Origin: a virus
Direction: 5' to 3' (one strand)
Virus record (IMG/VR): IMGVR_UViG_3300020198_001494
Span: 31,202 to 95,201 of that record
DNA: 64,000 nt
Both the position numbers and the translations under genes were made by a program. Under the pieces are notes generated by a model. That model was given only the letters and a program-made list of their open reading frames with translations. It was not told the DNA's origin and did no database searches. Below are positions 1 to 64,000 of the stretch, piece after piece. Positions within the stretch are counted from its first letter, which is position 1, and every line of letters begins with the position of its first letter.

Positions 1-3000
1 CTTTTTTTACTTGTATTGAATTATAAAAATCAAAATTACTATATTTCTTAAATACTTTCTTCAGATTCCCTGGCAATTTTTCATAAATAGTTTTATATAT
101 TTTAGAATTTATTTTTCCTAAAATTTCTTTTGTAATCTCTTTTCCTACACCGCTAGCTTTAGTAACTGAAGCCAATTTTTCAGGCGTCATACCTTTTTTT
201 CTACTATTTAAAAATGGATGAAGAAGAAAAGATCCAGGATCTACTAAAATGCTTCCCCCTGCACGAGTCCCTTGTCCTGGTTTATGCAAACGAATACCCA
301 TGTGGATATGTGTCGGTCCTATTGACTTTCCACCAACTATCCAGGGATCAACCCAAGCGAGTACCTGACCTGCTTCTATCCTACCCCCTGTTTTAAGATT
401 AGCTGGAAATTTCGGACCTAAGTGAGTTATATATATCTCAAATTGCCTACCAGCAGAATCTGGATCAGTTACATAAGTAATACTAGCGCCGTAAGGATTA
501 ACTCCACCCTTAGGTTTAAAAGGGGACCAAGAACTTATTTTTATAATTTTACCCCCTCTTATTGCTAAAACTGGAGAACCGGTTGGTGCCCCTATATCCT
601 GACCAGGATTACCCCAAAAAGACCCAGGACCGTGACCTCCCCTTTTTTTATGATCTTCCGGACCACCAATATTTTTAATATCCCTTACCTCATTAGAAAA
701 TGGAAAAACATAATCACCTATATGAACTATTGAATCCGGAGTTACTGATACTGGACCAGTAACAACCCCAACATTACTACTACCACCACTAAAACCAAGT
801 TTAGCTAACTTTTCTAACCAATCTACTATTGCATCAACACCAACAGCTAAAGCACTATCTTTTGCAATCCATCCTACTAATGTATTAACGAAATATTCTA
901 GCCCTATTTTAAGTACTTCAGTAAAATCTTTGGTTCCAGACAGTATTCTGGCACCCATAAAGTCGTGTATTTCAGAAAATTTTACTGTAAGAGACTCTAA
1001 ACCTTTTTGGTCTTTCTTTAAAAGATCTGCTAAGGAATCTGCATTTTTTGAACCATCCACATTATCTTTAGACTCTGAAAATTTCTCTGCTACAATAAGT
1101 TTTATATAAGCAGGATCCTTACCGTACATCTTTACAACATCTCCTAATCTAGCAACAAGTTCAGCGCGGTTATTTGGAATTTTACCAAACTTTTCTTTAA
1201 CTAAATCTAATAGCTGTTTTTTATCTCTTTCTATAAGAGGTGATATAACAAATTTCTGTGCTGTATACAACATACTAGCAATTTCATCCATATTATTAAC
1301 ATCAACGTTCCCGAAAATTTTAAGGAAATGCTTAAGATTACTTATCTCAGTTTCCGCCATTATTATCTTTTCTGTATCATGAGATTTTCTATAATGGCCA
1401 ATAGAACTTTCTACCTCTTTTATTTTTGCATGAACTGAAGAAACTATACTATCTACTAGTGCTTGATTATCACCATTGGAAGCTAACAAGCTATCTCTTA
1501 GTAACTCTAACGGATCCTTATCTGTTTTTCTTTCTATCAAATCACCCATTAATTTATTGGCTTGTTCCCAGCCAAATACCCCAGTTCTTACTGCTTTTAA
1601 TAACAGGTGCCCTACTTGAGTAGATTTATTATTAAATAGATTTAGTCTATTTGATATATTAGTAACAGCTTTTAAAAAATCTGAAGGATTAACATCTGCT
1701 AATTCTGACATATTGTATATAGTAACTAAATCATCATTTATAGAATCAAAAGACTGACCAAATCCACTTACCCAATTACCCACATGTTGAGCTAATTCTT
1801 TTCTATCGAAACCAAATAATGCCGCTAAATTTGCTAATTTTGTTAGCGGCTCTTTATACTCTGGAACATCATATTTTTTATTTAATTTAAAGTAACTAGG
1901 ATCTAATTTCATTCCACCTTTAGCTAAAGATGATAACATTTCAATATAATTTTCTGCGCTTAAATTTGTCTCTATATTTTCTAAATCTATCAAATAACTT
2001 CTTACTTTATTAAAAGTCTCTCTCCAAAACTTTTTCTTATCCGGTACATTAATATCTATCGGAATATTATAAGCTCCTACTGCTAACAATATTTCTTTAT
2101 TTAATTTATTAGACCACTCCTGCATTGAAATTATCTTCTGAATGGCCCACGCTGCAACTGTTAATAATTTTAAAAATCCTGGCAATTTAGTAAATACTTC
2201 ATTTCCCAGTTTTGTAACAAGCAGTCCAGTTTTTATATATATATTTACTACATTATCCCAACCTTTTGTTTCTGGTGCTCCTTTAGAAATTCTAACTTTT
2301 GCCCTACCGTACCATCCACCTAGTTTTCCTCCTTTTAGAGCAGCGGCAACGGCTTTTCGTTGTCCATATATAATCATTTTAGCTAAAACATCTGAACCAG
2401 ATTTTACTACATTATATAAATCACCGCTTTTTGCTGATTTTGAAAAAGATCCTACCTGTCCTGTAAATCCCTTAAATGATTTTATTAAGGAAGTGGAATC
2501 CTCTGATAGTCCTTCGCTACCTCTAGATAAATCTTCTACTACTCTTTTTGCATGCCAAGAAAAATCTGCTGCACTTTTATTACCCTCTCTTAATGCCGCA
2601 ACAAATTTTTCTGCTATATCTAACTGTATAGCTATTTCTTTGTACTTATCCCAGCCTGGAACATTATCATAATCTTTTTTATCTGCTTCAATAGAATCCT
2701 CTAGATTTTTAATATTTGCTTCTGCTTGTTTAGTCTCTACCAAAAATTTTGTTAAGTCCGTCATAGTAACTAAATCTGGGTTTAAAAAAGCTGTTTGTAT
2801 CACCTCTTCCATTAAATTTCTAGTGACAGATTTCATTCTGGAAACTTCTTTTGCTGCGGTACTAGATAAAATATCTAATGAACCGAAAGATTCTATAGAT
2901 TCACCAAGTTTTTCATTAATGTCACCTCTTATCTTTATAATATCATTTACTAGATCATTTACCTCATCTTCAGTTAGTCCCTTTTTATCAAATATTTTTG

Positions 3001-3202
3001 AAAAGTCACTTGAATCTCTTGCAGCATATTTTTTTGCAGCGTCTAAAAATCTGCTTAATTCTTCTATTTCATCGTTTACTTTTTTATAAAAAGTGCTACC
3101 ACTGACTTTATATTGTGCCTCAAAGCTCTCTTTACCTTGAGATACATTACTTCTTAAGTCACCAAGATGTCCTAAAAATTTACTAAACTCACTTTTAGAC
3201 AT
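1..3202 (-). CDS. Tape measure protein with C-terminal M23-type peptidase domain (partial, runs off left edge)
   Basis: The reading frame opens with ATG at 3202 (MSKSEFSK) and stays open to base 1, giving at least 1067 residues; the C-terminus lies outside the window. A GAGG ribosome binding site lies in the end of the upstream gene. The N-terminal ~300 residues are helical and charged. A hydrophobic stretch (LLTVAAWAIQKI) lies near residues 335-355. At about residues 850-967 there is an M23/LytM-like domain: a His in HGPGSFWGNPGQDIGAP, its paired Asp in QDIG, then GSPVLAIRGGKI, and the HxH motif in GPTHIHMGI (bases about 301-320). Tape measure proteins set tail length and often carry a wall hydrolase for DNA entry. 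Its place after sheath, tube and chaperones supports the call. The role in cell-wall penetration is inferred from the motif. Confidence 0.88.
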   Translation of the reverse strand, partial: MSKSEFSKFLGHLGDLRSNVSQGKESFEAQYKVSGSTFYKKVNDEIEELSRFLDAAKKYAARDSSDFSKIFDKKGLTEDEVNDLVNDIIKIRGDINEKLGESIESFGSLDILSSTAAKEVSRMKSVTRNLMEEVIQTAFLNPDLVTMTDLTKFLVETKQAEANIKNLEDSIEADKKDYDNVPGWDKYKEIAIQLDIAEKFVAALREGNKSAADFSWHAKRVVEDLSRGSEGLSEDSTSLIKSFKGFTGQVGSFSKSAKSGDLYNVVKSGSDVLAKMIIYGQRKAVAAALKGGKLGGWYGRAKVRISKGAPETKGWDNVVNIYIKTGLLVTKLGNEVFTKLPGFLKLLTVAAWAIQKIISMQEWSNKLNKEILLAVGAYNIPIDINVPDKKKFWRETFNKVRSYLIDLENIETNLSAENYIEMLSSLAKGGMKLDPSYFKLNKKYDVPEYKEPLTKLANLAALFGFDRKELAQHVGNWVSGFGQSFDSINDDLVTIYNMSELADVNPSDFLKAVTNISNRLNLFNNKSTQVGHLLLKAVRTGVFGWEQANKLMGDLIERKTDKDPLELLRDSLLASNGDNQALVDSIVSSVHAKIKEVESSIGHYRKSHDTEKIIMAETEISNLKHFLKIFGNVDVNNMDEIASMLYTAQKFVISPLIERDKKQLLDLVKEKFGKIPNNRAELVARLGDVVKMYGKDPAYIKLIVAEKFSESKDNVDGSKNADSLADLLKKDQKGLESLTVKFSEIHDFMGARILSGTKDFTEVLKIGLEYFVNTLVGWIAKDSALAVGVDAIVDWLEKLAKLGFSGGSSNVGVVTGPVSVTPDSIVHIGDYVFPFSNEVRDIKNIGGPEDHKKRGGHGPGSFWGNPGQDIGAPTGSPVLAIRGGKIIKISSWSPFKPKGGVNPYGASITYVTDPDSAGRQFEIYITHLGPKFPANLKTGGRIEAGQVLAWVDPWIVGGKSIGPTHIHMGIRLHKPGQGTRAGGSILVDPGSFLLHPFLNSRKKGMTPEKLASVTKASGVGKEITKEILGKINSKIYKTIYEKLPGNLKKVFKKYSNFDFYNSIQVKK

Positions 3203-3207
3203 ATTAA

Positions 3208-4491
3208 CTATGCCTCAAATGAGTTATTTACAGGTCTTCCGCCTCTATTTATATGTCCTGTATAATTGCCTTGAAGATGTGGGGGTAAATCTATTGGTAG
3301 GATAGTAGATTTAGCTGTAGCCCTCATGGGCGTAATATCCTCATACATTTCTGGGGGAATCTCGAATTCTTTGTCTATCTGATCAAAGATCTCCTTACTT
3401 ATACCTAAAGATGAACATAATAGATCCTTTTGCTCATCTTCATCCATATCTCTTTCAGAGTAACTTTGGAATGTAAACAGATTTTGATCCGAAATAGATT
3501 TCCATTCTAACTCGTGTTTTTTAAATAATTTATCCTCTTCTACTTCCTCACCATTAAAGTAATGTCTTCTTCTTTCTAGCCTTTCTATTTTTAGTTTATG
3601 TTGTTGACGTTTATATTCTCGATATTCCTCTACAGTTTGATTTTTAACTTCATCCATCATCAATTCATGATCATCTTTTCCGCCACTACAAACTAGCTCA
3701 GCCTCTCTTATTATCTTATCTAGCTCTGAGTCTTTATTCCTAACGTATTGAATTATATCTAGATCATCTTCTTCAATTTCTTCACTAACCTTTCCTAATC
3801 TCTTATTGTAAATGAACCTAGCCCTTCTTTTTACTACTTCTCTATAGTGTAATTCTTCATTTTTCTGCTCCTGTACTTCTCTTTCTATTTGCTGTGAAGC
3901 TTTAGTGTTCAAGAAAAGACCTAACCACCTAATATAGCTCCACTGTACCTCAAATTTATCTTTTGAATCTTCCTCTACATTAAAACGTGACCACTCTCTT
4001 TGGATAACATTAATACCAAGCATTTCTGTTCCAGGTATAGTAGTCAAAGAAGAAGAGTTAATTTGCAATCCTTTATATGCTTTCCAATACCTTCTAGACT
4101 CCTGTTCATAACAAAAAGACTCTAACATCTCAATAGCATCTATATGTCTTTTTCTAAGAACTAGCAGCTTAACTAAAGCTCTCTCTAACCCCTTTCTGGG
4201 CCATTTTCTTAAAAAATTATATATTACATCTAAAAAATTTTCTCTATTTTCTAATATATTTATTCCATTTATCTGAGATATCGAATATGCTACAAACCAA
4301 GTATCATATACAATATTTCTATCTTTGATACTAATAGGAGTTCTGTCATCTATTCTTTGCCTTTCAAAATCATTAATAGTTTTAAAGGTTATATCAACAC
4401 CGCCAAAAGTAACTTTTGTTGTTATAAATCCTTTAAATAGAAGCTCCTTCAGATCTATATAAATATCTGATTCTTCTGAAGGTTTTTTCAC
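3208..4491 (-). CDS. Probable tail assembly chaperone (second of pair)
   Basis: The protein has 427 residues and a GTG start. It sits between a short chaperone-like gene and the tape measure gene, where contractile-tailed phages keep their tail assembly chaperones. The N-terminal ~150 residues look globular (FGGVDITFKTINDFERQRI). The middle and C-terminal parts are rich in Glu, Lys and Arg and are probably long helices. It is in the same reading frame as the gene before it, but two in-frame stops (4513-4515 and 4498-4500) separate them, so a simple -1 frameshift fusion of the lambda G/GT kind is not seen. The stop of this gene overlaps the ribosome binding site of the tape measure gene. The function rests on position, not on a recognised domain. 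Confidence 0.6.
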   Translation of the reverse strand: MKKPSEESDIYIDLKELLFKGFITTKVTFGGVDITFKTINDFERQRIDDRTPISIKDRNIVYDTWFVAYSISQINGINILENRENFLDVIYNFLRKWPRKGLERALVKLLVLRKRHIDAIEMLESFCYEQESRRYWKAYKGLQINSSSLTTIPGTEMLGINVIQREWSRFNVEEDSKDKFEVQWSYIRWLGLFLNTKASQQIEREVQEQKNEELHYREVVKRRARFIYNKRLGKVSEEIEEDDLDIIQYVRNKDSELDKIIREAELVCSGGKDDHELMMDEVKNQTVEEYREYKRQQHKLKIERLERRRHYFNGEEVEEDKLFKKHELEWKSISDQNLFTFQSYSERDMDEDEQKDLLCSSLGISKEIFDQIDKEFEIPPEMYEDITPMRATAKSTILPIDLPPHLQGNYTGHINRGGRPVNNSFEA

Positions 4492-4512
4492 ATTTAATTA
4501 CTTAAGTACAGT

Positions 4513-5001
4513 CTATGCTTCACCATCTTCGGAATCTTCCATATTTTCTAAAACATCAGCTTGTGCTATTAACTCATTTATTATCTGCTCTTCGGTTTTA
4601 TCTGGGTTGATTTCTCTTTCTAACTCTGCTACTAACTCTGCATAAGCAAAGAAAAGTCTATCTACAACTGACTGACCCCACTTTCCTATAATATCCCTGA
4701 AATACTTATGCTTCTCCACCTTCACTGGTTTACCATCAATTTCTTCCGGGGTATCTATAACATCTAGGCTATCTACACGAAAACCGTCAATAGCTTTAAT
4801 TGATCTAACAACGGTTTCTAGCTTCATTTTATATACATAAGAAAGTTTTGTATCATTGGCTAAGAAATCTTGTACAGCAGCCTCTTCATCTGCCCCAAGT
4901 ATACCAATAGTTACCTTTATCTTACCTACGGAAACTTCCTTTTCTCTGTAAAACTCTTTGCTAGCTTCTTCAATTTTTCCTAGAATATCTTTAAGATCCA
5001 T
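4513..5001 (-). CDS. Probable tail assembly chaperone (first of pair)
   Basis: This is a 162-residue acidic protein (MDLKDILGKIEEASKEFYRE) lying directly after the tail tube gene. The N-terminal half has a beta-like segment (VGKIKVTIGILGADEEAAVQ) and the rest is mostly helical, ending in an acidic tail. Small proteins in this position usually coat the tape measure protein during tail assembly. No domain is recognised with certainty, and the assignment comes from synteny. A GC-rich hairpin lies upstream between it and the tube gene, which could lower its expression relative to the tube protein. Confidence 0.6.
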   Translation of the reverse strand: MDLKDILGKIEEASKEFYREKEVSVGKIKVTIGILGADEEAAVQDFLANDTKLSYVYKMKLETVVRSIKAIDGFRVDSLDVIDTPEEIDGKPVKVEKHKYFRDIIGKWGQSVVDRLFFAYAELVAELEREINPDKTEEQIINELIAQADVLENMEDSEDGEA

Positions 5002-5033
5002 ATTTAAATTTTATTAACCTCATATAAATTTAA

Positions 5034-5059
5034 AAGGCCCGTCTACATAGAAGGGCCTT
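5034..5059 (-). terminator. Hairpin between tail tube and chaperone genes
   Basis: A 7-bp perfect stem AAGGCCC/GGGCCTT with a 12-base loop. On the minus strand it is followed by TTAAATTTATATG, which is AT-rich but not a clean U tract. It follows the tail tube gene, so it may be a weak terminator or an attenuator that reduces read-through from a highly expressed gene into the chaperone genes. Confidence 0.5.
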
Positions 5060-5081
5060 AAAAAGAATTTAGAAAATAATG

Positions 5082-5807
5082 TTACGTTGCCTTATTGGCG
5101 TGAACCGGTGCTGTATTACCTCTAATTAGTGTTGATGTAGCCTCAGCCTTCATCAGTTGGTCGCTTCCTTTTATCTTAGCATTTAAATCTCTACCGCCTG
5201 CAAATACATCAGTTACAGAAATTTCGCAGTCTTCATTAACTATAGTAGTTTCAGCTTGTACAGTATAATTATAACCAGTCATCCAACAACCTGCATAAAA
5301 AGTAAGTATAGCTTTAGCATCAGAACCCAACAGTAACGAATCCGAATTTCCTCCTGGATCTACCTGACCGGAACCGAAATCTTTACTAGTGGAGAGTTCT
5401 TTATGTGGTATAATATCAACAGCAGAAGTCAAAATTTCTTGAGCTATATCAAAGGGCCATCTGTGGTGTTTTAATGCCCTAACTAAGCCATCTATACCAC
5501 CTAAATAGCCAAATACTTGGAACATATTAGCTAGATAAAGTGCGGTTCTAGTTACGGAAATAGTAATTGGCTCTGAAGCAGTTGGAACAAGCTCAGCTAT
5601 TTGATCTCCAAACCCAATACCCCTAACTGGCTCAACATTTCTATTGTCTTTGGGATTAAACTGACCTATAACACCTATTATTTCAGGTGCGGTCCCGCCA
5701 GCAGCAACAGCTTTAACCCTATTCCTAGAACTCATAAATGTTCTTGTTTGCGGTGTTACTCCCACCCTATATATGGACGATGAAGGATTGTTTGGTGTAT
5801 ACGCCAT
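5082..5807 (-). CDS. Tail tube protein
   Basis: This 241-residue protein immediately follows the tail sheath gene, the usual position of the inner tube protein in contractile tails. The length is typical of tube proteins, somewhat above the T4 gp19 size. It has beta-rich segments (EPITISVTRTALYLANMFQVF, AILTFYAGCWMTGYNYTV, CEISVTDVFAGG) and no signal peptide or membrane segment. An AGGAGA ribosome binding site lies upstream. The tube forms the channel through which the tape measure and DNA pass. The family assignment is by position and general sequence character. Confidence 0.8.
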   Translation of the reverse strand: MAYTPNNPSSSIYRVGVTPQTRTFMSSRNRVKAVAAGGTAPEIIGVIGQFNPKDNRNVEPVRGIGFGDQIAELVPTASEPITISVTRTALYLANMFQVFGYLGGIDGLVRALKHHRWPFDIAQEILTSAVDIIPHKELSTSKDFGSGQVDPGGNSDSLLLGSDAKAILTFYAGCWMTGYNYTVQAETTIVNEDCEISVTDVFAGGRDLNAKIKGSDQLMKAEATSTLIRGNTAPVHANKAT

Positions 5808-5825
5808 TTTTTATATCTCCTATAA

Positions 5826-8633
5826 TTAAGCTCTTACGCTAAGAGTCAATCTAATCCACGAAACACTGAATACTGGTTTATACTTTGCTACAGCTTGAAT
5901 TATTGTTGGATCTAGTGGATCTACATGAACTTCTACACCAGAATAATCTGATAATATAGAGGAGGATTTTAGGAACTCTAATGTACCTTTTAATGATGAC
6001 TCCATATCTCCAATCAAACTGGGAAGATTCTTCTTACCGATAAACGACTCAAGAGATGCTCTAGAGTCTTGCTGAACTTTATCAATGATCAACGTAACAT
6101 ACGGAGTTCTGGTAAGAACGTTGCTCATATCTGATGTAAACCATTGTCTTACTCTTATAGTAGGCTTTAGATCTTCAAGAACTGTAATACCTGCTATAGC
6201 AACTTGATTAGCTTCAACAGCATCTAGAACTCTAGAAAGTCTCTTGAATCCAACAAGCTCTTTTCTGGTCATGTCTGTAGCTACATCATATTGTGGTGAA
6301 ACCAACTTACCTGCCATAGCAGCAGCTAACATTGATCCATCCACTAAATACTCATTCTCTACACCCATTTCATCAACAATACCGAGAATTACTCCTTCCG
6401 GATAAAGTAATGTCATCCTGCTAGTGGATAATCCAGGTGCGAGTTGCTGAGCCTTAACTGGTGTAGTACCGATTGGGAAACCTAGTACAGCAACCCTCTC
6501 CGCTTGATACCGCTCTGAGGACATTCTTTCACAATGAGTCTTTAAGTAAGCCTGAACATCACCGGCTGTAGTTAGTGGAACAATAATATCAGCGTTATAA
6601 AGATTTTGAATCTTCTTCTCTAACTCTGTAATAGCATTAATATATGCTGTAGAATTAGCATCGGATTTACCAAACTCTCTTTTAATTTGTTTAATAGCAA
6701 CGGCTTGAGCACCGTTCAAGAAAGCTAAATGAGCGGCTAATGACACTTTATTATCAATAGATATCGTGCCGTATTCAGCTTCGATAGCTTTTTCTTTAGT
6801 CCAAACCTTGGCGCTGTAATCAGTTTTATCCCACTTATAAGAAGTATAGTAAAACTCACCAATAGAGGGCTCAAGGCCAGATTTATTATATGTTTTTACT
6901 ATAGCCGTATCATCAACACCGACATCTTTAGTATTAAGGACATAAAGTTTAATACCTGATATATCTAGAACCGCACCAGGATCAGTTGTATACTCATATT
7001 CTGAAGTAACTACAAATACTATCTTATCGTCAGCAGCAAAAGTAAGATTTGCATCAGCATCCGGCCATACGGTAAATCTAACCCCAGTTTTAGGATCTAC
7101 GTAGGTACGACCAACCTTACCTTTATTTGCATTATTAGTGGTAACAGAACCAGAACCAGTATTTACATTAGAAGATACTGTAAACTCTGTAGAACTTGTA
7201 AAAGTTAAGGTAACTTTTTCAGTTATTGAATACCCCATAACAGTTTGAAGATCCGAAACACCACCAGGCCATAATTTAGCCTCAGCATAATCGGTATCGG
7301 CAATACTAGTTTCACCGCCAGAACTAGTTTTAGGACTAACTATAGCATGTGCAGGTTTTCCGCTTGTTAAGCTAGATAACTTATATTTACCGGTACCTGA
7401 CGCTCCAGCTACAGTGCATTTAACTGTATAAGTTTCATCCACTAACATGTTATACCAGTAAGTGACTTCAACTACGGCTGTTTTAGCTACAGCAGCCGAT
7501 AAAATGATATTCTTGTTAGCATGATCCACATAGCTAACTTTACTTAAATTTCCGTCTACCCATACAGATACTTTAGAGTAGTCTTTTGTTGGTCTGCCTA
7601 AGCCAGAACCATCAGTCGGTGTATAAGATACCTTCCATGTCATAGTTGTTGCATCATTTACACTCGCTAATACAGCAGTAGCCAACTCTTTATGCATATG
7701 GTTATCTATAAGGGTGGATAACACCTGAGTATCATCAAAATACTCGGCTTTCGGAGTATGATCACCAAATTTAACTAAATAGGAATGACCCCAATTAATA
7801 CGATCACCCTCATTTACGTAATCGTATCCTTCAGCATAATCCATCTTACCAGGGAATTTACCCATAGATATCATAGAAGAGACACCTTTATTCGGTAGAG
7901 GATCAAAAGTATCTTGGTAGGTATTTGTCCAATAAGTAACTAAAACTGTTTTTCCATCCGCTGGAGCAGCAGCTAAAGTAATGACGCCATTAGTACCGTC
8001 AACTGAAGAAACAACTACTGCCACACCATCGACTTTTACAGTTACTTTAGAAATATCTGTAGTGGTAACTCCACCGCCTGTACCATCAACTATTCTTGGG
8101 TAAAGAACATAAAAATCTTTTCTAGTACCATTAACTTGATTCGATAGATCTTCATCAATCCTTTGAGTATCACCACGATGATAATAATAAGTAACAGTTA
8201 CGGTATCAGTAGATAGTGGTAATTGAGATAACCAGATATCACCAGTTTCCCCTACTACCTTAGCTACACCAGCAGGCTCATCATTAATCAAAACCTGAAC
8301 ACTACTAATACTGTTAGACGTGACCCCCTTGCCTGCACCGTCCACAATTGGAAAATTTCTCACTCGGATACGGTTTAATGTACCGTCATTATCAACAAGC
8401 TTATTTAGCTCATTTACGAATCTACCGGACATATCCTCTTTATTAGAAAGAGTATCAACTGAAGCTGAAGAACCGCGAACCATCTCAAGGTTCAATTTTG
8501 TATAAGTTTCAGAACCAACACCTATAATTACTGGAATTCTCGCACCAGCAGCACCGGAAGCCCCATCGGCAGCTACTATAGTATTGGTATAAACACCTGG
8601 CGGAACATATGAAGTGAAAGGACCGATACCCAT
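5826..8633 (-). CDS. Contractile tail sheath protein with inserted Ig-like repeats
   Basis: The protein has 935 residues, longer than most sheath proteins. The N-terminus GPFTSYVPPGVYTNTIV and the C-terminal region (ITVLEDLKPTIRVRQWF, then TPYVTLIIDKVQQDSRASL, ending FSVSWIRLTLSVRA) match the sheath pattern, in which N- and C-terminal arms link neighbouring subunits. Between them lie at least three related beta-rich segments at about residues 86-160, 160-240 and 330-400, each with the pattern V..DG..G.I.L...P..G..V.VTYY. These are probably surface domains outside the contractile core. The start ATG is preceded by GGAGAG. The sheath contracts to drive the tube through the host envelope. Confidence 0.9.
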   Translation of the reverse strand: MGIGPFTSYVPPGVYTNTIVAADGASGAAGARIPVIIGVGSETYTKLNLEMVRGSSASVDTLSNKEDMSGRFVNELNKLVDNDGTLNRIRVRNFPIVDGAGKGVTSNSISSVQVLINDEPAGVAKVVGETGDIWLSQLPLSTDTVTVTYYYHRGDTQRIDEDLSNQVNGTRKDFYVLYPRIVDGTGGGVTTTDISKVTVKVDGVAVVVSSVDGTNGVITLAAAPADGKTVLVTYWTNTYQDTFDPLPNKGVSSMISMGKFPGKMDYAEGYDYVNEGDRINWGHSYLVKFGDHTPKAEYFDDTQVLSTLIDNHMHKELATAVLASVNDATTMTWKVSYTPTDGSGLGRPTKDYSKVSVWVDGNLSKVSYVDHANKNIILSAAVAKTAVVEVTYWYNMLVDETYTVKCTVAGASGTGKYKLSSLTSGKPAHAIVSPKTSSGGETSIADTDYAEAKLWPGGVSDLQTVMGYSITEKVTLTFTSSTEFTVSSNVNTGSGSVTTNNANKGKVGRTYVDPKTGVRFTVWPDADANLTFAADDKIVFVVTSEYEYTTDPGAVLDISGIKLYVLNTKDVGVDDTAIVKTYNKSGLEPSIGEFYYTSYKWDKTDYSAKVWTKEKAIEAEYGTISIDNKVSLAAHLAFLNGAQAVAIKQIKREFGKSDANSTAYINAITELEKKIQNLYNADIIVPLTTAGDVQAYLKTHCERMSSERYQAERVAVLGFPIGTTPVKAQQLAPGLSTSRMTLLYPEGVILGIVDEMGVENEYLVDGSMLAAAMAGKLVSPQYDVATDMTRKELVGFKRLSRVLDAVEANQVAIAGITVLEDLKPTIRVRQWFTSDMSNVLTRTPYVTLIIDKVQQDSRASLESFIGKKNLPSLIGDMESSLKGTLEFLKSSSILSDYSGVEVHVDPLDPTIIQAVAKYKPVFSVSWIRLTLSVRA

Positions 8634-8852
8634 AACTGATATACTCTCCTATATTTTTACAAAAATACCTGTAACATTATCTTTAACATTTAATTTACAT
8701 TTAGTAGGATATAAAACAAAAAGAGCCCACACAATTTACATATAAATGTAAATATAAATTTTTAAACTAATTCTTATTTAAATATAAATTTGGAGAGTGT
8801 ATTAAACAGTTATGATACACTACAAGAACAAAAAATAATAAAGATTTAAAAA
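8634..8852. other. 219-bp AT-rich intergenic region upstream of the sheath gene
   Basis: No open reading frame of useful length is present. Two inverted repeats are visible: AGTGTAT/ATACACT with a 12-base spacer (about 8796-8821) and TTTACAT/ATGTAAA with a 4-base loop (about 8737-8754). Neither is followed by a T tract on the minus strand, so they are not obvious terminators. Because the sheath-tube-chaperone-tape block starts here, the region probably holds a late promoter, but I could not identify one with confidence. Confidence 0.5.
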
Positions 8853-9170
8853 TTATCCTGTAGTGAAATCGCTTCTTGTAAATTCTGTAGTACCACCGGT
8901 ACTCGTGGGGTCTTTTAAAACTCCTGGCTGTTCACCTGAGCCCCAATAAGTAGATTCCGATTTAACTCCACCTGGCGGTGATACATGTTTTTCTTTTTCT
9001 GGTAATTTATCATAAGGACACCCACAACCGCATCCCGGTGTACAGTAATTTTTTCCGCACCTACATCTATTTTTAGGGTCTTCAGCATCAGGCACACACC
9101 CGCAAGCTTTATAAGAAGCCTTTTTAAGCTCTCGGGCTATAGATCTTAACTCAGCTATTATTTTTTTCAT
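8853..9170 (-). CDS. Small Cys-rich protein with N-terminal amphipathic helix
   Basis: The protein has 105 residues. It begins with a helix (MKKIIAELRSIARELKKASY), continues with a dense cysteine cluster (ACGCVPDAEDPKNRCRCG, then CTPGCGCGCPYD; nine Cys in all) and ends in a Ser/Thr/Gly-rich tail. The cysteines suggest bound zinc or another metal, but no family is recognised. The helix resembles the N-terminus of the 84-residue protein at 36087-36341 and parts of the 412-residue protein at 12039-13277. Its start overlaps the end of the zinc-ribbon gene upstream by a few bases. Function unknown. Confidence 0.6.
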   Translation of the reverse strand: MKKIIAELRSIARELKKASYKACGCVPDAEDPKNRCRCGKNYCTPGCGCGCPYDKLPEKEKHVSPPGGVKSESTYWGSGEQPGVLKDPTSTGGTTEFTRSDFTTG

Positions 9171-9571
9171 ATTAATTTAACTGAAGGATCTTTTTTAAAT
9201 CCTCTGTCTAAAAGGTCATGAGCCTGTTTTCTTTCTTCAATTCTTTCTTTGCCAACCGGAGTAAAACCCTCTGCCCCAATTTCCATAGCAGTAGTACCAT
9301 ATTTTTCTCTAGCCTTTTTTACTTTTTGCTGCCTCTCCTCTATCTTTGTCCACCGTTTATCGGAATCTGATCCAACGATCTGATCTACTGTAGGGGTTGG
9401 TGTTCCATTTTTATATGAAACACCAACTTGTTGTGGTTTATAATACCTTTTTGATTCTTTTTTACATTTACTGCAAGGTGCTTTTAGGCTGTTTAAATCT
9501 TTTGGGAAAGTGTCAAAAATTTTATCAAACAACAAACTGCAATCTGAGCAATAAAATTCATACTTTGGCAT
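9167..9571 (-). CDS. FmdB-like zinc-ribbon protein
   Basis: The N-terminus MPKYEFYCSDCSLLF followed by APCSKC gives two CxxC pairs in the arrangement of the small FmdB/putative regulatory zinc-ribbon family. The rest is charged and helical with no recognised domain. I start it at the ATG at 9571 rather than the TTG at 9592, because MPKYEFYC is the typical N-terminus of the family and a GAGAGG site lies upstream, though the spacing of about 12 is long. It overlaps the end of the preceding gene's stop region. Zinc-ribbon proteins of this size are common in phage head and tail operons; their role is not established. Confidence 0.65.
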   Translation of the reverse strand: MPKYEFYCSDCSLLFDKIFDTFPKDLNSLKAPCSKCKKESKRYYKPQQVGVSYKNGTPTPTVDQIVGSDSDKRWTKIEERQQKVKKAREKYGTTAMEIGAEGFTPVGKERIEERKQAHDLLDRGFKKDPSVKLI

Positions 9572-9575
9572 AAAT

Positions 9576-11450
9576 TTACATAATCCTCTCAAATATATTA
9601 CTAATCATAGGCATATATCTAGGTTTAAATTCAAATTTCTCGCCAAACACATCTAAATAATACTGTTCAACAGAAACAACATGAATATCTCTCAATTTAA
9701 CTGAAATAGTATTACGTATGTGCCAGTCTGTAACAAATTTTACGGACAGATTAGCCATATACATCTGTTCTGTAGTATTATCTTCATAAACTTGTTCTGA
9801 CTCACCTTGCATAGATACTTCCTCTAATGCCAGCCCCTCAGAATCAAACATTTGCTTTTTAGACAAGAGGAACATATAAGTGAGATCTGCTATTTCTTCC
9901 TGCTGAATAGGGTCTAATGCAACAGCCGTAACATCAAATGATAAATTAAACTTTCCACCAAACTCATCTGCTACCACATCTCTTTTATCAAAAACTATAA
10001 CCATTTGTTTATCGCCTTTAGTAAGCCTTTTACCAAAGGATAAAATTACACCCGGTATAACCTCATTATTATATTGGTAAGGTTTTATCTCAAACGGTCC
10101 TAATGTATTTTGAACGTACATATAACTTGCTGTTACTATATCATTTTCTTGTGGTAATAAATTAAAAGAAATTTCATTTGTTGTACTATCAAAAGAAAAA
10201 TCTCCAGATTCTTTACTTAATAAGTGTCCATTAAATCTAACTTCAAGAGTTTTTGAAAGTATATTAGTATCTGATAGTTTATAACTTCCCTCAATGGCAA
10301 AAACTTCTGATACTGGTACATTATCTCTAACGGTAGTGTTATAATATAAATATGTTGCTAGCAAGCCTCTATTCGGCAGCAATTTTCTAGAAAAATTGAC
10401 TCTTTTCCTGTTTTCTACACTGAAAGTTAAACTCTGTCTTGGGGCGTATTTTTCTAAAGATTCACTTCTAAATATTGGAACATGATCTAAATAAATTTCT
10501 ATGGATGATTCTAAAGGTTTTTCATCTGGTAACTCTATGTATGTTTCAAACCCAGATGTATTTTTCTTTAAAATTTTTCTAGTTACTTGAGAAAAAAATG
10601 TCCACTCTGTACCAGCAATTAAAAGTCTGTTAAGAGATTTAGATAGTATATGAAATGCTCCCGGTCCCGGCTTTTTTAAAAATGTAACTGTTTTTTTAAT
10701 GCTATCATAAGTATAATAATCTTTTCCAAGAATAGTTTCGTCTACTATAAGACTAAAGTCATCATCAGCCACATCCATATTAAAAAATATGTAAGTTCCC
10801 TTAGCTGTCCCATAAGTCAGTGGGACACTATTTTTAGTAATCAATGGATCTACTACAAAATGAGATTCATCTACCATCTCTACGCCATAGTATCCGGCTA
10901 ATGCTAAGGCTCTATATCTGTATCTAGCAGTAACAACAGACCCTAAAGGTGGAGGTATTGTTAACTTCACTACTCCTGTTAATCCATCTATATAAGAAAC
11001 GTGTGATTCTCTTCCATCTACCTTTATTTCTATAGAATTCATATCTGGTTTAGTTAAAATAACACTCTCACCATCATTATCTACAGAAACTACCGGTTTT
11101 TTAGATAACTGAAAAGATATATTAGTGCCTAATACTTGATTAGAAAGATCCTCTCTAACCAATGGAAACATATTTTTAGTATCTTCTCTGACCCACTCTA
11201 TAGACTGACCGGGGAAATCTGCTACATTAACTAAAGCCACATGTGAAAGAACTCTGCCGACGTAGTTATTAGCATCAAGCTTAACTTGATCGGCAGAGCT
11301 ACTTTTTACTACTAATCCATACTTTGTTTGCTCATCATAAGGGAACTTATTAGATACCCTTACTTTACTATAAATAGGATGAGTTTTAAAAGACTCCTCT
11401 AGTTCGTAGATAAGCCTCCGCTTGACTGAATTAGTAAGCTGAAAGTAAAT
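9576..11450 (-). CDS. Virion (baseplate/tail) protein with Ig-like repeats; apparent AUU start
   Basis: The conventional frame starts at a GTG at 11240 with no ribosome binding site, but the same frame stays open upstream to an in-frame TAG at 11487-11489 and reads coherent protein (FQLTNSVKRRLIYELEE, then HPIYSKVRVSNKFPYDEQ). No ATG, GTG or TTG occurs in that extension. A strong GGAGG at 11460-11464 sits 9 bases before an ATT at 11450, so I place the start there (624 residues). The body contains beta-rich repeats, including REDLSNQVLGT, a motif also in the sheath protein, and segments of the pattern VDG...V.YIDG.TG.V.L..PP..G..V.A.Y. It probably belongs to the baseplate or tail. The first canonical start would give 554 residues. 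Confidence 0.75.
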   Translation of the reverse strand: MYFQLTNSVKRRLIYELEESFKTHPIYSKVRVSNKFPYDEQTKYGLVVKSSSADQVKLDANNYVGRVLSHVALVNVADFPGQSIEWVREDTKNMFPLVREDLSNQVLGTNISFQLSKKPVVSVDNDGESVILTKPDMNSIEIKVDGRESHVSYIDGLTGVVKLTIPPPLGSVVTARYRYRALALAGYYGVEMVDESHFVVDPLITKNSVPLTYGTAKGTYIFFNMDVADDDFSLIVDETILGKDYYTYDSIKKTVTFLKKPGPGAFHILSKSLNRLLIAGTEWTFFSQVTRKILKKNTSGFETYIELPDEKPLESSIEIYLDHVPIFRSESLEKYAPRQSLTFSVENRKRVNFSRKLLPNRGLLATYLYYNTTVRDNVPVSEVFAIEGSYKLSDTNILSKTLEVRFNGHLLSKESGDFSFDSTTNEISFNLLPQENDIVTASYMYVQNTLGPFEIKPYQYNNEVIPGVILSFGKRLTKGDKQMVIVFDKRDVVADEFGGKFNLSFDVTAVALDPIQQEEIADLTYMFLLSKKQMFDSEGLALEEVSMQGESEQVYEDNTTEQMYMANLSVKFVTDWHIRNTISVKLRDIHVVSVEQYYLDVFGEKFEFKPRYMPMISNIFERIM

Positions 11451-11454
11451 ATGA

Positions 11455-12015
11455 TTAATCCTCCACTTTTTCAGTATTACATTTAACTAAAGAATGTGGG
11501 CAATATCCAAAATGTCCTAAAGAAAAATTACAATTCATACATAAAACTCTTAATCCAATATCTATAGGAAAGTTATTTTTCTTTAGCCATTCATAAAAAG
11601 ATCCACCAACTTTATTTTTACCAAAAATAGTTTTTCTATGTTTTGCTCCATCATTATTAACATGATCTATAGATAAAAACTCTAAATTAGTTTCACCACA
11701 ACATTTACATATACACCCACCATAAGTATTAAATACTTGTAATTTTAAAGCTAGCCTTTTTGCTCTTTGATTAGAATTAATCCTATCTCTGTTACTATCT
11801 CTCCACTTTCTCGCCCAATCACGACATTTACAACATTTTTTAAAAAAACCTTCTACTTGATTTCCACACTCGCATAAACCATCTTTACGATTACGTTGTT
11901 TTCTTATTGGATCGTAACTATATCTACATAATCTACAATGTGACGATAGTCTACCTTTATAAGTAGAAAAATACTGATCCTCTTTTTCTACTCCGCACTT
12001 AGTACATTTTTTCAA
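11455..12015 (-). CDS. HNH homing endonuclease, free-standing
   Basis: The protein has 186 residues and a TTG start. The C-terminal half has the HNH/zinc pattern: CKCCGETNLEFLSIDHVNND, then GLRVLCMNCNFSLGHFGYCP, with the DH pair, the later Asn and two CxxC pairs. The N-terminal half has further Cys pairs (CTKCG, CRLCR, CECG, CCKC) and is basic, probably a DNA-binding zinc region. It stands between two virion genes with only 23 bases upstream, so no group I intron of normal size surrounds it. Its stop overlaps the start region of the next gene, which lacks a normal start codon. It probably spreads by cutting related phage genomes that lack the insertion. Confidence 0.85.
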   Translation of the reverse strand: MKKCTKCGVEKEDQYFSTYKGRLSSHCRLCRYSYDPIRKQRNRKDGLCECGNQVEGFFKKCCKCRDWARKWRDSNRDRINSNQRAKRLALKLQVFNTYGGCICKCCGETNLEFLSIDHVNNDGAKHRKTIFGKNKVGGSFYEWLKKNNFPIDIGLRVLCMNCNFSLGHFGYCPHSLVKCNTEKVED

Positions 12016-12038
12016 AACTACACCATAAAAATTTTTAC

Positions 12039-13277
12039 TTATTTCTTTTTATTCTTTTTAGAAGCGGCTTTTACAGCCTCTTGAGAAATTACTTTCTTTT
12101 TTGGTGACTCTTTCTTTGGGGCTGGCTTAAGTTCTGGTTTTTTAGTAATATTATCAAATTTTACACGTTTCGTAGGATCTGAAGCAATACCAATCGCTAC
12201 ATCTTTTAAAAGATCTCTTGATTTCTGACTACCTGGGGTTTTTACCGCCTTTCCTACATCTTTAACACTTTTACCCAAACCAACTTGCTTATCTAAACGT
12301 CTTATAGAAATGTCCTGTTCCGCCCAGTTCTTTCCTAATGATTTAGAAAAATCTGAAGATAGGTTATCTACTCTTTTTCTACTTTTACCTATATTTTTTA
12401 CTTTACTATAATCCTTACTTAGGTCTAAATCAGACTTCTTATTTATCTTCCTCTCTAAAGACTTTCTAGCTACCTTATTACCTTTATTGCAAGAGCAATT
12501 ACCACAACAATTGCCACTACCACAATTATTACCGCAATTAGCACAAATAACCATAGCTAACTTTGGATTCTGTGTACGAATATTATTAAGCATAGCTTTT
12601 CTAGCTACTACAGGCATAAACTCATCTAAAGTTTTACCAGTATCCATCTCAGGAGTAAAGTTAGCGGCATTGCCTGTATAAGTGGTAACACCGTCTTCAT
12701 GGGATAAATACTGTTTTTTATACCAATGTAAGCCTTTATTACTGTCTAGATTGTCTTGAATGAAAGTACCGGAATTCTTATGCTCACCGATAGTGTCTTC
12801 GATACCAGGATGAAGCTGACTGGCTAACTTGATTAAATCTTGAGCTACCTTTAGTAACTTACTATCAACATTTTTTCTAGAAGCTTTCTTAGATACCTTA
12901 TTCTGCATAGCTTTTCTAGCTATCATAGGCTGTCTAGGAGCAGAGCCTCCAGAATAAAGTTCCTGAACTTTTTGATCTACAGTTTTCGGATAAAAATCAG
13001 AATTATGTGTCTGATCACCATAAACATTCATGGCGTCACTGGTGGCTTCCTCTATTGAAGGAGTATAAAACTCATCCTCTGGAATCTCAGCACCATGCTG
13101 TTGTGGTAGATACTGTTGACGATACCAACTATATGTCTTATTGATATCAATATTATCTTGTACTTTTTCACCAGAGTTGATATGTGCGCCAATCTGGTCT
13201 TCAATACCAGGAGCCAAAAGGCTGGCTAATTTTGCTAACTCTGAAGCCATCTCTAATTTTTCGGATCTCTTTGACAT
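12039..13277 (-). CDS. Virion-associated protein with internal duplication and Cys cluster
   Basis: The protein has 412 residues. Two copies of one segment are plain: LAKLASLLAPGIEDQIGAHI followed by NSGEKVQDNIDINK, and LIKLASQLHPGIEDTIGEHK followed by NSGTFIQDNLDSNK, each then a Trp-Tyr and QYL. A motif ARKAM/ARKSL recurs three times. A cysteine cluster (CANCGNNCGSGNCCGNCSCN) lies in the middle and the C-terminus is Lys-rich (KKNKKK end). No known family is recognised. The phrase QYLSHEDG resembles RKAYLSHEDF in the 133-residue protein at 38158-38559, suggesting shared virion motifs. It lies among tail and head genes, so it is probably structural. Confidence 0.6.
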   Translation of the reverse strand: MSKRSEKLEMASELAKLASLLAPGIEDQIGAHINSGEKVQDNIDINKTYSWYRQQYLPQQHGAEIPEDEFYTPSIEEATSDAMNVYGDQTHNSDFYPKTVDQKVQELYSGGSAPRQPMIARKAMQNKVSKKASRKNVDSKLLKVAQDLIKLASQLHPGIEDTIGEHKNSGTFIQDNLDSNKGLHWYKKQYLSHEDGVTTYTGNAANFTPEMDTGKTLDEFMPVVARKAMLNNIRTQNPKLAMVICANCGNNCGSGNCCGNCSCNKGNKVARKSLERKINKKSDLDLSKDYSKVKNIGKSRKRVDNLSSDFSKSLGKNWAEQDISIRRLDKQVGLGKSVKDVGKAVKTPGSQKSRDLLKDVAIGIASDPTKRVKFDNITKKPELKPAPKKESPKKKVISQEAVKAASKKNKKK

Positions 13278-13288
13278 CTAATAACCCT

Positions 13289-13342
13289 CTAATACTTGTT
13301 AAAAGCACCTTGGCTTTGTGGTAGATATGAAAAACCTAACAT
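13289..13342 (-). other. Possible 17-residue leader peptide
   Basis: In the 100-bp gap upstream of the 412-residue gene, an ATG at 13342 opens a 17-codon frame (MLGFSYLPQSQGAFNKY) ending with TAG at 13289. No clear ribosome binding site precedes it. It is a weak candidate; it might also be chance in an AT-rich gap. Confidence 0.2.
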
Positions 13343-13377
13343 ACAATAACAAATAACTATTAATAAATTAAAAAATT

Positions 13378-14775
13378 CTACTCTATAACCTTAATAATTG
13401 GAATCATATCAACGATAAAGGATCTTCTTGATCTATTAAAATCATTAGTAAGTTTATCTTCTAAATCATATGCATCGTCTTCCATTTGTTTTTTACGTAA
13501 TCTTTCTCTCTGACGTTTTTCAGCTTTCTCTAACTCTTTACGCCTTCTTTCATCCTCTTTCTTTATACTGTTATACTCTTTTAACCTTCTCGCTTCTTCT
13601 CTGGCTTTATTGATTTCTTCACGTCTTTTACGTTTAGACTCCTCTAAATCTCGCCTAGTTTTAACACTGCTTTCTAAATCTTTATCTTTTTCTTGCTGCT
13701 TATTTTGTAATCTCTGTTTTTCATCTTTGATAGAATCTGGCTCATCTTTATTATCAGACTCCTCTACTGTGAATTTCTTCTCGGTTTTCCTCTTAGGCTT
13801 TTCTGTCCTCTTGATATCTTCCTCATCTTCTCTAACTTTTATAACCTTTTGCTCAAGCTCACCCTCTGGGGAATCTTTTAAATCTCTAAGGAATGGAGAT
13901 TTTCTCTCTTCGTCTTCTTTTAGCTCTGATCTTTCCAAAGATTCTAAAGGCTCTTCCTTACCTTCCTCAACAGTAAATGGTTTTGTTGGTATTGGTTCTG
14001 GAAGCTCCTCTGGCTCCTCTTTTATCTCAATCTCTTTACCAACATCAGTCTCTTTTACTTCAGCTAAATCTTCCTCACCTGGACGCATTGGAATAGGTCT
14101 TTCATTTAAATCAGCAAGATCATCCGGAGTAAGTATATCCTCTACTTCTTCTACTTTAGTTACTGGCTCTTTTTCTTCCTCTAGAAACTCATCAGTAAAT
14201 GGACCTTTTTCAATAGGCTCTTTTTCTTCAATCTCTGGTTCAAACTCTTCTGGTTTTTTAGCAGTATCCCAATCCATTTTATTTAGCATTCTACGTAATG
14301 CCACATAAACATGCTTACAAACTAAATTCTTTCCAGCAGGATCTCTTTTATTAGGAGCTACCAAAAGTCCTCTTGGTGGGTTACCTGGGCTTGTATAAAG
14401 AGCACCATCGTTATATAAATGATACTGACTACCGTAATATAGAAAAGCTGGACAACTACAATTCACTTTAGCCCTAATGTCATGCTTATCGAAAACAGTA
14501 TTTGGATCGTCTAATAATTGAACGTTCACAGTATGTCCAGACGGATCGGAGTAATATTCACCACACCTAACATCCCAAGACCAAACACCACTACTTTGAT
14601 TAATTTTCTGTAATGCTGTTGTACAGTTATATGACTTATTTTTAAATTCAGAATTACTATTAGCTAATTCATCTAAAGATAAATAAGCTATTTTAATGTT
14701 TTTTAAATAAACGTCTCCTATCTTTACTATAACACCTAGTAAAGTTTCTGTTTTTACCGCGTATCTAAAAAACAC
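13378..14775 (-). CDS. SWIM zinc-finger protein with long charged coiled-coil tail
   Basis: The protein has 465 residues and a GTG start 2 bases after the stop of the actin-like gene. The N-terminal ~180 residues are globular and contain CSCPAF followed by VCKHVYVALRRML, the CxC...CxH pattern of a SWIM zinc finger. The remaining ~280 residues are almost entirely Glu, Lys, Arg and Asp with Pro, first an acidic stretch (EEFEPEIEEKEPIEKG) and then an alternating-charge helix (RRLKEYNSIKKEDERRRK). SWIM fingers bind DNA or protein; the tail could be a long rod or spacer. It is closely linked to the actin-like gene, so the two may act together. Function not known. Confidence 0.65.
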   Translation of the reverse strand: MFFRYAVKTETLLGVIVKIGDVYLKNIKIAYLSLDELANSNSEFKNKSYNCTTALQKINQSSGVWSWDVRCGEYYSDPSGHTVNVQLLDDPNTVFDKHDIRAKVNCSCPAFLYYGSQYHLYNDGALYTSPGNPPRGLLVAPNKRDPAGKNLVCKHVYVALRRMLNKMDWDTAKKPEEFEPEIEEKEPIEKGPFTDEFLEEEKEPVTKVEEVEDILTPDDLADLNERPIPMRPGEEDLAEVKETDVGKEIEIKEEPEELPEPIPTKPFTVEEGKEEPLESLERSELKEDEERKSPFLRDLKDSPEGELEQKVIKVREDEEDIKRTEKPKRKTEKKFTVEESDNKDEPDSIKDEKQRLQNKQQEKDKDLESSVKTRRDLEESKRKRREEINKAREEARRLKEYNSIKKEDERRRKELEKAEKRQRERLRKKQMEDDAYDLEDKLTNDFNRSRRSFIVDMIPIIKVIE

Positions 14776-14776
14776 T

Positions 14777-15787
14777 TTATGACTCTAGCAAAGCTCCTAC
14801 TAATAGTCCTCTAGCAATAGCTGTTAGAGGTTCTTTAGCTAATTTTATATCACTCACTTTAAATGGAAATTTAGATTTATATTCATTAAATGTTTTTATA
14901 AAAAGATCAACAAACCCAGGAGCCATCGTTGTACCACCGGCTAATACTATTGGAATTGAATCAGGTATCTCAGCTTGTACTTTTTTCATTTCTAATAACA
15001 TCAAATCTAATGATTTCGATATCATAGCCTGGTAATAAAATGCTATGGCCTCTTCCTCTTTTGTTGCAAAAGAGGAAGAATTAAGATTAACTCCCTTCTC
15101 TTTAATAGCTTGTATTCTAGTTGCTGTGCTGCTAACTGCTTTGCCACTATTAGTGTCTATCCAATCGCCTCCGAGTTGTATACTGAACTGTAGTAAAGGC
15201 ATTGTCATATAACTAAGACAGAAATTAAACATTCCTGCCCCTATAGAAATAGAAATACCTGTAAAATTAGTATCTTTAAGCTCTGAGTAGCATATAGCAA
15301 GAGCCTCGTTCATAGGAACCGGGTTAAATCCCAAACCTTGTATTATATTATAAAATACTTTCTCGTGATATATATTATTTACACTCTTATCATCAACTGG
15401 ATTAGCTGGAACAGAATAAAAAACCTGTTCACCACTTACAACTGGTTTACCTAAAAGACTTCTTACCATAGCAGTAAGTATTTCTCCAGAAGTATTTAAC
15501 TCCTCTGGGGAAATAATACCTTTACTTAGCGGCCTCCTAGCTTCTCTCTTAAGCAAATTAGCAAAATTTATAGCTTCCTCACCAATTACATAAAGCTCAT
15601 TATCTTTCTCGATAGTAAGAGCGCCTGTCATTTTTATTGTATTTTTAACAAAAGACTCGTTAGATATATCTATAAAAGCATCACGCATTCTACCTATAAC
15701 AATATTACCGTCTTTACTTTTTGCTGCGGAAATAAGATTAGACGTACCTACGTCTAGCCCTCTACCAGGTATAAAATCTGAAGACAC
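14777..15787 (-). CDS. Actin/Hsp70-superfamily ATPase-like protein
   Basis: The protein has 336 residues. Phosphate-1 motif: GLDVGTSN at residues 10-17. The phosphate-2 position: ISISIGAGMF at 178-187. The connecting segment NEALAICYSEL and the adenosine motif VLAGGTTMAPGFV at 281-293 follow in the right order and spacing for the MreB/ParM/FtsA/Hsp70 fold. The Asp normally found in phosphate-2 (DxGxG) is replaced by Ser181, so hydrolysis may be slow or absent. The start is GTG with an AGGTGG site just upstream. It sits among virion genes next to the SWIM protein. It could form filaments or be a nucleotide-dependent assembly factor; the sequence does not tell which. Confidence 0.8.
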   Translation of the reverse strand: MSSDFIPGRGLDVGTSNLISAAKSKDGNIVIGRMRDAFIDISNESFVKNTIKMTGALTIEKDNELYVIGEEAINFANLLKREARRPLSKGIISPEELNTSGEILTAMVRSLLGKPVVSGEQVFYSVPANPVDDKSVNNIYHEKVFYNIIQGLGFNPVPMNEALAICYSELKDTNFTGISISIGAGMFNFCLSYMTMPLLQFSIQLGGDWIDTNSGKAVSSTATRIQAIKEKGVNLNSSSFATKEEEAIAFYYQAMISKSLDLMLLEMKKVQAEIPDSIPIVLAGGTTMAPGFVDLFIKTFNEYKSKFPFKVSDIKLAKEPLTAIARGLLVGALLES

Positions 15788-15797
15788 GAAAAACCAC

Positions 15798-16352
15798 CTA
15801 CTTCTTTTTTATCTTTTTAATTGCTTTAACAGCAGAATCAGTATCTATAATGGATCCAGAGCTTTCTTGTTTTACTGAGCCTATATCGGGTACATTATCT
15901 GTTTTAATCTTAGGAACGAATACAGGAGCGTCTAAAGAAATACCGCCACTATTATCAAGAGGTGCTGAAGGTTTAGCATTTTGTTGTAATGGGGCATGAA
16001 CATTATCTACTTTATTTCTCAAACCTACTAATTGATTAAATACTTCCTCAATTATTCCCGCTAGTCTACCTACTTGAGCTTTTAAATCTTCAAACTCCGA
16101 AACACTAACTGCCGGAGTATTAGATACATTAACTTTAGATGGTGGTTTAGGTCCAATCCTTCTATTGGGATCTGACATAGCCTGTCTTAATTCTGCGCCA
16201 GATACCTCAACTAACCAATGCTTCAGAATAGCTTCTTTAACCATTGGATTACTAATCTGATCGTCATCTAGCCAATTTATGTCGCCGTATTTCCAAATAT
16301 GCCCTGTTTCTAAATCCATTATACCGTGTACTGTAGATCTATATGAAATCAC
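15798..16352 (-). CDS. Hypothetical protein with coiled-coil middle
   Basis: The protein has 184 residues. The N-terminal ~65 residues look globular (HGIMDLETGHIWKYGDINWL), followed by a predicted coiled coil (SEFEDLKAQVGRLAGIIEEV), a Pro/Ser/Asp-rich linker and a Lys-rich end (AIKKIKKK). It lies just upstream of the actin-like gene in the same transcription unit. No family is recognised. Confidence 0.5.
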   Translation of the reverse strand: MISYRSTVHGIMDLETGHIWKYGDINWLDDDQISNPMVKEAILKHWLVEVSGAELRQAMSDPNRRIGPKPPSKVNVSNTPAVSVSEFEDLKAQVGRLAGIIEEVFNQLVGLRNKVDNVHAPLQQNAKPSAPLDNSGGISLDAPVFVPKIKTDNVPDIGSVKQESSGSIIDTDSAVKAIKKIKKK

Positions 16353-16386
16353 AAATTAAATCCTCCGTCACATATAAATAAATTAT

Positions 16387-17295
16387 TTATAATCTACTCT
16401 TTATTAAAATTTCAATACATTTATATAACTCCTCATATAAAGGAGAAAAATCAAAAACATTAAAATCTATATTATCATCCTCACTAACAGTATCGTCTAT
16501 TTTTTTAGATATCTTTTTAGTTCCCCATTTTTTATTTAAAACTTTTTCTCTTTCCTCTTTCCAAGAGACTTTTCTACTGCCCCACACTGACACAGTACCT
16601 CTTGCTACTATACGGTTATTATTACCCCATACAGAAGCCTTTCCTGGCACAATAGGAACCTTTTTAGTACCCCATTTTTTTAACCTACCTGGTGGTTTAA
16701 TAACCGTTCTTGTACCACTAACTAAAACCTTACCTTTTTCAATTTTATCTTGCTCTCTTTTTTTTCTAAACTCTTCTGGTGTCTCAATCCTGCCTCTAAC
16801 CCTATTTTTAGGGGTAATTCCTTTCATATACAAAATATCTCTCTCTATAGCATCTATCTGCTCAACTCTTTCTTTACTATTTATCAACCCCTTTCTGTAT
16901 AAATTCTCTACCTCATCTTTTCTAGCATTTAAGCTACCACTAATACGCTTATCTTTACTTGAAACCCTTCCGTACCTACTTAAAACGTCTCTCTGATCTT
17001 TCCCAACACTTCTTTTAGACTTTTTAGTAGGTGTTTTAAATTTAATATCAAAACCTACTTCAAATTTTTGACTACTTTCTGTATTTAACACAATTCTAGT
17101 AAATACACTAATGTTAAGTAAACTTTTTACGTATTCTTTATCCCCAGAAAAATTTTTTGTTCTTTCTATAACTCTAAACGCAAGCATTTTTAATCTATTT
17201 GAGGACATAGTATTAAATGTTTTTCTAAGATCATGATCAGATAAAGCGTCAATTAATAAATCTTCAAGGCTACCCTCTATTTTTATATCAAGCAT
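16387..17295 (-). CDS. Basic protein with WG-type short repeats
   Basis: The protein has 302 residues and is strongly basic. Residues ~1-90 look globular and helical. The C-terminal half carries five short repeats around Trp-Gly: KKWGTKKVP, SVWGNNNR, SVWGSRKV and NKKWGTKKIS, with a related KW-containing stretch between. The final ~40 residues are acidic then helical. The base composition of the repeats is like the rest of the gene. The function is unknown; the neighbours are virion genes. Confidence 0.5.
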   Translation of the reverse strand: MLDIKIEGSLEDLLIDALSDHDLRKTFNTMSSNRLKMLAFRVIERTKNFSGDKEYVKSLLNISVFTRIVLNTESSQKFEVGFDIKFKTPTKKSKRSVGKDQRDVLSRYGRVSSKDKRISGSLNARKDEVENLYRKGLINSKERVEQIDAIERDILYMKGITPKNRVRGRIETPEEFRKKREQDKIEKGKVLVSGTRTVIKPPGRLKKWGTKKVPIVPGKASVWGNNNRIVARGTVSVWGSRKVSWKEEREKVLNKKWGTKKISKKIDDTVSEDDNIDFNVFDFSPLYEELYKCIEILIKSRL

Positions 17296-17299
17296 AAAA

Positions 17300-18508
17300 C
17301 TACAGTATTTCCTCCCACACCTTCTTTCTTGCTGCTATTTGCTCTTTCGTAGGAGGTGTAGGAGGATTTGCATTTGGTGGAATTACTAGTTTACCGTCAA
17401 GTGGTACAAAATATCTTATATCCTTAGTCTGTATTAATGATAAAGAAAACTGTTGTTGTAGTGGAGTTCCCCCTACAACAGATAAACTAACTGCACCCAC
17501 TGCAAACCTATCCCCGTTCTTTCTTACAACAAAATCTCTTTGTGAAATTAAGGGGGTTTGTCCAGTCCAAGTATCAAATTGAAAAGTAGGCTTTAATCCT
17601 AAATCAGTAGCTTCTAATGATTTAGGAGCATCTGGGGAAGCAATTGAAATATCATATGGTCCTGTATATCCGCCAACCCATCCAGTACCAAAACATATTT
17701 TGCAATCATTCGTAGACTGTTGATGAGTCGGGTAAAAGGACTCGCACCTATCCCCAGCCCACTTTCTTAAAAAGAGTTTGACCATTTCACCACCTTGTTC
17801 AAGAATGTAACCATTTCTACCCATTGCCTCCTGCCATACAGGATCTACTTCATTTATAACATCTGAGTTTATCGCTATACAAGCATCTAAAGGTGTTTCT
17901 TTTAGTCCCTCATCATCTGATCCAACTGTAGTTAATTTATAATAAACACGCTTGTTAAGCGATATGGATACATAATTTGAATTATAATAATACTTACAAA
18001 CTACAGTACTATTTTCACTCGGTAAAAGAGGCTCTATGTTTCTTTTAGTCCTGTGATCATAATATAAAAAAGTATTAAGATAAACATGTCCTTGATGGCC
18101 AAGAACTTTTAAAGGCTTTACTTCAGTACCATCAATAACAACAGAAACATCTCTACCGTTAGTAACTTCAGTATCTACAGCATCATTTATTACCATAGGT
18201 ATATTATCTACCTTAAAAATCCACTCACTATTTGGACTTTTTCCCTTAGTTAAAAACTTAGTAGAAACATCCTCTTGTACTAATGACACCTCATTAGCGT
18301 CTCTATAGTATCCAACGGTTACTGGATTTTTATTTACTCTAATATAAGATCCTTTTGGGTCATCATATGCTCTATAGATATTTACTCCTTTTACTACAAA
18401 AAACCCATTTTCAGGCAGCAACGAAGGGTCATCCCAAGTAAGGTCAAAAGCCCATTGGGTTCCCGGATTATAAAGACCTATATTAACCGGTGATACTGGA
18501 AACGCCAT
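17300..18508 (-). CDS. Virion protein with Ig-like repeat domain
   Basis: The protein has 402 residues. The N-terminus looks like a fibronectin-type opening (WAFDLTWDDPSLLPENGF, then GVNIYRAYDDPKGSYIRV). The segment EDVSTKFLTKG followed by VSVVIDGTEVKPLKVLGHQG and VVCKYYYNSNYVSI has the same pattern as the repeats of the sheath protein. The middle has four Cys (CESFYP, CKICFGTGW) that could bind zinc. It overlaps the end of the 129-residue gene upstream by 26 bases. It is probably a tail or baseplate component. Confidence 0.6.
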   Translation of the reverse strand: MAFPVSPVNIGLYNPGTQWAFDLTWDDPSLLPENGFFVVKGVNIYRAYDDPKGSYIRVNKNPVTVGYYRDANEVSLVQEDVSTKFLTKGKSPNSEWIFKVDNIPMVINDAVDTEVTNGRDVSVVIDGTEVKPLKVLGHQGHVYLNTFLYYDHRTKRNIEPLLPSENSTVVCKYYYNSNYVSISLNKRVYYKLTTVGSDDEGLKETPLDACIAINSDVINEVDPVWQEAMGRNGYILEQGGEMVKLFLRKWAGDRCESFYPTHQQSTNDCKICFGTGWVGGYTGPYDISIASPDAPKSLEATDLGLKPTFQFDTWTGQTPLISQRDFVVRKNGDRFAVGAVSLSVVGGTPLQQQFSLSLIQTKDIRYFVPLDGKLVIPPNANPPTPPTKEQIAARKKVWEEIL

Positions 18509-18872
18509 TTACGTTTTCTTGACTTATCTCCCCTGTCATCATATCTATTTCCCAACCACCCTCTTGTGTTGGAATTCCATATTTAAGAGCTAAATCTCTA
18601 GTATACATAGCCTTAGCATTTTTTATTTCAATCAAATTATTAGTGAGAAGTGTTATTCTCTCGTATGTAACACCAACCTCACTTGTAAGATCTTTAATCT
18701 GCATCTCCATTTGAATCAAAGTTTGTAATTCTTCCTTAGATAAAGACTTCTTTGTAGTATTAACTGGAGGGGGAGTTAACTTACCCTCCCTTAATTGATT
18801 TAATAAAACTAATTCTTCTGAAGATAGCTCTACTAAATTCTGACTTACATTTTTTGTTTGTGTTTTAGACAT
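18483..18872 (-). CDS. Small coiled-coil protein, paralogue of the protein at 20175-20432
   Basis: The protein has 129 residues and is mostly helical. The C-terminal 60 residues (TYERITLLTNNLIEIKNAKA, then LALKYGIPTQEGGWEIDMMT) align by eye with the 85-residue protein at 20175-20432 (AYERLNISQTVLNKVKISRE, then LVDKYSIPKGKEWAVNLSNG). The pair therefore arose by duplication. Both lie among tail genes. Function unknown. Confidence 0.55.
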   Translation of the reverse strand: MSKTQTKNVSQNLVELSSEELVLLNQLREGKLTPPPVNTTKKSLSKEELQTLIQMEMQIKDLTSEVGVTYERITLLTNNLIEIKNAKAMYTRDLALKYGIPTQEGGWEIDMMTGEISQENVNGVSSITG

Positions 18873-18916
18873 ATAAATTTAAATTTCTCCTAATATAAAT
18901 AAATAATACTAACTAC

Positions 18917-19828
18917 CTAAATAGTTCCCCACCCACGACCTAAAAGATTGCGTATTGATAACACTCCGGGGGCGGCTCCTGGGCCTAGATACCCGCTCTG
19001 GAAACCGGCGGTATAACGAGACTGTCTCAATCCCTTTGTTATTTTTATGGTACTTTTTGCTTGAGTAACCATATCAATAAGTCTTTGATCTAGAGAATCG
19101 CGCATTTGCATATACTTACTAGATTTTTCCAGATCTAAACTGACTCCAGATATATTATAACCAAATTCATCTGCAACCCAATTAAGTGCTACCGCTTGTA
19201 TCGCTAAAACTGCTGCCCCTAATACAACCAACAATCTCCAAGACTTAAATCTACCGCTTTCTAAATGATCTATAGCTAATTCTGTTGCTGGTGGTTGTGT
19301 ATTTATCCACCCTAAAGCAAGCTCAAGATAATCTACTAATTCTTCATCTTCCCATATAAATCCAAATTGAGTTGTAAAATTTTTAACGTTTTTCTTTTTA
19401 ACTGGTGGTCTAAAGTGGTAATTTCTCTCTGGATTATTATCCCTTAAGACATTCCTTAAACTTTTTAAAAGCTCTTGCTGAACTTTAGAAAGTACCGGAC
19501 CTTCTGTTTGAGTGCATAAATCTACTACAGCAAATCTTTCTTCAGCTACAGATGCATCAGCTTGTTCTGTATCTTTTATCTTCCAGCTTATAAAATACTC
19601 TCCGGTAAACCAATCATCTGGAACTTTTAATCCGGCGTAATAATAACCAATTCTTTCTTTTAGTGGTATTTGATTTTGTAAAACTAAGACATCTATGTTT
19701 GTTTCTGTTCTTCTATAAACATCATACCTTATGGAATAAGGATCCGTTATTACCCCGCTATAACTTCTCAGGACAATATTAAGATCTGCACTACTAAGCT
19801 GTTGTCCTCTATGAAACGCTACACTCAT
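18917..19828 (-). CDS. Tail-associated protein with N-terminal Ig-like domain (paralogue of 19841-20167)
   Basis: The protein has 303 residues. The first ~105 residues match the whole of the neighbouring 108-residue protein: RG..L...DL.I.LR...G...DP..I.Y.V, then YYAGLKVPDDWFTGEYFISW and ERFAVVDL. This is a beta-sandwich-like domain. The rest contains a helical region (YLELALGWINTQPPATELAI), a hydrophobic helix (WRLLVVLGAAVLAIQAVALN) and a Gly-rich C-terminus. The hydrophobic stretch could be buried rather than in a membrane. It is probably part of the tail or baseplate. Confidence 0.6.
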   Translation of the reverse strand: MSVAFHRGQQLSSADLNIVLRSYSGVITDPYSIRYDVYRRTETNIDVLVLQNQIPLKERIGYYYAGLKVPDDWFTGEYFISWKIKDTEQADASVAEERFAVVDLCTQTEGPVLSKVQQELLKSLRNVLRDNNPERNYHFRPPVKKKNVKNFTTQFGFIWEDEELVDYLELALGWINTQPPATELAIDHLESGRFKSWRLLVVLGAAVLAIQAVALNWVADEFGYNISGVSLDLEKSSKYMQMRDSLDQRLIDMVTQAKSTIKITKGLRQSRYTAGFQSGYLGPGAAPGVLSIRNLLGRGWGTI

Positions 19829-19840
19829 ATAAAATATTCC

Positions 19841-20167
19841 TTAAGTTACGCGAGGTGTATTAACAATAGCGAATCTATTTTCTACAGCAAAAGCTTTACT
19901 TGTTTCAGTTTTTTTTATTGACCACCTAATGTAATATGTACCTAAAGGCGCGTCGTTAGGAACTTTTATAGGGGCATAAAATTTACCTGCCTCTATCTTT
20001 ATTGGCGGTACCACTAAAGAACTCATATCATCCAAGGCACCTTTATTGTATTTAAATACCTCATAGTAAATAATAGCAGGATCTATAAAAACACCTTTAT
20101 CATCTCTTATATAAATATATAAATCTTTAGGCCCTAAAGTAGATCCTCTTGAATATGCTATAGCCAT
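19841..20167 (-). CDS. Small Ig-like tail protein
   Basis: The protein has 108 residues and is almost entirely one beta-rich domain (LYIYIRDDKGVFIDPAIIYY, then KFYAPIKVPNDAPLGTYYIR and ENRFAIVNT). It aligns with the N-terminal domain of the 303-residue protein immediately downstream, so the two arose by tandem duplication. Its start is 7 bases from the preceding gene's end. It is likely a tail or baseplate part. Confidence 0.6.
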   Translation of the reverse strand: MAIAYSRGSTLGPKDLYIYIRDDKGVFIDPAIIYYEVFKYNKGALDDMSSLVVPPIKIEAGKFYAPIKVPNDAPLGTYYIRWSIKKTETSKAFAVENRFAIVNTPRVT

Positions 20168-20174
20168 TACACAC

Positions 20175-20432
20175 TTATTCCAAAATTATTTTTCCATTAG
20201 ACAAATTTACTGCCCACTCTTTGCCTTTAGGTATACTATATTTATCTACCAAAGATTTAATAAAATTTTCTCTAGAGATCTTTACTTTATTTAAAACAGT
20301 TTGAGAAATATTAAGCCTCTCATAAGCTTTACCTACATTAATATAAGCATCCTCTAGTAAATGCTCGTAGTCTCTTATTTTTTCTAGGTCATCGTCACCA
20401 ATATTTAAATTATCTAATATATTTACAGACAT
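20175..20432 (-). CDS. Small coiled-coil protein, paralogue of the protein at 18483-18872
   Basis: The protein has 85 residues. A helix spans most of it (LEDAYINVGKAYERLNISQT), ending in DKYSIPKGKEWAVNLSNGKI, which matches the C-terminal part of the 129-residue protein at 18483-18872. Each copy sits beside an Ig-like paralogue, so a two-gene unit seems to have been duplicated. Function unknown. Confidence 0.55.
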   Translation of the reverse strand: MSVNILDNLNIGDDDLEKIRDYEHLLEDAYINVGKAYERLNISQTVLNKVKISRENFIKSLVDKYSIPKGKEWAVNLSNGKIILE

Positions 20433-20433
20433 T

Positions 20434-20769
20434 TTAAAATCTAAAAACCTCTATTTCTATCATCTCGTCTATAGCAGGAGGAGGTGAATTATTAGACCAT
20501 ACAATAAATATTTGACCAGATCCTCTAACAGGGCTTTCAGAATAATCTATACCAGCTATCTGTCTTGCTCCGTTTCTAAAAACATTCATCCAATGACCTT
20601 CACCGTCTGGTCCTGCTGATTTAATACCGGCATTAGAATAATAAGACGGAATAGGTATATCCATATCTATAAGAAAAAATACAAATTTTCCAGTACCTTT
20701 ACCATAGCCCTCTGCTAATGGCACGTTTGGTTGATTTTGATTACTTAAACCGGATATACCTATAGGCAT
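20434..20769 (-). CDS. Hypothetical small virion protein
   Basis: The protein has 111 residues. It has an extended Pro/Asn-rich start (SNQNQPNVPLAEGYGKG), beta-like segments (KFVFFLIDMDIPIPSYY, QIFIVWSNN) and a C-terminal EMIEIEVFRF. It has no cysteine. It lies in the block of small tail proteins with near-zero intergenic spacing. No family is recognised. Confidence 0.5.
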   Translation of the reverse strand: MPIGISGLSNQNQPNVPLAEGYGKGTGKFVFFLIDMDIPIPSYYSNAGIKSAGPDGEGHWMNVFRNGARQIAGIDYSESPVRGSGQIFIVWSNNSPPPAIDEMIEIEVFRF

Positions 20770-20774
20770 CTCAT

Positions 20775-21170
20775 TTATCTCACTGTAGAAGTAGATAAAC
20801 CGGAACTATCCGCTGGTATAACTGGTGGTGGAATGGGGGGAGGGGGTTGAACCGGATCTGAAGTAGTAGCTTGAGTAACAATAAACATATCATCTATAAT
20901 ATCTTCTGTATTTAAAGTAGGATGTTTACTCTTATATGTAACTAAATATGTTACTCCAGTACTATAATTTTCAGTGGTAGGTGTTAATTTATATGTATAG
21001 AACCCCTTAGACTTTCTATACATAGCAACTTTTTCAACATCGGTAACCAAATTAGCTCCATCTACATGCTTTATTTCTATAGTAGCCTCGTTAACATCAA
21101 ATAAGATTCTACTCTGATCTAACCAAATCATGGTAAAAACAAATTCTGTATTGAAAACTAACTTTTCCAT
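20775..21170 (-). CDS. Small Ig-like tail protein with Pro-rich C-terminus
   Basis: The protein has 131 residues. The first ~100 are beta-rich (EFVFTMIWLDQSRILFDV, GFYTYKLTPTTENYSTGVTY, IIDDMFIVTQ) and follow the same architecture as the paralogues at 18917-19828 and 19841-20167: an early strand, a central GxYxYxL, and a final strand ending FIV. The end is a Pro-rich linker (PVQPPPPIPPPVIPADSSG). It is probably a tail or fibre-attachment protein. Confidence 0.5.
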   Translation of the reverse strand: MEKLVFNTEFVFTMIWLDQSRILFDVNEATIEIKHVDGANLVTDVEKVAMYRKSKGFYTYKLTPTTENYSTGVTYLVTYKSKHPTLNTEDIIDDMFIVTQATTSDPVQPPPPIPPPVIPADSSGLSTSTVR

Positions 21171-22427
21171 TTATTGTATATACCCATCATCAAAGAAACT
21201 AGCATTATCATCATACCCAATATAATTTTGATGTTTATTCCCTAATACTTCACCACCATTTTTAACAAGAACACCAAAACTTTTTTTAGTATCTCTAACA
21301 TTTTCTACTGAAAAAGTATTAACTTTATCTACTCCTATAGTACTTAAATTTTCTTCATTAAAAACCACTAATGATTTTCTATTGGAGGTTACCTGACTAC
21401 CACCAAAAGTAGCATTATTAAGTATAGTAGAGTTAGATATTTCTACTGAAGACATAGTATCTGCTAATATTCCGTGTGATTTACTGTCACTGATATAAGA
21501 ATTTAATATTAATCCAGTACTATTCCATGAAATATATATAGCGATATCATTATCAACAAAAACAGTTCCGTCACTATCAGTAGCGTCAACAAGAAATGAA
21601 GAACTTCTCTCTACATTTAAACCTACTACGTTACCTTCATTACTACTACCAAAATAAGATCCAAATATCTCAGATCTACTATGGTTAGCTACAAAAATCC
21701 CATTTACATTAGAAAATATTTTACAATCATATAAAGATATATTAGAGCAATAATTAACTAATATACCGCTATTTTTATTATCTTTAAAAACACAGTTTTC
21801 AAAATCTGCTGTAGAGTTCTTATAAACAATGAAACCATCCACATTATTAGAAATAATTGAATTTTTTATATAGTATGTGGATGAATGCTCTTGTAAATTA
21901 ACACCAACTTTATTGTTTTTTATTTGACAGCTATCTAACAATATTTTTGAGTAGTTAGTAGAGTTTATAGCGAAATCTTTATATCCGTAAACTAAAATAC
22001 CTTTAAACAAAATACCTTGAATACAATCTACGTTTATTCCAGTGGATATTCCCTCATTTTTACCGTATAAAACAACCTTTAAATCATCTTCGTATATATC
22101 GGTATATAAATCTCCACTTAAAGTTATAAAACCAGAGGGGCCTACTACGTGTCCAGTAAAGTTTAATGTCTCTTCATACAAGCCATTAGCTATAAATATT
22201 ACTATATTATGGTTAATGACAACAGGAAGATCATTTATAGCCGCTTGTATTGTTTTCTTGGGCTCTAACTCGGATCCACAATTATTATCATCACCAAAAC
22301 TATTATCTACAAAAATAGAGTATTCCGCTACTGTAGTGGTAGCTCTCTTTATAAGATCATCTTCCAATCTAAGTATTTTCCCTTGCGGCAATATCGCAAT
22401 CTGTTCCGGCCTTAAAGGATGACCCAT
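21171..22427 (-). CDS. Right-handed beta-helix protein (tailspike-like)
   Basis: The protein has 418 residues. A short head region (MGHPLRPEQIAILPQGKILR) is followed by FVDNSFGDDNNCGSELEPKK and TIQAAIND, the opening typical of DUF1565/pectate-lyase-like folds. About 250 residues of short repeats follow, with the pattern of parallel beta-helix rungs (N...GI.V.....I.L.DC.I..N..GI.V). Such proteins in phages are tailspikes or fibres that bind or degrade surface polysaccharide. No catalytic residues can be assigned by eye. It has its own upstream TATAATTATAAATA element and follows a strong terminator, so it starts a transcription unit. Confidence 0.75.
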   Translation of the reverse strand: MGHPLRPEQIAILPQGKILRLEDDLIKRATTTVAEYSIFVDNSFGDDNNCGSELEPKKTIQAAINDLPVVINHNIVIFIANGLYEETLNFTGHVVGPSGFITLSGDLYTDIYEDDLKVVLYGKNEGISTGINVDCIQGILFKGILVYGYKDFAINSTNYSKILLDSCQIKNNKVGVNLQEHSSTYYIKNSIISNNVDGFIVYKNSTADFENCVFKDNKNSGILVNYCSNISLYDCKIFSNVNGIFVANHSRSEIFGSYFGSSNEGNVVGLNVERSSSFLVDATDSDGTVFVDNDIAIYISWNSTGLILNSYISDSKSHGILADTMSSVEISNSTILNNATFGGSQVTSNRKSLVVFNEENLSTIGVDKVNTFSVENVRDTKKSFGVLVKNGGEVLGNKHQNYIGYDDNASFFDDGYIQ

Positions 22428-22464
22428 CTCTATTTAATCCTATCTATATAATATAACTTATTTA

Positions 22465-22472
22465 TAATTATA
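22465..22472 (-). promoter_or_regulatory. TATAATTA promoter-like element upstream of the beta-helix gene
   Basis: On the minus strand the sequence reads CTATAATTATAAATAAG, 38 bases before the ATG at 22427 and just after the terminator at 22516-22545. It contains both a TATAAT -10-like hexamer and an overlapping TATAAATA. No good -35 box is visible. Confidence 0.5.
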
Positions 22473-22515
22473 GTTTACTAACCTAAAACAAACATAATAC
22501 AAACATATAAAAAGT

Positions 22516-22545
22516 TAGGAGGGGGGTTTTTTAGCCCCCCTCCTA
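22516..22545 (-). terminator. Rho-independent terminator after the repeat fibre gene
   Basis: An 11-bp GC-rich stem (TAGGAGGGGGG/CCCCCCTCCTA) with an 8-base loop. On the minus strand it is followed by ACTTTTTATATG. It stands 12 bases past the stop of the repetitive fibre gene at 22558. On the plus strand it is followed by TTTTAATC, so it could work in both directions, but only the minus strand has genes here. Confidence 0.85.
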
Positions 22546-22557
22546 TTTTAATCTACA

Positions 22558-23931
22558 TTATGAAGGAATACCATAGTATCTTACATATAAGTAATCGCCG
22601 CTAATGGAGCCCTTAAATGTTATTGTTCGACTTTCAGACGTGTAGAACCATTCGCCTGCACTACTACCAGATGCTATTAACTGACCGTTTAGATACGCAT
22701 CAATAAAAGTCCCGTCAAATCCGGTTGTATCGAATGCTGGTAATTGTACCGTATCGTCTGGTTGATTTGCTGTATCAGAAACCATAAGTGGAACACGGAT
22801 ATATTGAGAGCCGTACTTAGCATATGAACTACTGTTTAAAGTTAAAGTAGAACCGCTGAGGAAAGCTGTAGCGCCGGATACGTTTACAGCACTGAGGTTT
22901 GTAATATTTGTGTTAGCTACAGCAGCAGAGAAGTTAGTAGCACCGGAAACTGTATTAGTACCCGCTAAAGTTACAGAACCGTTGAAGGTTGAAGCTGCGT
23001 TAGCGTTAGTGGTTAAAGTAGAACCGCTGAGGAAAGCTGTAGCGCCGGAGACGTTTACAGCACTGAGGTTTGTAGTATTTGTGTTAGCTACAGCAGCAGA
23101 GAAGTTAGTAGCACCGGAAACTGTATTAGTACCCGCTAAAGTTACAGAACCGCTGAAGGTTGAAGCTGCGTTAGCGTTAGTGGTTAAAGTAGAACCGCTG
23201 AGGAAAGCTGTAGCACCGGATACGTTTACAGCACTGAGGTTTGTAGTATTTGTGTTAGCTACAGCAGCAGAGAAGTTAGTAGCACCGGAAACTGTATTAG
23301 TACCCGCTAAAGTTACAGAACCGCTGAAGGTTGAAGCTGCGTTAGCGTTAGTGGTTAAAGTAGAACCGCTGAGGAAAGCTGTAGCGCCGGATACGTTTAC
23401 AGCACTGAGATTAACAGTGCCGGTAGCGTTAGTGGTACCGCCTAAAGCAACAGAACCGCTGAAGGTTGAAGCTGCGTTAGCGTTAGTGGTTAAAGTAGAA
23501 CCGCTGAGGAAAGCTGTAGCGCCGGATACGTTTACAGCACTGAGGTTTGTATTATTTGTGTTAGCTACAGCAGCAGAGAAGTTAGTAGCACCGGAAACTG
23601 TATTAGTACCCGCTAAAGTTACAGAACCGTTGAAGGTTGAAGCTGCGTTAGCGGAAGTGGTTAAAGTAGAACCGCTGAGGAAAGTAGTAGCGCCGGATAC
23701 GTTTACAGCACTGAGGTTTGTATTATTTGTGTTAGCTACAGCAGCAGAGAAGTTAGTAGCACCGGAAACTGTATTAGTACCCGCTAAAGTTACAGAACCG
23801 TTGAAGGTTGAAGCTGCGTTAGCGTTAGTGGTTAAAGTAGAACCGCTGAGGAAATTTGTAGCGCCGGATACAGCAACAGTACTTACGCCTGTACTTAAAT
23901 CTAATTGAAAACCTTTAATCTTATTAGCCAT
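22558..23931 (-). CDS. Repetitive tail-fibre protein
   Basis: The protein has 457 residues. After a short start (MANKIKGFQLDLSTGVSTVA) it is built from a 57-residue repeat (VSGAT.FLSGSTLTTNANAA, STF.GSVTLAGTNTVSGATN, FSAAVANTN.TNLSAVN). There are five full copies, one short copy of 45 residues and a partial last copy. A non-repeated C-terminal ~80 residues (DTVQLPAFDTTGFDGTFIDA, ending DYLYVRYYGIPS) looks like a globular beta domain. Ser/Thr/Ala/Asn-rich repeats of this kind form trimeric fibrous shafts. The gene has its own terminator. It probably contributes to host contact, with length set by repeat number. Confidence 0.75.
   Translation of the reverse strand: MANKIKGFQLDLSTGVSTVAVSGATNFLSGSTLTTNANAASTFNGSVTLAGTNTVSGATNFSAAVANTNNTNLSAVNVSGATTFLSGSTLTTSANAASTFNGSVTLAGTNTVSGATNFSAAVANTNNTNLSAVNVSGATAFLSGSTLTTNANAASTFSGSVALGGTTNATGTVNLSAVNVSGATAFLSGSTLTTNANAASTFSGSVTLAGTNTVSGATNFSAAVANTNTTNLSAVNVSGATAFLSGSTLTTNANAASTFSGSVTLAGTNTVSGATNFSAAVANTNTTNLSAVNVSGATAFLSGSTLTTNANAASTFNGSVTLAGTNTVSGATNFSAAVANTNITNLSAVNVSGATAFLSGSTLTLNSSSYAKYGSQYIRVPLMVSDTANQPDDTVQLPAFDTTGFDGTFIDAYLNGQLIASGSSAGEWFYTSESRTITFKGSISGDYLYVRYYGIPS
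22850..23885. repeat. 171-bp tandem repeat array inside the fibre gene
   Basis: Units of 171 bp (57 codons) follow one another almost without change at the DNA level; one unit is shortened to 135 bp. Differences between units are mostly single bases (for example NNT, NTT and NIT at one site). Such near-identity suggests recent expansion or ongoing exchange between units. The opposite strand shows a long open frame only because of the repeat composition. Confidence 0.9.
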
Positions 23932-24007
23932 TTTTCTTCAGTCACCCCGTTTATTAAAAAATCTTACCCATCATAACTAATTTTTTATAAACAAAATAAA
24001 ACAAAAT

Positions 24008-24250
24008 CTAACTATGTACTAAAGCCTTCAATCCTTGTATACAATCTGCATAATCTAAAGCAACTACTTTACCTCTTCTACCAAAATACTCTATTTTAAG
24101 TTTATCTAACCCACCTGTATCTACAAAGATAAAAAAGAATTTTGACCCTTCTCTATTAGTATCTTTCATGACACAACCGGCGGCTTGTAAGAAAGCAGCA
24201 AAGTATAAATCATTTGTTTTATACTCTTTTTCTATTAATTCGTGTGACAC
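24008..24250 (-). CDS. DUF5659-like small protein
   Basis: The protein has 80 residues. The pattern YKTNDLYFAAFLQAAGCVMK, then FFFIFVDTGGLDKLKIEYF and ALDYADCIQGLKALVHS resembles the small DUF5659 proteins found in phages and plasmids. The GTG start has a GGGGGA site 7 bases upstream, just after the stop of the preceding gene. Function unknown. Confidence 0.6.
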   Translation of the reverse strand: MSHELIEKEYKTNDLYFAAFLQAAGCVMKDTNREGSKFFFIFVDTGGLDKLKIEYFGRRGKVVALDYADCIQGLKALVHS

Positions 24251-24261
24251 TAAACTTCCCC

Positions 24262-24615
24262 CTACTTAATAAACTTATCATATGTAGAAGTGTTATAACC
24301 CTTGTCAGAAGCCAGTTTTTTAGCTTCTTTCCAAGACCCGACTATTTCACCCTCTACATTAGGAGCTACTTTAGGACTACTATGTTCTTTTCTCTGCCTT
24401 CTATCTAATACTTCAGATCTTTTTTTTCTAAACTCAGTTTCTTTGATTAATTTACCAGACCAATTATCACCTTTTAACATAAAACTGGTAGATCTAACAA
24501 GAACTGACATCTTTAAATTACACATAGTACACGACTGATCATTTCTATCTGACATACTACAATTTACTGTAGTCTCATTTAAACAATTACCACATCTTAA
24601 ATCATAATTAGGCAT
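24262..24615 (-). CDS. Zinc-ribbon protein, FmdB-like N-terminus
   Basis: The protein has 117 residues. The start MPNYDLRCGNC followed by CTMCNLKM gives two CxxC pairs in the same arrangement as the protein at 9167-9571. The C-terminal half is basic and helical (EFRKKRSEVLDRRQRKEHSS). It is probably a small DNA- or protein-binding zinc protein; the role is unknown. Confidence 0.6.
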   Translation of the reverse strand: MPNYDLRCGNCLNETTVNCSMSDRNDQSCTMCNLKMSVLVRSTSFMLKGDNWSGKLIKETEFRKKRSEVLDRRQRKEHSSPKVAPNVEGEIVGSWKEAKKLASDKGYNTSTYDKFIK

Positions 24616-24621
24616 AATTTA

Positions 24622-25602
24622 TTATTTCATTCTCTTTAATTTAGCATTTACAAACTTTTTAATAGCTCCTTGCTCAATTCTTGATACTACTTCAAGTAAA
24701 TTTTTATCATTGGAATCATCTACAAAACTCTTTTTTTGCTGAAAACTCATTTTTGTCCAATCTTCTTTAAATTTTTCTGTACTTGATTTTTGGCCTAAAA
24801 ATTCAAAACCAGCAAGATCAGATAATTCTACAAATTCTGATACCCCAGCCCCTTTTAAATTTACATTCTCTTCATTACTAGGTAACTTAGACTCTTCCCC
24901 CATTATCTCAAATCCAGTATTCTTAAAAATACCTGTATCATCAATATCATCTACTATTCCAGCGCCTTTTAATTCAGTTTTTGATTCAGTATCTCCTAAA
25001 TTCTTTGGCTCTACTTTTTTTGGCTTTCTCTTTAATTTAGGTGGTTTTTCACCCTCTTCAAATTTAACTTCCATTTTAGGTATCTCTAGTTTAGTACCTT
25101 CTACTTTTTTATTACTTCCAATTTCATCACCGTCAATCTCTGTAACAGGCATATTAATACTCAAATCACTTTTTTTAGAAGCTTTCTTCTTTGAACTTGG
25201 TATATCACCTATATAATCTGGCTCTTGATCAAGTACTGGAAGGTTTATGTTAAATAAAGGTTTTGCTTTTTTAGCTTTACGGGGTCCGGGAGTATCTGCT
25301 ACCTCTTCGCCGGATGAGTATTCAACCGTCTCGTATTTATCAAGAACACTGCCGGTATCTAGTCTTTTAAGTAAATTCTCACTAAGATGTACAGTAGACT
25401 TATCTGTTACAACAACATCGCCAGGATCATCAGATAGATCTCTCATCCAACCCATTTTTAAAATTGGATCAAAAGATGACACCTTAAACTCTTCTTCATT
25501 TACAACAGCTTTTTTCCCATCATAGTAGACAATATCCCCAGCATACAGGTACTTAGATGCCTCGCCTACCATAAACTTACATTCTACTAAGTATTTTTTC
25601 AT
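24622..25602 (-). CDS. Hypothetical protein with SH3/KOW-like start and low-complexity middle
   Basis: The protein has 326 residues. The first ~55 look like a small beta barrel (VGEASKYLYAGDIVYYDGKK). The middle is rich in Lys, Pro, Glu and Asp with repeated PxxKxKKxxP runs and two copies of LKGAG followed by GFEIMG or GFEFLG. The last ~50 residues are helical (MSFQQKKSFVDDSNDKNLLE, ending NAKLKRMK). It is the last gene before the convergent homing endonuclease. No family is recognised. Confidence 0.5.
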   Translation of the reverse strand: MKKYLVECKFMVGEASKYLYAGDIVYYDGKKAVVNEEEFKVSSFDPILKMGWMRDLSDDPGDVVVTDKSTVHLSENLLKRLDTGSVLDKYETVEYSSGEEVADTPGPRKAKKAKPLFNINLPVLDQEPDYIGDIPSSKKKASKKSDLSINMPVTEIDGDEIGSNKKVEGTKLEIPKMEVKFEEGEKPPKLKRKPKKVEPKNLGDTESKTELKGAGIVDDIDDTGIFKNTGFEIMGEESKLPSNEENVNLKGAGVSEFVELSDLAGFEFLGQKSSTEKFKEDWTKMSFQQKKSFVDDSNDKNLLEVVSRIEQGAIKKFVNAKLKRMK

Positions 25603-25699
25603 ATAAATTAACTAACCTCTCATTTACATAGTATCATGTTTACATGAGTATCTATAAATTAAAAATGAGCGGTGGACTACTTCTAAAAATTTGACTTCG

Positions 25700-25708
25700 T
25701 GGTATAAT
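25700..25708 (+). promoter_or_regulatory. Extended -10 promoter for the plus-strand endonuclease
   Basis: TGGTATAAT is a perfect extended -10 element. It is followed by AAAGGAG at 25718-25724 and a GTG start at 25733. No convincing -35 box lies 17 bases upstream, which is usual for extended -10 promoters. Confidence 0.6.
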
Positions 25709-25732
25709 GAAGTACGAAAGGAGTACCTCATC

Positions 25733-26995
25733 GTGGATGGAAGTAAATGGTCAGAAGAAGAGTTAAATACATTAAGAGAACACTATGACTCTGATAACAT
25801 TGATCTAGTGACAAACATGCTGCCGAATAGAACCAGGAAATCTGTTATGCACAAAGCTATTGAATTAGGTCTGGTTAGAAAAGATTTTTGGACAGCAGAA
25901 GAAATAAGTATTTTAGAAATGTACAACGGAAACAATATTGATGAAATAACTGAGCTTCTTACTAAGAGAACAAAAAGAGCGGTTATGGGTAAAATAGGAG
26001 AAATTGGTCTTATTTTCAAAAATCGATGGACAGAAGAAGAAATTGAAACTCTTAAGGAAAACTATGATCCTAATGATACAGACTTGATGTTAGAATTACT
26101 GCCGGGTAGAACAAAAAGATCTATATATGTCCAAGCAAGTAGACTTAATTTAACAAATGGGTGGACAGAAGAAGAAATTGAGACAGTAAAAGAAAATTAT
26201 GGAAAATTAACTAATAAAGACTTGCAGAAATTATTACCTAACAGAACACTGAGGGCAATTCAACACACGGGAAAAGAAACCTTGGGAATTGATAAAGAAA
26301 CTTTTGAAAGACGGTATAAAATAAACGAAGATTTCTTTTCTACCTATACACTGGAAAGTTGTTACTGGGCTGGTTTTATAGCTGCTGACGGAGCAGTAAG
26401 TAAAACTAGAAAAATTAATGATCCGGATAGATTAAGAATAAATCTTCAAGAAAGGGATAAATGTCAATTAGAAAAATTTGCTAAAGTGCTAGACTATACT
26501 GGACCTATAAATGAATATGAAGTAAAAGAACAGCAGATCTTGGATAATACAAAAAGAACCGAAGCTAAAAAAGCGGTAAATATTACAGTATGTAGTAAAA
26601 AATTAGTAGAGGATTTAAGAAAAAATTTCAACATTACAGAAAAGAAATCTCTAACTTTGGAACCACCGAAACTTCCTAATAGAGAATGTGAGCTATCTTT
26701 CATCAAAGGATATCTTGATGGGGATGGAAGTTTACCTAATAATATTGATGGATCTATTATGATTTGTATTAACGGAACATATAAATTACTAAACTGGATA
26801 AAGAAAATATTTGATGAAGAAAGTCCTGGTAATAAATATGGTACTGCATCCGAAGTAAGAAAAGATGGAAACATCTATAAATACTCAGTACATTCACAGA
26901 GAGCGGCTAAAATAATAAATATACTAATAAACTTAGAAACTTCAGCATTAAATAGAAAATGGTCTAAATATATGTATATGAAGGATAATAAGTAA
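25733..26995 (+). CDS. Free-standing LAGLIDADG homing endonuclease with Myb/SANT-like repeats
   Basis: This is the only plus-strand gene. With the GTG start at 25733 (AAAGGAG 9 bases upstream) it has 420 residues. The first ~190 residues are four repeats of a Myb/SANT-like helical unit, each opening with W(T/S)EEE and containing LLP.RT.R; these are likely DNA-binding. Two LAGLIDADG motifs follow: YWAGFIAADGAVS and FIKGYLDGDGSLP, each ending in the acidic metal-binding position. It carries its own promoter and is not inside another gene, unlike the inteins of this phage. It lies next to the major capsid gene, which may be or have been its target region. An earlier in-frame TTG at 25691 has no ribosome site. 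Confidence 0.85.
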   Translation: MDGSKWSEEELNTLREHYDSDNIDLVTNMLPNRTRKSVMHKAIELGLVRKDFWTAEEISILEMYNGNNIDEITELLTKRTKRAVMGKIGEIGLIFKNRWTEEEIETLKENYDPNDTDLMLELLPGRTKRSIYVQASRLNLTNGWTEEEIETVKENYGKLTNKDLQKLLPNRTLRAIQHTGKETLGIDKETFERRYKINEDFFSTYTLESCYWAGFIAADGAVSKTRKINDPDRLRINLQERDKCQLEKFAKVLDYTGPINEYEVKEQQILDNTKRTEAKKAVNITVCSKKLVEDLRKNFNITEKKSLTLEPPKLPNRECELSFIKGYLDGDGSLPNNIDGSIMICINGTYKLLNWIKKIFDEESPGNKYGTASEVRKDGNIYKYSVHSQRAAKIINILINLETSALNRKWSKYMYMKDNK

Positions 26996-27006
26996 TGGAC
27001 CCAGGC

Positions 27007-27033
27007 TAGTATTTCTATGATTAGAAAATACTA
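27007..27033. other. Hairpin downstream of the endonuclease gene
   Basis: TAGTATTTCTA and TAGAAAATACTA pair with one bulged base around a 4-base loop, just after the endonuclease stop at 26995. No T tract follows on either strand, so it is not a standard terminator, though it may stabilise or end the short plus-strand transcript. Confidence 0.4.
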
Positions 27034-27065
27034 CCAACCACTAATGTTTAACTAGATCCAAAAAC

Positions 27066-27096
27066 AGAAAGTACCCCCATAAAGGGGGTACTTTCT
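27066..27096 (-). terminator. Rho-independent terminator after the major capsid gene
   Basis: A 13-bp perfect stem (AGAAAGTACCCCC/GGGGGTACTTTCT) with a 5-base loop, followed on the minus strand by GTTTTTGG. It starts 14 bases past the capsid gene stop. It protects the gap from read-through and separates the capsid gene from the convergent endonuclease gene. Confidence 0.85.
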
Positions 27097-27109
27097 TGGC
27101 TAGGTATGA

Positions 27110-27979
27110 TTAACGAACAGTAGTAACCTCTAATGTTTGTAATCCTAATGGATTATGCACCCCTATGCCAATGTTCTCGAAGACCGAGAATCCAATGAGT
27201 CTGTTCTTAGGATCGTCAGCAGAAAGTACAGTTAGTTCTGTTCTGACTGGAATTCTACCGAAGAATTCAGGTTCAGCACAAACAAATACTGCACCAACTG
27301 GAACGATTCTTGACACGATTATCTGTGCGCCCCAGAGGTACGCCATCAAACCGGTCTTTAACAGGACTGCCTGGCTCTCGATGTCGAGAATATCTCTTCC
27401 GAATTTCCGGATATCGGTATAATCACGGGCATTCATGAAGATTCTAGAAACACGAAGATCCCACTTCTCGATATCAGCGAAAGCATCAGCTAGAACTGCC
27501 GGAGTAATTGGAGCACCAGTTCTAATCTTCGCATTTGGAGCGCCAGCCGCATCGCGGATAGCTGCCATAATTGCGAAAGATTTGGTGTCCTCTTGCGCCT
27601 GGATTTCAGCCTTAGCTAAGTCTTGCGCTCTTTCGATCAAGTCGAATCTACGCTCTTTAACCTGAGTTAGAGGGATTTCTGGGTTGCTTGCTAACTCGAA
27701 TAGAGGGAATAGGACTCTCGTACTCTTTGTTACGGCAAGAATGCCTTCACCTTCTTCACCGACTACATAGGCGGTGACATCAGGATCTCTGTCGTATACC
27801 GGAAGGGCACCATCAGGTAGCTGTTCAACTAAATAAGCTTTACGGGCTACTGAAGTGTAATCTCTCCGACGACGGAGGGGCTGAGTCATTGAAGCGGCTA
27901 AACGCTGACGACCCTGGGATGTTCTTAAAAGATCCCCTATGATTTGCTGTTTTAGCTCATTTGAAATTTGTTCTGGCAT
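27110..27979 (-). CDS. Major capsid protein (HK97-type fold)
   Basis: The protein has 289 residues from the ATG at 27979; an ATG two codons earlier lies only 3 bases from AAGGAGG, which is too close. Motifs seen in HK97-fold capsid proteins of large phages are present: ARKAYLVEQLPDGALPVYDR, the helical spine (FDLIERAQDLAKAEIQAQED), the A-domain region (WGAQIIVSRIVPVGAVFVC) and EFFGRIPVRTELTVL followed by NPLGLQTLEV. The codon choice is visibly more G+C-rich than the neighbours, as expected for the most highly expressed gene. A decoration-like and a scaffold-like gene lie just upstream, and a strong terminator follows. Confidence 0.9.
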   Translation of the reverse strand: MPEQISNELKQQIIGDLLRTSQGRQRLAASMTQPLRRRRDYTSVARKAYLVEQLPDGALPVYDRDPDVTAYVVGEEGEGILAVTKSTRVLFPLFELASNPEIPLTQVKERRFDLIERAQDLAKAEIQAQEDTKSFAIMAAIRDAAGAPNAKIRTGAPITPAVLADAFADIEKWDLRVSRIFMNARDYTDIRKFGRDILDIESQAVLLKTGLMAYLWGAQIIVSRIVPVGAVFVCAEPEFFGRIPVRTELTVLSADDPKNRLIGFSVFENIGIGVHNPLGLQTLEVTTVR

Positions 27980-27993
27980 CTTCATTTACCTCC

Positions 27994-28497
27994 TTATATC
28001 GTCAACATGAGGCCGAGCCAAGAATCGGACCCCGCTACTGGCGGTTTAATGACATATCCTACTTGTGCTTGAGTACCAGTTCTTTGCTTCGTTAATAGCC
28101 CATAAGCTGATGAATAAAGTGGATTACCGGCAGCATAAGTTAAGTCATTACCATCAGTATCCTTAGTCTCATAAACATCAACATAGGCTACACCCAAATT
28201 GCAAACAAATGGACCTTTTTCTGATGCTACTGCTGGGGTATTCTCAAAAGGATTACCAGCGGCATTGTTAATGAACAGTCCCATAGGAACAGTCGCATTT
28301 TGAGCATCAGCGGCACCTACTAAAAGGGTACCTTTAAGGGCCGCTACTGTACCGCCTAACACACCTTTTGGTGTTTGGGCATTTAAAGTAGCGTTTGTCA
28401 TTGTCCGGCCTGCCGGATTTGAGTCGAATGTGAAAGCAGCCGCTTCAAGTGAGAACAACGTGTTGCGGTGCCCCACATATAAAATACGTAGAGCCAT
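27994..28497 (-). CDS. Probable head decoration or capsid-associated protein
   Basis: The protein has 167 residues and is Ala/Gly/Thr-rich with few charges (LGGTVAALKGTLLVGAADAQ). It begins MALRILYVGHRNTLFSLEAA and ends DSWLGLMLTI. It lies between the scaffold-like and major capsid genes with only 14 bases to the latter and shares the capsid gene's more G+C-rich codon use, which points to high expression. Capsid decoration or head-stabilising proteins usually stand here. The assignment is by position and composition. Confidence 0.6.
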   Translation of the reverse strand: MALRILYVGHRNTLFSLEAAAFTFDSNPAGRTMTNATLNAQTPKGVLGGTVAALKGTLLVGAADAQNATVPMGLFINNAAGNPFENTPAVASEKGPFVCNLGVAYVDVYETKDTDGNDLTYAAGNPLYSSAYGLLTKQRTGTQAQVGYVIKPPVAGSDSWLGLMLTI

Positions 28498-28522
28498 TTA
28501 CTTTTCTCCTCTAATCAGAAGT

Positions 28523-29662
28523 TTAACCAAAAATATGTCTAACATCTGGAGCACTCTCCCACAAACCACTTAAATCTTTCGTTGTAGAATTAGAACGGGG
28601 TCCAGAAGCAATCTTCTTGACACCTTTCTTTTCTACATTACGATTATTTTTACTCGCGGTTCTTAGAGAACTCATTTTGGGTTTTACATCTTCATCTACA
28701 TTTTCCTCTTCGCCTTCGGCTGAAGGAACACCCTCTTTACTTTCATCAGTGAAAAGACCTTCAAGGTCTTCATCACTCATGCTATCTGCTGGACCAGATT
28801 GGACATCCATATCTTGACCATCAAACTCAATTGGAAGCTCATCTTGACCTACAACTTCCTCATCATCACCAAAATCACCCATACCAGCATCTTCAGAAAG
28901 ACCTAAAGTATCGTTGTATGGAGATCCTTCACCACCTTTTGTAGACTCAGCATAAGCAGCCTCTTGTTCGGAGGTATTTTGCTCTTTGACACCTGGGGGT
29001 GGTTCTGCTGTTGTGCCACCAGCGGGGGCTGGTGCAATATCAACTGGAGCGGCATCTGTGGCAGGTACTTCCCCTACAGGAGCAGCATCCTCTACATCTA
29101 CCTCATCTTCTTCCTCAACTTCCCCATCGGACTCATCTTCCTCCACTTCCTCATCAGCATCTTCATCTTCCCAACCGTCTTCATCAGTACCCTCATCTTC
29201 GTCTTCATCTTCATTCATGGCCTTTAAAATACGGCCCTCTTCTTCATACTTTGCAATTCGTGAAATAGTGTCTTCAAGAGATTTAAGTGGAAGATCCATT
29301 AAATCAGTAGCTTGCTTCTCAATAAATAGATCAGTGCCGTCTGGGAATAGCTTCTTAGCGATTCTAATTGACATGGCGCTCTTTTTAGCTAATACTTGAG
29401 CAGTTTTAAGAGCAGCTAGCTTAGCCTGACGGCTTGATGGCATTGGAACATGAAGACTTGGATGACGAATAGTCTGGTCTTCTTTCCAATCGTGTCTCAT
29501 ATCTGGCTGTTCAAAATTAACTACAGCCTCCGGATCCCATGTTAAATACTTCTCCATATCAGGATTATATCTCTGTACATTTAATGACCCAGGATCTGTA
29601 TTTTCATACGTGAGAGCCTTTTTGGAAAGACCCTTATCAGTTAATCTTTTTCTTTTTGACAT
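28523..29662 (-). CDS. Scaffold-like acidic head protein
   Basis: The protein has 379 residues. Residues ~1-150 are basic and helical (SSRQAKLAALKTAQVLAKKS, SIRIAKKLFPDG). The next ~180 are extremely acidic (runs of Glu and Asp) mixed with Ala/Pro/Gly linkers, followed by a short basic end with ARTASKNNRN-like character. Position directly before the decoration and capsid genes, charge pattern and low complexity fit a scaffolding or core protein that is removed during maturation, as in T4 gp22. No conserved domain is visible. Confidence 0.6.
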   Translation of the reverse strand: MSKRKRLTDKGLSKKALTYENTDPGSLNVQRYNPDMEKYLTWDPEAVVNFEQPDMRHDWKEDQTIRHPSLHVPMPSSRQAKLAALKTAQVLAKKSAMSIRIAKKLFPDGTDLFIEKQATDLMDLPLKSLEDTISRIAKYEEEGRILKAMNEDEDEDEGTDEDGWEDEDADEEVEEDESDGEVEEEDEVDVEDAAPVGEVPATDAAPVDIAPAPAGGTTAEPPPGVKEQNTSEQEAAYAESTKGGEGSPYNDTLGLSEDAGMGDFGDDEEVVGQDELPIEFDGQDMDVQSGPADSMSDEDLEGLFTDESKEGVPSAEGEEENVDEDVKPKMSSLRTASKNNRNVEKKGVKKIASGPRSNSTTKDLSGLWESAPDVRHIFG

Positions 29663-29685
29663 GATTTTAACTATCTCCCCTTAAA

Positions 29686-30207
29686 TTAACTCTCGTCGTC
29701 CTTATTAAAGACTCTCCGCTCCAACTCATTAGTAACCCTATCGATCTTAGAAGCAATCTTAGGATTAACTTTTTCAGCTTTTCCAGCTAATTCATCTAAT
29801 CTATCTATAATAGAGCTAAACTTTTCTAGTCTATTAACTTCATCTAAAATATCGCTATCGCTCTCACTAAAACTTTCACTATCACTTAAAGAACTAAAAC
29901 TCTCACTATCACTTAAATCACTTAAACTTAGATCACTTAAACTTAGATCGCTAAAATCAAAACTAGTTGACTCACTTTCACTAAGACTTAAACTTTCTGC
30001 CGCTTTCTTAGAACGAACATTACTTGCTCGCGGCATTCCAACGGGCTCTTCAGAAGGGGCCTCACTCTCTTCCTCTTTTGTGCCAGGAAAAGTAACTAAA
30101 AGCTTCGTGTCGCACTTCGGGCAGTTAAATTCAGCTACAGTAGTCCCATCTGCTGCCACTTTGGCGAACCCTTCGTACCATCTATCACGGCTTGCTTTTC
30201 TAGACAT
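29686..30207 (-). CDS. Ser/Asp-rich head-cluster protein with CxxC
   Basis: The protein has 173 residues. The N-terminus (MSRKASRDRWYEGFAKVAAD) is followed by EFNCPKCDTKLLVTF, one CxxC pair. The centre is a Ser/Asp/Leu repeat (FSDLSLSDLSLSDLSDSESF) encoded by a short DNA repeat, and the C-terminal ~60 residues form a coiled-coil-like helix (RLEKFSSIIDRLDELAGKAE). It lies between protease and scaffold genes, where internal head or core proteins are common. Function unknown. Confidence 0.5.
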   Translation of the reverse strand: MSRKASRDRWYEGFAKVAADGTTVAEFNCPKCDTKLLVTFPGTKEEESEAPSEEPVGMPRASNVRSKKAAESLSLSESESTSFDFSDLSLSDLSLSDLSDSESFSSLSDSESFSESDSDILDEVNRLEKFSSIIDRLDELAGKAEKVNPKIASKIDRVTNELERRVFNKDDES

Positions 30208-30302
30208 AGGTACCTCGAAATGATAAAATATCCGAATACTAAAACTCGGAATAGCGACTAACGAAAAAGAAATTTTTCTAACTTACAAATAATATTAATT
30301 AT

Positions 30303-33300
30303 TTACAAATAATCAAATCTTCTATTTCGCTTTAAATGGCTCTTTATTATTGTTTCTTCCATAATAGCTGGTCCAGGTAATTGTTGTTTATTAAGTTCTT
30401 CTAAATACTGATCCCAGTCAAATTCTTCTTCGTCATCATCTAAAGGCTCAGCGAAAAATATTCCGGACATATTTGACTTATTAGCAGGAGCGGGTTTATA
30501 TGGAGGATCTTCTTCCTCCTCATCTAAAGAACCTAAACCGTCATCTACTTCCCCAGAAAGATCTAAATCTGCAAAAGGATCATCACTACTAACTTCATCG
30601 CCACTTTCTTGTTCTGCATCACTTGGATCTTCTGACTGATCCTCATCTTCCATAAAATAATCTAAACCAGCCTCTTCCTCTGCTGGGTCTTTCTTTTTTT
30701 TATCCTCTTCAGCGAATAATAATCTTCCCCCACCTAAGGAAGCTGTTACTGGCATACCCTTAACTAAAGACTGCACTGAACTGTACCCTGGATTTGCTGC
30801 ATAAGATAAATAAATTGTGTCCTGCTCCTGATTTAGAACATTTCTCAAAACAGCCCCAGGGAAGGCAGGTTGTGCTACCCAGGAAGCTTCAATGAAACGA
30901 ACTGAAGAAGAATCAGACTCATGCCCGCAATTATGAGTAACAATACCATCTATTATATAAGAATGATCCTCTTCTACTTCCAAATTAAATACTTCACCAA
31001 CATATGGTTCAGATTCTATAGAAACAACTTTATGTAAATTATACTTCTCTCCATTATGTTGCCCGCGTGGTTTACTTATCTCTATTTTTCTACAATCGCC
31101 TAGAAAATTACTAAATTGTTTATCGGATAAATCAGAATTTACTGATAAATCATAAACATCTTTTGGAGATAAATAAAGTTGAAAACTTGCTCTCCAATTT
31201 CTATCGTCTTTAACTTCTTCTATATTTCTATTAATGGATCTTAAAGCACTAAGAGTAGTTTTTTTATCGTTAAAAATAACCTGTCCTCTATTCCAAATAT
31301 TTAATCTTGTGGCTATTATCTCAAAATCATGAAATAATTTCTCTGAAGTAGTATAACCCCTAACCCTACCCTGCTCATCTATAGAACCATCACCAGTTAG
31401 CCACCCCTCCAAAAGTTTTCTCTGTATAGAAAGAGGTGATTTAAGTAATTTACTAGAAAGGGATTTTTCCCAGGCTCTTTTTCCAGAACAATGTTTCTTC
31501 ACAAAATACCAAAAGTCTTTAGACTCTACCACCACAGATAATTTTTTTGCTGATGCAATAACTGCTCTAGTACTATTATTAAAATCTTTTATTAAATGAC
31601 CAACATTTTTTTCCATTTCTGAACGTTCATAATGATAAATCTTTACTTTACTATCTTCAAAATCTCTCTCAATTATTTCCTTAATCTTATCAGCAATATC
31701 CATTTCATCATTACCGTTTAAAGTAAAACGTACTTCATAGTTTAATCTAGAGGAATCATCATAATATCCTTCTGCGGCATATAACCCTATAACCCATGCG
31801 GTATCTGCCGTTATTCCGAAGGATCTTCTCGCTGAATCTCTACTTTTTGATATTCTTGGAGCTTGTTTAACTAAAAAATCCCCTACTTTAATATCTTTAG
31901 CTTCTTTAAAAGATAACTCCCCAGTAATTTTATCGTAAACATAATGTGGATGATTGTAAGTAGAGCGTATATTGTTAATGCCACCCTCTATCTTAATGTT
32001 AATTAAATTACCAACAAAATCTTTTCTAAATGTTTTTGTAACTTTTCTCCCAGACCCTTTATGAGTAATTACCATGTCCCCAACATTCACTTCATCGATA
32101 TATTTATATTCACCATCAGCCATAAGAACTTTGTTATCCCAGGGCAGACAGAGTTCTGCTATCATACGAACATTTCCGTATTTATCTTGGAAATATTGTC
32201 CTTTATTAGCTCTAACACAAATACATAAGCCACTTTCATCTGCCGCTAAATTACCACATTTAGTACAGATCGTATAAGCAGCAATACAACCCATAGACAT
32301 TGCATTATAAGATCCAACTCTTATTTTATTAATAAGATCTCTATGTTTTTTATGAGTAGCTACCAAAATATCTGTATACAATGTATCATTATTTACTTCT
32401 CTTAAAACAGCATCTACGATCTTACCCTTAGACAAAGCAGGAACTTGAACATGCTCCACATAATTTTCTGCTCCTATAAATGTTTTATAGGTTTTTTTAA
32501 GGACTCCACGAGTCCAGCTATCACAGTTATGAACTAAAACACCATTAGCTACATAAGTATGATTATCCTCTACCTCTATGTTATAGACTTTATCAGAAAA
32601 AGGTACTTCTTTAATATTTCTAACTGAATGATAAGTAAAATCTTGGTCTGCTAAATAACGTACAAAATTTCTCTTAGTCACTACCTTGAAAGAATAAGTA
32701 GAGTCACGCATAAGATCTTCTAAATATCCTTGTTGTATATTAATTTGATAAGAGTCATTGTCATAAAAAGTCTTACCAGATAACTTTCCAGACGTTCTTA
32801 CTAACTCAGCACCAGTTCCGACATGGAAAAATAATCTAGCATTTATCCCAACTCTTTTTGCTATTTGATAACATTGTTCAATAACTTCTCTATTACTTAA
32901 ACTTACTGAACCTCTTATATCATTTTTTCTAGATTTTGCAGTAAATACTGAACCATCACTTTCTAGTAATCCCATTAAAAGGTAACGTTGAATGTCTACT
33001 GGCCATAAAAGAACTGATGAATGTAACTTTTTTTGCTTAACGTATTGACCAGCATGCTTAATAAACCACTCTGCTGTTTTAGGGGATTTATTAACATTTA
33101 CTATTATGACATTATCATTAATATTATAATATAAAGTACTACCTAATCCAAATTCGTCACTGAGTAATTTCTGGCATAATAAAGCTACATTTTCTTCTTG
33201 TATAGAAAAACTAAATTGTACGGAATATGGGTAATTTTCTTCTGTCTCATTAGGGTATCTTCTGTATAACGGCCTATTTTCAACGTAACCGTCCCCTAAA

Positions 33301-33917
33301 TATAGCCCCAAAAGTCTAGCTTTTCCCGGTGTAACATCAGGATCTTTAATATCACCTTTAATGATAGGTGATCTCAAAACATCCCTCTTTTTTAAAGATG
33401 AAGCCTCTGACCAATTAAATTCTCTTTTACCCTTTTTACCTCTACCTGTTCCATAATTAGTAAATTTATAGGAAGAAAATGGGTGTTCAGGAGTAGCTAA
33501 TACCTTAAGTCCAACCCCTGTTGGACTTATTTCTACTAAGTTTCCACTATAATATCTCTCATATAACCTAGTAACAGGTTTACTGGTGCCGTCATGTGTT
33601 ATAACTAAATCACCTATCTCTATATCTTTTATAAATTTAGTAGTACCATCAGCCATTAATATTCTTGTATCGCCTGGAAAACAGTTACCGTTGATATATT
33701 GCTCTGTACTCTTAGTTATGTAATGATCACACCATGGCTCAGTATCTACACTTGCTATAATTGTACAATGAGAAAATAAATAGTCTCTTGGACTAAACGC
33801 TCTCAAATTAAAAGATGAATTTTGTCCTAAACTAGCAGTTCTTACCCTACTCCAATAACCATGTGGTTTTACATCTGGAGTAGCTACTTGAGCAGATGCA
33901 TAAATCTTAAAGGCCAT
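30303..33917 (-). CDS. Putative prohead protease interrupted by two inteins
   Basis: The open frame encodes 1204 residues. Removing the two inteins (residues 79-464 and 590-996) leaves a 411-residue protein. The extein contains EHVQVPALSKGKIVDAVLRE, then LYTDILVATHKKHRDLINKI, VGSYNAMSMGC, and after the second splice SVRFIEASWVAQPAFPGAVL. The pattern His...SxG resembles the HK97/T4-type head maturation protease with Ser in SMG as the likely nucleophile. A Cys group (CTKCG, CIC, CGHE) may bind zinc and spans the second insertion site. The C-terminal ~150 residues are very acidic. Position between portal and scaffold supports a head protease; the exact family is inferred. Confidence 0.7.
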   Translation of the reverse strand: MAFKIYASAQVATPDVKPHGYWSRVRTASLGQNSSFNLRAFSPRDYLFSHCTIIASVDTEPWCDHYITKSTEQYINGNCFPGDTRILMADGTTKFIKDIEIGDLVITHDGTSKPVTRLYERYYSGNLVEISPTGVGLKVLATPEHPFSSYKFTNYGTGRGKKGKREFNWSEASSLKKRDVLRSPIIKGDIKDPDVTPGKARLLGLYLGDGYVENRPLYRRYPNETEENYPYSVQFSFSIQEENVALLCQKLLSDEFGLGSTLYYNINDNVIIVNVNKSPKTAEWFIKHAGQYVKQKKLHSSVLLWPVDIQRYLLMGLLESDGSVFTAKSRKNDIRGSVSLSNREVIEQCYQIAKRVGINARLFFHVGTGAELVRTSGKLSGKTFYDNDSYQINIQQGYLEDLMRDSTYSFKVVTKRNFVRYLADQDFTYHSVRNIKEVPFSDKVYNIEVEDNHTYVANGVLVHNCDSWTRGVLKKTYKTFIGAENYVEHVQVPALSKGKIVDAVLREVNNDTLYTDILVATHKKHRDLINKIRVGSYNAMSMGCIAAYTICTKCGNLAADESGLCICVRANKGQYFQDKYGNVRMIAELCLPWDNKVLMADGEYKYIDEVNVGDMVITHKGSGRKVTKTFRKDFVGNLINIKIEGGINNIRSTYNHPHYVYDKITGELSFKEAKDIKVGDFLVKQAPRISKSRDSARRSFGITADTAWVIGLYAAEGYYDDSSRLNYEVRFTLNGNDEMDIADKIKEIIERDFEDSKVKIYHYERSEMEKNVGHLIKDFNNSTRAVIASAKKLSVVVESKDFWYFVKKHCSGKRAWEKSLSSKLLKSPLSIQRKLLEGWLTGDGSIDEQGRVRGYTTSEKLFHDFEIIATRLNIWNRGQVIFNDKKTTLSALRSINRNIEEVKDDRNWRASFQLYLSPKDVYDLSVNSDLSDKQFSNFLGDCRKIEISKPRGQHNGEKYNLHKVVSIESEPYVGEVFNLEVEEDHSYIIDGIVTHNCGHESDSSSVRFIEASWVAQPAFPGAVLRNVLNQEQDTIYLSYAANPGYSSVQSLVKGMPVTASLGGGRLLFAEEDKKKKDPAEEEAGLDYFMEDEDQSEDPSDAEQESGDEVSSDDPFADLDLSGEVDDGLGSLDEEEEDPPYKPAPANKSNMSGIFFAEPLDDDEEEFDWDQYLEELNKQQLPGPAIMEETIIKSHLKRNRRFDYL
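30930..32150 (-). mobile_element. Intein 2 in the prohead protease gene (LAGLIDADG)
   Basis: This covers residues 590-996 of the precursor (407 residues). It starts at CLPWDNKVLMADGEYKYIDE with Cys1, has block B-like STYNHPHYV, and ends GEVFNLEVEEDHSYIIDG then IVTHN followed by Cys+1. Two homing-endonuclease motifs lie inside: WVIGLYAAEGYYDD and RKLLEGWLTGDGSID. The first has AEG where the usual acidic residue is Asp, a conservative but unusual change. The insertion is directly at the extein AEL|CGHE, inside a conserved segment of the protease. Confidence 0.92.
32526..33683 (-). mobile_element. Intein 1 in the prohead protease gene (LAGLIDADG)
   Basis: This covers residues 79-464 of the precursor (386 residues). 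It starts CFPGDTRILMADGTTKFIKD, has block B TPEHPF and ends VYNIEVEDNHTYVANGVLVH plus Asn, followed by Cys+1. The endonuclease motifs are RLLGLYLGDGYVE and YLLMGLLESDGSV. The extein junction is YINGN|CDSWTRG. All splice-block residues look intact, so it should be active. Confidence 0.93.
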
Positions 33918-33918
33918 T

Positions 33919-34155
33919 TTACTTTATCCTATAAAATATTCTTTTTTGCGATGCCGTTTTACTATTTACATAATCAACAGCTTCTTCAACAGAATATGTT
34001 GGGGAATTATCATCAGATTTTGAGTGTATTACTACATTACCAGTAAATATTGAAGGATTACCAGAAAATACTGGATGAAAAGTATATCCTTTATAGTTAT
34101 AGTCAGCAGGAGTTTTTAATATCCTTTTTATCTCTTTGAATTCTTTCTCACCCAT
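33919..34155 (-). CDS. Small head-cluster hypothetical protein
   Basis: The protein has 78 residues (KEFKEIKRILKTPADYNYKG, then NVVIHSKSDDNSPTYSVEEA, ending KRIFYRIK). The opening is helical and the middle may be a small beta domain. It lies one base upstream of the protease gene, so it is probably translated with it. No family is recognised. Confidence 0.5.
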   Translation of the reverse strand: MGEKEFKEIKRILKTPADYNYKGYTFHPVFSGNPSIFTGNVVIHSKSDDNSPTYSVEEAVDYVNSKTASQKRIFYRIK

Positions 34156-34158
34156 ATT

Positions 34159-34569
34159 TTAATCTATACCAGAAAAATCTTGCAGATTTCTAAAAGTAGA
34201 AGATATAGATCTAGCATATGCTATAAAATGTTGTTTTATCTCTTTAGAATCATGTTTTGTTAAATGACTACATAATCCTAAATCTATCTCATTCTTACTA
34301 CTACTAATAATAATTCTATAGTTATCTACACCCTCTGCTTTTAAATTAATATATATCTGATTTTTTGAGTCTTTACCTAAAAGAGGAAAAGAACATAAAT
34401 ATTCTTTAACACCTCTATCTATCTTAGACGGAAGTGGGCTAAACGTATTAGGTTGTATACTTCTTATCGGCTCCAAATAGTAAGGACCGGGTGATCCTTG
34501 ACCATCGTAACTTTCTACAAGGGTAGGCCACTCAGCTTTCTTTACAAAAAACCTTCTAGTACTGCCCAT
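34159..34569 (-). CDS. Hypothetical head-cluster protein
   Basis: The protein has 136 residues (MGSTRRFFVKKAEWPTLVES). The central part alternates beta-like and loop segments (NYRIIISSSKNEIDLGLCSH) and the C-terminus is helical. Its start overlaps the end of the gene before by 14 bases. No recognised domain. Context suggests a head or packaging role. Confidence 0.5.
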   Translation of the reverse strand: MGSTRRFFVKKAEWPTLVESYDGQGSPGPYYLEPIRSIQPNTFSPLPSKIDRGVKEYLCSFPLLGKDSKNQIYINLKAEGVDNYRIIISSSKNEIDLGLCSHLTKHDSKEIKQHFIAYARSISSTFRNLQDFSGID

Positions 34570-35065
34570 AAAAATTTTCTAATATATAACTAAGATCTTT
34601 TGATAAACTAGCTTTTTTCCCTTGATAAGCAGCAGTTACCACTTCTCTAATAGTGTTATCTGCGATGCTCTGGCCATAGTTACTGGATAACACATCATAT
34701 GTATAAACTTCATTCTTACCTATAGATTTTAAGGCATTTGCATCAGAAAAAATATTAGCTAATTTAGAAAGATGCATCATTGCCATATTCCACACAGTAT
34801 CTGTAGGAATTTTTGCACTAACACTTTTAACTGTAGGCTCAATACCTAAAGAGTCACTAACAGGTATAAGCCACTCAGGATCTTCTCTCACAATGCCGAT
34901 GGGCCATTGAACATCAACTTTCTCAATTGATGGATTAACAGCCAAAACTGTACCTACAAATACAGACGCCGTAGAGCTTGTAATAAGTCTTTGAACTTTC
35001 TGCCCAACCTTAAAATCTCTTGCGGAAGCTCCGAATGGATATAAAGCTATCTTTTTTCTCGCCAT
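34556..35065 (-). CDS. Hypothetical protein with SH3-like N-terminus
   Basis: The protein has 169 residues. The first ~70 (DFKVGQKVQRLITSSTASVF, VQWPIGIVREDPEWLIPV) have the look of a small SH3-like barrel. The rest is helical (AMMHLSKLANIFSDANALKS, ENFYGQY end). It overlaps the next gene by 14 bases. It is placed between the portal block and the protease block; function unknown. Confidence 0.5.
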   Translation of the reverse strand: MARKKIALYPFGASARDFKVGQKVQRLITSSTASVFVGTVLAVNPSIEKVDVQWPIGIVREDPEWLIPVSDSLGIEPTVKSVSAKIPTDTVWNMAMMHLSKLANIFSDANALKSIGKNEVYTYDVLSSNYGQSIADNTIREVVTAAYQGKKASLSKDLSYILENFYGQY

Positions 35066-35117
35066 TATATAATTACTCCAAGTATCTATTTAAGATTGAT
35101 AATAAAAAACTAGAAAA

Positions 35118-36086
35118 CTAAATCCATTTATATCTTATATCTATTACTGGTTTTTTACTCTCTATCTCATCTACAGCTTTTTCTAATTTATTAACTCTAT
35201 CTGTTAACATTTTATCATAATGAGCAAAAGCTTCGGAGTAATTAGGATTTTTATTATCATCAAATAATAAATCTTCGTCACGCATCTCAAATAAAGCCTC
35301 CTCCCATATATCCTCAAATTGATGCGGTATCAAATTGTCTGGTCTTGCGAATCCTCTTGGATCTGATAATTTTACTATAAATGAAGTTTTTCTATTTTTA
35401 TTTTTCTGACCTATAAATTCATTTACCCACTGTTCTATGGATGGCCTTGAAGATATACTATCGTCAACAACAAATTTTGACCCTTTAAATTTATTTTTAA
35501 TCTCTTTAGATTTTGACAATAACTCTTTCGTACAAGTTATTGTAAACCCGTCTTTAGTTTTTTCCACTTTACCAATAAAAACATAACTAATTACAGTAGA
35601 CAATTTATCTTCGCTATGTTTACCAGCAACAAAATCTATAAACTCATCAAAATTAAAATCTTTATATAAATTTTTTCCTAACTTGGTAACTTCAGTTTTT
35701 ACCAAATTTTTTACACTATCAGCATCTTTTACGAAAAAAATACTATCATTTATCATTACTATTAAACTATTTGATAATTTTTCACTAGATGTTTTATAAT
35801 AAAAGAAATTGTAAGGTGGTGCGTCTGCCTGACCTTGTGGAAATATTCTGGATCTACTATACAATTGTGAAACGTTAGTCTCCTCTAAACCTCTTAATTT
35901 TTGATAATAATAAATAACTGTCTCAATATCAAAAAAAGGAGCGGTTTTCATTATCATAGCTATATTATGAGCATTGTCAATCTCTAATCCATTTGCTAAC
36001 AAGACAGCTTTTACTTGATTAAGTAAAATATGTTCTTTAAGATTAAACTTATCTATATACTGCTCAAATAAAGCTTTCTTTTTCAT
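35118..36086 (-). CDS. Hypothetical protein near portal
   Basis: The protein has 322 residues. It starts helical (LFEQYIDKFNLKEHILLNQV), then alternates (SNSLIVMINDSIFFVKDADS; VVDDSISSRPSIEQWVNEFI) and ends with a helix (MLTDRVNKLEKAVDEIESKK). No catalytic motif or zinc site is visible. It sits one base after an 84-residue gene that is itself linked to the portal gene, so a head or packaging role is likely. I do not recognise it. Confidence 0.5.
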   Translation of the reverse strand: MKKKALFEQYIDKFNLKEHILLNQVKAVLLANGLEIDNAHNIAMIMKTAPFFDIETVIYYYQKLRGLEETNVSQLYSRSRIFPQGQADAPPYNFFYYKTSSEKLSNSLIVMINDSIFFVKDADSVKNLVKTEVTKLGKNLYKDFNFDEFIDFVAGKHSEDKLSTVISYVFIGKVEKTKDGFTITCTKELLSKSKEIKNKFKGSKFVVDDSISSRPSIEQWVNEFIGQKNKNRKTSFIVKLSDPRGFARPDNLIPHQFEDIWEEALFEMRDEDLLFDDNKNPNYSEAFAHYDKMLTDRVNKLEKAVDEIESKKPVIDIRYKWI

Positions 36087-36341
36087 TTAGTACGACGTAG
36101 GCTCCTTTGGTTCAGTAGGTTCTGCATCTGAGGTACCCTTAGTAAGATCTCTTTTATGTCTACTATCATATCTTTTAGGTTTTTTTATACCTGTTTCATT
36201 ATCTTGCCATTTACCTTTAGAATTAGTTTCCTCTAATTTTGCCATATCGGGATTTTCTCTTGGTCTTCCACGGGTTTTACTTTTATATTTTTTATTTAAA
36301 GATTTAGCAATTTTATTTAATTCTTTTACTATATCTCTCAT
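36087..36341 (-). CDS. Small basic protein with amphipathic N-terminal helix
   Basis: The protein has 84 residues. The start MRDIVKELNKIAKSLNKKYK resembles the start of the Cys-rich protein at 8853-9170. The rest is hydrophilic with several Pro, Lys and Glu and no clear domain. It stands between the portal gene and a 322-residue gene. It could be an internal head protein; this is a guess from position. Confidence 0.45.
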   Translation of the reverse strand: MRDIVKELNKIAKSLNKKYKSKTRGRPRENPDMAKLEETNSKGKWQDNETGIKKPKRYDSRHKRDLTKGTSDAEPTEPKEPTSY

Positions 36342-36382
36342 ATATATAAAACCCTCCTAGTAGTAAATTAAATTAAAGACTT

Positions 36383-38152
36383 TTACATGCCTTTTGGTGT
36401 TTCTACGTTAGCGGAGGGCATTTCACCCCCCATTCCTCCTCCTTCACCACCTAGATCACCGCCTAACTCACCACCTAAATCGCCTCCCCCCTCTAAGTCT
36501 CCCAAATCTCCCCCCAGATCTCCTTCCATCCCGCCAAGATCACCACCCATTCCACCACCTAAGCCCCCTAATCCTTCTTCACCACCACCGGCATTTTCTT
36601 TATACTCAAGCCTCAAATATTTAGACAATCTCTCTGCTACATCTGTATTTTCTACAATTTTCTGCCCTACTGATTGATAAACATTTCTAAGAACTTCATT
36701 AAAAGTTGCATCATTAACTGTACCCATATCTTGTTCTAATCTTATACGAATACTTACTGGATCTATATTAAATAAATCAAGAATTGTAGCTATATCTATA
36801 GATCCTTTATTATATAACTGGAATAATGAATCAAACACATCAGCACTATCCCTAAGGGCCAATCTTCTAAATGCTAATTTAGGATATAGCAGTTTCTCCA
36901 CGCCATCATCGTCTTTTTCTATAAAACCATTGGCCTTAGCAACTGGTTTAAATAAAACTTCCTCTACAAAATTCTGCATTATTTCCCTAAAAAGTAAATA
37001 TCTAGTATTTAGAACCTCAAGAGTTATTCTTGTTCCAGAAAAAGTAGACTCCCCTGTTAGTAAATCTGCTGTTATACCTAACCCAGCTAATAATCTGCTA
37101 GAAATTCTCTCATATTCAGCAGTTAGATCTAACAATCTATCATTAGCACCTATCTCCTCCCAATTAAGCTGATAGTTGGTAACAATTGAGTAATCAGGAT
37201 CAATCATTGATGCCTCAATTTGTTCTCTTAATTCTTCGACATCAGCAGCAGAGATATTTTCTGCCCATACAATTCTTTTTGGGGTCATATTTCTACTAGC
37301 AATCATTGTCTGTGCTTGTCTTAATTTTTCTAACTCTAATAAATCTCTAAGAACACGATCTAAAATACTAGTACCTGAATCTTCATAATCTGACATCTTT
37401 CTGGCTAAATGATAAACATGACTTCCAGAATATGGATCTGTATCTAAAGGTATATTATCCCCTCTTTTTATATAATCTACGATATCTTTAGGCATAGATT
37501 TTATAGCATCTAAAGCCGCTCTATCACCAATAGCAGATCTTTGAACTAACTCTCTAGTAGATGTATCTGGCATTAAAGAAATTTCCACAAAATCAGTGAA
37601 TGGGTAATGCTTTACTTCAATAGTATCTGGATCTAATACCGTAATCCTACTCCAAGCTCTAGTTTCTTCATCCCACTCAGAAAATACATAAACGTCTCCA
37701 ATAAGATTGTACTCATGGGCTACTGAAAGTAATTTTTTAAATAAACCAATTTTTTCTACCATTCTTTCAAAGAATCTTAGTATTTTTTTAGCTGTTTCAT
37801 GATCTTTAGCTTCTGGCATAGTCAACATTACTTTAGATAAAGGAATTTCAGAATGAAGATCTATAGCTGGACCAACAATTGGATCATTTCTATAGTAATG
37901 GCGATACCACCTTCTAACCTCCCGCTTAGAGCGAGGAAGTTCTAACATATCTGTTGATAGATATGGGCTTATGAAAGGTGTTGAGTTAGAATCAAGGATA
38001 TCTGTGCCATTTCTATTATTAAATGCGGAATCTAAAGAAGACCCAGTATTAGAACTGCCGCTCTTAGTCCAGGCTACAGTAGCATGATATTTTTTATTGT
38101 TTATAGTACTTGCAGTAACAGTACTAGCGGTATTTTTCTTTGCTCTAGGCAT
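36383..38152 (-). CDS. Portal protein
   Basis: The protein has 589 residues. The N-terminus is variable and Ser/Thr-rich; the conserved body includes ELPRSKREVRRWYRHYYRND, then PAIDLHSEIPLSKVML, LGITADLLTGESTFSGTRIT and FRRLALRDSADVFDSLFQLY, typical of large phage portal proteins (T4 gp20-like). The C-terminal ~65 residues are a Gly/Leu/Asp/Glu low-complexity tail (GGMGGDLGGMEGDLGGD). The portal is the dodecameric ring through which DNA enters the head. It lies 5 bases from the small gene upstream and close to the terminase gene, as expected. Confidence 0.9.
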   Translation of the reverse strand: MPRAKKNTASTVTASTINNKKYHATVAWTKSGSSNTGSSLDSAFNNRNGTDILDSNSTPFISPYLSTDMLELPRSKREVRRWYRHYYRNDPIVGPAIDLHSEIPLSKVMLTMPEAKDHETAKKILRFFERMVEKIGLFKKLLSVAHEYNLIGDVYVFSEWDEETRAWSRITVLDPDTIEVKHYPFTDFVEISLMPDTSTRELVQRSAIGDRAALDAIKSMPKDIVDYIKRGDNIPLDTDPYSGSHVYHLARKMSDYEDSGTSILDRVLRDLLELEKLRQAQTMIASRNMTPKRIVWAENISAADVEELREQIEASMIDPDYSIVTNYQLNWEEIGANDRLLDLTAEYERISSRLLAGLGITADLLTGESTFSGTRITLEVLNTRYLLFREIMQNFVEEVLFKPVAKANGFIEKDDDGVEKLLYPKLAFRRLALRDSADVFDSLFQLYNKGSIDIATILDLFNIDPVSIRIRLEQDMGTVNDATFNEVLRNVYQSVGQKIVENTDVAERLSKYLRLEYKENAGGGEEGLGGLGGGMGGDLGGMEGDLGGDLGDLEGGGDLGGELGGDLGGEGGGMGGEMPSANVETPKGM

Positions 38153-38157
38153 ATAAT

Positions 38158-38559
38158 TTAAATTTCATCCTCTGGAGTAGAAGGTATTTGTGTCCACTCC
38201 TCTATTCTAGATACATTTCTTTTTACTGGTAATTTTTTAAAAGAAACTCTACTATAGTTACTTCTATTACCAGATTTTTCGTGATCTGCCTCACTATCTA
38301 ATACTTTTGTTCTAAAGTCTTCATGAGACAAATAGGCTTTTCTACCTCTTTTAACAACATCTGATAAGACTCTATGGCAGCCGTTAGAGACTTGAAGTAA
38401 TCTTCTGTACTCTGATAATGATGGACTTCCTACTTTTCTTGATTCTTTATATAAGGCTTCATAAATATTTGAAAGATTATCTAAATCTTTTTTAATTGAC
38501 GACACTAATCTATCGGCCTCAGCGCTCATTTGACACCAATTATCATTGGATAAACTCAC
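38158..38559 (-). CDS. Hypothetical protein between terminase and portal
   Basis: The protein has 133 residues. The first ~60 form a helix (EADRLVSSIKKDLDNLSNIY). The motif GRKAYLSHEDF is close to QYLSHEDG in the 412-residue protein and the ARKAYL in the capsid protein. The start GTG overlaps the terminase stop (GTGA). A role in head assembly is inferred from position only. Confidence 0.5.
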   Translation of the reverse strand: MSLSNDNWCQMSAEADRLVSSIKKDLDNLSNIYEALYKESRKVGSPSLSEYRRLLQVSNGCHRVLSDVVKRGRKAYLSHEDFRTKVLDSEADHEKSGNRSNYSRVSFKKLPVKRNVSRIEEWTQIPSTPEDEI

Positions 38560-41500
38560 TTTCTACCTCTCCTATTTAATGAGTTCCTTTCACTATATCC
38601 ACCATGTAAAGACGCTTTCTTTCTGTAAAACGATTTATAAGATCCTGACATTGGCTTAGCTGCTTCTGCCATGGAATAAGTCCTCAAAAACTTATTTCCG
38701 TGGCTAGCTTTAAATAATGTAGCATAATGACACATTCTAGCCCAAGAATCTGATTGGTCATCAACCATACCTTCTATATCTGGTTTAGCTACAGTAGATA
38801 CATATTTAGCATGAACAGTTTCTTCAAGAGAGAAAAGTTCTTTTATAAACCGATCACTTTCGGCGGTAGAAACCGCTCCTGTAAAATGTGCTGGGTCTAT
38901 TGGTATTTTAACTTTACCCTCTATGATTAAATTATGAGCAGATTTATATACATCTGAATTTATATTTCTATTAACAAATACTAAATCTAACTGATTTACT
39001 CCGAATTTTTTCAAGTACTCTTTAAGATTAAGGCCGTAAGCTTGATCAAACCATCCTTTCACTATATAAAATTTTTTACTAATCTCTAAAATCTCTCTAG
39101 CTATGTCCTCTAACATTTGAGGATGTTGTACTAAAACTCCTGAAAAATCATAAGTATCTTGAAATCCGCTTTCATTCTGAGAATAGTAAACTCTAGAATA
39201 ATCAGTAATTAAAACATCACTCTGCCAATGTCCTATAGTTATAGCGGTTCCGTCATTTATTTGACCCACATCCATTCCTAAGAAATGGGGAACACCGAAT
39301 TCGCCACTTGTTCTAAAATGTCCAGGTATTATACAATTAACCTTAAATGCCTCTTTATCTTTTATCCAAGCTTTTCTTACGTCACCAAATTCAGCCCCAT
39401 ACTCAACCATAAATGAAGCTGGATTACGTTTATACTTAGTCATTAAATATTCTGGGTCTAAATTTTCATTCATCTCCCAAGTGGGGATCTGAAGAACTAA
39501 AATTCCAGATTTTCCGGCTTCACTCATACCTTGAAGGTATAATTTATATAATTGACCTGATCTACCTAATGGTGAGGACAGAGATATAATTTTACCTTCC
39601 TGTTTACCTTGTCTATTAACGAATGAGGTAACGGAAGGAGTTAAAGCTTCATATATCTTCTCGGATGAAGCTACGCCGCCATTATCAACCATGTGGGCGA
39701 GTTCATCCAACACTACCAGTATTGCTGAACCGCCTCGAATAGTTCTGGATAAAGATCCCCCTGTATGTCCTACAATTGACCCATCAGAAAGTGGCGTATG
39801 TTCTATCTCCCAAGGAGTTCTAAATCTTATCTCTTTCTTATGTAATTTAGCATTATACTTCTGAAGGATAGGGCAATTCATTATAATATTTTTTGTTAAA
39901 TCAAAAATTTCTGTAGCAGCATTAAGACCATTAGCTACATTAATAATTTTTATTTTACCTCCCCGCATCAAGTTATAATACTCTATTGGATCTCCTATTC
40001 CCAAAATTTTATAATATTCATAACAAGTAATAAGAGAAGTCATAGTAGAGTTATGAGAAACTATACCATTACCAACAAATTCCCCAACTTCCGGAACAAA
40101 AAAATCATATGTTGGCTCAAAAGTTTCCCATATCTCATCTATAGTATCAAAGTAAATACCTTGTATGCTAGATAAAAATTCTAAGTCTTTCTCACATCCA
40201 GATACTTCACTAAAATACTCTAATACTGTAGTCAAATTATTTGATTTTATACTATCACAGACAGAAATTCTATTTTGTTGATAATTCTCTTGAATTTTTA
40301 ACCATTTACAAGATCTTTCTTTATTTTTAAAACCTTTTCCTTCAATACTCTTCATATTTAAAATTCTACTACGTATATATGGTATTCTATCTACATTTCT
40401 ATGGTTATCCCTTTTAATTAAATAAAAACTATCTTGTTTTCTAGATAGTCCAAATCCTATATCATTAAAGAAAATAAAAGCATTTTCTGCATAAATATTT
40501 AGATCCCAACCTATTGCTTTTGTACCATCATGTTTTACATAATTTCTTGTAAATTTAGATCTATTAGATATTATACCAAAACCTAATAAAATTGTTTGTA
40601 CTTCCCTAACCAAATTACTACTAACTGATGTCAGCCTAACTCCTAAAGAGCTTATATTATTTTTATAATTTTTTGAAGAAACTGTACCATCAGTATCAAA
40701 TAATCCGATCAAAAACTCTTTTACTGTTTCTTTAGAACTATATCTAATATATTTAGGTATTTTTTTATAATGAGCGGTTACTCTTTCTAAGCCTAAGTAC
40801 TCTAAAAAACCTCTTATTCCTTTACAACTATATTTAATTACTTTTGTTTTTTTTGAATTATGATGTTGCTTTATTGGGGGCCTAAATCCAAAAATATTTT
40901 CTGTAATATTTATATAATTATTTATAATATCTACATCAGAGGATACCAAACTAATTGTGTCTTTACAACTAACATTACCATCACCTACTAAATAACCGAG
41001 AAGCCGTCCTAATTCTGGTGTTATTTTCGTAGGTATTTTATATTTTTTTCTAGATTTACTATTTGGTGAAAATCTATCAGTAATTTCTTTAGATATTTCA
41101 AGATCTTCTCCAAATTCATATTTATGTCTATCAATACATAAATAATCTCCTATAGACAGTTCCGGCATTTTCTTCCACCTCAGTTCCCCATCTTTATCCA
41201 TAACTAAAAGTGGATGAGTTTCTGAGCCGCCGAACTCGTATCCTTTGTTAGTTCTTAAATTTATTACTTTTTCTGACGGTCTTGATATACCAGCTATAAC
41301 ATTTTTATACCCAAATCTAGTTTTAATTTTAATGTTTTGTAACCCTAATATTTTTTCATCTATTACAGTAGGTAAAATTTCATTTATATATCTAAATCCC
41401 AAACCTTTAAAGTTGCTCAAAGTGGCTCCATTACAACATTTACCCGCTCTCCTACCCATAACCATTGCCATCTCTAGAAAAGGCTTTCCATCCTCTTTTA

Positions 41501-41771
41501 CGTTACATCTACCTTGACTATATAAGTATTGTAAATACTCATATTCCGTAAACTCATATAAAATTTTTTGTCTAAACTTATCAGTTACTTTTATTGTTTT
41601 ATTTACTCTATCTAATGGTATGCCATAAAACATTTTAAGTACGAATCTTTGTACCGGAAACAGTGTGCTTTTTGCCCCCCAACTAGACTCACAAAAAGAT
41701 ATAATATCCGCAATCTCAGCATCAGAGGACGTAGATACGTATTCTTTTGCTATAATGTCTGATATTTTCAT
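38556..41771 (-). CDS. Terminase large subunit with intein in Walker A
   Basis: The open frame has 1071 residues. Without the intein (residues 112-574) it is 608. The ATPase Walker A is GRRAGK|ST, restored by splicing; Walker B is AILVVLDELAHMVDNGG with the DE pair. The C-terminal nuclease domain has LGMDVGQINDGTAIT, then WFDQAYGLN and DQSDSWARMCHYA, giving acidic residues in the RNase H-like pattern. The enzyme cuts concatemers and pumps DNA into the head through the portal. Because the intein splits the P-loop, packaging should depend on splicing. The gene is followed by portal-linked genes and preceded by a probable small terminase. Confidence 0.93.
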   Translation of the reverse strand: MKISDIIAKEYVSTSSDAEIADIISFCESSWGAKSTLFPVQRFVLKMFYGIPLDRVNKTIKVTDKFRQKILYEFTEYEYLQYLYSQGRCNVKEDGKPFLEMAMVMGRRAGKCCNGATLSNFKGLGFRYINEILPTVIDEKILGLQNIKIKTRFGYKNVIAGISRPSEKVINLRTNKGYEFGGSETHPLLVMDKDGELRWKKMPELSIGDYLCIDRHKYEFGEDLEISKEITDRFSPNSKSRKKYKIPTKITPELGRLLGYLVGDGNVSCKDTISLVSSDVDIINNYINITENIFGFRPPIKQHHNSKKTKVIKYSCKGIRGFLEYLGLERVTAHYKKIPKYIRYSSKETVKEFLIGLFDTDGTVSSKNYKNNISSLGVRLTSVSSNLVREVQTILLGFGIISNRSKFTRNYVKHDGTKAIGWDLNIYAENAFIFFNDIGFGLSRKQDSFYLIKRDNHRNVDRIPYIRSRILNMKSIEGKGFKNKERSCKWLKIQENYQQNRISVCDSIKSNNLTTVLEYFSEVSGCEKDLEFLSSIQGIYFDTIDEIWETFEPTYDFFVPEVGEFVGNGIVSHNSTMTSLITCYEYYKILGIGDPIEYYNLMRGGKIKIINVANGLNAATEIFDLTKNIIMNCPILQKYNAKLHKKEIRFRTPWEIEHTPLSDGSIVGHTGGSLSRTIRGGSAILVVLDELAHMVDNGGVASSEKIYEALTPSVTSFVNRQGKQEGKIISLSSPLGRSGQLYKLYLQGMSEAGKSGILVLQIPTWEMNENLDPEYLMTKYKRNPASFMVEYGAEFGDVRKAWIKDKEAFKVNCIIPGHFRTSGEFGVPHFLGMDVGQINDGTAITIGHWQSDVLITDYSRVYYSQNESGFQDTYDFSGVLVQHPQMLEDIAREILEISKKFYIVKGWFDQAYGLNLKEYLKKFGVNQLDLVFVNRNINSDVYKSAHNLIIEGKVKIPIDPAHFTGAVSTAESDRFIKELFSLEETVHAKYVSTVAKPDIEGMVDDQSDSWARMCHYATLFKASHGNKFLRTYSMAEAAKPMSGSYKSFYRKKASLHGGYSERNSLNRRGRK
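40050..41438 (-). mobile_element. Intein in the large terminase gene, inserted in the P-loop
   Basis: This is a 463-residue intein from Cys112 to Asn574. Splice blocks: CCNGATL at the start (Cys1, Gly4, Thr6), GSETHPLLV for block B, and VGNGIVSHN at the end followed by Ser+1. The endonuclease motifs are ELGRLLGYLVGDGNVS and VKEFLIGLFDTDGTVS, both with the acidic residue. The joined extein GRRAGKST is a perfect Walker A. P-loops are common intein sites because the sequence is highly conserved. Confidence 0.93.
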
Positions 41772-41777
41772 ATAATA

Positions 41778-42293
41778 CTACTTACCAGAGTTTAATGACT
41801 TAGATATAACCCTCTTTTCTACCTCTTCTTCTAAATTAACCATTCTTGTATTTAATTTTTGGTAAAATACATTTATATTATTGGGTTCTACCTTTAATTC
41901 AATTAAAACGTTTTGTACTGAATCTAAAATAGATCTCACTAGTTCAGACACATATGGGCTATTAAATGAGAACTTTTCTGAAACAGAGAGTTTTTGTTGT
42001 TCTATTATAAAATCACCAAATACTTTCCAAGCTTTTACTATTTTTTCTGATATAACGGAAGTATCGGCATTTGGACTCCTCCTTTTTACATCCTCTCTCC
42101 ATGTCCTTAACTGTATAATCTCCTCTAAAATCCCAGTTACTACAAAATCTAAAGTCTCTGGAAAACTGTCTTTAGCTACTTGAAATTTTACTCTAAGACT
42201 TTCTTCGTAACGTTCTAACTCGCCACCGTCTCCGTTATAGCTATGATAACCGTTACCGTTACCGTTCCCATTTCCGTTATTACCATTCGACAT
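41778..42293 (-). CDS. Probable terminase small subunit
   Basis: The protein has 171 residues. It opens with a Gly/Asn repeat (NGNNGNGNGNGNG) and continues as a helical protein (YEESLRVKFQVAKDSFPETL, VEKRVISKSLNSGK). It lies 6 bases upstream of the large terminase gene, the usual place for the DNA-recognition subunit. No helix-turn-helix can be assigned with certainty. The assignment is from position and size. Confidence 0.45.
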   Translation of the reverse strand: MSNGNNGNGNGNGNGYHSYNGDGGELERYEESLRVKFQVAKDSFPETLDFVVTGILEEIIQLRTWREDVKRRSPNADTSVISEKIVKAWKVFGDFIIEQQKLSVSEKFSFNSPYVSELVRSILDSVQNVLIELKVEPNNINVFYQKLNTRMVNLEEEVEKRVISKSLNSGK

Positions 42294-44025
42294 TAAACTC
42301 GTCTAATCCTTGTATATCCATTTTATCAATCTTTTTATTAACTGGTTTTATATCGATAAGGCTTGATGAGTCCAGATCTTTATAAAAAGAGTTGTATAAA
42401 TGATGATCTGCTAACACTTCTGCTGAAATAACTTCGGTAGATGATTTAATATCAGTAAAAGCTTTCTTCAGCTTTGCACATCTAAATTCTTCATTAAAAA
42501 TACAACCACTACATTTATTACCTTGTTTTATCTCCTCAGATAAGGCAAAAGATTTATTATCACAGTTATTAAATTGATCAGGAGAAGCTACTTTTGCTAC
42601 CTTCATAGCAGCATCAAAAACTTTTTTAAATTCTGGCTCTGTTAATTTACCGTTTGATGCTTTAAGCATTCTATTATAACTAGCGCCACTCTCAATAGCT
42701 TTTGCTACCTTAGGTATAAATTTATTAACATCTCTATTTTCTAATTTTACTTTTTCAGGGGTACTAGCCTTAACCCCACCTTGTCTAGTCTTAATCTCAG
42801 GTATCAATACCTCATTGAATTTCGTACCTGATAACTTACAATGAGTACCTAAATCATTAACACAACCTGAACATTTACTAGCTCTTTTAATTAAATTAGA
42901 ATTTTTAAGAGTTTTAGAATCGCATTCGTCAACATCCACAGAAACTACTGGAATATTCTTTACTACTTTACTGACTATACTATCAAAATTATACTCATCC
43001 ACTACTTTAGCTAAATTCGCTCTAATTTTTCTAACTGGTGTACCAGACTCTATATAACCTTTAACCATCTTAAATACATCATCATTAGTTTTAATCTCAA
43101 CGACTTTCTTAGGGGGTAAGGTTGCTTTTACTCCACCTTCCTTTACTTTAATATCTTTCTTATGTAAAAATGCAGTTTTTAATTTATCCCTAACTGACAA
43201 ATTTGAAACTTTATTTATAAAATTATCGTCTATCCTTTCAACAGTTTTTAAATAATCTAAGTAGCTATTTGCCACCTCATCATTTACTGATTTTGAAAAA
43301 GCTATTTTCTTTCTAAGAAGTTCACATCTTCCAATCTTATTAAAAATACAGTCATCACAGGCAAAAGTTTTTAGTACAAACTTAGCTGTTTTATTAAATT
43401 TATTAGTAAACCTTCTAGCATCTTCACAACTTTCAAATGCAGTAACATCAACATAAACATTACCCATCAATCCTTCATGATCGTCTAATAATTTTGCTCT
43501 TTTACTTGCCGTCTTGCTCCATATCTCTGAGTCCATATATTTTTTTGCTTCTGTTTCAAATGTATCCCCAGTATACCCCCTATGAAGTAATTTTTTATAA
43601 AACTGAGTAACATTTATAGATGATTTTTTAATGGGATCAAATCTGCCATTTGTTGGTGGTGACCAATGGTATAAATTATCTTTAGTAATATCGGAATGGT
43701 CCCATAAATTATTTTTCTTAATTTGAGTTACTATAGGTTCAGTGTTCTTTATTAACTTAAAAGCTCCGTAAAGAGTATCGCCCTGAAGCCATTCTTCCTC
43801 TAAATCTTTATGCACAGGAGCTATACTATGATTACTATAAAATGTTTCTGGATTAGAAAGCCAAGAATGGTCTACTATACAGCTATCGCTTATTAAGTCT
43901 GAAATATTTCCTAACGCATTTTGTGGTCCAGCACCAAATATACTATTTCCATGAACATGATCTTGTATATCTTCTATAGATATATCAAATTCATTGCTGT
44001 TTAAGCCATAATCATTAAAATTCAT
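42280..44025 (-). CDS. Protein with three four-Cys repeats and internal duplication
   Basis: The protein has 581 residues. Three blocks each hold four cysteines spaced C...C-x2-C-x6-C: CEDARRFTNKFNK with FACDDCIFNKIGRCELL; CDSKTLKNSNLIKRASK with CSGCVNDLGTHCKL; and CDNKSFALSEEIKQGNK with CSGCIFNEEFRCAKL. The second and third blocks follow tandem modules that both open GGVKA. Such clusters may bind zinc or an iron-sulfur group. The N-terminal ~250 residues (HSWLSNPETFYSNHSIAPVH) are not recognised. It is upstream of the terminase genes and overlaps the small subunit gene by 14 bases. A structural or packaging role is possible but unproven. Confidence 0.55.
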   Translation of the reverse strand: MNFNDYGLNSNEFDISIEDIQDHVHGNSIFGAGPQNALGNISDLISDSCIVDHSWLSNPETFYSNHSIAPVHKDLEEEWLQGDTLYGAFKLIKNTEPIVTQIKKNNLWDHSDITKDNLYHWSPPTNGRFDPIKKSSINVTQFYKKLLHRGYTGDTFETEAKKYMDSEIWSKTASKRAKLLDDHEGLMGNVYVDVTAFESCEDARRFTNKFNKTAKFVLKTFACDDCIFNKIGRCELLRKKIAFSKSVNDEVANSYLDYLKTVERIDDNFINKVSNLSVRDKLKTAFLHKKDIKVKEGGVKATLPPKKVVEIKTNDDVFKMVKGYIESGTPVRKIRANLAKVVDEYNFDSIVSKVVKNIPVVSVDVDECDSKTLKNSNLIKRASKCSGCVNDLGTHCKLSGTKFNEVLIPEIKTRQGGVKASTPEKVKLENRDVNKFIPKVAKAIESGASYNRMLKASNGKLTEPEFKKVFDAAMKVAKVASPDQFNNCDNKSFALSEEIKQGNKCSGCIFNEEFRCAKLKKAFTDIKSSTEVISAEVLADHHLYNSFYKDLDSSSLIDIKPVNKKIDKMDIQGLDEFNVEW

Positions 44026-44034
44026 TGAATTTTC

Positions 44035-44229
44035 CTAACACTTAAATGGATCGCCACTATCATCATATAGCTGCTCTATATATGAACCGTCATCTGATAT
44101 TTTCCAAAAATCCATAGTAGACTTATGGATAAGAGTGCCATCATCAGCAACTTTTATGAAACCATCTAAATCACTTATAGATGATACCTTTATGATACCT
44201 TTCTTTTTACTTTTATCACTATTATCCAT
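44035..44229 (-). CDS. Small hypothetical protein
   Basis: From the ATG at 44229, preceded by a GAGAG site, the protein has 64 residues (MDNSDKSKKKGIIKVSSISD, ending YDDSGDPFKC). An earlier in-frame TTG at 44256 lacks a ribosome site. The segment FIKVADDGT resembles FAKVAADGT in the Ser/Asp-rich head protein, possibly by chance. Function unknown. Confidence 0.45.
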   Translation of the reverse strand: MDNSDKSKKKGIIKVSSISDLDGFIKVADDGTLIHKSTMDFWKISDDGSYIEQLYDDSGDPFKC

Positions 44230-44315
44230 AAAACTCTCTAAAGTCTTACTAAACAATTATTATATAAATATAATAAAGACCTAACTAAAAAATTTAAAAA
44301 GCACTTACAAAACAA

Positions 44316-45017
44316 CTATACATTATCTACGTCATTTTTAGACATTAAACACTCTCCGTGAAGATCTATTTCGCTTACTGGCAACCAAAAATCTGAAAGA
44401 TCCATATTTCTTGTGATATTTGGGTGATCTCTTATCAAATCAAAACATTTGAAATACGACCTATACAATAGATCTCTTTCCCCAAATATCTTTAATATGT
44501 CTAGAGCACGTAAAAGTCTGTACCTTACTTGACCTTGAGAAAAACCCATATGTCTAGCCACTGCTGACTGTGACGAAGTTTCATACATCAATAAAAGAAT
44601 TTCAGTGTATAAAGGCTCTGGCATTACTTTATCTAAATCATCTACTAATTTTATTCTATAAAATCTTGGAATGTATAATAAAAACTTTATCCTATCTATT
44701 GCTGTTTTACATCTATAACTAACTGCACCTTGCGTTATATTAAATATCTTAGCTATATCATTTTGATCCCTGTTTAAATTAAAATATAAATTTAAATAAT
44801 CCCTTTCTACTGGATCCAAATATTTCATTAACATATTAACTTTTTCCATCTGATCTGCAAAAAGCTTTCTATATTCTTCCTCTAATAAAGATGCCTCTAA
44901 ATCACACGCTTCCTGCTCTTCCTCTGTTTCCTCATCATAAATAAGAGCTTGGTCAGATCCAAACCTTGACTCAAGCTCATATGGCTCCATAGAAAAAACA
45001 AACCAGTTTGATGCCAT
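44316..45017 (-). CDS. Sigma-factor-like regulator with two region-4-like HTH units
   Basis: The ATG at 45017 follows GGGGTG by 6 bases and gives 233 residues. Two helix-turn-helix units are visible: LDPVERDYLNLYFNLNRDQN then DIAKIFNITQGAVSYRCKTA, and PEPLYTEILLLMYETSSQSA then VARHMGFSQGQVRYRLLRAL. Both have the region-4 pattern of sigma factors (hydrophobic helix, DIAK..NITQGAV..R recognition helix). The N-terminus is acidic. No region 2 is seen, so it may be a reduced sigma or an activator that recognises -35-like DNA. It follows a strong terminator and starts its own unit before the packaging genes. Confidence 0.65.
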   Translation of the reverse strand: MASNWFVFSMEPYELESRFGSDQALIYDEETEEEQEACDLEASLLEEEYRKLFADQMEKVNMLMKYLDPVERDYLNLYFNLNRDQNDIAKIFNITQGAVSYRCKTAIDRIKFLLYIPRFYRIKLVDDLDKVMPEPLYTEILLLMYETSSQSAVARHMGFSQGQVRYRLLRALDILKIFGERDLLYRSYFKCFDLIRDHPNITRNMDLSDFWLPVSEIDLHGECLMSKNDVDNV

Positions 45018-45089
45018 TAAATACACCCCAAATAAGTTATTTTAGGAAACTTTAAAATTAACATATCAATTTATTATAGAATATTTTAC

Positions 45090-45145
45090 ATATAATATAA
45101 AAAAAAAATAATTAAGCCCAAGATCAATACTTGGGCTTAATTATT
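45090..45145 (-). terminator. Strong rho-independent terminator after the NusG-like gene
   Basis: A 16-bp perfect stem (AATAATTAAGCCCAAG/CTTGGGCTTAATTATT) with a 7-base loop at 45107-45145, followed on the minus strand by nine T residues. It ends the replication/transcription unit whose last gene stops at 45160. The sigma-like gene starts about 70 bases further on. Confidence 0.92.
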
Positions 45146-45159
45146 AAAGCTATAAAATA

Positions 45160-45684
45160 CTATATTTCACTAAGACAAGACTGTGGAACCTCTACTAATA
45201 ATACTCTTGACGATAATTCTATTCTTACTAGGACTTTTGAAGTTTTATCTATAATTTTTACTATTTTACCTGTTAAATTTTCGTACAATCCACTACTTAT
45301 AAAAATATCTTGACCTTCTTTTATATTTGTATTTTTTATTTCACATAATAACTTATCTTTTATGCTATCAATATAAGAGTCACTTACTATTTTTACTCTC
45401 CTACCCTTATCACTATTATAAGTTGTAATAATCCTTTCTATAAAATTTGATGTTTCTAATTGAAATGGATCTGATATTTTCTCACACATTCTTATAAAGA
45501 CATAACCTGGTATAAGTGTTTTATTTATAAGAAAGCCGTCAACCTCCTCTTTATAGGAGGGAAAAAATATATCACAATCCCCTATCTTATCCTTAATTTC
45601 TTTAGCTACTAAGCTATCTGCTTGTTGTTCGCCAGCATATGATAACTGAGCTATAAACCAACCTTTTTTATTACCATCACTCAT
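45160..45684 (-). CDS. NusG-like transcription elongation factor
   Basis: The protein has 174 residues. The N-terminal NGN-type domain is seen in GWFIAQLSYAGEQQADSLVA and the LIPGYVFIRM strand typical of NusG/RfaH. The C-terminal ~50 residues (IKEGQDIFISSGLYENLTGK, then IVKIIDKTSKVLVRIEL) are a KOW domain. NusG proteins bind RNA polymerase and control pausing and antitermination. A phage copy could adapt host polymerase for long phage operons. It overlaps the end of the clamp-loader gene by 8 bases and is followed by a strong terminator. Confidence 0.85.
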   Translation of the reverse strand: MSDGNKKGWFIAQLSYAGEQQADSLVAKEIKDKIGDCDIFFPSYKEEVDGFLINKTLIPGYVFIRMCEKISDPFQLETSNFIERIITTYNSDKGRRVKIVSDSYIDSIKDKLLCEIKNTNIKEGQDIFISSGLYENLTGKIVKIIDKTSKVLVRIELSSRVLLVEVPQSCLSEI

Positions 45685-46936
45685 TTAACACACTCCCACC
45701 TAAAAGGCTTGCGAATTGATCCTTTGTTAACTTTTTATTATTTATATGATCTGAATTATTAGATTTTCTAGCTTTTTCTTCTAAAGAAAGATCGGTTTTA
45801 ATTTGACTAGATGAATCACTGTTAAACTTAATAAAATTATGTAATGGTGATGGTCCACTAGATATTAAATCATATAATGGAGCGGAAACTCTCATTCTAG
45901 ACTCCACTAATAATATATCTGCTATTAAAGCCTCTTGTGATAGATATGGAGGGGGGGATCCAAAAAATTTAGATATTACTAATAAGCTATCTCCAAACTG
46001 ATCATATACTGTTTTCATAAAAACATTACTTATACTACCAACACTACCATTCTTTCCATATAAATAGGAATCCTGTGCTGCTTTAGATATCCCCAAACTA
46101 ATATCTCTACTATTTTTTCTACATAATAAATTATTTAGTATACCAAGTGTTTTATTAATGTCTACAGATAAATACGCTAGTATCTCTAAAAACATTTCCT
46201 TTGTATCAAAATCAAAATAATTTCTAACTAAATTATCATCTATTATACCAAAAATACTTAATTTATCTAAAATCATTATTGCATCTCTAACATGATTTTT
46301 AGATATTATAGCTATTTTATGTATAGCCTCCAAATCATATTTTATATTCTCATTATTACAAATAAATAAAAGCCTATCAATTATGTTATTAACATCAACA
46401 AAATCAACTTGAATATCTAAACACCTACTATATAATGTAGGAAGAACCTTTTCTCTTTCTGTTGTACAAAATATAAATGAAAAGTTACCTCCGCCATCCT
46501 CAATCATCCTTAGTAAGGCCATTTGTCCTGCGGTAGATATCATGTGGTTCTCATCAATTATAAATACATAATTACTTCCACTTATTAAGTTATTTTTAAT
46601 ATCACTAACTATCTTCTTTATATCCTCTATACTACTATTTGTGGCCGCATCGAGTTCATAAAAAGACTGGTGATTCTTATTTAAGAATGATTTACAAGAA
46701 TCGCAAACTAAGCAAGGATTCCCGTCATTTTTAAAATTTTTACATAACATTCCACAAGCTAGTATTCTAGCCAAAGTGGTTTTTCCATTACCACGCATAC
46801 CCTCAAATTGATATGCGGTACTATAAACTCCCCTCTTCAGAATAGTTTTTATCACCCTTACTGCTCTATTTTGACCGACTACACCATCAAGTGTAGTCGG
46901 TCTATACTTAGAAGCAAGAGATTCTGTAGTTAGCAC
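45677..46936 (-). CDS. dnaX: DNA polymerase III gamma/tau-like clamp loader subunit
   Basis: The protein has 419 residues and a GTG start. Walker A: GMRGNGKTT at residues 46-54; a four-Cys zinc group C65, C75, C78, C81; Walker B: VFIIDENH (DENH, not DEAH) at 124-131; and the SRC arginine-finger motif at 170-172. The family's AAA+ fold and zinc module are complete. The long C-terminal part (~250 residues) is not like bacterial tau. This loads a sliding clamp for a bacterial-type replicase, though no polymerase or clamp lies in this window. The start overlaps the gene upstream within a few bases. Confidence 0.88.
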   Translation of the reverse strand: MLTTESLASKYRPTTLDGVVGQNRAVRVIKTILKRGVYSTAYQFEGMRGNGKTTLARILACGMLCKNFKNDGNPCLVCDSCKSFLNKNHQSFYELDAATNSSIEDIKKIVSDIKNNLISGSNYVFIIDENHMISTAGQMALLRMIEDGGGNFSFIFCTTEREKVLPTLYSRCLDIQVDFVDVNNIIDRLLFICNNENIKYDLEAIHKIAIISKNHVRDAIMILDKLSIFGIIDDNLVRNYFDFDTKEMFLEILAYLSVDINKTLGILNNLLCRKNSRDISLGISKAAQDSYLYGKNGSVGSISNVFMKTVYDQFGDSLLVISKFFGSPPPYLSQEALIADILLVESRMRVSAPLYDLISSGPSPLHNFIKFNSDSSSQIKTDLSLEEKARKSNNSDHINNKKLTKDQFASLLGGSVLNE

Positions 46937-46940
46937 TCTA

Positions 46941-47978
46941 CTAATTAACTTTAAAATCTAATTGAAGAAGATCTCCTGCAAATCTTTCATATTTAACTCT
47001 CTGATCTGTAGGCAATTCCTTAGCAGCATTAGTTATATTATTAACTACTTGCCAAAGATTTTCTGATAAAGACGCCCTACCTTCAACCATTTCCATAAAT
47101 TTTGGATTTAATCCCCTTTGAGTTTTAAATTTATTAAATAAACTACGAACATCAGAATTTGTTACTTTTTCTTCAACAGACTTTCTTAAATTACCTAAAC
47201 TAACACTTAAATCATTGTTCATTCTTTCTAATGAATTAGATAGAATTCCAGAAAGATCGGATGTTGCTACACCTTTATAATTACTACTGAAATACGGCTT
47301 ACCGCCATATTTTACAATAAGACCGTTATCGCAAACTGGTCTATAAATCAACGAATCCAATACAAACTTACTAACACCAAGCTCAGATGTTTTAATATGA
47401 AGACCAAGATGACATACCTCACCGTCACCAGGATCAAACTTTTCCTCTAAAGAAACCCTAAAATTTAACACAGAGTCTAGAAAATCAGTTCCCTTAACGA
47501 AAGTAAGCTCCGCTGATTTAAAAGTATCTCTAACTAAGTCAAGTATATCTATGTTATTAACAATAGAAACATCATAATCCACTATAGCCCTAACATAATT
47601 TACGCTATTCTTTTTAAAAACTCGAAATAATTTATGATCTCCGTGTGTACCATTACTTTTTTCTTCAGCTTGTTTAAGAGTCTCTGATAACCAGAAATCC
47701 ATTATATCATCATTTAGATAATTTGGATTCCTTTTTAGGAAATCAAATGGAACTTTAACTATTTTACAAAGCTGTCTAATCGGTGTATCGCCATATAAAA
47801 CGTACTGATCGTTATTAGATCTATCTACAAGAGTGTGTCCTAAATCTTTATCATGTACATATCTAAAGTCCCTTAGATAAAGGTACTTATCTTCTGTTAC
47901 CTCTTTAGTTTTACTAAACTTTTTTATAAGTGCCTCAAAATCAAGGCTCTCACTTACGTTATCAGCTACACTAACCAT
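46941..47978 (-). CDS. DUF932-like phage/plasmid protein
   Basis: From the ATG at 47978, with GGAGG 6 bases upstream, the protein has 345 residues; an in-frame TTG at 47993 lies inside the ribosome site. The pattern RYVHDKDLGHTLVDRSNNDQ, then PFDFLKRNP, SVNYVRAIVDYDVSIVNN, LGLHIKTSELGVSKFVLDSL and NGLIVKYGG fits the DUF932/YfjQ-like family found in phages and plasmids, whose function is unclear. A TATAATTA element lies about 30 bases upstream at 48008-48015, so it starts a unit with the clamp loader and NusG genes. Confidence 0.7.
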   Translation of the reverse strand: MVSVADNVSESLDFEALIKKFSKTKEVTEDKYLYLRDFRYVHDKDLGHTLVDRSNNDQYVLYGDTPIRQLCKIVKVPFDFLKRNPNYLNDDIMDFWLSETLKQAEEKSNGTHGDHKLFRVFKKNSVNYVRAIVDYDVSIVNNIDILDLVRDTFKSAELTFVKGTDFLDSVLNFRVSLEEKFDPGDGEVCHLGLHIKTSELGVSKFVLDSLIYRPVCDNGLIVKYGGKPYFSSNYKGVATSDLSGILSNSLERMNNDLSVSLGNLRKSVEEKVTNSDVRSLFNKFKTQRGLNPKFMEMVEGRASLSENLWQVVNNITNAAKELPTDQRVKYERFAGDLLQLDFKVN

Positions 47979-48007
47979 ACATTTCCTCCACAAAGGTTTT
48001 CCTCATC

Positions 48008-48015
48008 TAATTATA
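48008..48015 (-). promoter_or_regulatory. TATAATTA promoter-like element upstream of the DUF932-like gene
   Basis: The minus strand reads TTGATCATTTATCAGTGCTATAATTAGATGAGG. The TTGATCAT part also precedes the SSB element at 57500-57507 with the same 12-base spacing to TATAAT. The leader to the ATG at 47978 is about 22-25 bases and contains GGAGG. Confidence 0.6.
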
Positions 48016-48035
48016 GCACTGATAAATGATCAAAT

Positions 48036-48722
48036 TCACTGAAAAATTTTTGACAACGTTTTAGACATTCCTACCGGATCTTTCATAAACCAGTCATTAG
48101 GATCATGATAACCATATTTTATATTTCCTACATTAAAACCTCTTTTTTGTAATTCTTTACCCCATATGGCATTAGCTCTTTCACCATGAACATCATTGTC
48201 AAAAGCTAAAGTTATATGATCTGCAAAAAATGAAATTTTATTTAACTGACCATCAGTAAACGTTCTGGTTAAAACGGCTAAAGAATTTGGAATAAATTTT
48301 TGTATAGAGAGTAAATCAAAGATTCCTTCTACTATAACAACTTTTCCAGATTTATATATATGCTCTTCAGCCTGTTTCCACCCCCATAATATTCCAAAAT
48401 CTACTGCCTTTTCTGGAAAAAAATTAATATAATGCTTATGACTAAATGGCCTTGTTACTATAGAATTAACCTTATCAGATAAGTTATGTATAGGAAATAT
48501 TAATCTATTGGATTCAAATCTACTACTACAAAAAGTTTTATTCCACAGTATAGAATCAATAGAATCACCATCAATTCTTTGAAATCTTTTTATAAACCCT
48601 ATATCAAACTTATCCTGCTCTTCTTCAGTTACTCCACGAGATCTTAAATATATTTCTGCCTCTGTGCCGTATTTTTTCAAAAAATCTTTTACAGATTGAG
48701 TCCACGTTGTCAATTCCAACAT
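48036..48722 (-). CDS. TOPRIM primase fragment (DnaG/T7 gp4-like)
   Basis: The protein has 228 residues. TOPRIM residues: Glu132 in VVIVEGIFDLL and the DxD pair D175/D177 in ITLAFDNDVHGE. The N-terminal part (WTQSVKDFLKKYGTEAEIYL, GVTEEEQDKFDIGFI) is like the region just before TOPRIM in primases. No zinc-binding domain and no helicase domain are present, so other parts may be separate genes or the protein may be recruited by a helicase. The ATG at 48722 begins 3 bases after a TATAATTA and has no ribosome site. The protein makes RNA primers at the fork; this role is from family knowledge. Confidence 0.78.
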   Translation of the reverse strand: MLELTTWTQSVKDFLKKYGTEAEIYLRSRGVTEEEQDKFDIGFIKRFQRIDGDSIDSILWNKTFCSSRFESNRLIFPIHNLSDKVNSIVTRPFSHKHYINFFPEKAVDFGILWGWKQAEEHIYKSGKVVIVEGIFDLLSIQKFIPNSLAVLTRTFTDGQLNKISFFADHITLAFDNDVHGERANAIWGKELQKRGFNVGNIKYGYHDPNDWFMKDPVGMSKTLSKIFQ

Positions 48723-48725
48723 ATC

Positions 48726-48733
48726 TAATTATA
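48726..48733 (-). promoter_or_regulatory. TATAATTA element directly before the primase ATG
   Basis: The minus strand reads CTATAATTAGATATG, where the last ATG is the primase start. If this is a -10 element, transcription would begin at or next to the ATG, giving a leaderless message. No ribosome binding site is present. Confidence 0.5.
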
Positions 48734-48775
48734 GTAAGGATCTGGTGTCTAGATAAAAACACCAGATCCTTACTA
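48732..48775. terminator. 17-bp hairpin between the fibronectin-III and primase genes
   Basis: A perfect 17-bp stem (TAGTAAGGATCTGGTGT/ACACCAGATCCTTACTA) with a 10-base loop. On the minus strand it is followed by ATAATTAGATATG, a weak U tract; on the plus strand it is followed by ATTTTTATTATT. It separates the fibronectin-III gene from the primase gene. Its best T tract points the wrong way for the genes here. Confidence 0.65.
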
Positions 48776-48787
48776 ATTTTTATTATT

Positions 48788-49990
48788 CTAAATCGCTACT
48801 ACCACGTTAGCGGACTTAACAACAGCAGAAACATTATCCTGCCTATCTCTAGCTGTTACTTCCGCATAATAAGTTCCTGCATCAGCAATAGCCTCACCGA
48901 CATAGGGTGATGCTATATCAAGAGCCGTAACAACAACTGTATCTGGTGGTCCTACTTTCTTGATAGAAACAGTGAAGTTTTTAATCTGATCATTATCTGC
49001 TGGGGCTGTCCAGGTAACAGTGGGTACTTTAGTATCTGCATTTACGGCCAAGGCCACATTAGTTGGATTAGCTGGGTTAGTGGTATCAATCAGAACATCT
49101 GCTGCATCACTATCTACAGAATAGATACCTCCAGTAGTAAAAGCTCTAACCTTAAAAGAGTAAGTACCTTGAGTGTTTCTAACAAGGGTTATACTTGGAT
49201 TACCATTTACCGGCATTAGAAGAATTGTATTATAGCTTAATAGGCTATTCGGTGTAGTATTAATTACATAATTTGGGTTATTAACTATACCTGATGGATA
49301 AGAAGCTGCTATCTTTATTGGCCTAAAAACACCATCTGACTCTTTTTCTAGGATTTCCCAGAAAATAACTCTCTCGGAAGCTGCTGGTCTATCCCAAGTT
49401 AATGTTACCAATCTAGTATTACCATCTCTACCAGGAGTTCCAGTAAAGTTAGCGGGCTTAGAGGGTCTACCTGTTCTATAACTAGTTTCTAGAGTTGGAT
49501 CAGAATGTACCTCTGGTACAGGTGTACCGGCTCCGGGTAATAACCCAGAGAGTGGGATATCTCTTAATACTGAATTCTCCTCAGCTACATCTGAATGAAC
49601 CACGGTAGCTGAAGTACCGAAACCTGTAACATTTAGCCTATCTTCCAAAGATTTTATTAATTTAACTAAAGATGATTGCTCTTGTAAATTAACGTGGTAA
49701 TTAACTGCTTTCTCAGCATCGGTAATACCAGCCCTAGGATTAATACTCTTTGTCATATTAGGAAGAGCATTAGCTGGGTCGGAATGATGCCCAACAGTAC
49801 GTGAAGCTGTTGGATCTGCCATAGGGCGTTGATCCATATTTGGAAGAGAATTGGAGGGGTCTGTGTGTCCCCCATCTCTTTTTGTAGCTGGAGTCTGTAA
49901 ACCTGGTTGAGCACCAGTTACTGGCCAAGTATAATAACCTGTACCGGCAAATGGATCTGAATGTTCAGCATCTTGTGGACTTAATGGCAT
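48788..49990 (-). CDS. Fibronectin-III virion-type protein with repeated HSDP motifs
   Basis: The protein has 400 residues. The N-terminal ~190 residues contain five copies of a short motif around His-(Ser/Thr)-Asp-Pro (EHSDPFAG, GHTDPSNSLPNM, GHHSDPANALPNM, VHSDVAEE, VHSDPTLET). The C-terminal ~200 residues are two fibronectin-III-like domains (RLVTLTWDRPAASERVIFWE; VPTVTWTAPADNDQIKNFTV, then TYYAEVTARDRQDNVSAVVK). It looks like a tail or capsid surface protein but lies inside the replication block with a hairpin on each side. The HSDP motifs may be docking sites; that is inference. Confidence 0.65.
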   Translation of the reverse strand: MPLSPQDAEHSDPFAGTGYYTWPVTGAQPGLQTPATKRDGGHTDPSNSLPNMDQRPMADPTASRTVGHHSDPANALPNMTKSINPRAGITDAEKAVNYHVNLQEQSSLVKLIKSLEDRLNVTGFGTSATVVHSDVAEENSVLRDIPLSGLLPGAGTPVPEVHSDPTLETSYRTGRPSKPANFTGTPGRDGNTRLVTLTWDRPAASERVIFWEILEKESDGVFRPIKIAASYPSGIVNNPNYVINTTPNSLLSYNTILLMPVNGNPSITLVRNTQGTYSFKVRAFTTGGIYSVDSDAADVLIDTTNPANPTNVALAVNADTKVPTVTWTAPADNDQIKNFTVSIKKVGPPDTVVVTALDIASPYVGEAIADAGTYYAEVTARDRQDNVSAVVKSANVVVAI

Positions 49991-50012
49991 ATCTCACGCA
50001 TCCTCTTAATTA

Positions 50013-50060
50013 TCTAGTACCAATACATAGGCACTACTCAAAAACAGGTGCCTAACTAGA
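50013..50060. other. Nested inverted repeats upstream of the fibronectin-III gene
   Basis: An inner stem TAGGCAC/GTGCCTA (50028-50034 and 50048-50054) lies within an outer pair TCTAGT/ACTAGA. No T tract follows. On the minus strand a GATAATTA near-match lies just downstream. The structure may shape the leader of the fibronectin-III gene or end the previous transcript. Confidence 0.4.
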
Positions 50061-50084
50061 TATAAATAATAAGAAAATAAAAAA

Positions 50085-50621
50085 TTAAGAAAATAATACC
50101 TTAGAGATATCCTCCACTGACATCTCACTAGAACCATTTTTATTTCCGTTATTTTTACCACTAAGCTGTATATTTTTTGTATCTTTATATGATTTAGATT
50201 TTATAAAAAAGTTTTTAATTTTCTGAATAATTCCTATCTTAATAGTCTCTGGCCCTAAAACCCACTGTAAAATATATAAATCTCTGTACTCATGTTGCAG
50301 CAAATCTGGATCATTTAATACCTTCATATACTCATCGTATATCTGCTGTTTTTCTTTTACTGGGTTAAAATATGGACATTTATAAGAATCAGCTACTGTT
50401 TCACAAATCTTGCCTTCCCACTTTCTCGGATCATTTGAATTATACATACATAGTCCGGTAGTCTCAACTTTAACTTTACCATCAACTACAGTAGTACCAG
50501 ATTGCATGTAATTATGTGTACAGTTCCAAGGTTTAGAACTTAAATGTTTTTGAAAAAGCTTCTCTAAATGTCTACCAACAAGTTGGTCATATTTATGCTT
50601 TATTTCTATTTCACTTTTCAT
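50085..50621 (-). CDS. Hypothetical Cys-containing protein
   Basis: The protein has 178 residues. Conserved-looking cysteines occur as NCTHNYMQSG, GLCMYNS, ICETVADSYKCPYFNP, possibly a zinc or iron-sulfur site. The second half is helical with a hydrophobic run and a hydrophilic linker (KDTNI-like, SGKNNGNKNGSS) and a short acidic end helix. It lies between the C half of Rad50 and the fibronectin-III gene, with a TATAATTA element upstream. Function unknown. Confidence 0.5.
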   Translation of the reverse strand: MKSEIEIKHKYDQLVGRHLEKLFQKHLSSKPWNCTHNYMQSGTTVVDGKVKVETTGLCMYNSNDPRKWEGKICETVADSYKCPYFNPVKEKQQIYDEYMKVLNDPDLLQHEYRDLYILQWVLGPETIKIGIIQKIKNFFIKSKSYKDTKNIQLSGKNNGNKNGSSEMSVEDISKVLFS

Positions 50622-50645
50622 TTAAAAACCCATTACATACACATC

Positions 50646-50653
50646 TAATTATA
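50646..50653 (-). promoter_or_regulatory. TATAATTA promoter-like element upstream of the 178-residue gene
   Basis: The minus strand reads CCTATAATTAGATGTG, 24 bases before the ATG at 50621 and downstream of the Rad50 C-half stop at 50673. Confidence 0.5.
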
Positions 50654-50672
50654 GGAATTAATTACCACTATA

Positions 50673-51320
50673 TTAATCGTTAATTTTCATAATTAACCTA
50701 TCATTTTTTTCATCTTTATTACACTTATATCTTTTATTAGCACCTAAAGCAAATTGCTCTTGGTGTGTGACTAAAAGAATATCTAACCCCAATTGCTCAG
50801 TTATAACTCTAATAAAGTCTGCTGTTTTTTGTTGAAACTCCTCTGATACACCAGATAAAGACTCATCCAATACAACAAATCTATACAATCCTAAATTAAC
50901 TGTTAAAATTAATCTCATGATTATGCTAACAACACAGGCCATTCCGCCACCAAAATTACCATCAATAGTGGCCTTAACCCCATCTACTTCCAACATAAAA
51001 TCATAATTTAACTGGTCCCTTTTAGTAGACCTCTCTATAAAGAACTTTATACCACTATATTTATCACCAAATATAGTATTTAAACCAAAAGTAACTAACT
51101 TTTCTATCTTAGATATATTCTCAACAGACATTTTATCAAGAAGTGTCTTAAGAACCTCAGAAGTTTGCTGTAGTAATACCTGCTCTTTATTTAAATTAAA
51201 AATCTCATCCTCAATAGATTTTTTTCTGTCTAAAATCTGGTCCCTTCTTCCACTTTCTTTTACCAAATCTTTTATTAATTTATCAGACTTATTTCTTAAG
51301 CTAGATAAATCTTTTATCAT
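50673..51320 (-). CDS. C-terminal half of a split Rad50/SbcC ATPase
   Basis: The protein has 215 residues. The N-terminal ~90 form a coiled coil (KLIKDLVKESGRRDQILDRK). The C-terminal part has the ABC ATPase second-half elements: a GGG-containing signature-like segment (DGNFGGGMACVVSIIMRLIL), Walker B with catalytic acid (YRFVVLDESLSGVSEEF) and the switch His (DILLVTHQEQF). There is no Walker A. The matching N-half with Walker A is at 53742-54917, on the other side of the Mre11-like gene. Together they would rebuild the head of a Rad50/gp46-type enzyme in end processing. Confidence 0.8.
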   Translation of the reverse strand: MIKDLSSLRNKSDKLIKDLVKESGRRDQILDRKKSIEDEIFNLNKEQVLLQQTSEVLKTLLDKMSVENISKIEKLVTFGLNTIFGDKYSGIKFFIERSTKRDQLNYDFMLEVDGVKATIDGNFGGGMACVVSIIMRLILTVNLGLYRFVVLDESLSGVSEEFQQKTADFIRVITEQLGLDILLVTHQEQFALGANKRYKCNKDEKNDRLIMKIND

Positions 51321-51607
51321 GTTGTAAGACCGTCTAACCCTTCCTGTATCTCCCTAAGTTTGTTGCCTACTTCTGCTGTCTTTTTTTCAAAATCCTCTAC
51401 TTTCTTTAGTAAATCTTTCTCTTTCTCATCCTTTATTTCTTCTAATTTTTCTGGATCAATTCCTTTTGCTCTTAATTGACTATCAATAGTGTTTAATTGC
51501 TCTTTTTTAGCTTTTAGCTGCTCCTCTTTACGTATTTTATCCTCTATATAAGATGATAAAAGCTTTTTAGCTGCTATTACTCTTTCCTCAATTGTCTGCA
51601 TTTTCAT
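51317..51607 (-). CDS. Coiled-coil protein linked to the Rad50 C half
   Basis: The protein has 96 residues and is almost all coiled coil (VIAAKKLLSSYIEDKIRKEE, DEKEKDLLKKVEDFEKKTAE). It overlaps the next gene by 4 bases (ATGA-type coupling) and could be a part of the long Rad50 coiled coil encoded separately, though it carries no hook or ATPase motif. This relation is inference. Confidence 0.5.
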   Translation of the reverse strand: MKMQTIEERVIAAKKLLSSYIEDKIRKEEQLKAKKEQLNTIDSQLRAKGIDPEKLEEIKDEKEKDLLKKVEDFEKKTAEVGNKLREIQEGLDGLTT

Positions 51608-51951
51608 TTCTCCTTATTTAAAATTTCCCAATTACTACCGCTAGTAACGAACTCTTTTTCACAAGCTGAGCACATTTTCAATATAATATCTAAATTACTA
51701 TTAAATCTCTGTTTAAACTTTTTAGTTGAATCTGAAATATGATCACGCATTTCACAAACATCTTCCCTAAGCTTCCAGTTATAAAATTCACTAGTACTAC
51801 CATATATAGCAAACCTACCTCTAGAATTACAATTACAACAATCTAATGGGGAGAAACTATAGTAAGATGGATGGTTTAAAAACCCACATTTTAAACATCT
51901 ATAAAGAACATCGTTCAAAAATCTAAACTCCCCAATCCCTGACCCAAACAA
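51604..51951 (-). CDS. Zinc-finger-like small protein
   Basis: The protein has 115 residues with three Cys pairs: CLKCGFLNHP, LDCCNCNSRG and CSACEKEF, compatible with one or two zinc sites. The remainder is helical. It overlaps the end of the nuclease gene by 37 bases and the coiled-coil gene by 4 bases, so the three are translated together. Its role in the recombination module is unknown. Confidence 0.5.
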   Translation of the reverse strand: MFGSGIGEFRFLNDVLYRCLKCGFLNHPSYYSFSPLDCCNCNSRGRFAIYGSTSEFYNWKLREDVCEMRDHISDSTKKFKQRFNSNLDIILKMCSACEKEFVTSGSNWEILNKEK

Positions 51952-52742
51952 TCATACCCTATATTAGACTCTCTAGTCCTTTTATTAATTAATTTATCTG
52001 TACATTCCTCTCTATACGGACAAAATCTACAAGAATCATTTGAAGGTGTAGCACCAAATACCCCATTCTCTATACCCTCAAATGATTTAATTATTTTAGA
52101 TTTCACCCCATCAAGTATATTAGGATCAACATCGTACCAATCAATATCCCCAAACCTTGTATACTGATACCCTATTTCTATTGGCCAATTACCTAACTTA
52201 GCTTTTACAATTATTACGTAATAATAAAGTTGGTCACTATCAAGAAATTTATCCCTACTCTTACCGCTTTTACCGTCTAGAATAAAAATCTTATTATTAT
52301 TCTGTGACAATAAATCTATTCTACCGTTTATTTCATTAGAACCATATGGAATCTTAGCTTTAGCTTCCGCTATAACTTTACCATCTAATAGACCTTGTTC
52401 TTTTAAGGTATTAAAACATTTAGGCATGCAATGAATAGCTAAATTTATATTCTCTGGTAGCTCATTATCACTGTCCCATATTATATACTCCCTTTCTAGA
52501 AGCTTACTGGATATAGCCTCTGTTTCTACAGGTAACCAATCGAGCCAATCTAGCTCGTGTTTTTTATACGTACCGCTCTTTATCCAGTTTTCCAAAAGTC
52601 CTGCTGTTAAATTACCAAAAAAAGCATTTTTCTTATTTTCAGGATCTTTTGGCTTTTGCCTTTTAATATATTTAAGGTGATATTTCTTAGGACAACTTAA
52701 GTAATCCTTCATACCATGAAATGATAAATTTATTCCGCTCAT
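51915..52742 (-). CDS. PD-(D/E)XK nuclease with Fe-S cluster (Cas4/RecB-like)
   Basis: The protein has 275 residues. Motifs: INLSFHGMKDYLSCPKKYHL near the start with Cys17, EINGRIDLL with Asp143, IFILDGKSGK with Asp156 and Lys158, then DQLYYYVIIV. A Cys group near the end (CRFCPYREEC) with Cys17 gives the four-Cys 4Fe-4S pattern of Cas4/AddB-type nucleases. It is probably a 5'-3' or flap exonuclease acting with the Rad50/Mre11 pair. The ATG follows a TATAATTA by 6 bases and lacks a ribosome site, so it may be read as a leaderless message. Confidence 0.82.
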   Translation of the reverse strand: MSGINLSFHGMKDYLSCPKKYHLKYIKRQKPKDPENKKNAFFGNLTAGLLENWIKSGTYKKHELDWLDWLPVETEAISSKLLEREYIIWDSDNELPENINLAIHCMPKCFNTLKEQGLLDGKVIAEAKAKIPYGSNEINGRIDLLSQNNNKIFILDGKSGKSRDKFLDSDQLYYYVIIVKAKLGNWPIEIGYQYTRFGDIDWYDVDPNILDGVKSKIIKSFEGIENGVFGATPSNDSCRFCPYREECTDKLINKRTRESNIGYDCLGQGLGSLDF

Positions 52743-52748
52743 TGTTAG

Positions 52749-52756
52749 TAATTATA
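52749..52756 (-). promoter_or_regulatory. TATAATTA element at the Mre11/nuclease gene boundary
   Basis: The minus strand reads GCTATAATTACTAACAATG. The TAA of the Mre11-like gene is inside it and the ATG is the nuclease start. If it is a -10 element the message would start at or near the ATG. Confidence 0.45.
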
Positions 52757-53741
52757 GCCCACGATTTAAAAGATAATGTAAACTTCTTTCTCTAACTTCC
52801 CCAGAAATTGACATTGATCCAAGTGTATGTTTAACTACACCAGCAGCATTACTAAAAGAAATACTATCATTAGACAACCTATCACAAAATTCTCTAAAAT
52901 CAGACTCATTCTTTTTAGCTAAATCATATTTTTCTATATTAAAAACTCTTTCTGCTGGCTCTATATTTAGCTTTTTTCTTGTAGTTTTATAGGATATCTT
53001 ACCCTTTACTTTTTCTATCTCTAATAAATCTACGAATACCTCTCTTTCAGCAACGTCCTCTGTTAAAGAACCTCTAGTTAAAGAGCCAGGTTGTGAAAAC
53101 ATTTTCTCTATACCAGAACAATTTACTACTTTATAATCTGGTTTTACTGAATGGTCATGTCCTATAAGGAAATAGTCTGCATCTGTTTCTGCTAGCTCTT
53201 TATAACTCCATACATTACTACCGAAAAAATTTCCGCCCTCTGGATTACAAAAATCATGTATAACAGAAACCATAAAATCTACATTTTTTTCTTTTTTCCT
53301 ATCCTCTAAATCAAGTATACCCATACCATATGAAATACCCGATACCTTAACACACAAATCACCTGACTTATACAATACAGGGTCAATATCAACTCTTTTA
53401 AAGGCCCCTGACTCAATTAAAACGGCTAAAGGCTGGTGTTCTAATGTTTCAACTCGACCATAAACCATATCATGGTTACCAGCTACACCACAAAAATCAC
53501 ACCCTAGATCTAAAAACGTTCTAACCATTCTAGATACTAACTTATGAGGTACCTTATACGCATAAGGAACATGAAACACATCACCTGTTGTAACTATAGC
53601 AGATGCTTTACTTTTAATCGCTATATCCCTTATTTGACTAAACTTATTAAATATAGTATCCTCATAATTATCAATTCTAGACACCATTGGTTTATCAGAA
53701 AAATGTAAATCACCTACTAAAACTAAAGATATCTTACTCAT
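52752..53741 (-). CDS. sbcD: Mre11/SbcD-like nuclease subunit
   Basis: The protein has 329 residues. Metallophosphoesterase motifs are in order: VGDLHFS (Asp11, His13), TTGDVFH, AGNHDMVYG, SVIHDF and LIGHDHSVKP. These place two metal ions for nuclease action. It starts directly after the Rad50 N-half stop. With the two Rad50 parts it should form the complex that processes DNA ends for recombination-dependent replication, as T4 gp46/47. The family length is typical. Confidence 0.9.
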   Translation of the reverse strand: MSKISLVLVGDLHFSDKPMVSRIDNYEDTIFNKFSQIRDIAIKSKASAIVTTGDVFHVPYAYKVPHKLVSRMVRTFLDLGCDFCGVAGNHDMVYGRVETLEHQPLAVLIESGAFKRVDIDPVLYKSGDLCVKVSGISYGMGILDLEDRKKEKNVDFMVSVIHDFCNPEGGNFFGSNVWSYKELAETDADYFLIGHDHSVKPDYKVVNCSGIEKMFSQPGSLTRGSLTEDVAEREVFVDLLEIEKVKGKISYKTTRKKLNIEPAERVFNIEKYDLAKKNESDFREFCDRLSNDSISFSNAAGVVKHTLGSMSISGEVRERSLHYLLNRGL

Positions 53742-54917
53742 CTAAACTACCACTTTTTTCTTTATTTCTTGATCGCAAACAGGACAGGTATCTAAATCAC
53801 CTAACAATGAATCTAGCTCATCATGTATATCCTCTATTTTATTTTCAATACTTAATATCTCTTTGGATATACGATCTATAGATTCCAAACACTCATTTCT
53901 ATTCTTACTCATTTTTTCTACTATAGAAAATTCCTGTGTATTTGGCTCATCTGGTATAAGAACTTTAGTCAATTTATTATAAAATTTATTATACAATAAT
54001 AAATTAGACCTTTGTTTAAGTATTTGATTAATTAATTTAACCGATTTCAAAGAATCTTCCGAAAAATCTTCCGGAATTTTTATTTTTGAAATGTCAGATA
54101 ATATACCTATTGTTTTTATATTTGTATTTCTATTTTCTAAAATTGACTCTAATTTACTAACTAATGCTATTAAATTTTGATCTATCTCTTCTGGAATTTT
54201 AACATCACTAACTGATATTAAATAATTTATATCTTTATTTAAGTATTTTCTATTATTTAATAAAGTATTTAAAGAAACTAAATCATTATTACATTTTTCT
54301 ATTATATTTAAATCTAAAGTTAAAGAGTTTCCTTCATTAAAAATATCATCAAAGCTATCGTATCTAGATACCTGTTTATTTACTTTTACTAAATCATCCT
54401 GCCTAGTTTTTACTAAAGATTTTACTTCCCTTAAATCTACTAAGCAATCCTTACCAGCTAAAGAAATAATATCTAATTTTCCTAAAATAGAAAATATATC
54501 AGCAATTGTAGCACCTGATTCCCTCAAAAGAAACAGAACACTGAATTGATCAGTGCCCATTTGAGGTCTTATATTTTTTCTTCCTACCTCTATATCTACA
54601 AAACCAAAACTCTTGAGAATATCTGGAGCATCCCCTCCAACCTTATCGTAATGCTCCCCGTCTACTATATAATAGTTATCTTTAGATCCTTTAACCCACT
54701 CTATGGTATGATCTTCAAACTCAAGAATAACTTTTGAGCTACTTTTTCCTTTACGTACAAAGTCATCACCGCGCCTATTAAACAAAGCACCTTCTATTGC
54801 ACGACAAATAGCGCTCTTACCGGCATTTGATGGGCCGGTAAGAGCGGTAAACCGATCTATCTCAAAATCTACTTTTTCAATAGACTGAAAATCAGATATG
54901 TGTACCTTTATTGTCAC
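53742..54917 (-). CDS. N-terminal half of a split Rad50/SbcC ATPase, ending at the zinc hook
   Basis: The protein has 391 residues and a GTG start directly at the RecA stop. Walker A is GPSNAGKSA, then the Q-loop-like GTDQFSVLFLLRES and a long coiled coil. The frame ends DTCPVCDQEIKKKVVV: the CPVC of the zinc hook is only 10 residues from the end. In normal Rad50 the hook is in the middle and a second coiled coil and Walker B follow; here that half is a separate gene (50673-51320). The break at the hook suggests the two halves meet there. No internal frameshift is seen at the end. Confidence 0.88.
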   Translation of the reverse strand: MTIKVHISDFQSIEKVDFEIDRFTALTGPSNAGKSAICRAIEGALFNRRGDDFVRKGKSSSKVILEFEDHTIEWVKGSKDNYYIVDGEHYDKVGGDAPDILKSFGFVDIEVGRKNIRPQMGTDQFSVLFLLRESGATIADIFSILGKLDIISLAGKDCLVDLREVKSLVKTRQDDLVKVNKQVSRYDSFDDIFNEGNSLTLDLNIIEKCNNDLVSLNTLLNNRKYLNKDINYLISVSDVKIPEEIDQNLIALVSKLESILENRNTNIKTIGILSDISKIKIPEDFSEDSLKSVKLINQILKQRSNLLLYNKFYNKLTKVLIPDEPNTQEFSIVEKMSKNRNECLESIDRISKEILSIENKIEDIHDELDSLLGDLDTCPVCDQEIKKKVVV

Positions 54918-56009
54918 TTATCCCTGTCCTTCCGGATCGTTTTCATCAAAATCAACGTCATCATCTGTAATCTCATCTTCTGGATTATAATCACTAGTAA
55001 CTTGATCCCACTTTAAACTAGATACTATTTCATCATACATATTTTTATTTTCTGGTTTAGCTAAATTTTTAGCAGATTCATTTAATCCTACACCAATTTT
55101 TACGCCCTCATAAGAATAGGTACTACCGGATTTACTCAGTACCCCACAACTTGAGCCAGCATCTAATACTGATAAATAGTTATCAAAGCCGTACCCATAT
55201 CTAATGTATAATTCTCCAGATCTATATGGATCAGCTACTTTATTTTTAGTATTCTTTACCTTTACTTTATTATAAACTTCTACCTGCTCATTTTTATGAG
55301 TCAAATCACTATATACTGTACCCTTCTCTTTTTTCATTAAAGTAAAATGTAGTGATATTGATTTATAGAATTTTAAAGCATTACCGCCTTTTTGTGTCTC
55401 TTGTGGACCCATTCCTGGCATAGCTGCACCAATTTTTGCCATCATTTGGTTGGTCATAAGCATTGTTACATTACTATTATTTAGTAATTTAGTAGCTTTT
55501 ACTAAAAACTTATTCATCCCACGGGCTAATGCACCAATTGTTAAAGTTTGATCTGCATCCTTTTCCCAAACCTCCTTTGGATTCATAGCTGCAACAGAAT
55601 CAACAATTATTAAATCAACTGCCTGCTCATCCATTAAAACACAAGAAAGGTCTGCCCCCTCCTCTAAGGTATTAGGCTGAAAAAGTAAAAACGACTCCGG
55701 ACTTAAATCAACACCTAATTTTCTTGCGTAATTTCTGCTTAAAGCATGTTCATAATCAAAAAATGCCACAGACAAACCTTGTCTTTGGGCACTAGAAGCT
55801 ACAGAAAGAGCTAATGTAGTTTTACCTGTACTGAAATCTCCTGTAATCTCTGTAATTCTTCCTTTTGGGATACCACCCACCCCGGTTACCTTATCGATAA
55901 TTAAAGATCCAGTTGATATAACCTCTACCGGTTTTGGTGTATCGAAGTCCTCCCTAAATATGGACTTATAATCTTTCATTATAAGAGATAAGGCCCTCTG
56001 TCTTGACAT
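54918..56009 (-). CDS. recA: RecA recombinase
   Basis: The protein has 363 residues. Walker A: GDFSTGKTT at residues 57-65; the catalytic Glu in FFDYEHAL; Walker B in VDLIIVDSVAAM; and loop 2-like MGPQETQKGGNALKFY. The C-terminal ~30 residues are very acidic (DDDVDFDENDPEGQ), a common regulatory tail. It forms a filament on single-stranded DNA for strand exchange. It is preceded by AGGAGG and adjoins the resolvase and SbcCD-like genes, forming a clear recombination cluster. It reads as bacterial RecA rather than T4 UvsX. Confidence 0.92.
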   Translation of the reverse strand: MSRQRALSLIMKDYKSIFREDFDTPKPVEVISTGSLIIDKVTGVGGIPKGRITEITGDFSTGKTTLALSVASSAQRQGLSVAFFDYEHALSRNYARKLGVDLSPESFLLFQPNTLEEGADLSCVLMDEQAVDLIIVDSVAAMNPKEVWEKDADQTLTIGALARGMNKFLVKATKLLNNSNVTMLMTNQMMAKIGAAMPGMGPQETQKGGNALKFYKSISLHFTLMKKEKGTVYSDLTHKNEQVEVYNKVKVKNTKNKVADPYRSGELYIRYGYGFDNYLSVLDAGSSCGVLSKSGSTYSYEGVKIGVGLNESAKNLAKPENKNMYDEIVSSLKWDQVTSDYNPEDEITDDDVDFDENDPEGQG

Positions 56010-56018
56010 ATAATCCTC

Positions 56019-56648
56019 CTAAATAAATTGGTAGGCTTCCATACTGAAGTCGTAAAATGAGGTATTTTTATTATAATACATACCCTTAGGGATCTTCTTA
56101 CCGTTTAGTTTTCTAGAAAGAAACAATTCGGTTTCATAGGGGTATAAAGATAAAATAAAATTATGATCGTCTATAGTCTTTTTTAAATTTAAACCAATTA
56201 AAGCAATCCAATAGGCATCTGCCTCATCATTCCTAAGTTTGATACCTATCTTATTTATTATAGCCTGCCTTATATGCTTTTTTTCAACCTTACTTGGAGC
56301 CACGTATCCGTTTTCTCTCATCCACCCTTTTATATATGAATGTACTTGTAAAGGAGCGGGAGATACCACAAATGTTTTATTTTTTAAAAAAACATTCAGT
56401 ATAAAATTAAATAGAACATTCATTGTTTCAGATGTAAATGAACCGAATGTAGGACTCTCTAAAGAAACCACATCAGGATTATACTTTTTATAGAAATCCT
56501 CAATATTACTAGCTATGTATATAGCCCTTTTTAATAATATTTCCCCCGCATCAGTAGTAAATTTAGTGGCCTCTACAACACCATGATCTTCATTAACAAG
56601 AACAACACCAGTACCCGTCAATGACGGATCTATTCCCATTACCAACAT
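56019..56648 (-). CDS. RuvC-like Holliday junction resolvase
   Basis: The protein has 209 residues. Catalytic residues: Asp7 in MGIDPSLTGTG, Glu64 in VSLESPTFGS, and the final acid group D141/E142/D144 in LRNDEADAYWIAL. These match the RNase H-like RuvC family. It would cut branched recombination or packaging intermediates. The start ATG stands 9 bases after a terminator hairpin and lacks a ribosome site. A second Met at residue 4 is also possible. Confidence 0.85.
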   Translation of the reverse strand: MLVMGIDPSLTGTGVVLVNEDHGVVEATKFTTDAGEILLKRAIYIASNIEDFYKKYNPDVVSLESPTFGSFTSETMNVLFNFILNVFLKNKTFVVSPAPLQVHSYIKGWMRENGYVAPSKVEKKHIRQAIINKIGIKLRNDEADAYWIALIGLNLKKTIDDHNFILSLYPYETELFLSRKLNGKKIPKGMYYNKNTSFYDFSMEAYQFI

Positions 56649-56657
56649 AAAAATTTA

Positions 56658-56681
56658 GAGGGATCTGTTACCAGATCCCTC
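56658..56681 (-). terminator. Terminator between the SSB and resolvase genes
   Basis: A 10-bp perfect stem (GAGGGATCTG/CAGATCCCTC) with a 4-base loop, followed on the minus strand by TAAATTTTTATG. It sits just after the single-strand binding protein stop and runs into the resolvase ATG at 56648. Confidence 0.75.
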
Positions 56682-56693
56682 CCTCCACCAAAC

Positions 56694-57458
56694 CTAAACC
56701 GAACCAAACTCAGCTAAGATACTTGATAAATCAACACTATCACTATCTGTAGGTACTAATCCAGAAGCAATGCCCATAGCCTCATTAACCTCATCAAGTG
56801 TTCTTTCTCTACCTAAAGCCCTTTCTGCTGCTGCATATAATGATAGTGACTCTTCATATACAGCATTTTCTAGATCTTTATTTGCTCTCCAGGCAGAGTC
56901 CTTGCAAGGAGTAAAATCAAGCTGTTGAAATTGATCCTCTTTACAAGTAACTAAAATATCTCTACTAAGAAGTGGAAACTCAGCGTTCTTAGATTTAAGT
57001 GAAGTATATTTTTGCTCATTAAACACCCAGGGCTTTAAATTATAACTCATCGGAGCATTTAATTTTCCATCCTTATTAGTAGCATAGTGAGCCACAATTA
57101 CAGATATTCTAACCTTAGGTTGTCCAAATTTTTCACAGCAAACCTCTTTCTTACCTGGGGTAGATAAACAAAAGAAGTAGTTAAGACCAAATTTATCATC
57201 ATAGTGAACTCTAGCAGCCCAGGGCTTCAATTGATTAATATACTCTACACCATTTACTTTAGATCTCTCTATCTCCCCTGACTCTAGCTTCTGTTTAATG
57301 GAAGCTAGTTTATCTTTAGGGATCTCTGATAATGGTACTCTATGATAAATTAGGCCCAAACGATCTGTAACACCCTTTTTCCCTACATATTTTTCAACAT
57401 CAGTACCTTTAATGGTTTCGTCACTAAAACCATCTAAATCAATAAGAAAATCAGACAT
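56694..57458 (-). CDS. Single-stranded DNA-binding protein (gp32-like)
   Basis: The protein has 254 residues. The core AARVHYDDKFGLNYFFCLST with KKEVCCEKFGQPKVRISVIV suggests an OB fold with a Cys/His zinc element like T4 gp32. The end is acidic (DSDSVDLSSILAEFGSV), as in other SSBs, where it recruits partners. It heads a short unit: TATAATTA upstream, a good AGAGAGG ribosome site and a terminator just after the stop. High expression is expected. The zinc ligands are not fully clear by eye. Confidence 0.7.
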   Translation of the reverse strand: MSDFLIDLDGFSDETIKGTDVEKYVGKKGVTDRLGLIYHRVPLSEIPKDKLASIKQKLESGEIERSKVNGVEYINQLKPWAARVHYDDKFGLNYFFCLSTPGKKEVCCEKFGQPKVRISVIVAHYATNKDGKLNAPMSYNLKPWVFNEQKYTSLKSKNAEFPLLSRDILVTCKEDQFQQLDFTPCKDSAWRANKDLENAVYEESLSLYAAAERALGRERTLDEVNEAMGIASGLVPTDSDSVDLSSILAEFGSV

Positions 57459-57499
57459 TTTTACCTCTCTTGTCTATGCGTATCTACCGCTCTTTCTAT

Positions 57500-57507
57500 T
57501 AATTATA
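57500..57507 (-). promoter_or_regulatory. TATAATTA promoter-like element upstream of the SSB gene
   Basis: The minus strand reads TTGATCATGGTGCGGTTC then TATAATTAATAGAA, 41 bases before the ATG at 57458. TTGATCAT with a 12-base spacing to TATAAT is shared with the element at 48008-48015. Confidence 0.6.
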
Positions 57508-57537
57508 GAACCGCACCATGATCAAGTTAAAGATCAA

Positions 57538-58281
57538 TTAGTCGTACCAAGAATCTAGGTTTTTTAAAGTATCAGATAAGTCGCCAAGTTTTATATCTTC
57601 ACTATCTGGTATATTACTTTTAGTGGAAATATTACCAAATAACGCCTCTATATCAAGATCCTCATCTGCTATTTCTCTAACTTTATTTAAATCTTCTTTT
57701 TTACTACTTGGTATTACACTGTTTACTATTCTAGGAACTAAAGGATGATCAGGCTGAGAAGAAGCTGGCACCTCCCCAAGACGTATCCTAGATTCCAAAA
57801 TCCTAAGATGTATTTTTAAAGTATCTTTCGATTCCTTCAAATACTTTATCTGATTCTCTACCATATCCAAAGCTGTAGCATGTGTTATCAACATATCTTG
57901 TAAGATACTTAATTCCTTTACATTATCCTTAAGTAATGATAATGCAAATGACTCCTTTTGGTTTTGATAGCCTATATCCTTAGCTTTTGGATGACTTAGC
58001 ATTACCTCTTGTTTTTTAATATTTAAAACAGAATCAGCAAGATTTTTAGCTCTCTTTATAACCATAGTAGATTTTTTAATTTTAGACAAAAATTTCTCTA
58101 ATTTTTGAAGTTTAGTATGAATATCAAAAAGCTTTTCATCAACAAACAAGGGACCAAGCTGCACCACTGACTCATCGACATCAGCTACAGTATTCATTGT
58201 TTCATCCATTATATTGTTAATCTCTTCATCAGATAAAATATCTGATCCCTTTTTCCACTCTTTACCAAGATCTGTAGACAT
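57538..58281 (-). CDS. Coiled-coil protein near the SSB gene
   Basis: The protein has 247 residues. It begins GKEWKKGSDILSDEEINNIM, has a long helical/coiled-coil middle (KLQKLEKFLSKIKKSTMVIK; LDMVENQIKYLKESKDTLKI) and an acidic C-terminus (DLDIEALFGNISTKSNIPDS, ending LDSWYD). No domain is recognised. Its ribosome site GAGGAG lies within the 3' arm of a strong hairpin (58287-58323), so translation may be controlled. It is upstream of SSB and could be a replication accessory or recombination mediator; this is a guess. Confidence 0.5.
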   Translation of the reverse strand: MSTDLGKEWKKGSDILSDEEINNIMDETMNTVADVDESVVQLGPLFVDEKLFDIHTKLQKLEKFLSKIKKSTMVIKRAKNLADSVLNIKKQEVMLSHPKAKDIGYQNQKESFALSLLKDNVKELSILQDMLITHATALDMVENQIKYLKESKDTLKIHLRILESRIRLGEVPASSQPDHPLVPRIVNSVIPSSKKEDLNKVREIADEDLDIEALFGNISTKSNIPDSEDIKLGDLSDTLKNLDSWYD

Positions 58282-58286
58282 AAAAA

Positions 58287-58323
58287 AATCTCCTCACCTA
58301 TACTAATGATAGGTGAGGAGATT
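58287..58323 (-). terminator. Terminator hairpin overlapping the ribosome site of the coiled-coil gene
   Basis: A 15-bp perfect stem (AATCTCCTCACCTAT/ATAGGTGAGGAGATT) with a 7-base loop, followed on the minus strand by TTTTTATG, where the ATG is the start at 58281. The 3' arm contains GGTGAGGAG, the ribosome site of that gene. So one structure can end the upstream message and also hide the ribosome site in any message that reads through. Confidence 0.85.
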
Positions 58324-58336
58324 AGAAAATTTCTAC

Positions 58337-58516
58337 CTAAATTCTCCGTCTTCTACGGAAAATCCTTTTATTCTTTTTTATATTTGACAGTAAATTTCTA
58401 TACAGATCTGGTAAGAAAAAAAATGATTCATTACTTAGTGGATCATGTATAGCTGGTCGCGGCTCTATTTTAACCGCCTTTGGATCAAAATACCACTTTT
58501 TTACAGAATCTTCCAT
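58337..58516 (-). CDS. Small basic protein, 59 residues
   Basis: The frame runs from ATG at 58516 to TAG at 58337: MEDSVKKWYFDPKAVKIEPR, then PAIHDPLSNESFFFLPDLYR, NLLSNIKKNKRIFRRRRRI. AGAGG lies 9 bases upstream. A TATAATTA element precedes it at 58576-58583 and a terminator follows at once, so it is probably a single-gene unit. The basic end suggests nucleic acid binding, but no family is recognised. Confidence 0.7.
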   Translation of the reverse strand: MEDSVKKWYFDPKAVKIEPRPAIHDPLSNESFFFLPDLYRNLLSNIKKNKRIFRRRRRI

Positions 58517-58531
58517 TTTACAAAACCTCTA

Positions 58532-58572
58532 AAGGAGCTTGTCCCACCACCTAGACTAAACCTCTGCTCCTT
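58532..58572 (-). promoter_or_regulatory. Structured leader of the 59-residue gene
   Basis: AAGGAGC and GCTCCTT (58532-58538 and 58566-58572) can pair across the leader, extended by CTAAGGAGC/GCTCCTTTAG with one bulge. The ribosome site AGAGG lies just beyond the 3' arm. It may affect translation of the small gene. Confidence 0.35.
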
Positions 58573-58575
58573 AGC

Positions 58576-58583
58576 TAATTATA
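58576..58583 (-). promoter_or_regulatory. TATAATTA promoter-like element upstream of the 59-residue gene
   Basis: The minus strand reads GATATAATTAGCTAAGGAG, 59 bases before the ATG at 58516, inside a 138-bp gap that follows the glycosyltransferase genes. The rest of the gap shows no other gene. Confidence 0.5.
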
Positions 58584-58654
58584 TCAACTAGTGAACCATC
58601 TAAAAGGCTAACAATAGTTAAGACGTTATGTTAAGTTATATTAAGCAGAAATTT

Positions 58655-59797
58655 CTAATTTTTTACAAGATTATCTATAATATCTGATATCTTATTAACG
58701 GAATTTTCCCATTTATATTTTTGAACAAATTTATAAGCCCTATCCACCTTAATTAATGGAATCTTACTACCTCTATAAAAGTCTAACAGCATGCTTGATA
58801 AATGATCTTCATCTGGTCGTGCCCACATATGGTCACCATCATTACCAGCGGCAACAAAACTAGGATGAAATGACATGTATTTACTATCTAATCCTATCAT
58901 TGAATATTTTATGTGATTAGCCATATCATTATTTAAATACTCGGCTGGAGCAGACCACCCTGTTATAACCAAAGGAACCTTACAAGCTGCGGCTTCAAAA
59001 GCTGGGTATCCCCAAGACTCCCCAAATGTCGGAAGAACAAATAAATTAGCTGATCTGTAAAGTCTAGCTAACTTGTGATCTGGTAAATATGATCTTATTA
59101 AACATATCTCCGGTTTATACGAATTAAACCTAGACCTTAGATCATTTACCATGTTTTTTAAATTATTTATCTGAGTATCCCCTGAATCTGTACTATCTAC
59201 AAACGGTTTAACTATTAACCTAACTTTATCAATATCCTTAAATGTCTTTAAATATGATGAAAATAAAATATCCCACCCTTTTCTATATTGAAAAGTTCCT
59301 ACAGATAATATATTATATTTTTTATCCCTAAATATTTCAAAAGAAGGGGTTTCTCTCTTCATAATATCATGATTAATACCATTTGGTACTACATATATAG
59401 GTTTACTAATGTCACGTTTAGAAAATGTTCCTTTATTAAAATCAGATGGAACAATTATAGCGTCCATTCCATTACAAGCAGGAACCCATTCCTTAGGTAT
59501 TCTATCAGTCTCGAACATTCCATAACCAATATTCTTTCCACAATATCTTTTCCACTCAAATGGAGCAGAAATTTGTATTGATATTGCTTTTGATCTATCT
59601 ATTTTATTAGAAAATGTCTCATTAATTATACTAATTTTCTCATCTGGCAAGTCAACTTTTAGATTATAATTATGGTAATGTTCTAACTGTATTTTATACT
59701 TACCTAACTTGTATAAGTTAGTAAGAATATTTATACCAGTTTCAGAATAACCAGATCCATCAAATAATGGAGCAATTAATAGAACTTCCTGCTTCAT
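58655..59797 (-). CDS. Glycosyltransferase, GT4 type
   Basis: The protein has 380 residues. Typical GT4 features: AIIVPSDFNKGTF, VVPNGINHDIMKR, ILSVGTFQYRKGWDILFSSY and the sugar-donor segment ANLFVLPTFGESWGYPAFEA with EAAACKVPLVIT. Both Rossmann domains are present and the length is normal. The substrate is not clear. It overlaps the second glycosyltransferase by one base, so they are coupled. Phage enzymes of this type modify DNA bases, virion proteins or host glycans; their place beside fibre genes makes virion glycosylation one option. Confidence 0.85.
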   Translation of the reverse strand: MKQEVLLIAPLFDGSGYSETGINILTNLYKLGKYKIQLEHYHNYNLKVDLPDEKISIINETFSNKIDRSKAISIQISAPFEWKRYCGKNIGYGMFETDRIPKEWVPACNGMDAIIVPSDFNKGTFSKRDISKPIYVVPNGINHDIMKRETPSFEIFRDKKYNILSVGTFQYRKGWDILFSSYLKTFKDIDKVRLIVKPFVDSTDSGDTQINNLKNMVNDLRSRFNSYKPEICLIRSYLPDHKLARLYRSANLFVLPTFGESWGYPAFEAAACKVPLVITGWSAPAEYLNNDMANHIKYSMIGLDSKYMSFHPSFVAAGNDGDHMWARPDEDHLSSMLLDFYRGSKIPLIKVDRAYKFVQKYKWENSVNKISDIIDNLVKN

Positions 59798-61044
59798 TAA
59801 ATTATTTCTACATACGAACTAGTTAGGTCCACCTTAAATTTATAGTAATACTTATTTATAGCATCAACGAATTGATTTGATATAATTCTCCAATCATGAT
59901 CTCTAGCCCACATATAAGCATCCTCTGCCTTTCTCTCTGCTACATCATAATTATTATATACAAATTTCATTTTTCTAGCTAAAGAAACTTCATCTATAGT
60001 ATATTGCACTACATTATAAGTAGCATAAATATGCCCCTCAGTCTTAATTAAAAACCCCCTCTCCTCGTTTGAACCAACTTGATACTCACATGCTGTATGT
60101 GCTGGAGCTATAACTGGTGTTTTACAAGCCATGGCTTCTGTTATTGGAAAACACCACCCTTCACCCATAGATGTATTAACAAAAAGATCACTCCCCTGAT
60201 AAATATTTGCTAAGATATCTTGTCCTACACCATTATTAACATCAAAATTATTAGGATAAAACACCCTATTATTAAGAGACGGAAAATCTCTTGTTAGTAC
60301 TTCACTTAAAGGAAATCCTGCTGGATCATTATCAAATGCAGTATGCATATAAACTAAAACATCATCGGGTATCCCCCCAAGATCTTTTTCCCATATATTC
60401 AATGCACCAAAAAAAGATTGGGGACTTTTTCTAATAAAATTTCTTCCTACCCAAGAAATAACAAACTTGCCATCAAATATTGGTATAACGGATTTTCTTA
60501 TAGACTCCTTATCAGCCTTACTAACTACTTTAAACACACTAGAGTCAACACCATGATTTACAATTGTAGGCTCTAAATTTGAAACTTTTCTTATTTCATT
60601 AAAACCGAAATCAGTAAACGTTATTAACCCATCTAAACTACTCAAAAATGGAACCCATTTTAAAGGGAACCTATCACTATCTACAGGAAAATAAAGTATC
60701 TGACATATTTTACCTTTATATTTTTGTAACAATTTTTCATAATTTGACAAAAACATAAAGGTATCGCCCACCATTAATATAATTTGCGGATTAAAGGAAT
60801 CTATAGCTCTCTCAATAATTTCTATACCAAATCTATTACCTCCTATTATATGGTATAATTCTGGATTATAATCAAATTGTTCCGTTGCTTCATGAACCGT
60901 TGGGCCATATCCATACCAATTCCAACAAAAAAAACCAATATTAAATTGTTCTGATAATGCTTTACCAAAATATCTTACTACCTGCGAGTAACCAGATTGA
61001 TAAAACGGTGCCTCTGATATTATTAATAAATTTTGTTTATCCAT
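59797..61044 (-). CDS. Glycosyltransferase, GT4-like
   Basis: The protein has 415 residues. The N-terminus NLLIISEAPFYQSGYSQVVR, then IIEFAIDSF-like helix, LIGFTDFGF-like loop and FVISWVGRNFIRKSPQSFFG fit a GT-B fold. The donor region GSDLFVNTSMGEGWCFPITE with AMACKTPVIAPAHTACEYQV has the Glu-containing motif. It overlaps the downstream glycosyltransferase gene by one base. Two dissimilar enzymes together suggest a two-step sugar chain or modification. The acceptor cannot be told from sequence. Confidence 0.82.
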   Translation of the reverse strand: MDKQNLLIISEAPFYQSGYSQVVRYFGKALSEQFNIGFFCWNWYGYGPTVHEATEQFDYNPELYHIIGGNRFGIEIIERAIDSFNPQIILMVGDTFMFLSNYEKLLQKYKGKICQILYFPVDSDRFPLKWVPFLSSLDGLITFTDFGFNEIRKVSNLEPTIVNHGVDSSVFKVVSKADKESIRKSVIPIFDGKFVISWVGRNFIRKSPQSFFGALNIWEKDLGGIPDDVLVYMHTAFDNDPAGFPLSEVLTRDFPSLNNRVFYPNNFDVNNGVGQDILANIYQGSDLFVNTSMGEGWCFPITEAMACKTPVIAPAHTACEYQVGSNEERGFLIKTEGHIYATYNVVQYTIDEVSLARKMKFVYNNYDVAERKAEDAYMWARDHDWRIISNQFVDAINKYYYKFKVDLTSSYVEII

Positions 61045-61055
61045 AAAAAATAATC

Positions 61056-61385
61056 TTATACTAACTCTGGTTCTGTTACTTTATCTACATCAAGATCATT
61101 TGTTTCCTTTTCTACATCATTAAACGCTTCCTGTAATTTACCAAATAATGTACTAACTACATTATTTATATCATTTTCTATATCAGCAAAATGAGTTTCA
61201 TCTAGCTCAAAACTTCCAAGTAGTTTTACCGGCGTATAAACGCCATCTACATCAACGCCACTACTCACTGTCAGCTTAGCTGTTTTTTTATTAGGTGATA
61301 CATAAAGTTCCTCTATCCTAAAACTATTTAACACTAACGTCTCTGGTTTTTTAAGACTACCGACAAAATTTTCTATTTGTGACAT
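61056..61385 (-). CDS. Small acidic protein
   Basis: The protein has 109 residues. The first half has beta-like strands (LVLNSFRIEELYVSPNKKTA, VYTPVKLLGSFELDET); the second half is helical and acidic (VEKETNDLDVDKVTEPELV). It starts a transcription unit with the glycosyltransferases, with two palindromes upstream at 61410-61421 and 61449-61460. No family is recognised. Confidence 0.5.
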   Translation of the reverse strand: MSQIENFVGSLKKPETLVLNSFRIEELYVSPNKKTAKLTVSSGVDVDGVYTPVKLLGSFELDETHFADIENDINNVVSTLFGKLQEAFNDVEKETNDLDVDKVTEPELV

Positions 61386-61463
61386 AAATAAAACTCCTAA
61401 TCAAAATTCATAGTATACTATTATTATGATAGTAATTTTTACTGTAAATCTATAATAGATATT
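61386..61463 (-). promoter_or_regulatory. AT-rich control region with palindrome upstream of the acidic protein gene
   Basis: The 12-bp perfect palindrome ATAGTATACTAT lies at 61410-61421 and a second near-palindrome TCTATAATAGA lies about 30 bases upstream. A TTTACA with an ATAATA about 15 bases further on could be a promoter. The palindromes might be operator sites. AGGAG lies before the ATG at 61385. Confidence 0.4.
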
Positions 61464-62690
61464 TTACTTATCTTTAGGGTACTTTCTTTTAGAAAATCTT
61501 GGATAAACTCTTTTTTGTGGATCAAAACTAAACGACGCTGACCTACATACAAACTCACTACTCCTAGTAGTAACAGTGACAAATGAGGAATTACTAAAAC
61601 CACCACTATCATTTGCAATCACAGTAAATTTATATGTATTATTTGAAGAAAGTCCTGTGATATCTCTAGTGATAGCTGATCCAACATCTACGTTAGTTAC
61701 CAAATCCCAATTAGAGCCATTTTGTCTATGCATTTGAAATCTATAACTAGTCAGCCCTCCAGATTGACCACCCCCTCCTGACCAATTAACCGTTAAAGAT
61801 GTATCAGTGATATTACTTAACGTTGGTGTATTAGGAGCATTTGGTCCTACCCAAGAAGTTATTGTTTTAGAAGTAACGCCGCTCTTTCCTGTATAATTTT
61901 CTGCTTTTACTTCAAACGTAACTGTTGTGTTTATTGGCGGATTACTTGGTGCTGTCCAAGAAGTAGAGTCAGTATCAATCCAACCGCTATCATACCCTGT
62001 CCATGAGGCTCTAACATTATATCTAGCGCCTGCACCCGTCGTACCTGAAAATGAAGGTAAAGACAATGTAATTACTTGATTAGAGGCAGACCTGGTTGGA
62101 TTACTTACCGTTGGTGCTGGTGGAATATCTGGAAATGTATAGGAGTCTGTATTAGAAACACCAGTATGATTACCAAATATATTATCAGTACTACTTGCTT
62201 CTATTGTATAAGTTCCAGCGGATAGTCCTGAAACTTCTCTACTTGTAAATGCAGGCGTCGTAGTAATTTGATTTGTAGTAACGCTACTAGATCCCATTTT
62301 TAAATTGGTCCAAACAGACGCAACACCAGAAGTATCCGTTGCTGATATACTCCAATGTAAATATCCACCATAATTTACTGTTTTAGTACAATTAATAGTG
62401 GGGGGTGTTAAATCTATATAAGTTGGTCTATTAGGATTTCCTTCAGTTACTCGACTAGAGCCAAGTACGTAATCTATATTAACATAATACAGCCTTTCTA
62501 GTAGACCAGTAATAGGGTATGTTGAGTCTGGGCTAGCTGGGTTAAGATCATGAGTAGCCAATAAAGTCCAGACGCCTGAATCATTATAATAATAAACGTC
62601 TATTATATAACTATATGTAGCGTACCCAGAAAAATTACTGACTGTTATTCTTCCAAAACCGTTCCACTTATCCCTAGTGATAGTAGCCAT
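61464..62690 (-). CDS. Fibronectin-III-repeat tail protein
   Basis: The protein has 408 residues. It has about four fibronectin-III-like domains; the best are near the end (APNTPTLSNITDTSLTVNWS, then YRFQMHRQNGSNWDLVTNVD and NNTYKFTVIANDSGGF) and there is an Ig-like segment (YGGYLHWSISATDTSGVASV, SAGTYTIEASSTD). Repeated domains of this kind decorate tail fibres and baseplates and bind carbohydrate. The C-terminus is basic (KRVYPRFSKRKYPKDK). It lies 8 bases from the fibre gene upstream. Confidence 0.75.
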   Translation of the reverse strand: MATITRDKWNGFGRITVSNFSGYATYSYIIDVYYYNDSGVWTLLATHDLNPASPDSTYPITGLLERLYYVNIDYVLGSSRVTEGNPNRPTYIDLTPPTINCTKTVNYGGYLHWSISATDTSGVASVWTNLKMGSSSVTTNQITTTPAFTSREVSGLSAGTYTIEASSTDNIFGNHTGVSNTDSYTFPDIPPAPTVSNPTRSASNQVITLSLPSFSGTTGAGARYNVRASWTGYDSGWIDTDSTSWTAPSNPPINTTVTFEVKAENYTGKSGVTSKTITSWVGPNAPNTPTLSNITDTSLTVNWSGGGGQSGGLTSYRFQMHRQNGSNWDLVTNVDVGSAITRDITGLSSNNTYKFTVIANDSGGFSNSSFVTVTTRSSEFVCRSASFSFDPQKRVYPRFSKRKYPKDK

Positions 62691-62698
62691 CTTATTAT

Positions 62699-64000
62699 TT
62701 ATATAATCCTAACGGAAGTAAATTTTAATCCATATGCGGCAAATGATCCTGAAACAACTTGAACATATATATTACCATCAGATAATCCCCACAATTCAAA
62801 CGGAACGGCATCTACCTCGGTAGTTACAGGATTTGCATTCGGGTTTGCATTATGTCTATTAGGGCTACCAGAATGGTAAAGTAAATCAGCAGGATTCGTT
62901 TGCCAGGAATTAGGTGGTACTCTCCATATTTTTACCTCAAGCCCCTGAACATTTAAATACTCTAATTTTGTCATGAATCCTTGAACCATACCTTCTTGCA
63001 ATTGTACTGTAGTATAATCGGTAGAAACTCCAGAAATTGGTAAACCAAAGCCATTTTGTACCTGTTTACGACACCCCAAACCCTTTGTAGTAGTAGGGCT
63101 AATAACTACAGAACCGAATCTTGCTGTAGTAGCTACAAGACTTTCTGAATTATCAGAAGGTGGACTTGTACTATCTATTGAACCACCACCATCTAAATAG
63201 GCTGTAGCTCCATCAGAGTATATTAAAAACTCAGAATAATTACTTCCGTTCCGGGTGCGCCATACTTTATATGTAAATGCCCCTGGTACAGCAGACCAGC
63301 TTAGTTGAACTCTACCAATATCATTTCCGAGATTTTGCCTATCTATTGAAACTGTTGCACTTGTCCCCATGATACCATCCCTGCTAATGGGTATTATTAC
63401 ATAAGTAAGAATATAACTAGAATCGCCGCTTCCAGGATATCCAGAACCATAAATAACCCAGTGAGCCTCTAAGTCCTTTATTTGACCTATACCGACTCTA
63501 GCCGTTCTAGTCTTACCATCTAGTCTCAACGTTTCTACTAAAGATGAACCATCATAATTAGAGAAAACAATATCAGCTTTATTACCTGATCCAACATTGA
63601 TTACTTTTATCTGTGCATTACCTGCGCCATCAGCAGCCGTGCTGTTATCGACGCCGAAATCAATAGATACAGCGGTATTTACAGCAGATGTTTTATTTGT
63701 TAAAGTAAGCATAGGTACATTTTTACCAGAGTCATCTTTATTAAGATGTAAAATAGATTCTGGAGTATCTGTACCTATACCAAGAAGACCTTCACGAGTC
63801 AACTTAGCTTTAGTTGTATAACTTGATGACCCGCCTGAAGTGGTTTCAAAAAGAATATCACCACCACCTCCAGCACGAACCGAAGCTAGAATTCGTGCCG
63901 CTCTTCCGTCATTTACAATACCGTTATTATATTTAAACTCAATTCCTGATGTTTCACCTGTACCACTATTTGAAGTAGTAGAAAGTACTAACTGTACTGC
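62699..64000 (-). CDS. Tail-fibre protein, 5' end beyond the right edge (partial)
   Basis: The frame stays open from base 64000 to its stop at 62699, giving at least 433 residues; the TTG at 63802 is internal. Near the start of the visible part are repeats of the pattern LTREGLLGIGTDTPESILHL and TLRLDGKTRTARVGIGQI, typical of fibre proteins that end in a chaperone or spike domain. Then a fibronectin-like segment (VQLSWSAVPGAFTYKVWRTR) and a C-terminal beta region with GNIYVQVVSGSFAAYG follow. The protein probably forms part of a tail fibre that contacts the host. Confidence 0.75.
   Translation of the reverse strand, partial: AVQLVLSTTSNSGTGETSGIEFKYNNGIVNDGRAARILASVRAGGGGDILFETTSGGSSSYTTKAKLTREGLLGIGTDTPESILHLNKDDSGKNVPMLTLTNKTSAVNTAVSIDFGVDNSTAADGAGNAQIKVINVGSGNKADIVFSNYDGSSLVETLRLDGKTRTARVGIGQIKDLEAHWVIYGSGYPGSGDSSYILTYVIIPISRDGIMGTSATVSIDRQNLGNDIGRVQLSWSAVPGAFTYKVWRTRNGSNYSEFLIYSDGATAYLDGGGSIDSTSPPSDNSESLVATTARFGSVVISPTTTKGLGCRKQVQNGFGLPISGVSTDYTTVQLQEGMVQGFMTKLEYLNVQGLEVKIWRVPPNSWQTNPADLLYHSGSPNRHNANPNANPVTTEVDAVPFELWGLSDGNIYVQVVSGSFAAYGLKFTSVRII

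Follow-up and report, generated by a model that had tools for sequence, protein, structure and literature searches.

Rad50 and the SMC proteins are single chains that fold back on themselves at a hook or hinge. The closest described systems are the Rad50/SbcC ATPases with their Mre11/SbcD nucleases (archaeal Rad50, E. coli SbcC); in these, an N-lobe with Walker A and Q-loop and a C-lobe with a Ser-bearing ABC signature (LSGGE or S-x-G-E/Q), Walker B, D-loop and H-loop belong to a single polypeptide with a CPxC zinc hook in mid-chain. Phages have single-chain versions as well, i.e., T4 gp46/gp47, T5 D13/D12 and their relatives, recombination nuclease complexes encoded in the replication region; T4 gp46 is one chain of 560 aa, with CPTC at residue 288 and the S-x-G-E motif retained. 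Virus-borne rearrangements have been described as Mre11/Rad50 fusions (Mimivirus R555 and others, PMC3175470); these mostly join Mre11 to the whole Rad50, and the fusions of Bacillus phage 0305phi8-36 and of Anaerostipes are without one P-loop segment. Other replication and transcription enzymes of jumbo phages are encoded in separate pieces (minimal Pol III alpha, RNAP beta and beta'; PMC7824862), and the passages of that paper that deal with SbcC treat it as a universal single ABC ATPase and mention no split. In the open-access literature that we searched, no report of a split SbcC/Rad50 was found.

In the window (the whole 64,000-nt stretch of viral DNA analyzed here, positions 31,202 to 95,201 of record IMGVR_UViG_3300020198_001494), the two lobes are encoded by separate genes. 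Compared to Rad50/SbcC, with which it shares the lobe motifs, the CPxC hook and the Mre11 partner, this phage version consists of two polypeptides and a small third one, has the hook at a chain end, Gly instead of Ser in the signature, and arms of asymmetric lengths. We consider it to be, with a probability of about 85%, a split, three-subunit Rad50/SbcC ATPase paired with the Mre11-like nuclease encoded next to it.

The N-half gene (53742..54917, minus strand, as are all genes described below) starts with GTG and encodes 391 aa comprising the N-lobe of an ABC head, a helical arm and a terminal zinc-hook motif. Walker A, GPSNAGKS (residues 28-35, 54813..54836), has G28, G33 and K34 invariant in 80/80 sequences, and the same holds for the Q-loop glutamine Q124 (54546..54548). 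The hook motif CPVC (residues 378-381, 53775..53786) has its C, P and C invariant in all 80 N-halves of alignment A4, but it lies at the chain terminus: the protein stops 10 residues later. Among 172 distinct complete N-halves, 168 have a CxxC just before the chain end; the hook is missing in two N-halves, those of Magritte and of locus L110. Profile matches of the N-half are Pfam AAA_23 (1.2e-6) and phrog_16465 (6.7e-15), and its PADLOC matches are generic ABC ATPases. The AF2 model (pLDDT 85.2, pTM 0.44) matched, in Foldseek searches, the N-terminal Rad50 chains 3auy_A, 1f2u_C and 9a9j_A.

The C-half gene (50673..51320) encodes 215 aa, in which one long arm helix (residues 2-84) is followed by the signature, Walker B, D-loop and H-loop of an ABC-head C-lobe; no Walker A is found in its sequence. 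Its profile match is phrog_15167 (1.5e-23), T4 gp46 obtained a weak score in the profile comparison, and the AF2 model (pLDDT 95.6) matched C-lobe chains of Rad50 (9a9j_B, 6.3e-8; 1ii8_B; 1f2u_B). In Walker B, VVLDE (residues 149-153, 50862..50876), D152 and E153 are invariant in 73/73 C-halves, and the switch histidine of the H-loop, His186 (50763..50765), is His in 69/73. The signature, FGGGM (residues 123-127, 50940..50954), has the canonical Ser replaced by Gly, which occupies this position in 72 of 73 split C-halves; in the comparison with one-chain references, Gly was present in 50/50 split members, whereas 12/12 references keep Ser. The signature Ser of Rad50 is important in ATP sandwiching. 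Thus, the ATP chemistry of the split Rad50 may differ.

The third gene (51317..51607) encodes a small coiled-coil protein, S, of 96 aa with two helical stretches flanking a GIDP turn, and its end overlaps the start of the C-half gene by 4 nt (ATGA). An S homologue (alignment A6) is present in 151/151 distinct loci; S is an obligate third component and not a bystander. A possible homology of S to T4 gp46.1/46.2 was dropped, the sequences being dissimilar by eye. The gene adjacent to the N-half (52752..53741) encodes a Mre11/SbcD-like nuclease of 329 aa with GDLH, GDV, GNHD and GHDH motifs (Pfam Metallophos, 1.4e-7; NCBIfam Mre11_Sulfo, 3.6e-10), and a Mre11 gene was found nearby in 150 of the 151 loci. 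A PD-(D/E)XK exonuclease of the Cas4/RecB-like type (51915..52742; Pfam PDDEXK_1, 7.2e-18) is a recurrent operon neighbor. Between this exonuclease and S lies a gene for a zinc-ribbon-like protein with Cys pairs (51604..51951); the profile search found no homologue of it at other loci, and it is probably outside the core. The preliminary description of this region had listed a gene with Walker A and a coiled coil that ends 10 residues past CPVC, a gene with a coiled coil, GGG, Walker B and the switch His but without Walker A, a small coiled-coil gene just before the latter, and Mre11-like, nuclease and zinc-protein genes between the halves; each of these elements was located where it had been placed. 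It should be noted that PHROGs lists the N-half (phrog_16465, "exonuclease"), the C-half (phrog_15167, "ATPase") and the Bacillus-type S (phrog_18563, "unknown function") as three unrelated families, unlinked in the annotation.

We surveyed 151 distinct loci from viral and a few bacterial DNAs, representing diverse phages, and in all of them the N- and C-genes are separate, on the same strand, with N upstream of C. This recurrence, together with the terminal CxxC of the N-halves, indicates that the arrangement in the window is not due to chance. Since Rad50/gp46 proteins are normally single chains (T4 gp46 is matched by 3825 phage records), the window might carry a Rad50 gene recently broken by rearrangement and no longer functional; however, the identical split in 151 loci of diverse phages, with conserved catalytic motifs, refutes decay, and we assign it a negligible probability. 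A search of relatives for fused or split forms, as had been suggested at the outset, returned split forms only: no ORF combines both lobes among 221 N-half and 227 C-half matches in 259 loci. Long C-half ORFs are mostly spurious upstream extensions, and a Clamp::C-half fusion suspected from such ORFs was not supported. One scan of viral contigs with a single subgroup yielded 375 related stretches. The cassette varies in form: Mvi-JY20 has four overlapping genes in the order N-Mre11-S-C, and locus L051 has a natural Mre11::N-half fusion, comparable to the virus-borne Mre11/Rad50 fusions. A separate C-half gene could lie behind the missing P-loop segment of the 0305phi8-36 and Anaerostipes proteins. 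In trees with 12 one-chain references, all 50 split members grouped together for N, for C and for both jointly, at low node support (0.25-0.66), so that a single origin of the split members is only suggested.

Two further explanations concern the identity of the halves. They may not be partners at all and instead belong to two different ABC ATPases, as the distances of about 109 kb in Tunturi_5 and about 93 kb in Magritte (record coordinates) between the N- and C-genes might suggest. Against this, each half is without exactly what the other has, linked genes are always on the same strand with N first, and the AAA_23 search detected a single protein in the window's contig, namely the N-half, accompanied by one C-half, and again just one per record in four phage records; we regard separate ATPases as very improbable. 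A full-length Rad50 elsewhere in the genome, which according to the preliminary description would speak against the split, was not found in the window's 95-kb contig, which may be incomplete, nor in the four phage records. A RecN- or SMC-like ATPase instead of Rad50 is likewise very improbable. It is favored by the top fold matches, which include RecN (4aby) and SMC (5h66); for the N-half, whose model has a pTM of 0.44, RecN (4aby_C) and SMC heads occur besides Rad50. A further point in its favor is the NCBIfam RecN match of the window N-half (8e-7). On the other side are the CPxC hook and the Mre11 partner, neither of which is expected of RecN or SMC proteins, the Pfam Rad50_zn_hook match of locus L065 (E 0.002, below the Pfam cut-off) and the less divergent Brevibacillus halves, for both of which Rad50 is the best among NCBIfam matches. 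On Rad50, the alignment of the Brevibacillus N-half spans residues 4-461 (of 883) and that of the C-half spans residues 804-892 (of 895), and therefore the two genes correspond to the two ends of Rad50. The original identification as Rad50/SbcC divided at the hook is thus upheld by the motifs, the fold match of each half to its lobe, the Mre11 neighbor and the conservation across very different phages.

A correction concerns the arm, whose lengths do not fit the simple picture of a single long coil severed at the hook. The N-half arm in the window (residues 148-373, 53799..54476; length class of about 245) is modeled as five helices (148-184, 189-234, 247-278, 287-317 and 327-373). Across the family, the length of this arm forms a ladder of 152/198/245/302/348 residues (range 148-349), the sequences show lag-47 autocorrelation (z=18), and the length periodicity is R=0.74, where a uniform null has its 99th percentile at 0.26, with the caveat that relatives share lengths and are not independent. 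The lengths of S (88+-6 aa) and of the C-half (210+-4 aa) are constant and uncorrelated with that of the N-half arm. Because the arm grows in steps of about 47 residues, which neither S nor the C-half can match one to one, a plain antiparallel pairing of N-half and C-half along the arm is improbable. These observations are compatible with a refinement of the split Rad50, for which we see even odds: a Rad50-like head assembles, and the N-half mainly builds the arm, carrying the hook on a self-supporting rod whose helical repeats of about 47 residues pack against themselves, against the N-half arm of the partner complex or against multiple S molecules. The five separate helices agree with such a rod, although the pTM of 0.44 is too low to settle helix packing. 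A bolder version, to which we give somewhat less credence, is a distinct three-subunit build, with a modular repeat rod made from the N-half alone, a terminal zinc hook, decoration by S, possibly with one copy for each repeat, and a signature without Ser that would change how ATP is sandwiched.

Returning to the split Rad50, the N-half would contribute Walker A, the Q-loop and the long helical arm ending in the hook, and the C-half would contribute the short arm helix, signature, Walker B, D-loop and H-loop. These halves would join non-covalently into one ABC head with a composite, active ATPase site, and two heads would sandwich ATP, as in Rad50. The catalytic domain of P. furiosus Rad50 was reportedly crystallized from two co-expressed pieces; thus, no peptide link is needed for the lobes to join. 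The N- and C-terminal parts of Rad50 are also separate chains in PDB entries 1f2u and 9a9j. Two terminal CPVC motifs may bind one zinc, tying together two complexes or two arms, and S would supply or brace the returning strand of the arm. With the Mre11-like nuclease, the three-piece Rad50 may process DNA ends and act in recombination while the phage DNA is being replicated.

The split Rad50 is a widespread design, cut exactly at the zinc-binding tip, and the existence of a widespread lineage with separate genes suggests that covalent fold-back is not required. The halves are natural small pieces for structural work, in which hook, arm length and head can each be tested separately for their roles. 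The annotation, which now labels the halves as "exonuclease", "ATPase", "chromosome segregation protein" or "hypothetical", can be corrected. If the modular rod is indeed built by the N-half alone, these phages would construct an SMC-like machine on another plan, and not by dividing the standard one.

On the viral contig (95,201 bp), all genes of the split-Rad50 operon lie on the minus strand. The RecA-like gene (54918-56009, Pfam RecA), the gene for the N-terminal end of Rad50/SbcC (N-half; 53742-54917, 391 aa, Pfam AAA_23, PHROGs phrog_16465 'exonuclease') and the Mre11 gene (52752-53741, Pfam Metallophos), whose product retains the metal-binding motifs, adjoin without gaps; they are followed by an exonuclease gene (51915-52742, Pfam PDDEXK_1), a zinc-protein gene (51604-51951) and the gene for a small coiled-coil protein, S (51317-51607), joined by the four-base overlap ATGA to the gene for the C-terminal end (C-half; 50673-51320, PHROGs phrog_15167 'ATPase'). 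The N-half contains GPSNAGKS, Q124 and CPVC (residues 378-381 of 391); the C-half contains FGGGM, VVLDE and H186, and Walker A is absent. The preliminary description is thus borne out in all its gene positions, in a Walker A-bearing chain that ends 10 residues past the hook, in a second chain with the GGG signature, Walker B and switch His and no Walker A, in the small coiled-coil gene just before the latter, and in the Mre11-like, nuclease and zinc-protein genes between the halves. Nearby, a Cys-rich 178-aa protein (50085-50621) has 49 homologous ORFs in the first locus set, usually right after the C-half; a 400-aa protein (48788-49990) with fibronectin type III-like repeats, recognized by eye, is encoded in the replication operon, flanked by primase-like and Cys-rich genes; and a 350-aa protein (46941-47993), adjoining a DnaX-like clamp loader, has its sole homologue among the retrieved loci in L060.

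The AlphaFold2 model of the C-half (73 relatives, pLDDT 95.6) has a single helix at residues 2-84, followed by the C-lobe, and its best Foldseek matches include the C-terminal chains of P. furiosus Rad50 (9a9j_B, 1ii8_B, 1f2u_B) and other Rad50 structures, with SMC heads alongside. The N-half model (80 relatives, pLDDT 85.2, pTM 0.44) has a head that ends near residue 145, then five separate helices leading up to the hook; its fold matches Rad50 (3auy_A, 1f2u_C, 9a9j_A) and RecN (4aby). Both halves of the Brevibacillus copy, which is less divergent, align with Rad50 models: the N-half covers residues 4-461 of one with 883 residues, the C-half residues 804-892 of one with 895. Each gene thus corresponds to one end of Rad50, as had been proposed, and both the genes and the predicted folds give the split good support.

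No full-length Rad50 turned up in profile searches of the contig, which may be incomplete: the N-half was the sole match to AAA_23 and, weakly, to SMC_N, and the C-half profile matched nothing but the C-half. AAA_23 likewise matched one protein, the N-half, in each of the phage records LR745208 (485 kb), vB_BboS-125 and Magritte, and in Tunturi_5 gave one weak match, to a gene other than the N-half. Two IMG/VR scans yielded 51 C-half and 80 N-half loci, later scans added 80 of 375 relatives plus 33 more loci, and GTDB genomes gave nine loci, mostly Firmicutes. Across 259 loci (221 N, 227 C, 217 S and 220 Mre11 ORFs), no ORF contained both lobes; because the relatives were collected for their resemblance to split members, fused ones that the search patterns would miss may exist. 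The suggested search of related phages for fused or split forms returned the split form in all 151 distinct loci holding both halves, with N and C on one strand and N first (151/151), S present in every one, and Mre11 in 150, between the halves in 125. The chain ends just after CxxC in 168 of 172 distinct complete N-halves.

Several loci have features of their own. The terminal hook is absent from the N-halves of L005 (Magritte) and L110; the C-half of Magritte lies ~93 kb away in record coordinates, and the halves of Tunturi_5 (L006/L007) are ~109 kb apart on opposite strands. An intein-like insertion of ~300 aa directly follows the GK of the N-half Walker A in L017:3394-5640, L021:2683-4803 and L088:4609-6729. 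The order N-S-C-Mre11 occurs on the mostly Firmicute genome contigs of L140-L148, including Brevibacillus, Paenibacillus, Sutcliffiella and Moorella among the GTDB loci.

S is usually 77-104 aa long and has a helical stretch on either side of a turn that reads G-[IV]-x-P or similar. The initial profile detected it in a little over half of the loci, and inspection revealed an S-like gene in nearly all others; the extended profile found it in 151/151 distinct loci. Its gene lies upstream of the C-half, either next to it or separated from it by a sliding-clamp gene (phrog_947), as in L002:18503-19636 and many marine loci; the window has no clamp gene at this site. In Microcystis phage Mvi-JY20 the N, Mre11, S and C genes, all annotated as hypothetical, overlap head to tail.

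N-arm lengths, measured from the start of the first arm helix to the hook, fall into classes near 152, 198, 245, 302 and 348. For 164 sequences the best period is about 49 (R 0.74 vs. 0.26 at the 99th percentile of a uniform null), and autocorrelation within N-arms peaks at lag 47 (z 18), these statistics being descriptive because the sequences are related. Members of adjacent branches are a single step apart in arm length (e.g., L079, 237; L080, 197), which suggests that repeats are gained and lost one at a time. S (88±6) and the C-half (210±4) do not change with N-arm length. At its shortest (about 150), the N-arm is as long as S and the helix of the C-arm together (about 88 + 60), a match that would fit a symmetric arm; longer N-arms do not fit one.

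At the position of the SbcC LSGGE signature, split C-halves have x-G-G-(G/A/S)-(V/I/L/M), with Gly at the Ser position in 72 of 73; in the direct comparison, Gly occupied this site in 50/50 split members vs. Ser in 12/12 one-chain references. Total loss of the ATPase is nevertheless unlikely, as judged from sequence, because the split C-halves retain Walker B and the switch His.

A split SbcC/Rad50 was not found in the open-access literature searched. In T4 gp46, which matches 3825 phage records, the hook lies mid-chain, whereas in the split N-half it lies at the chain end. The SbcC proteins of SPN3US and T4 are single chains (PMC5105663), and in an account of jumbo phages Pol III and RNA polymerase are split, but SbcC is treated as a single ABC ATPase (PMC7824862). 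Mre11/Rad50 fusions have been reported, that of Bacillus phage 0305phi8-36 missing a P-loop segment (PMC3175470). In L051:7075-9393, a natural Mre11::N-half fusion of 772 aa is encoded, and S and the C-half have genes of their own. The fusion supports the view that the N-half touches Mre11; this arrangement may explain the published fusion, and phage 0305phi8-36 is perhaps a member of the split kind. Judged by its sequence and modelled folds, the split Rad50 is a new form of the known Rad50/SbcC. The two halves most likely join as one Rad50 head, S would complete or brace the arm, and zinc would bridge two terminal CPVC motifs; the complex with Mre11 would ready DNA ends for the neighbouring RecA/UvsX-like recombinase.
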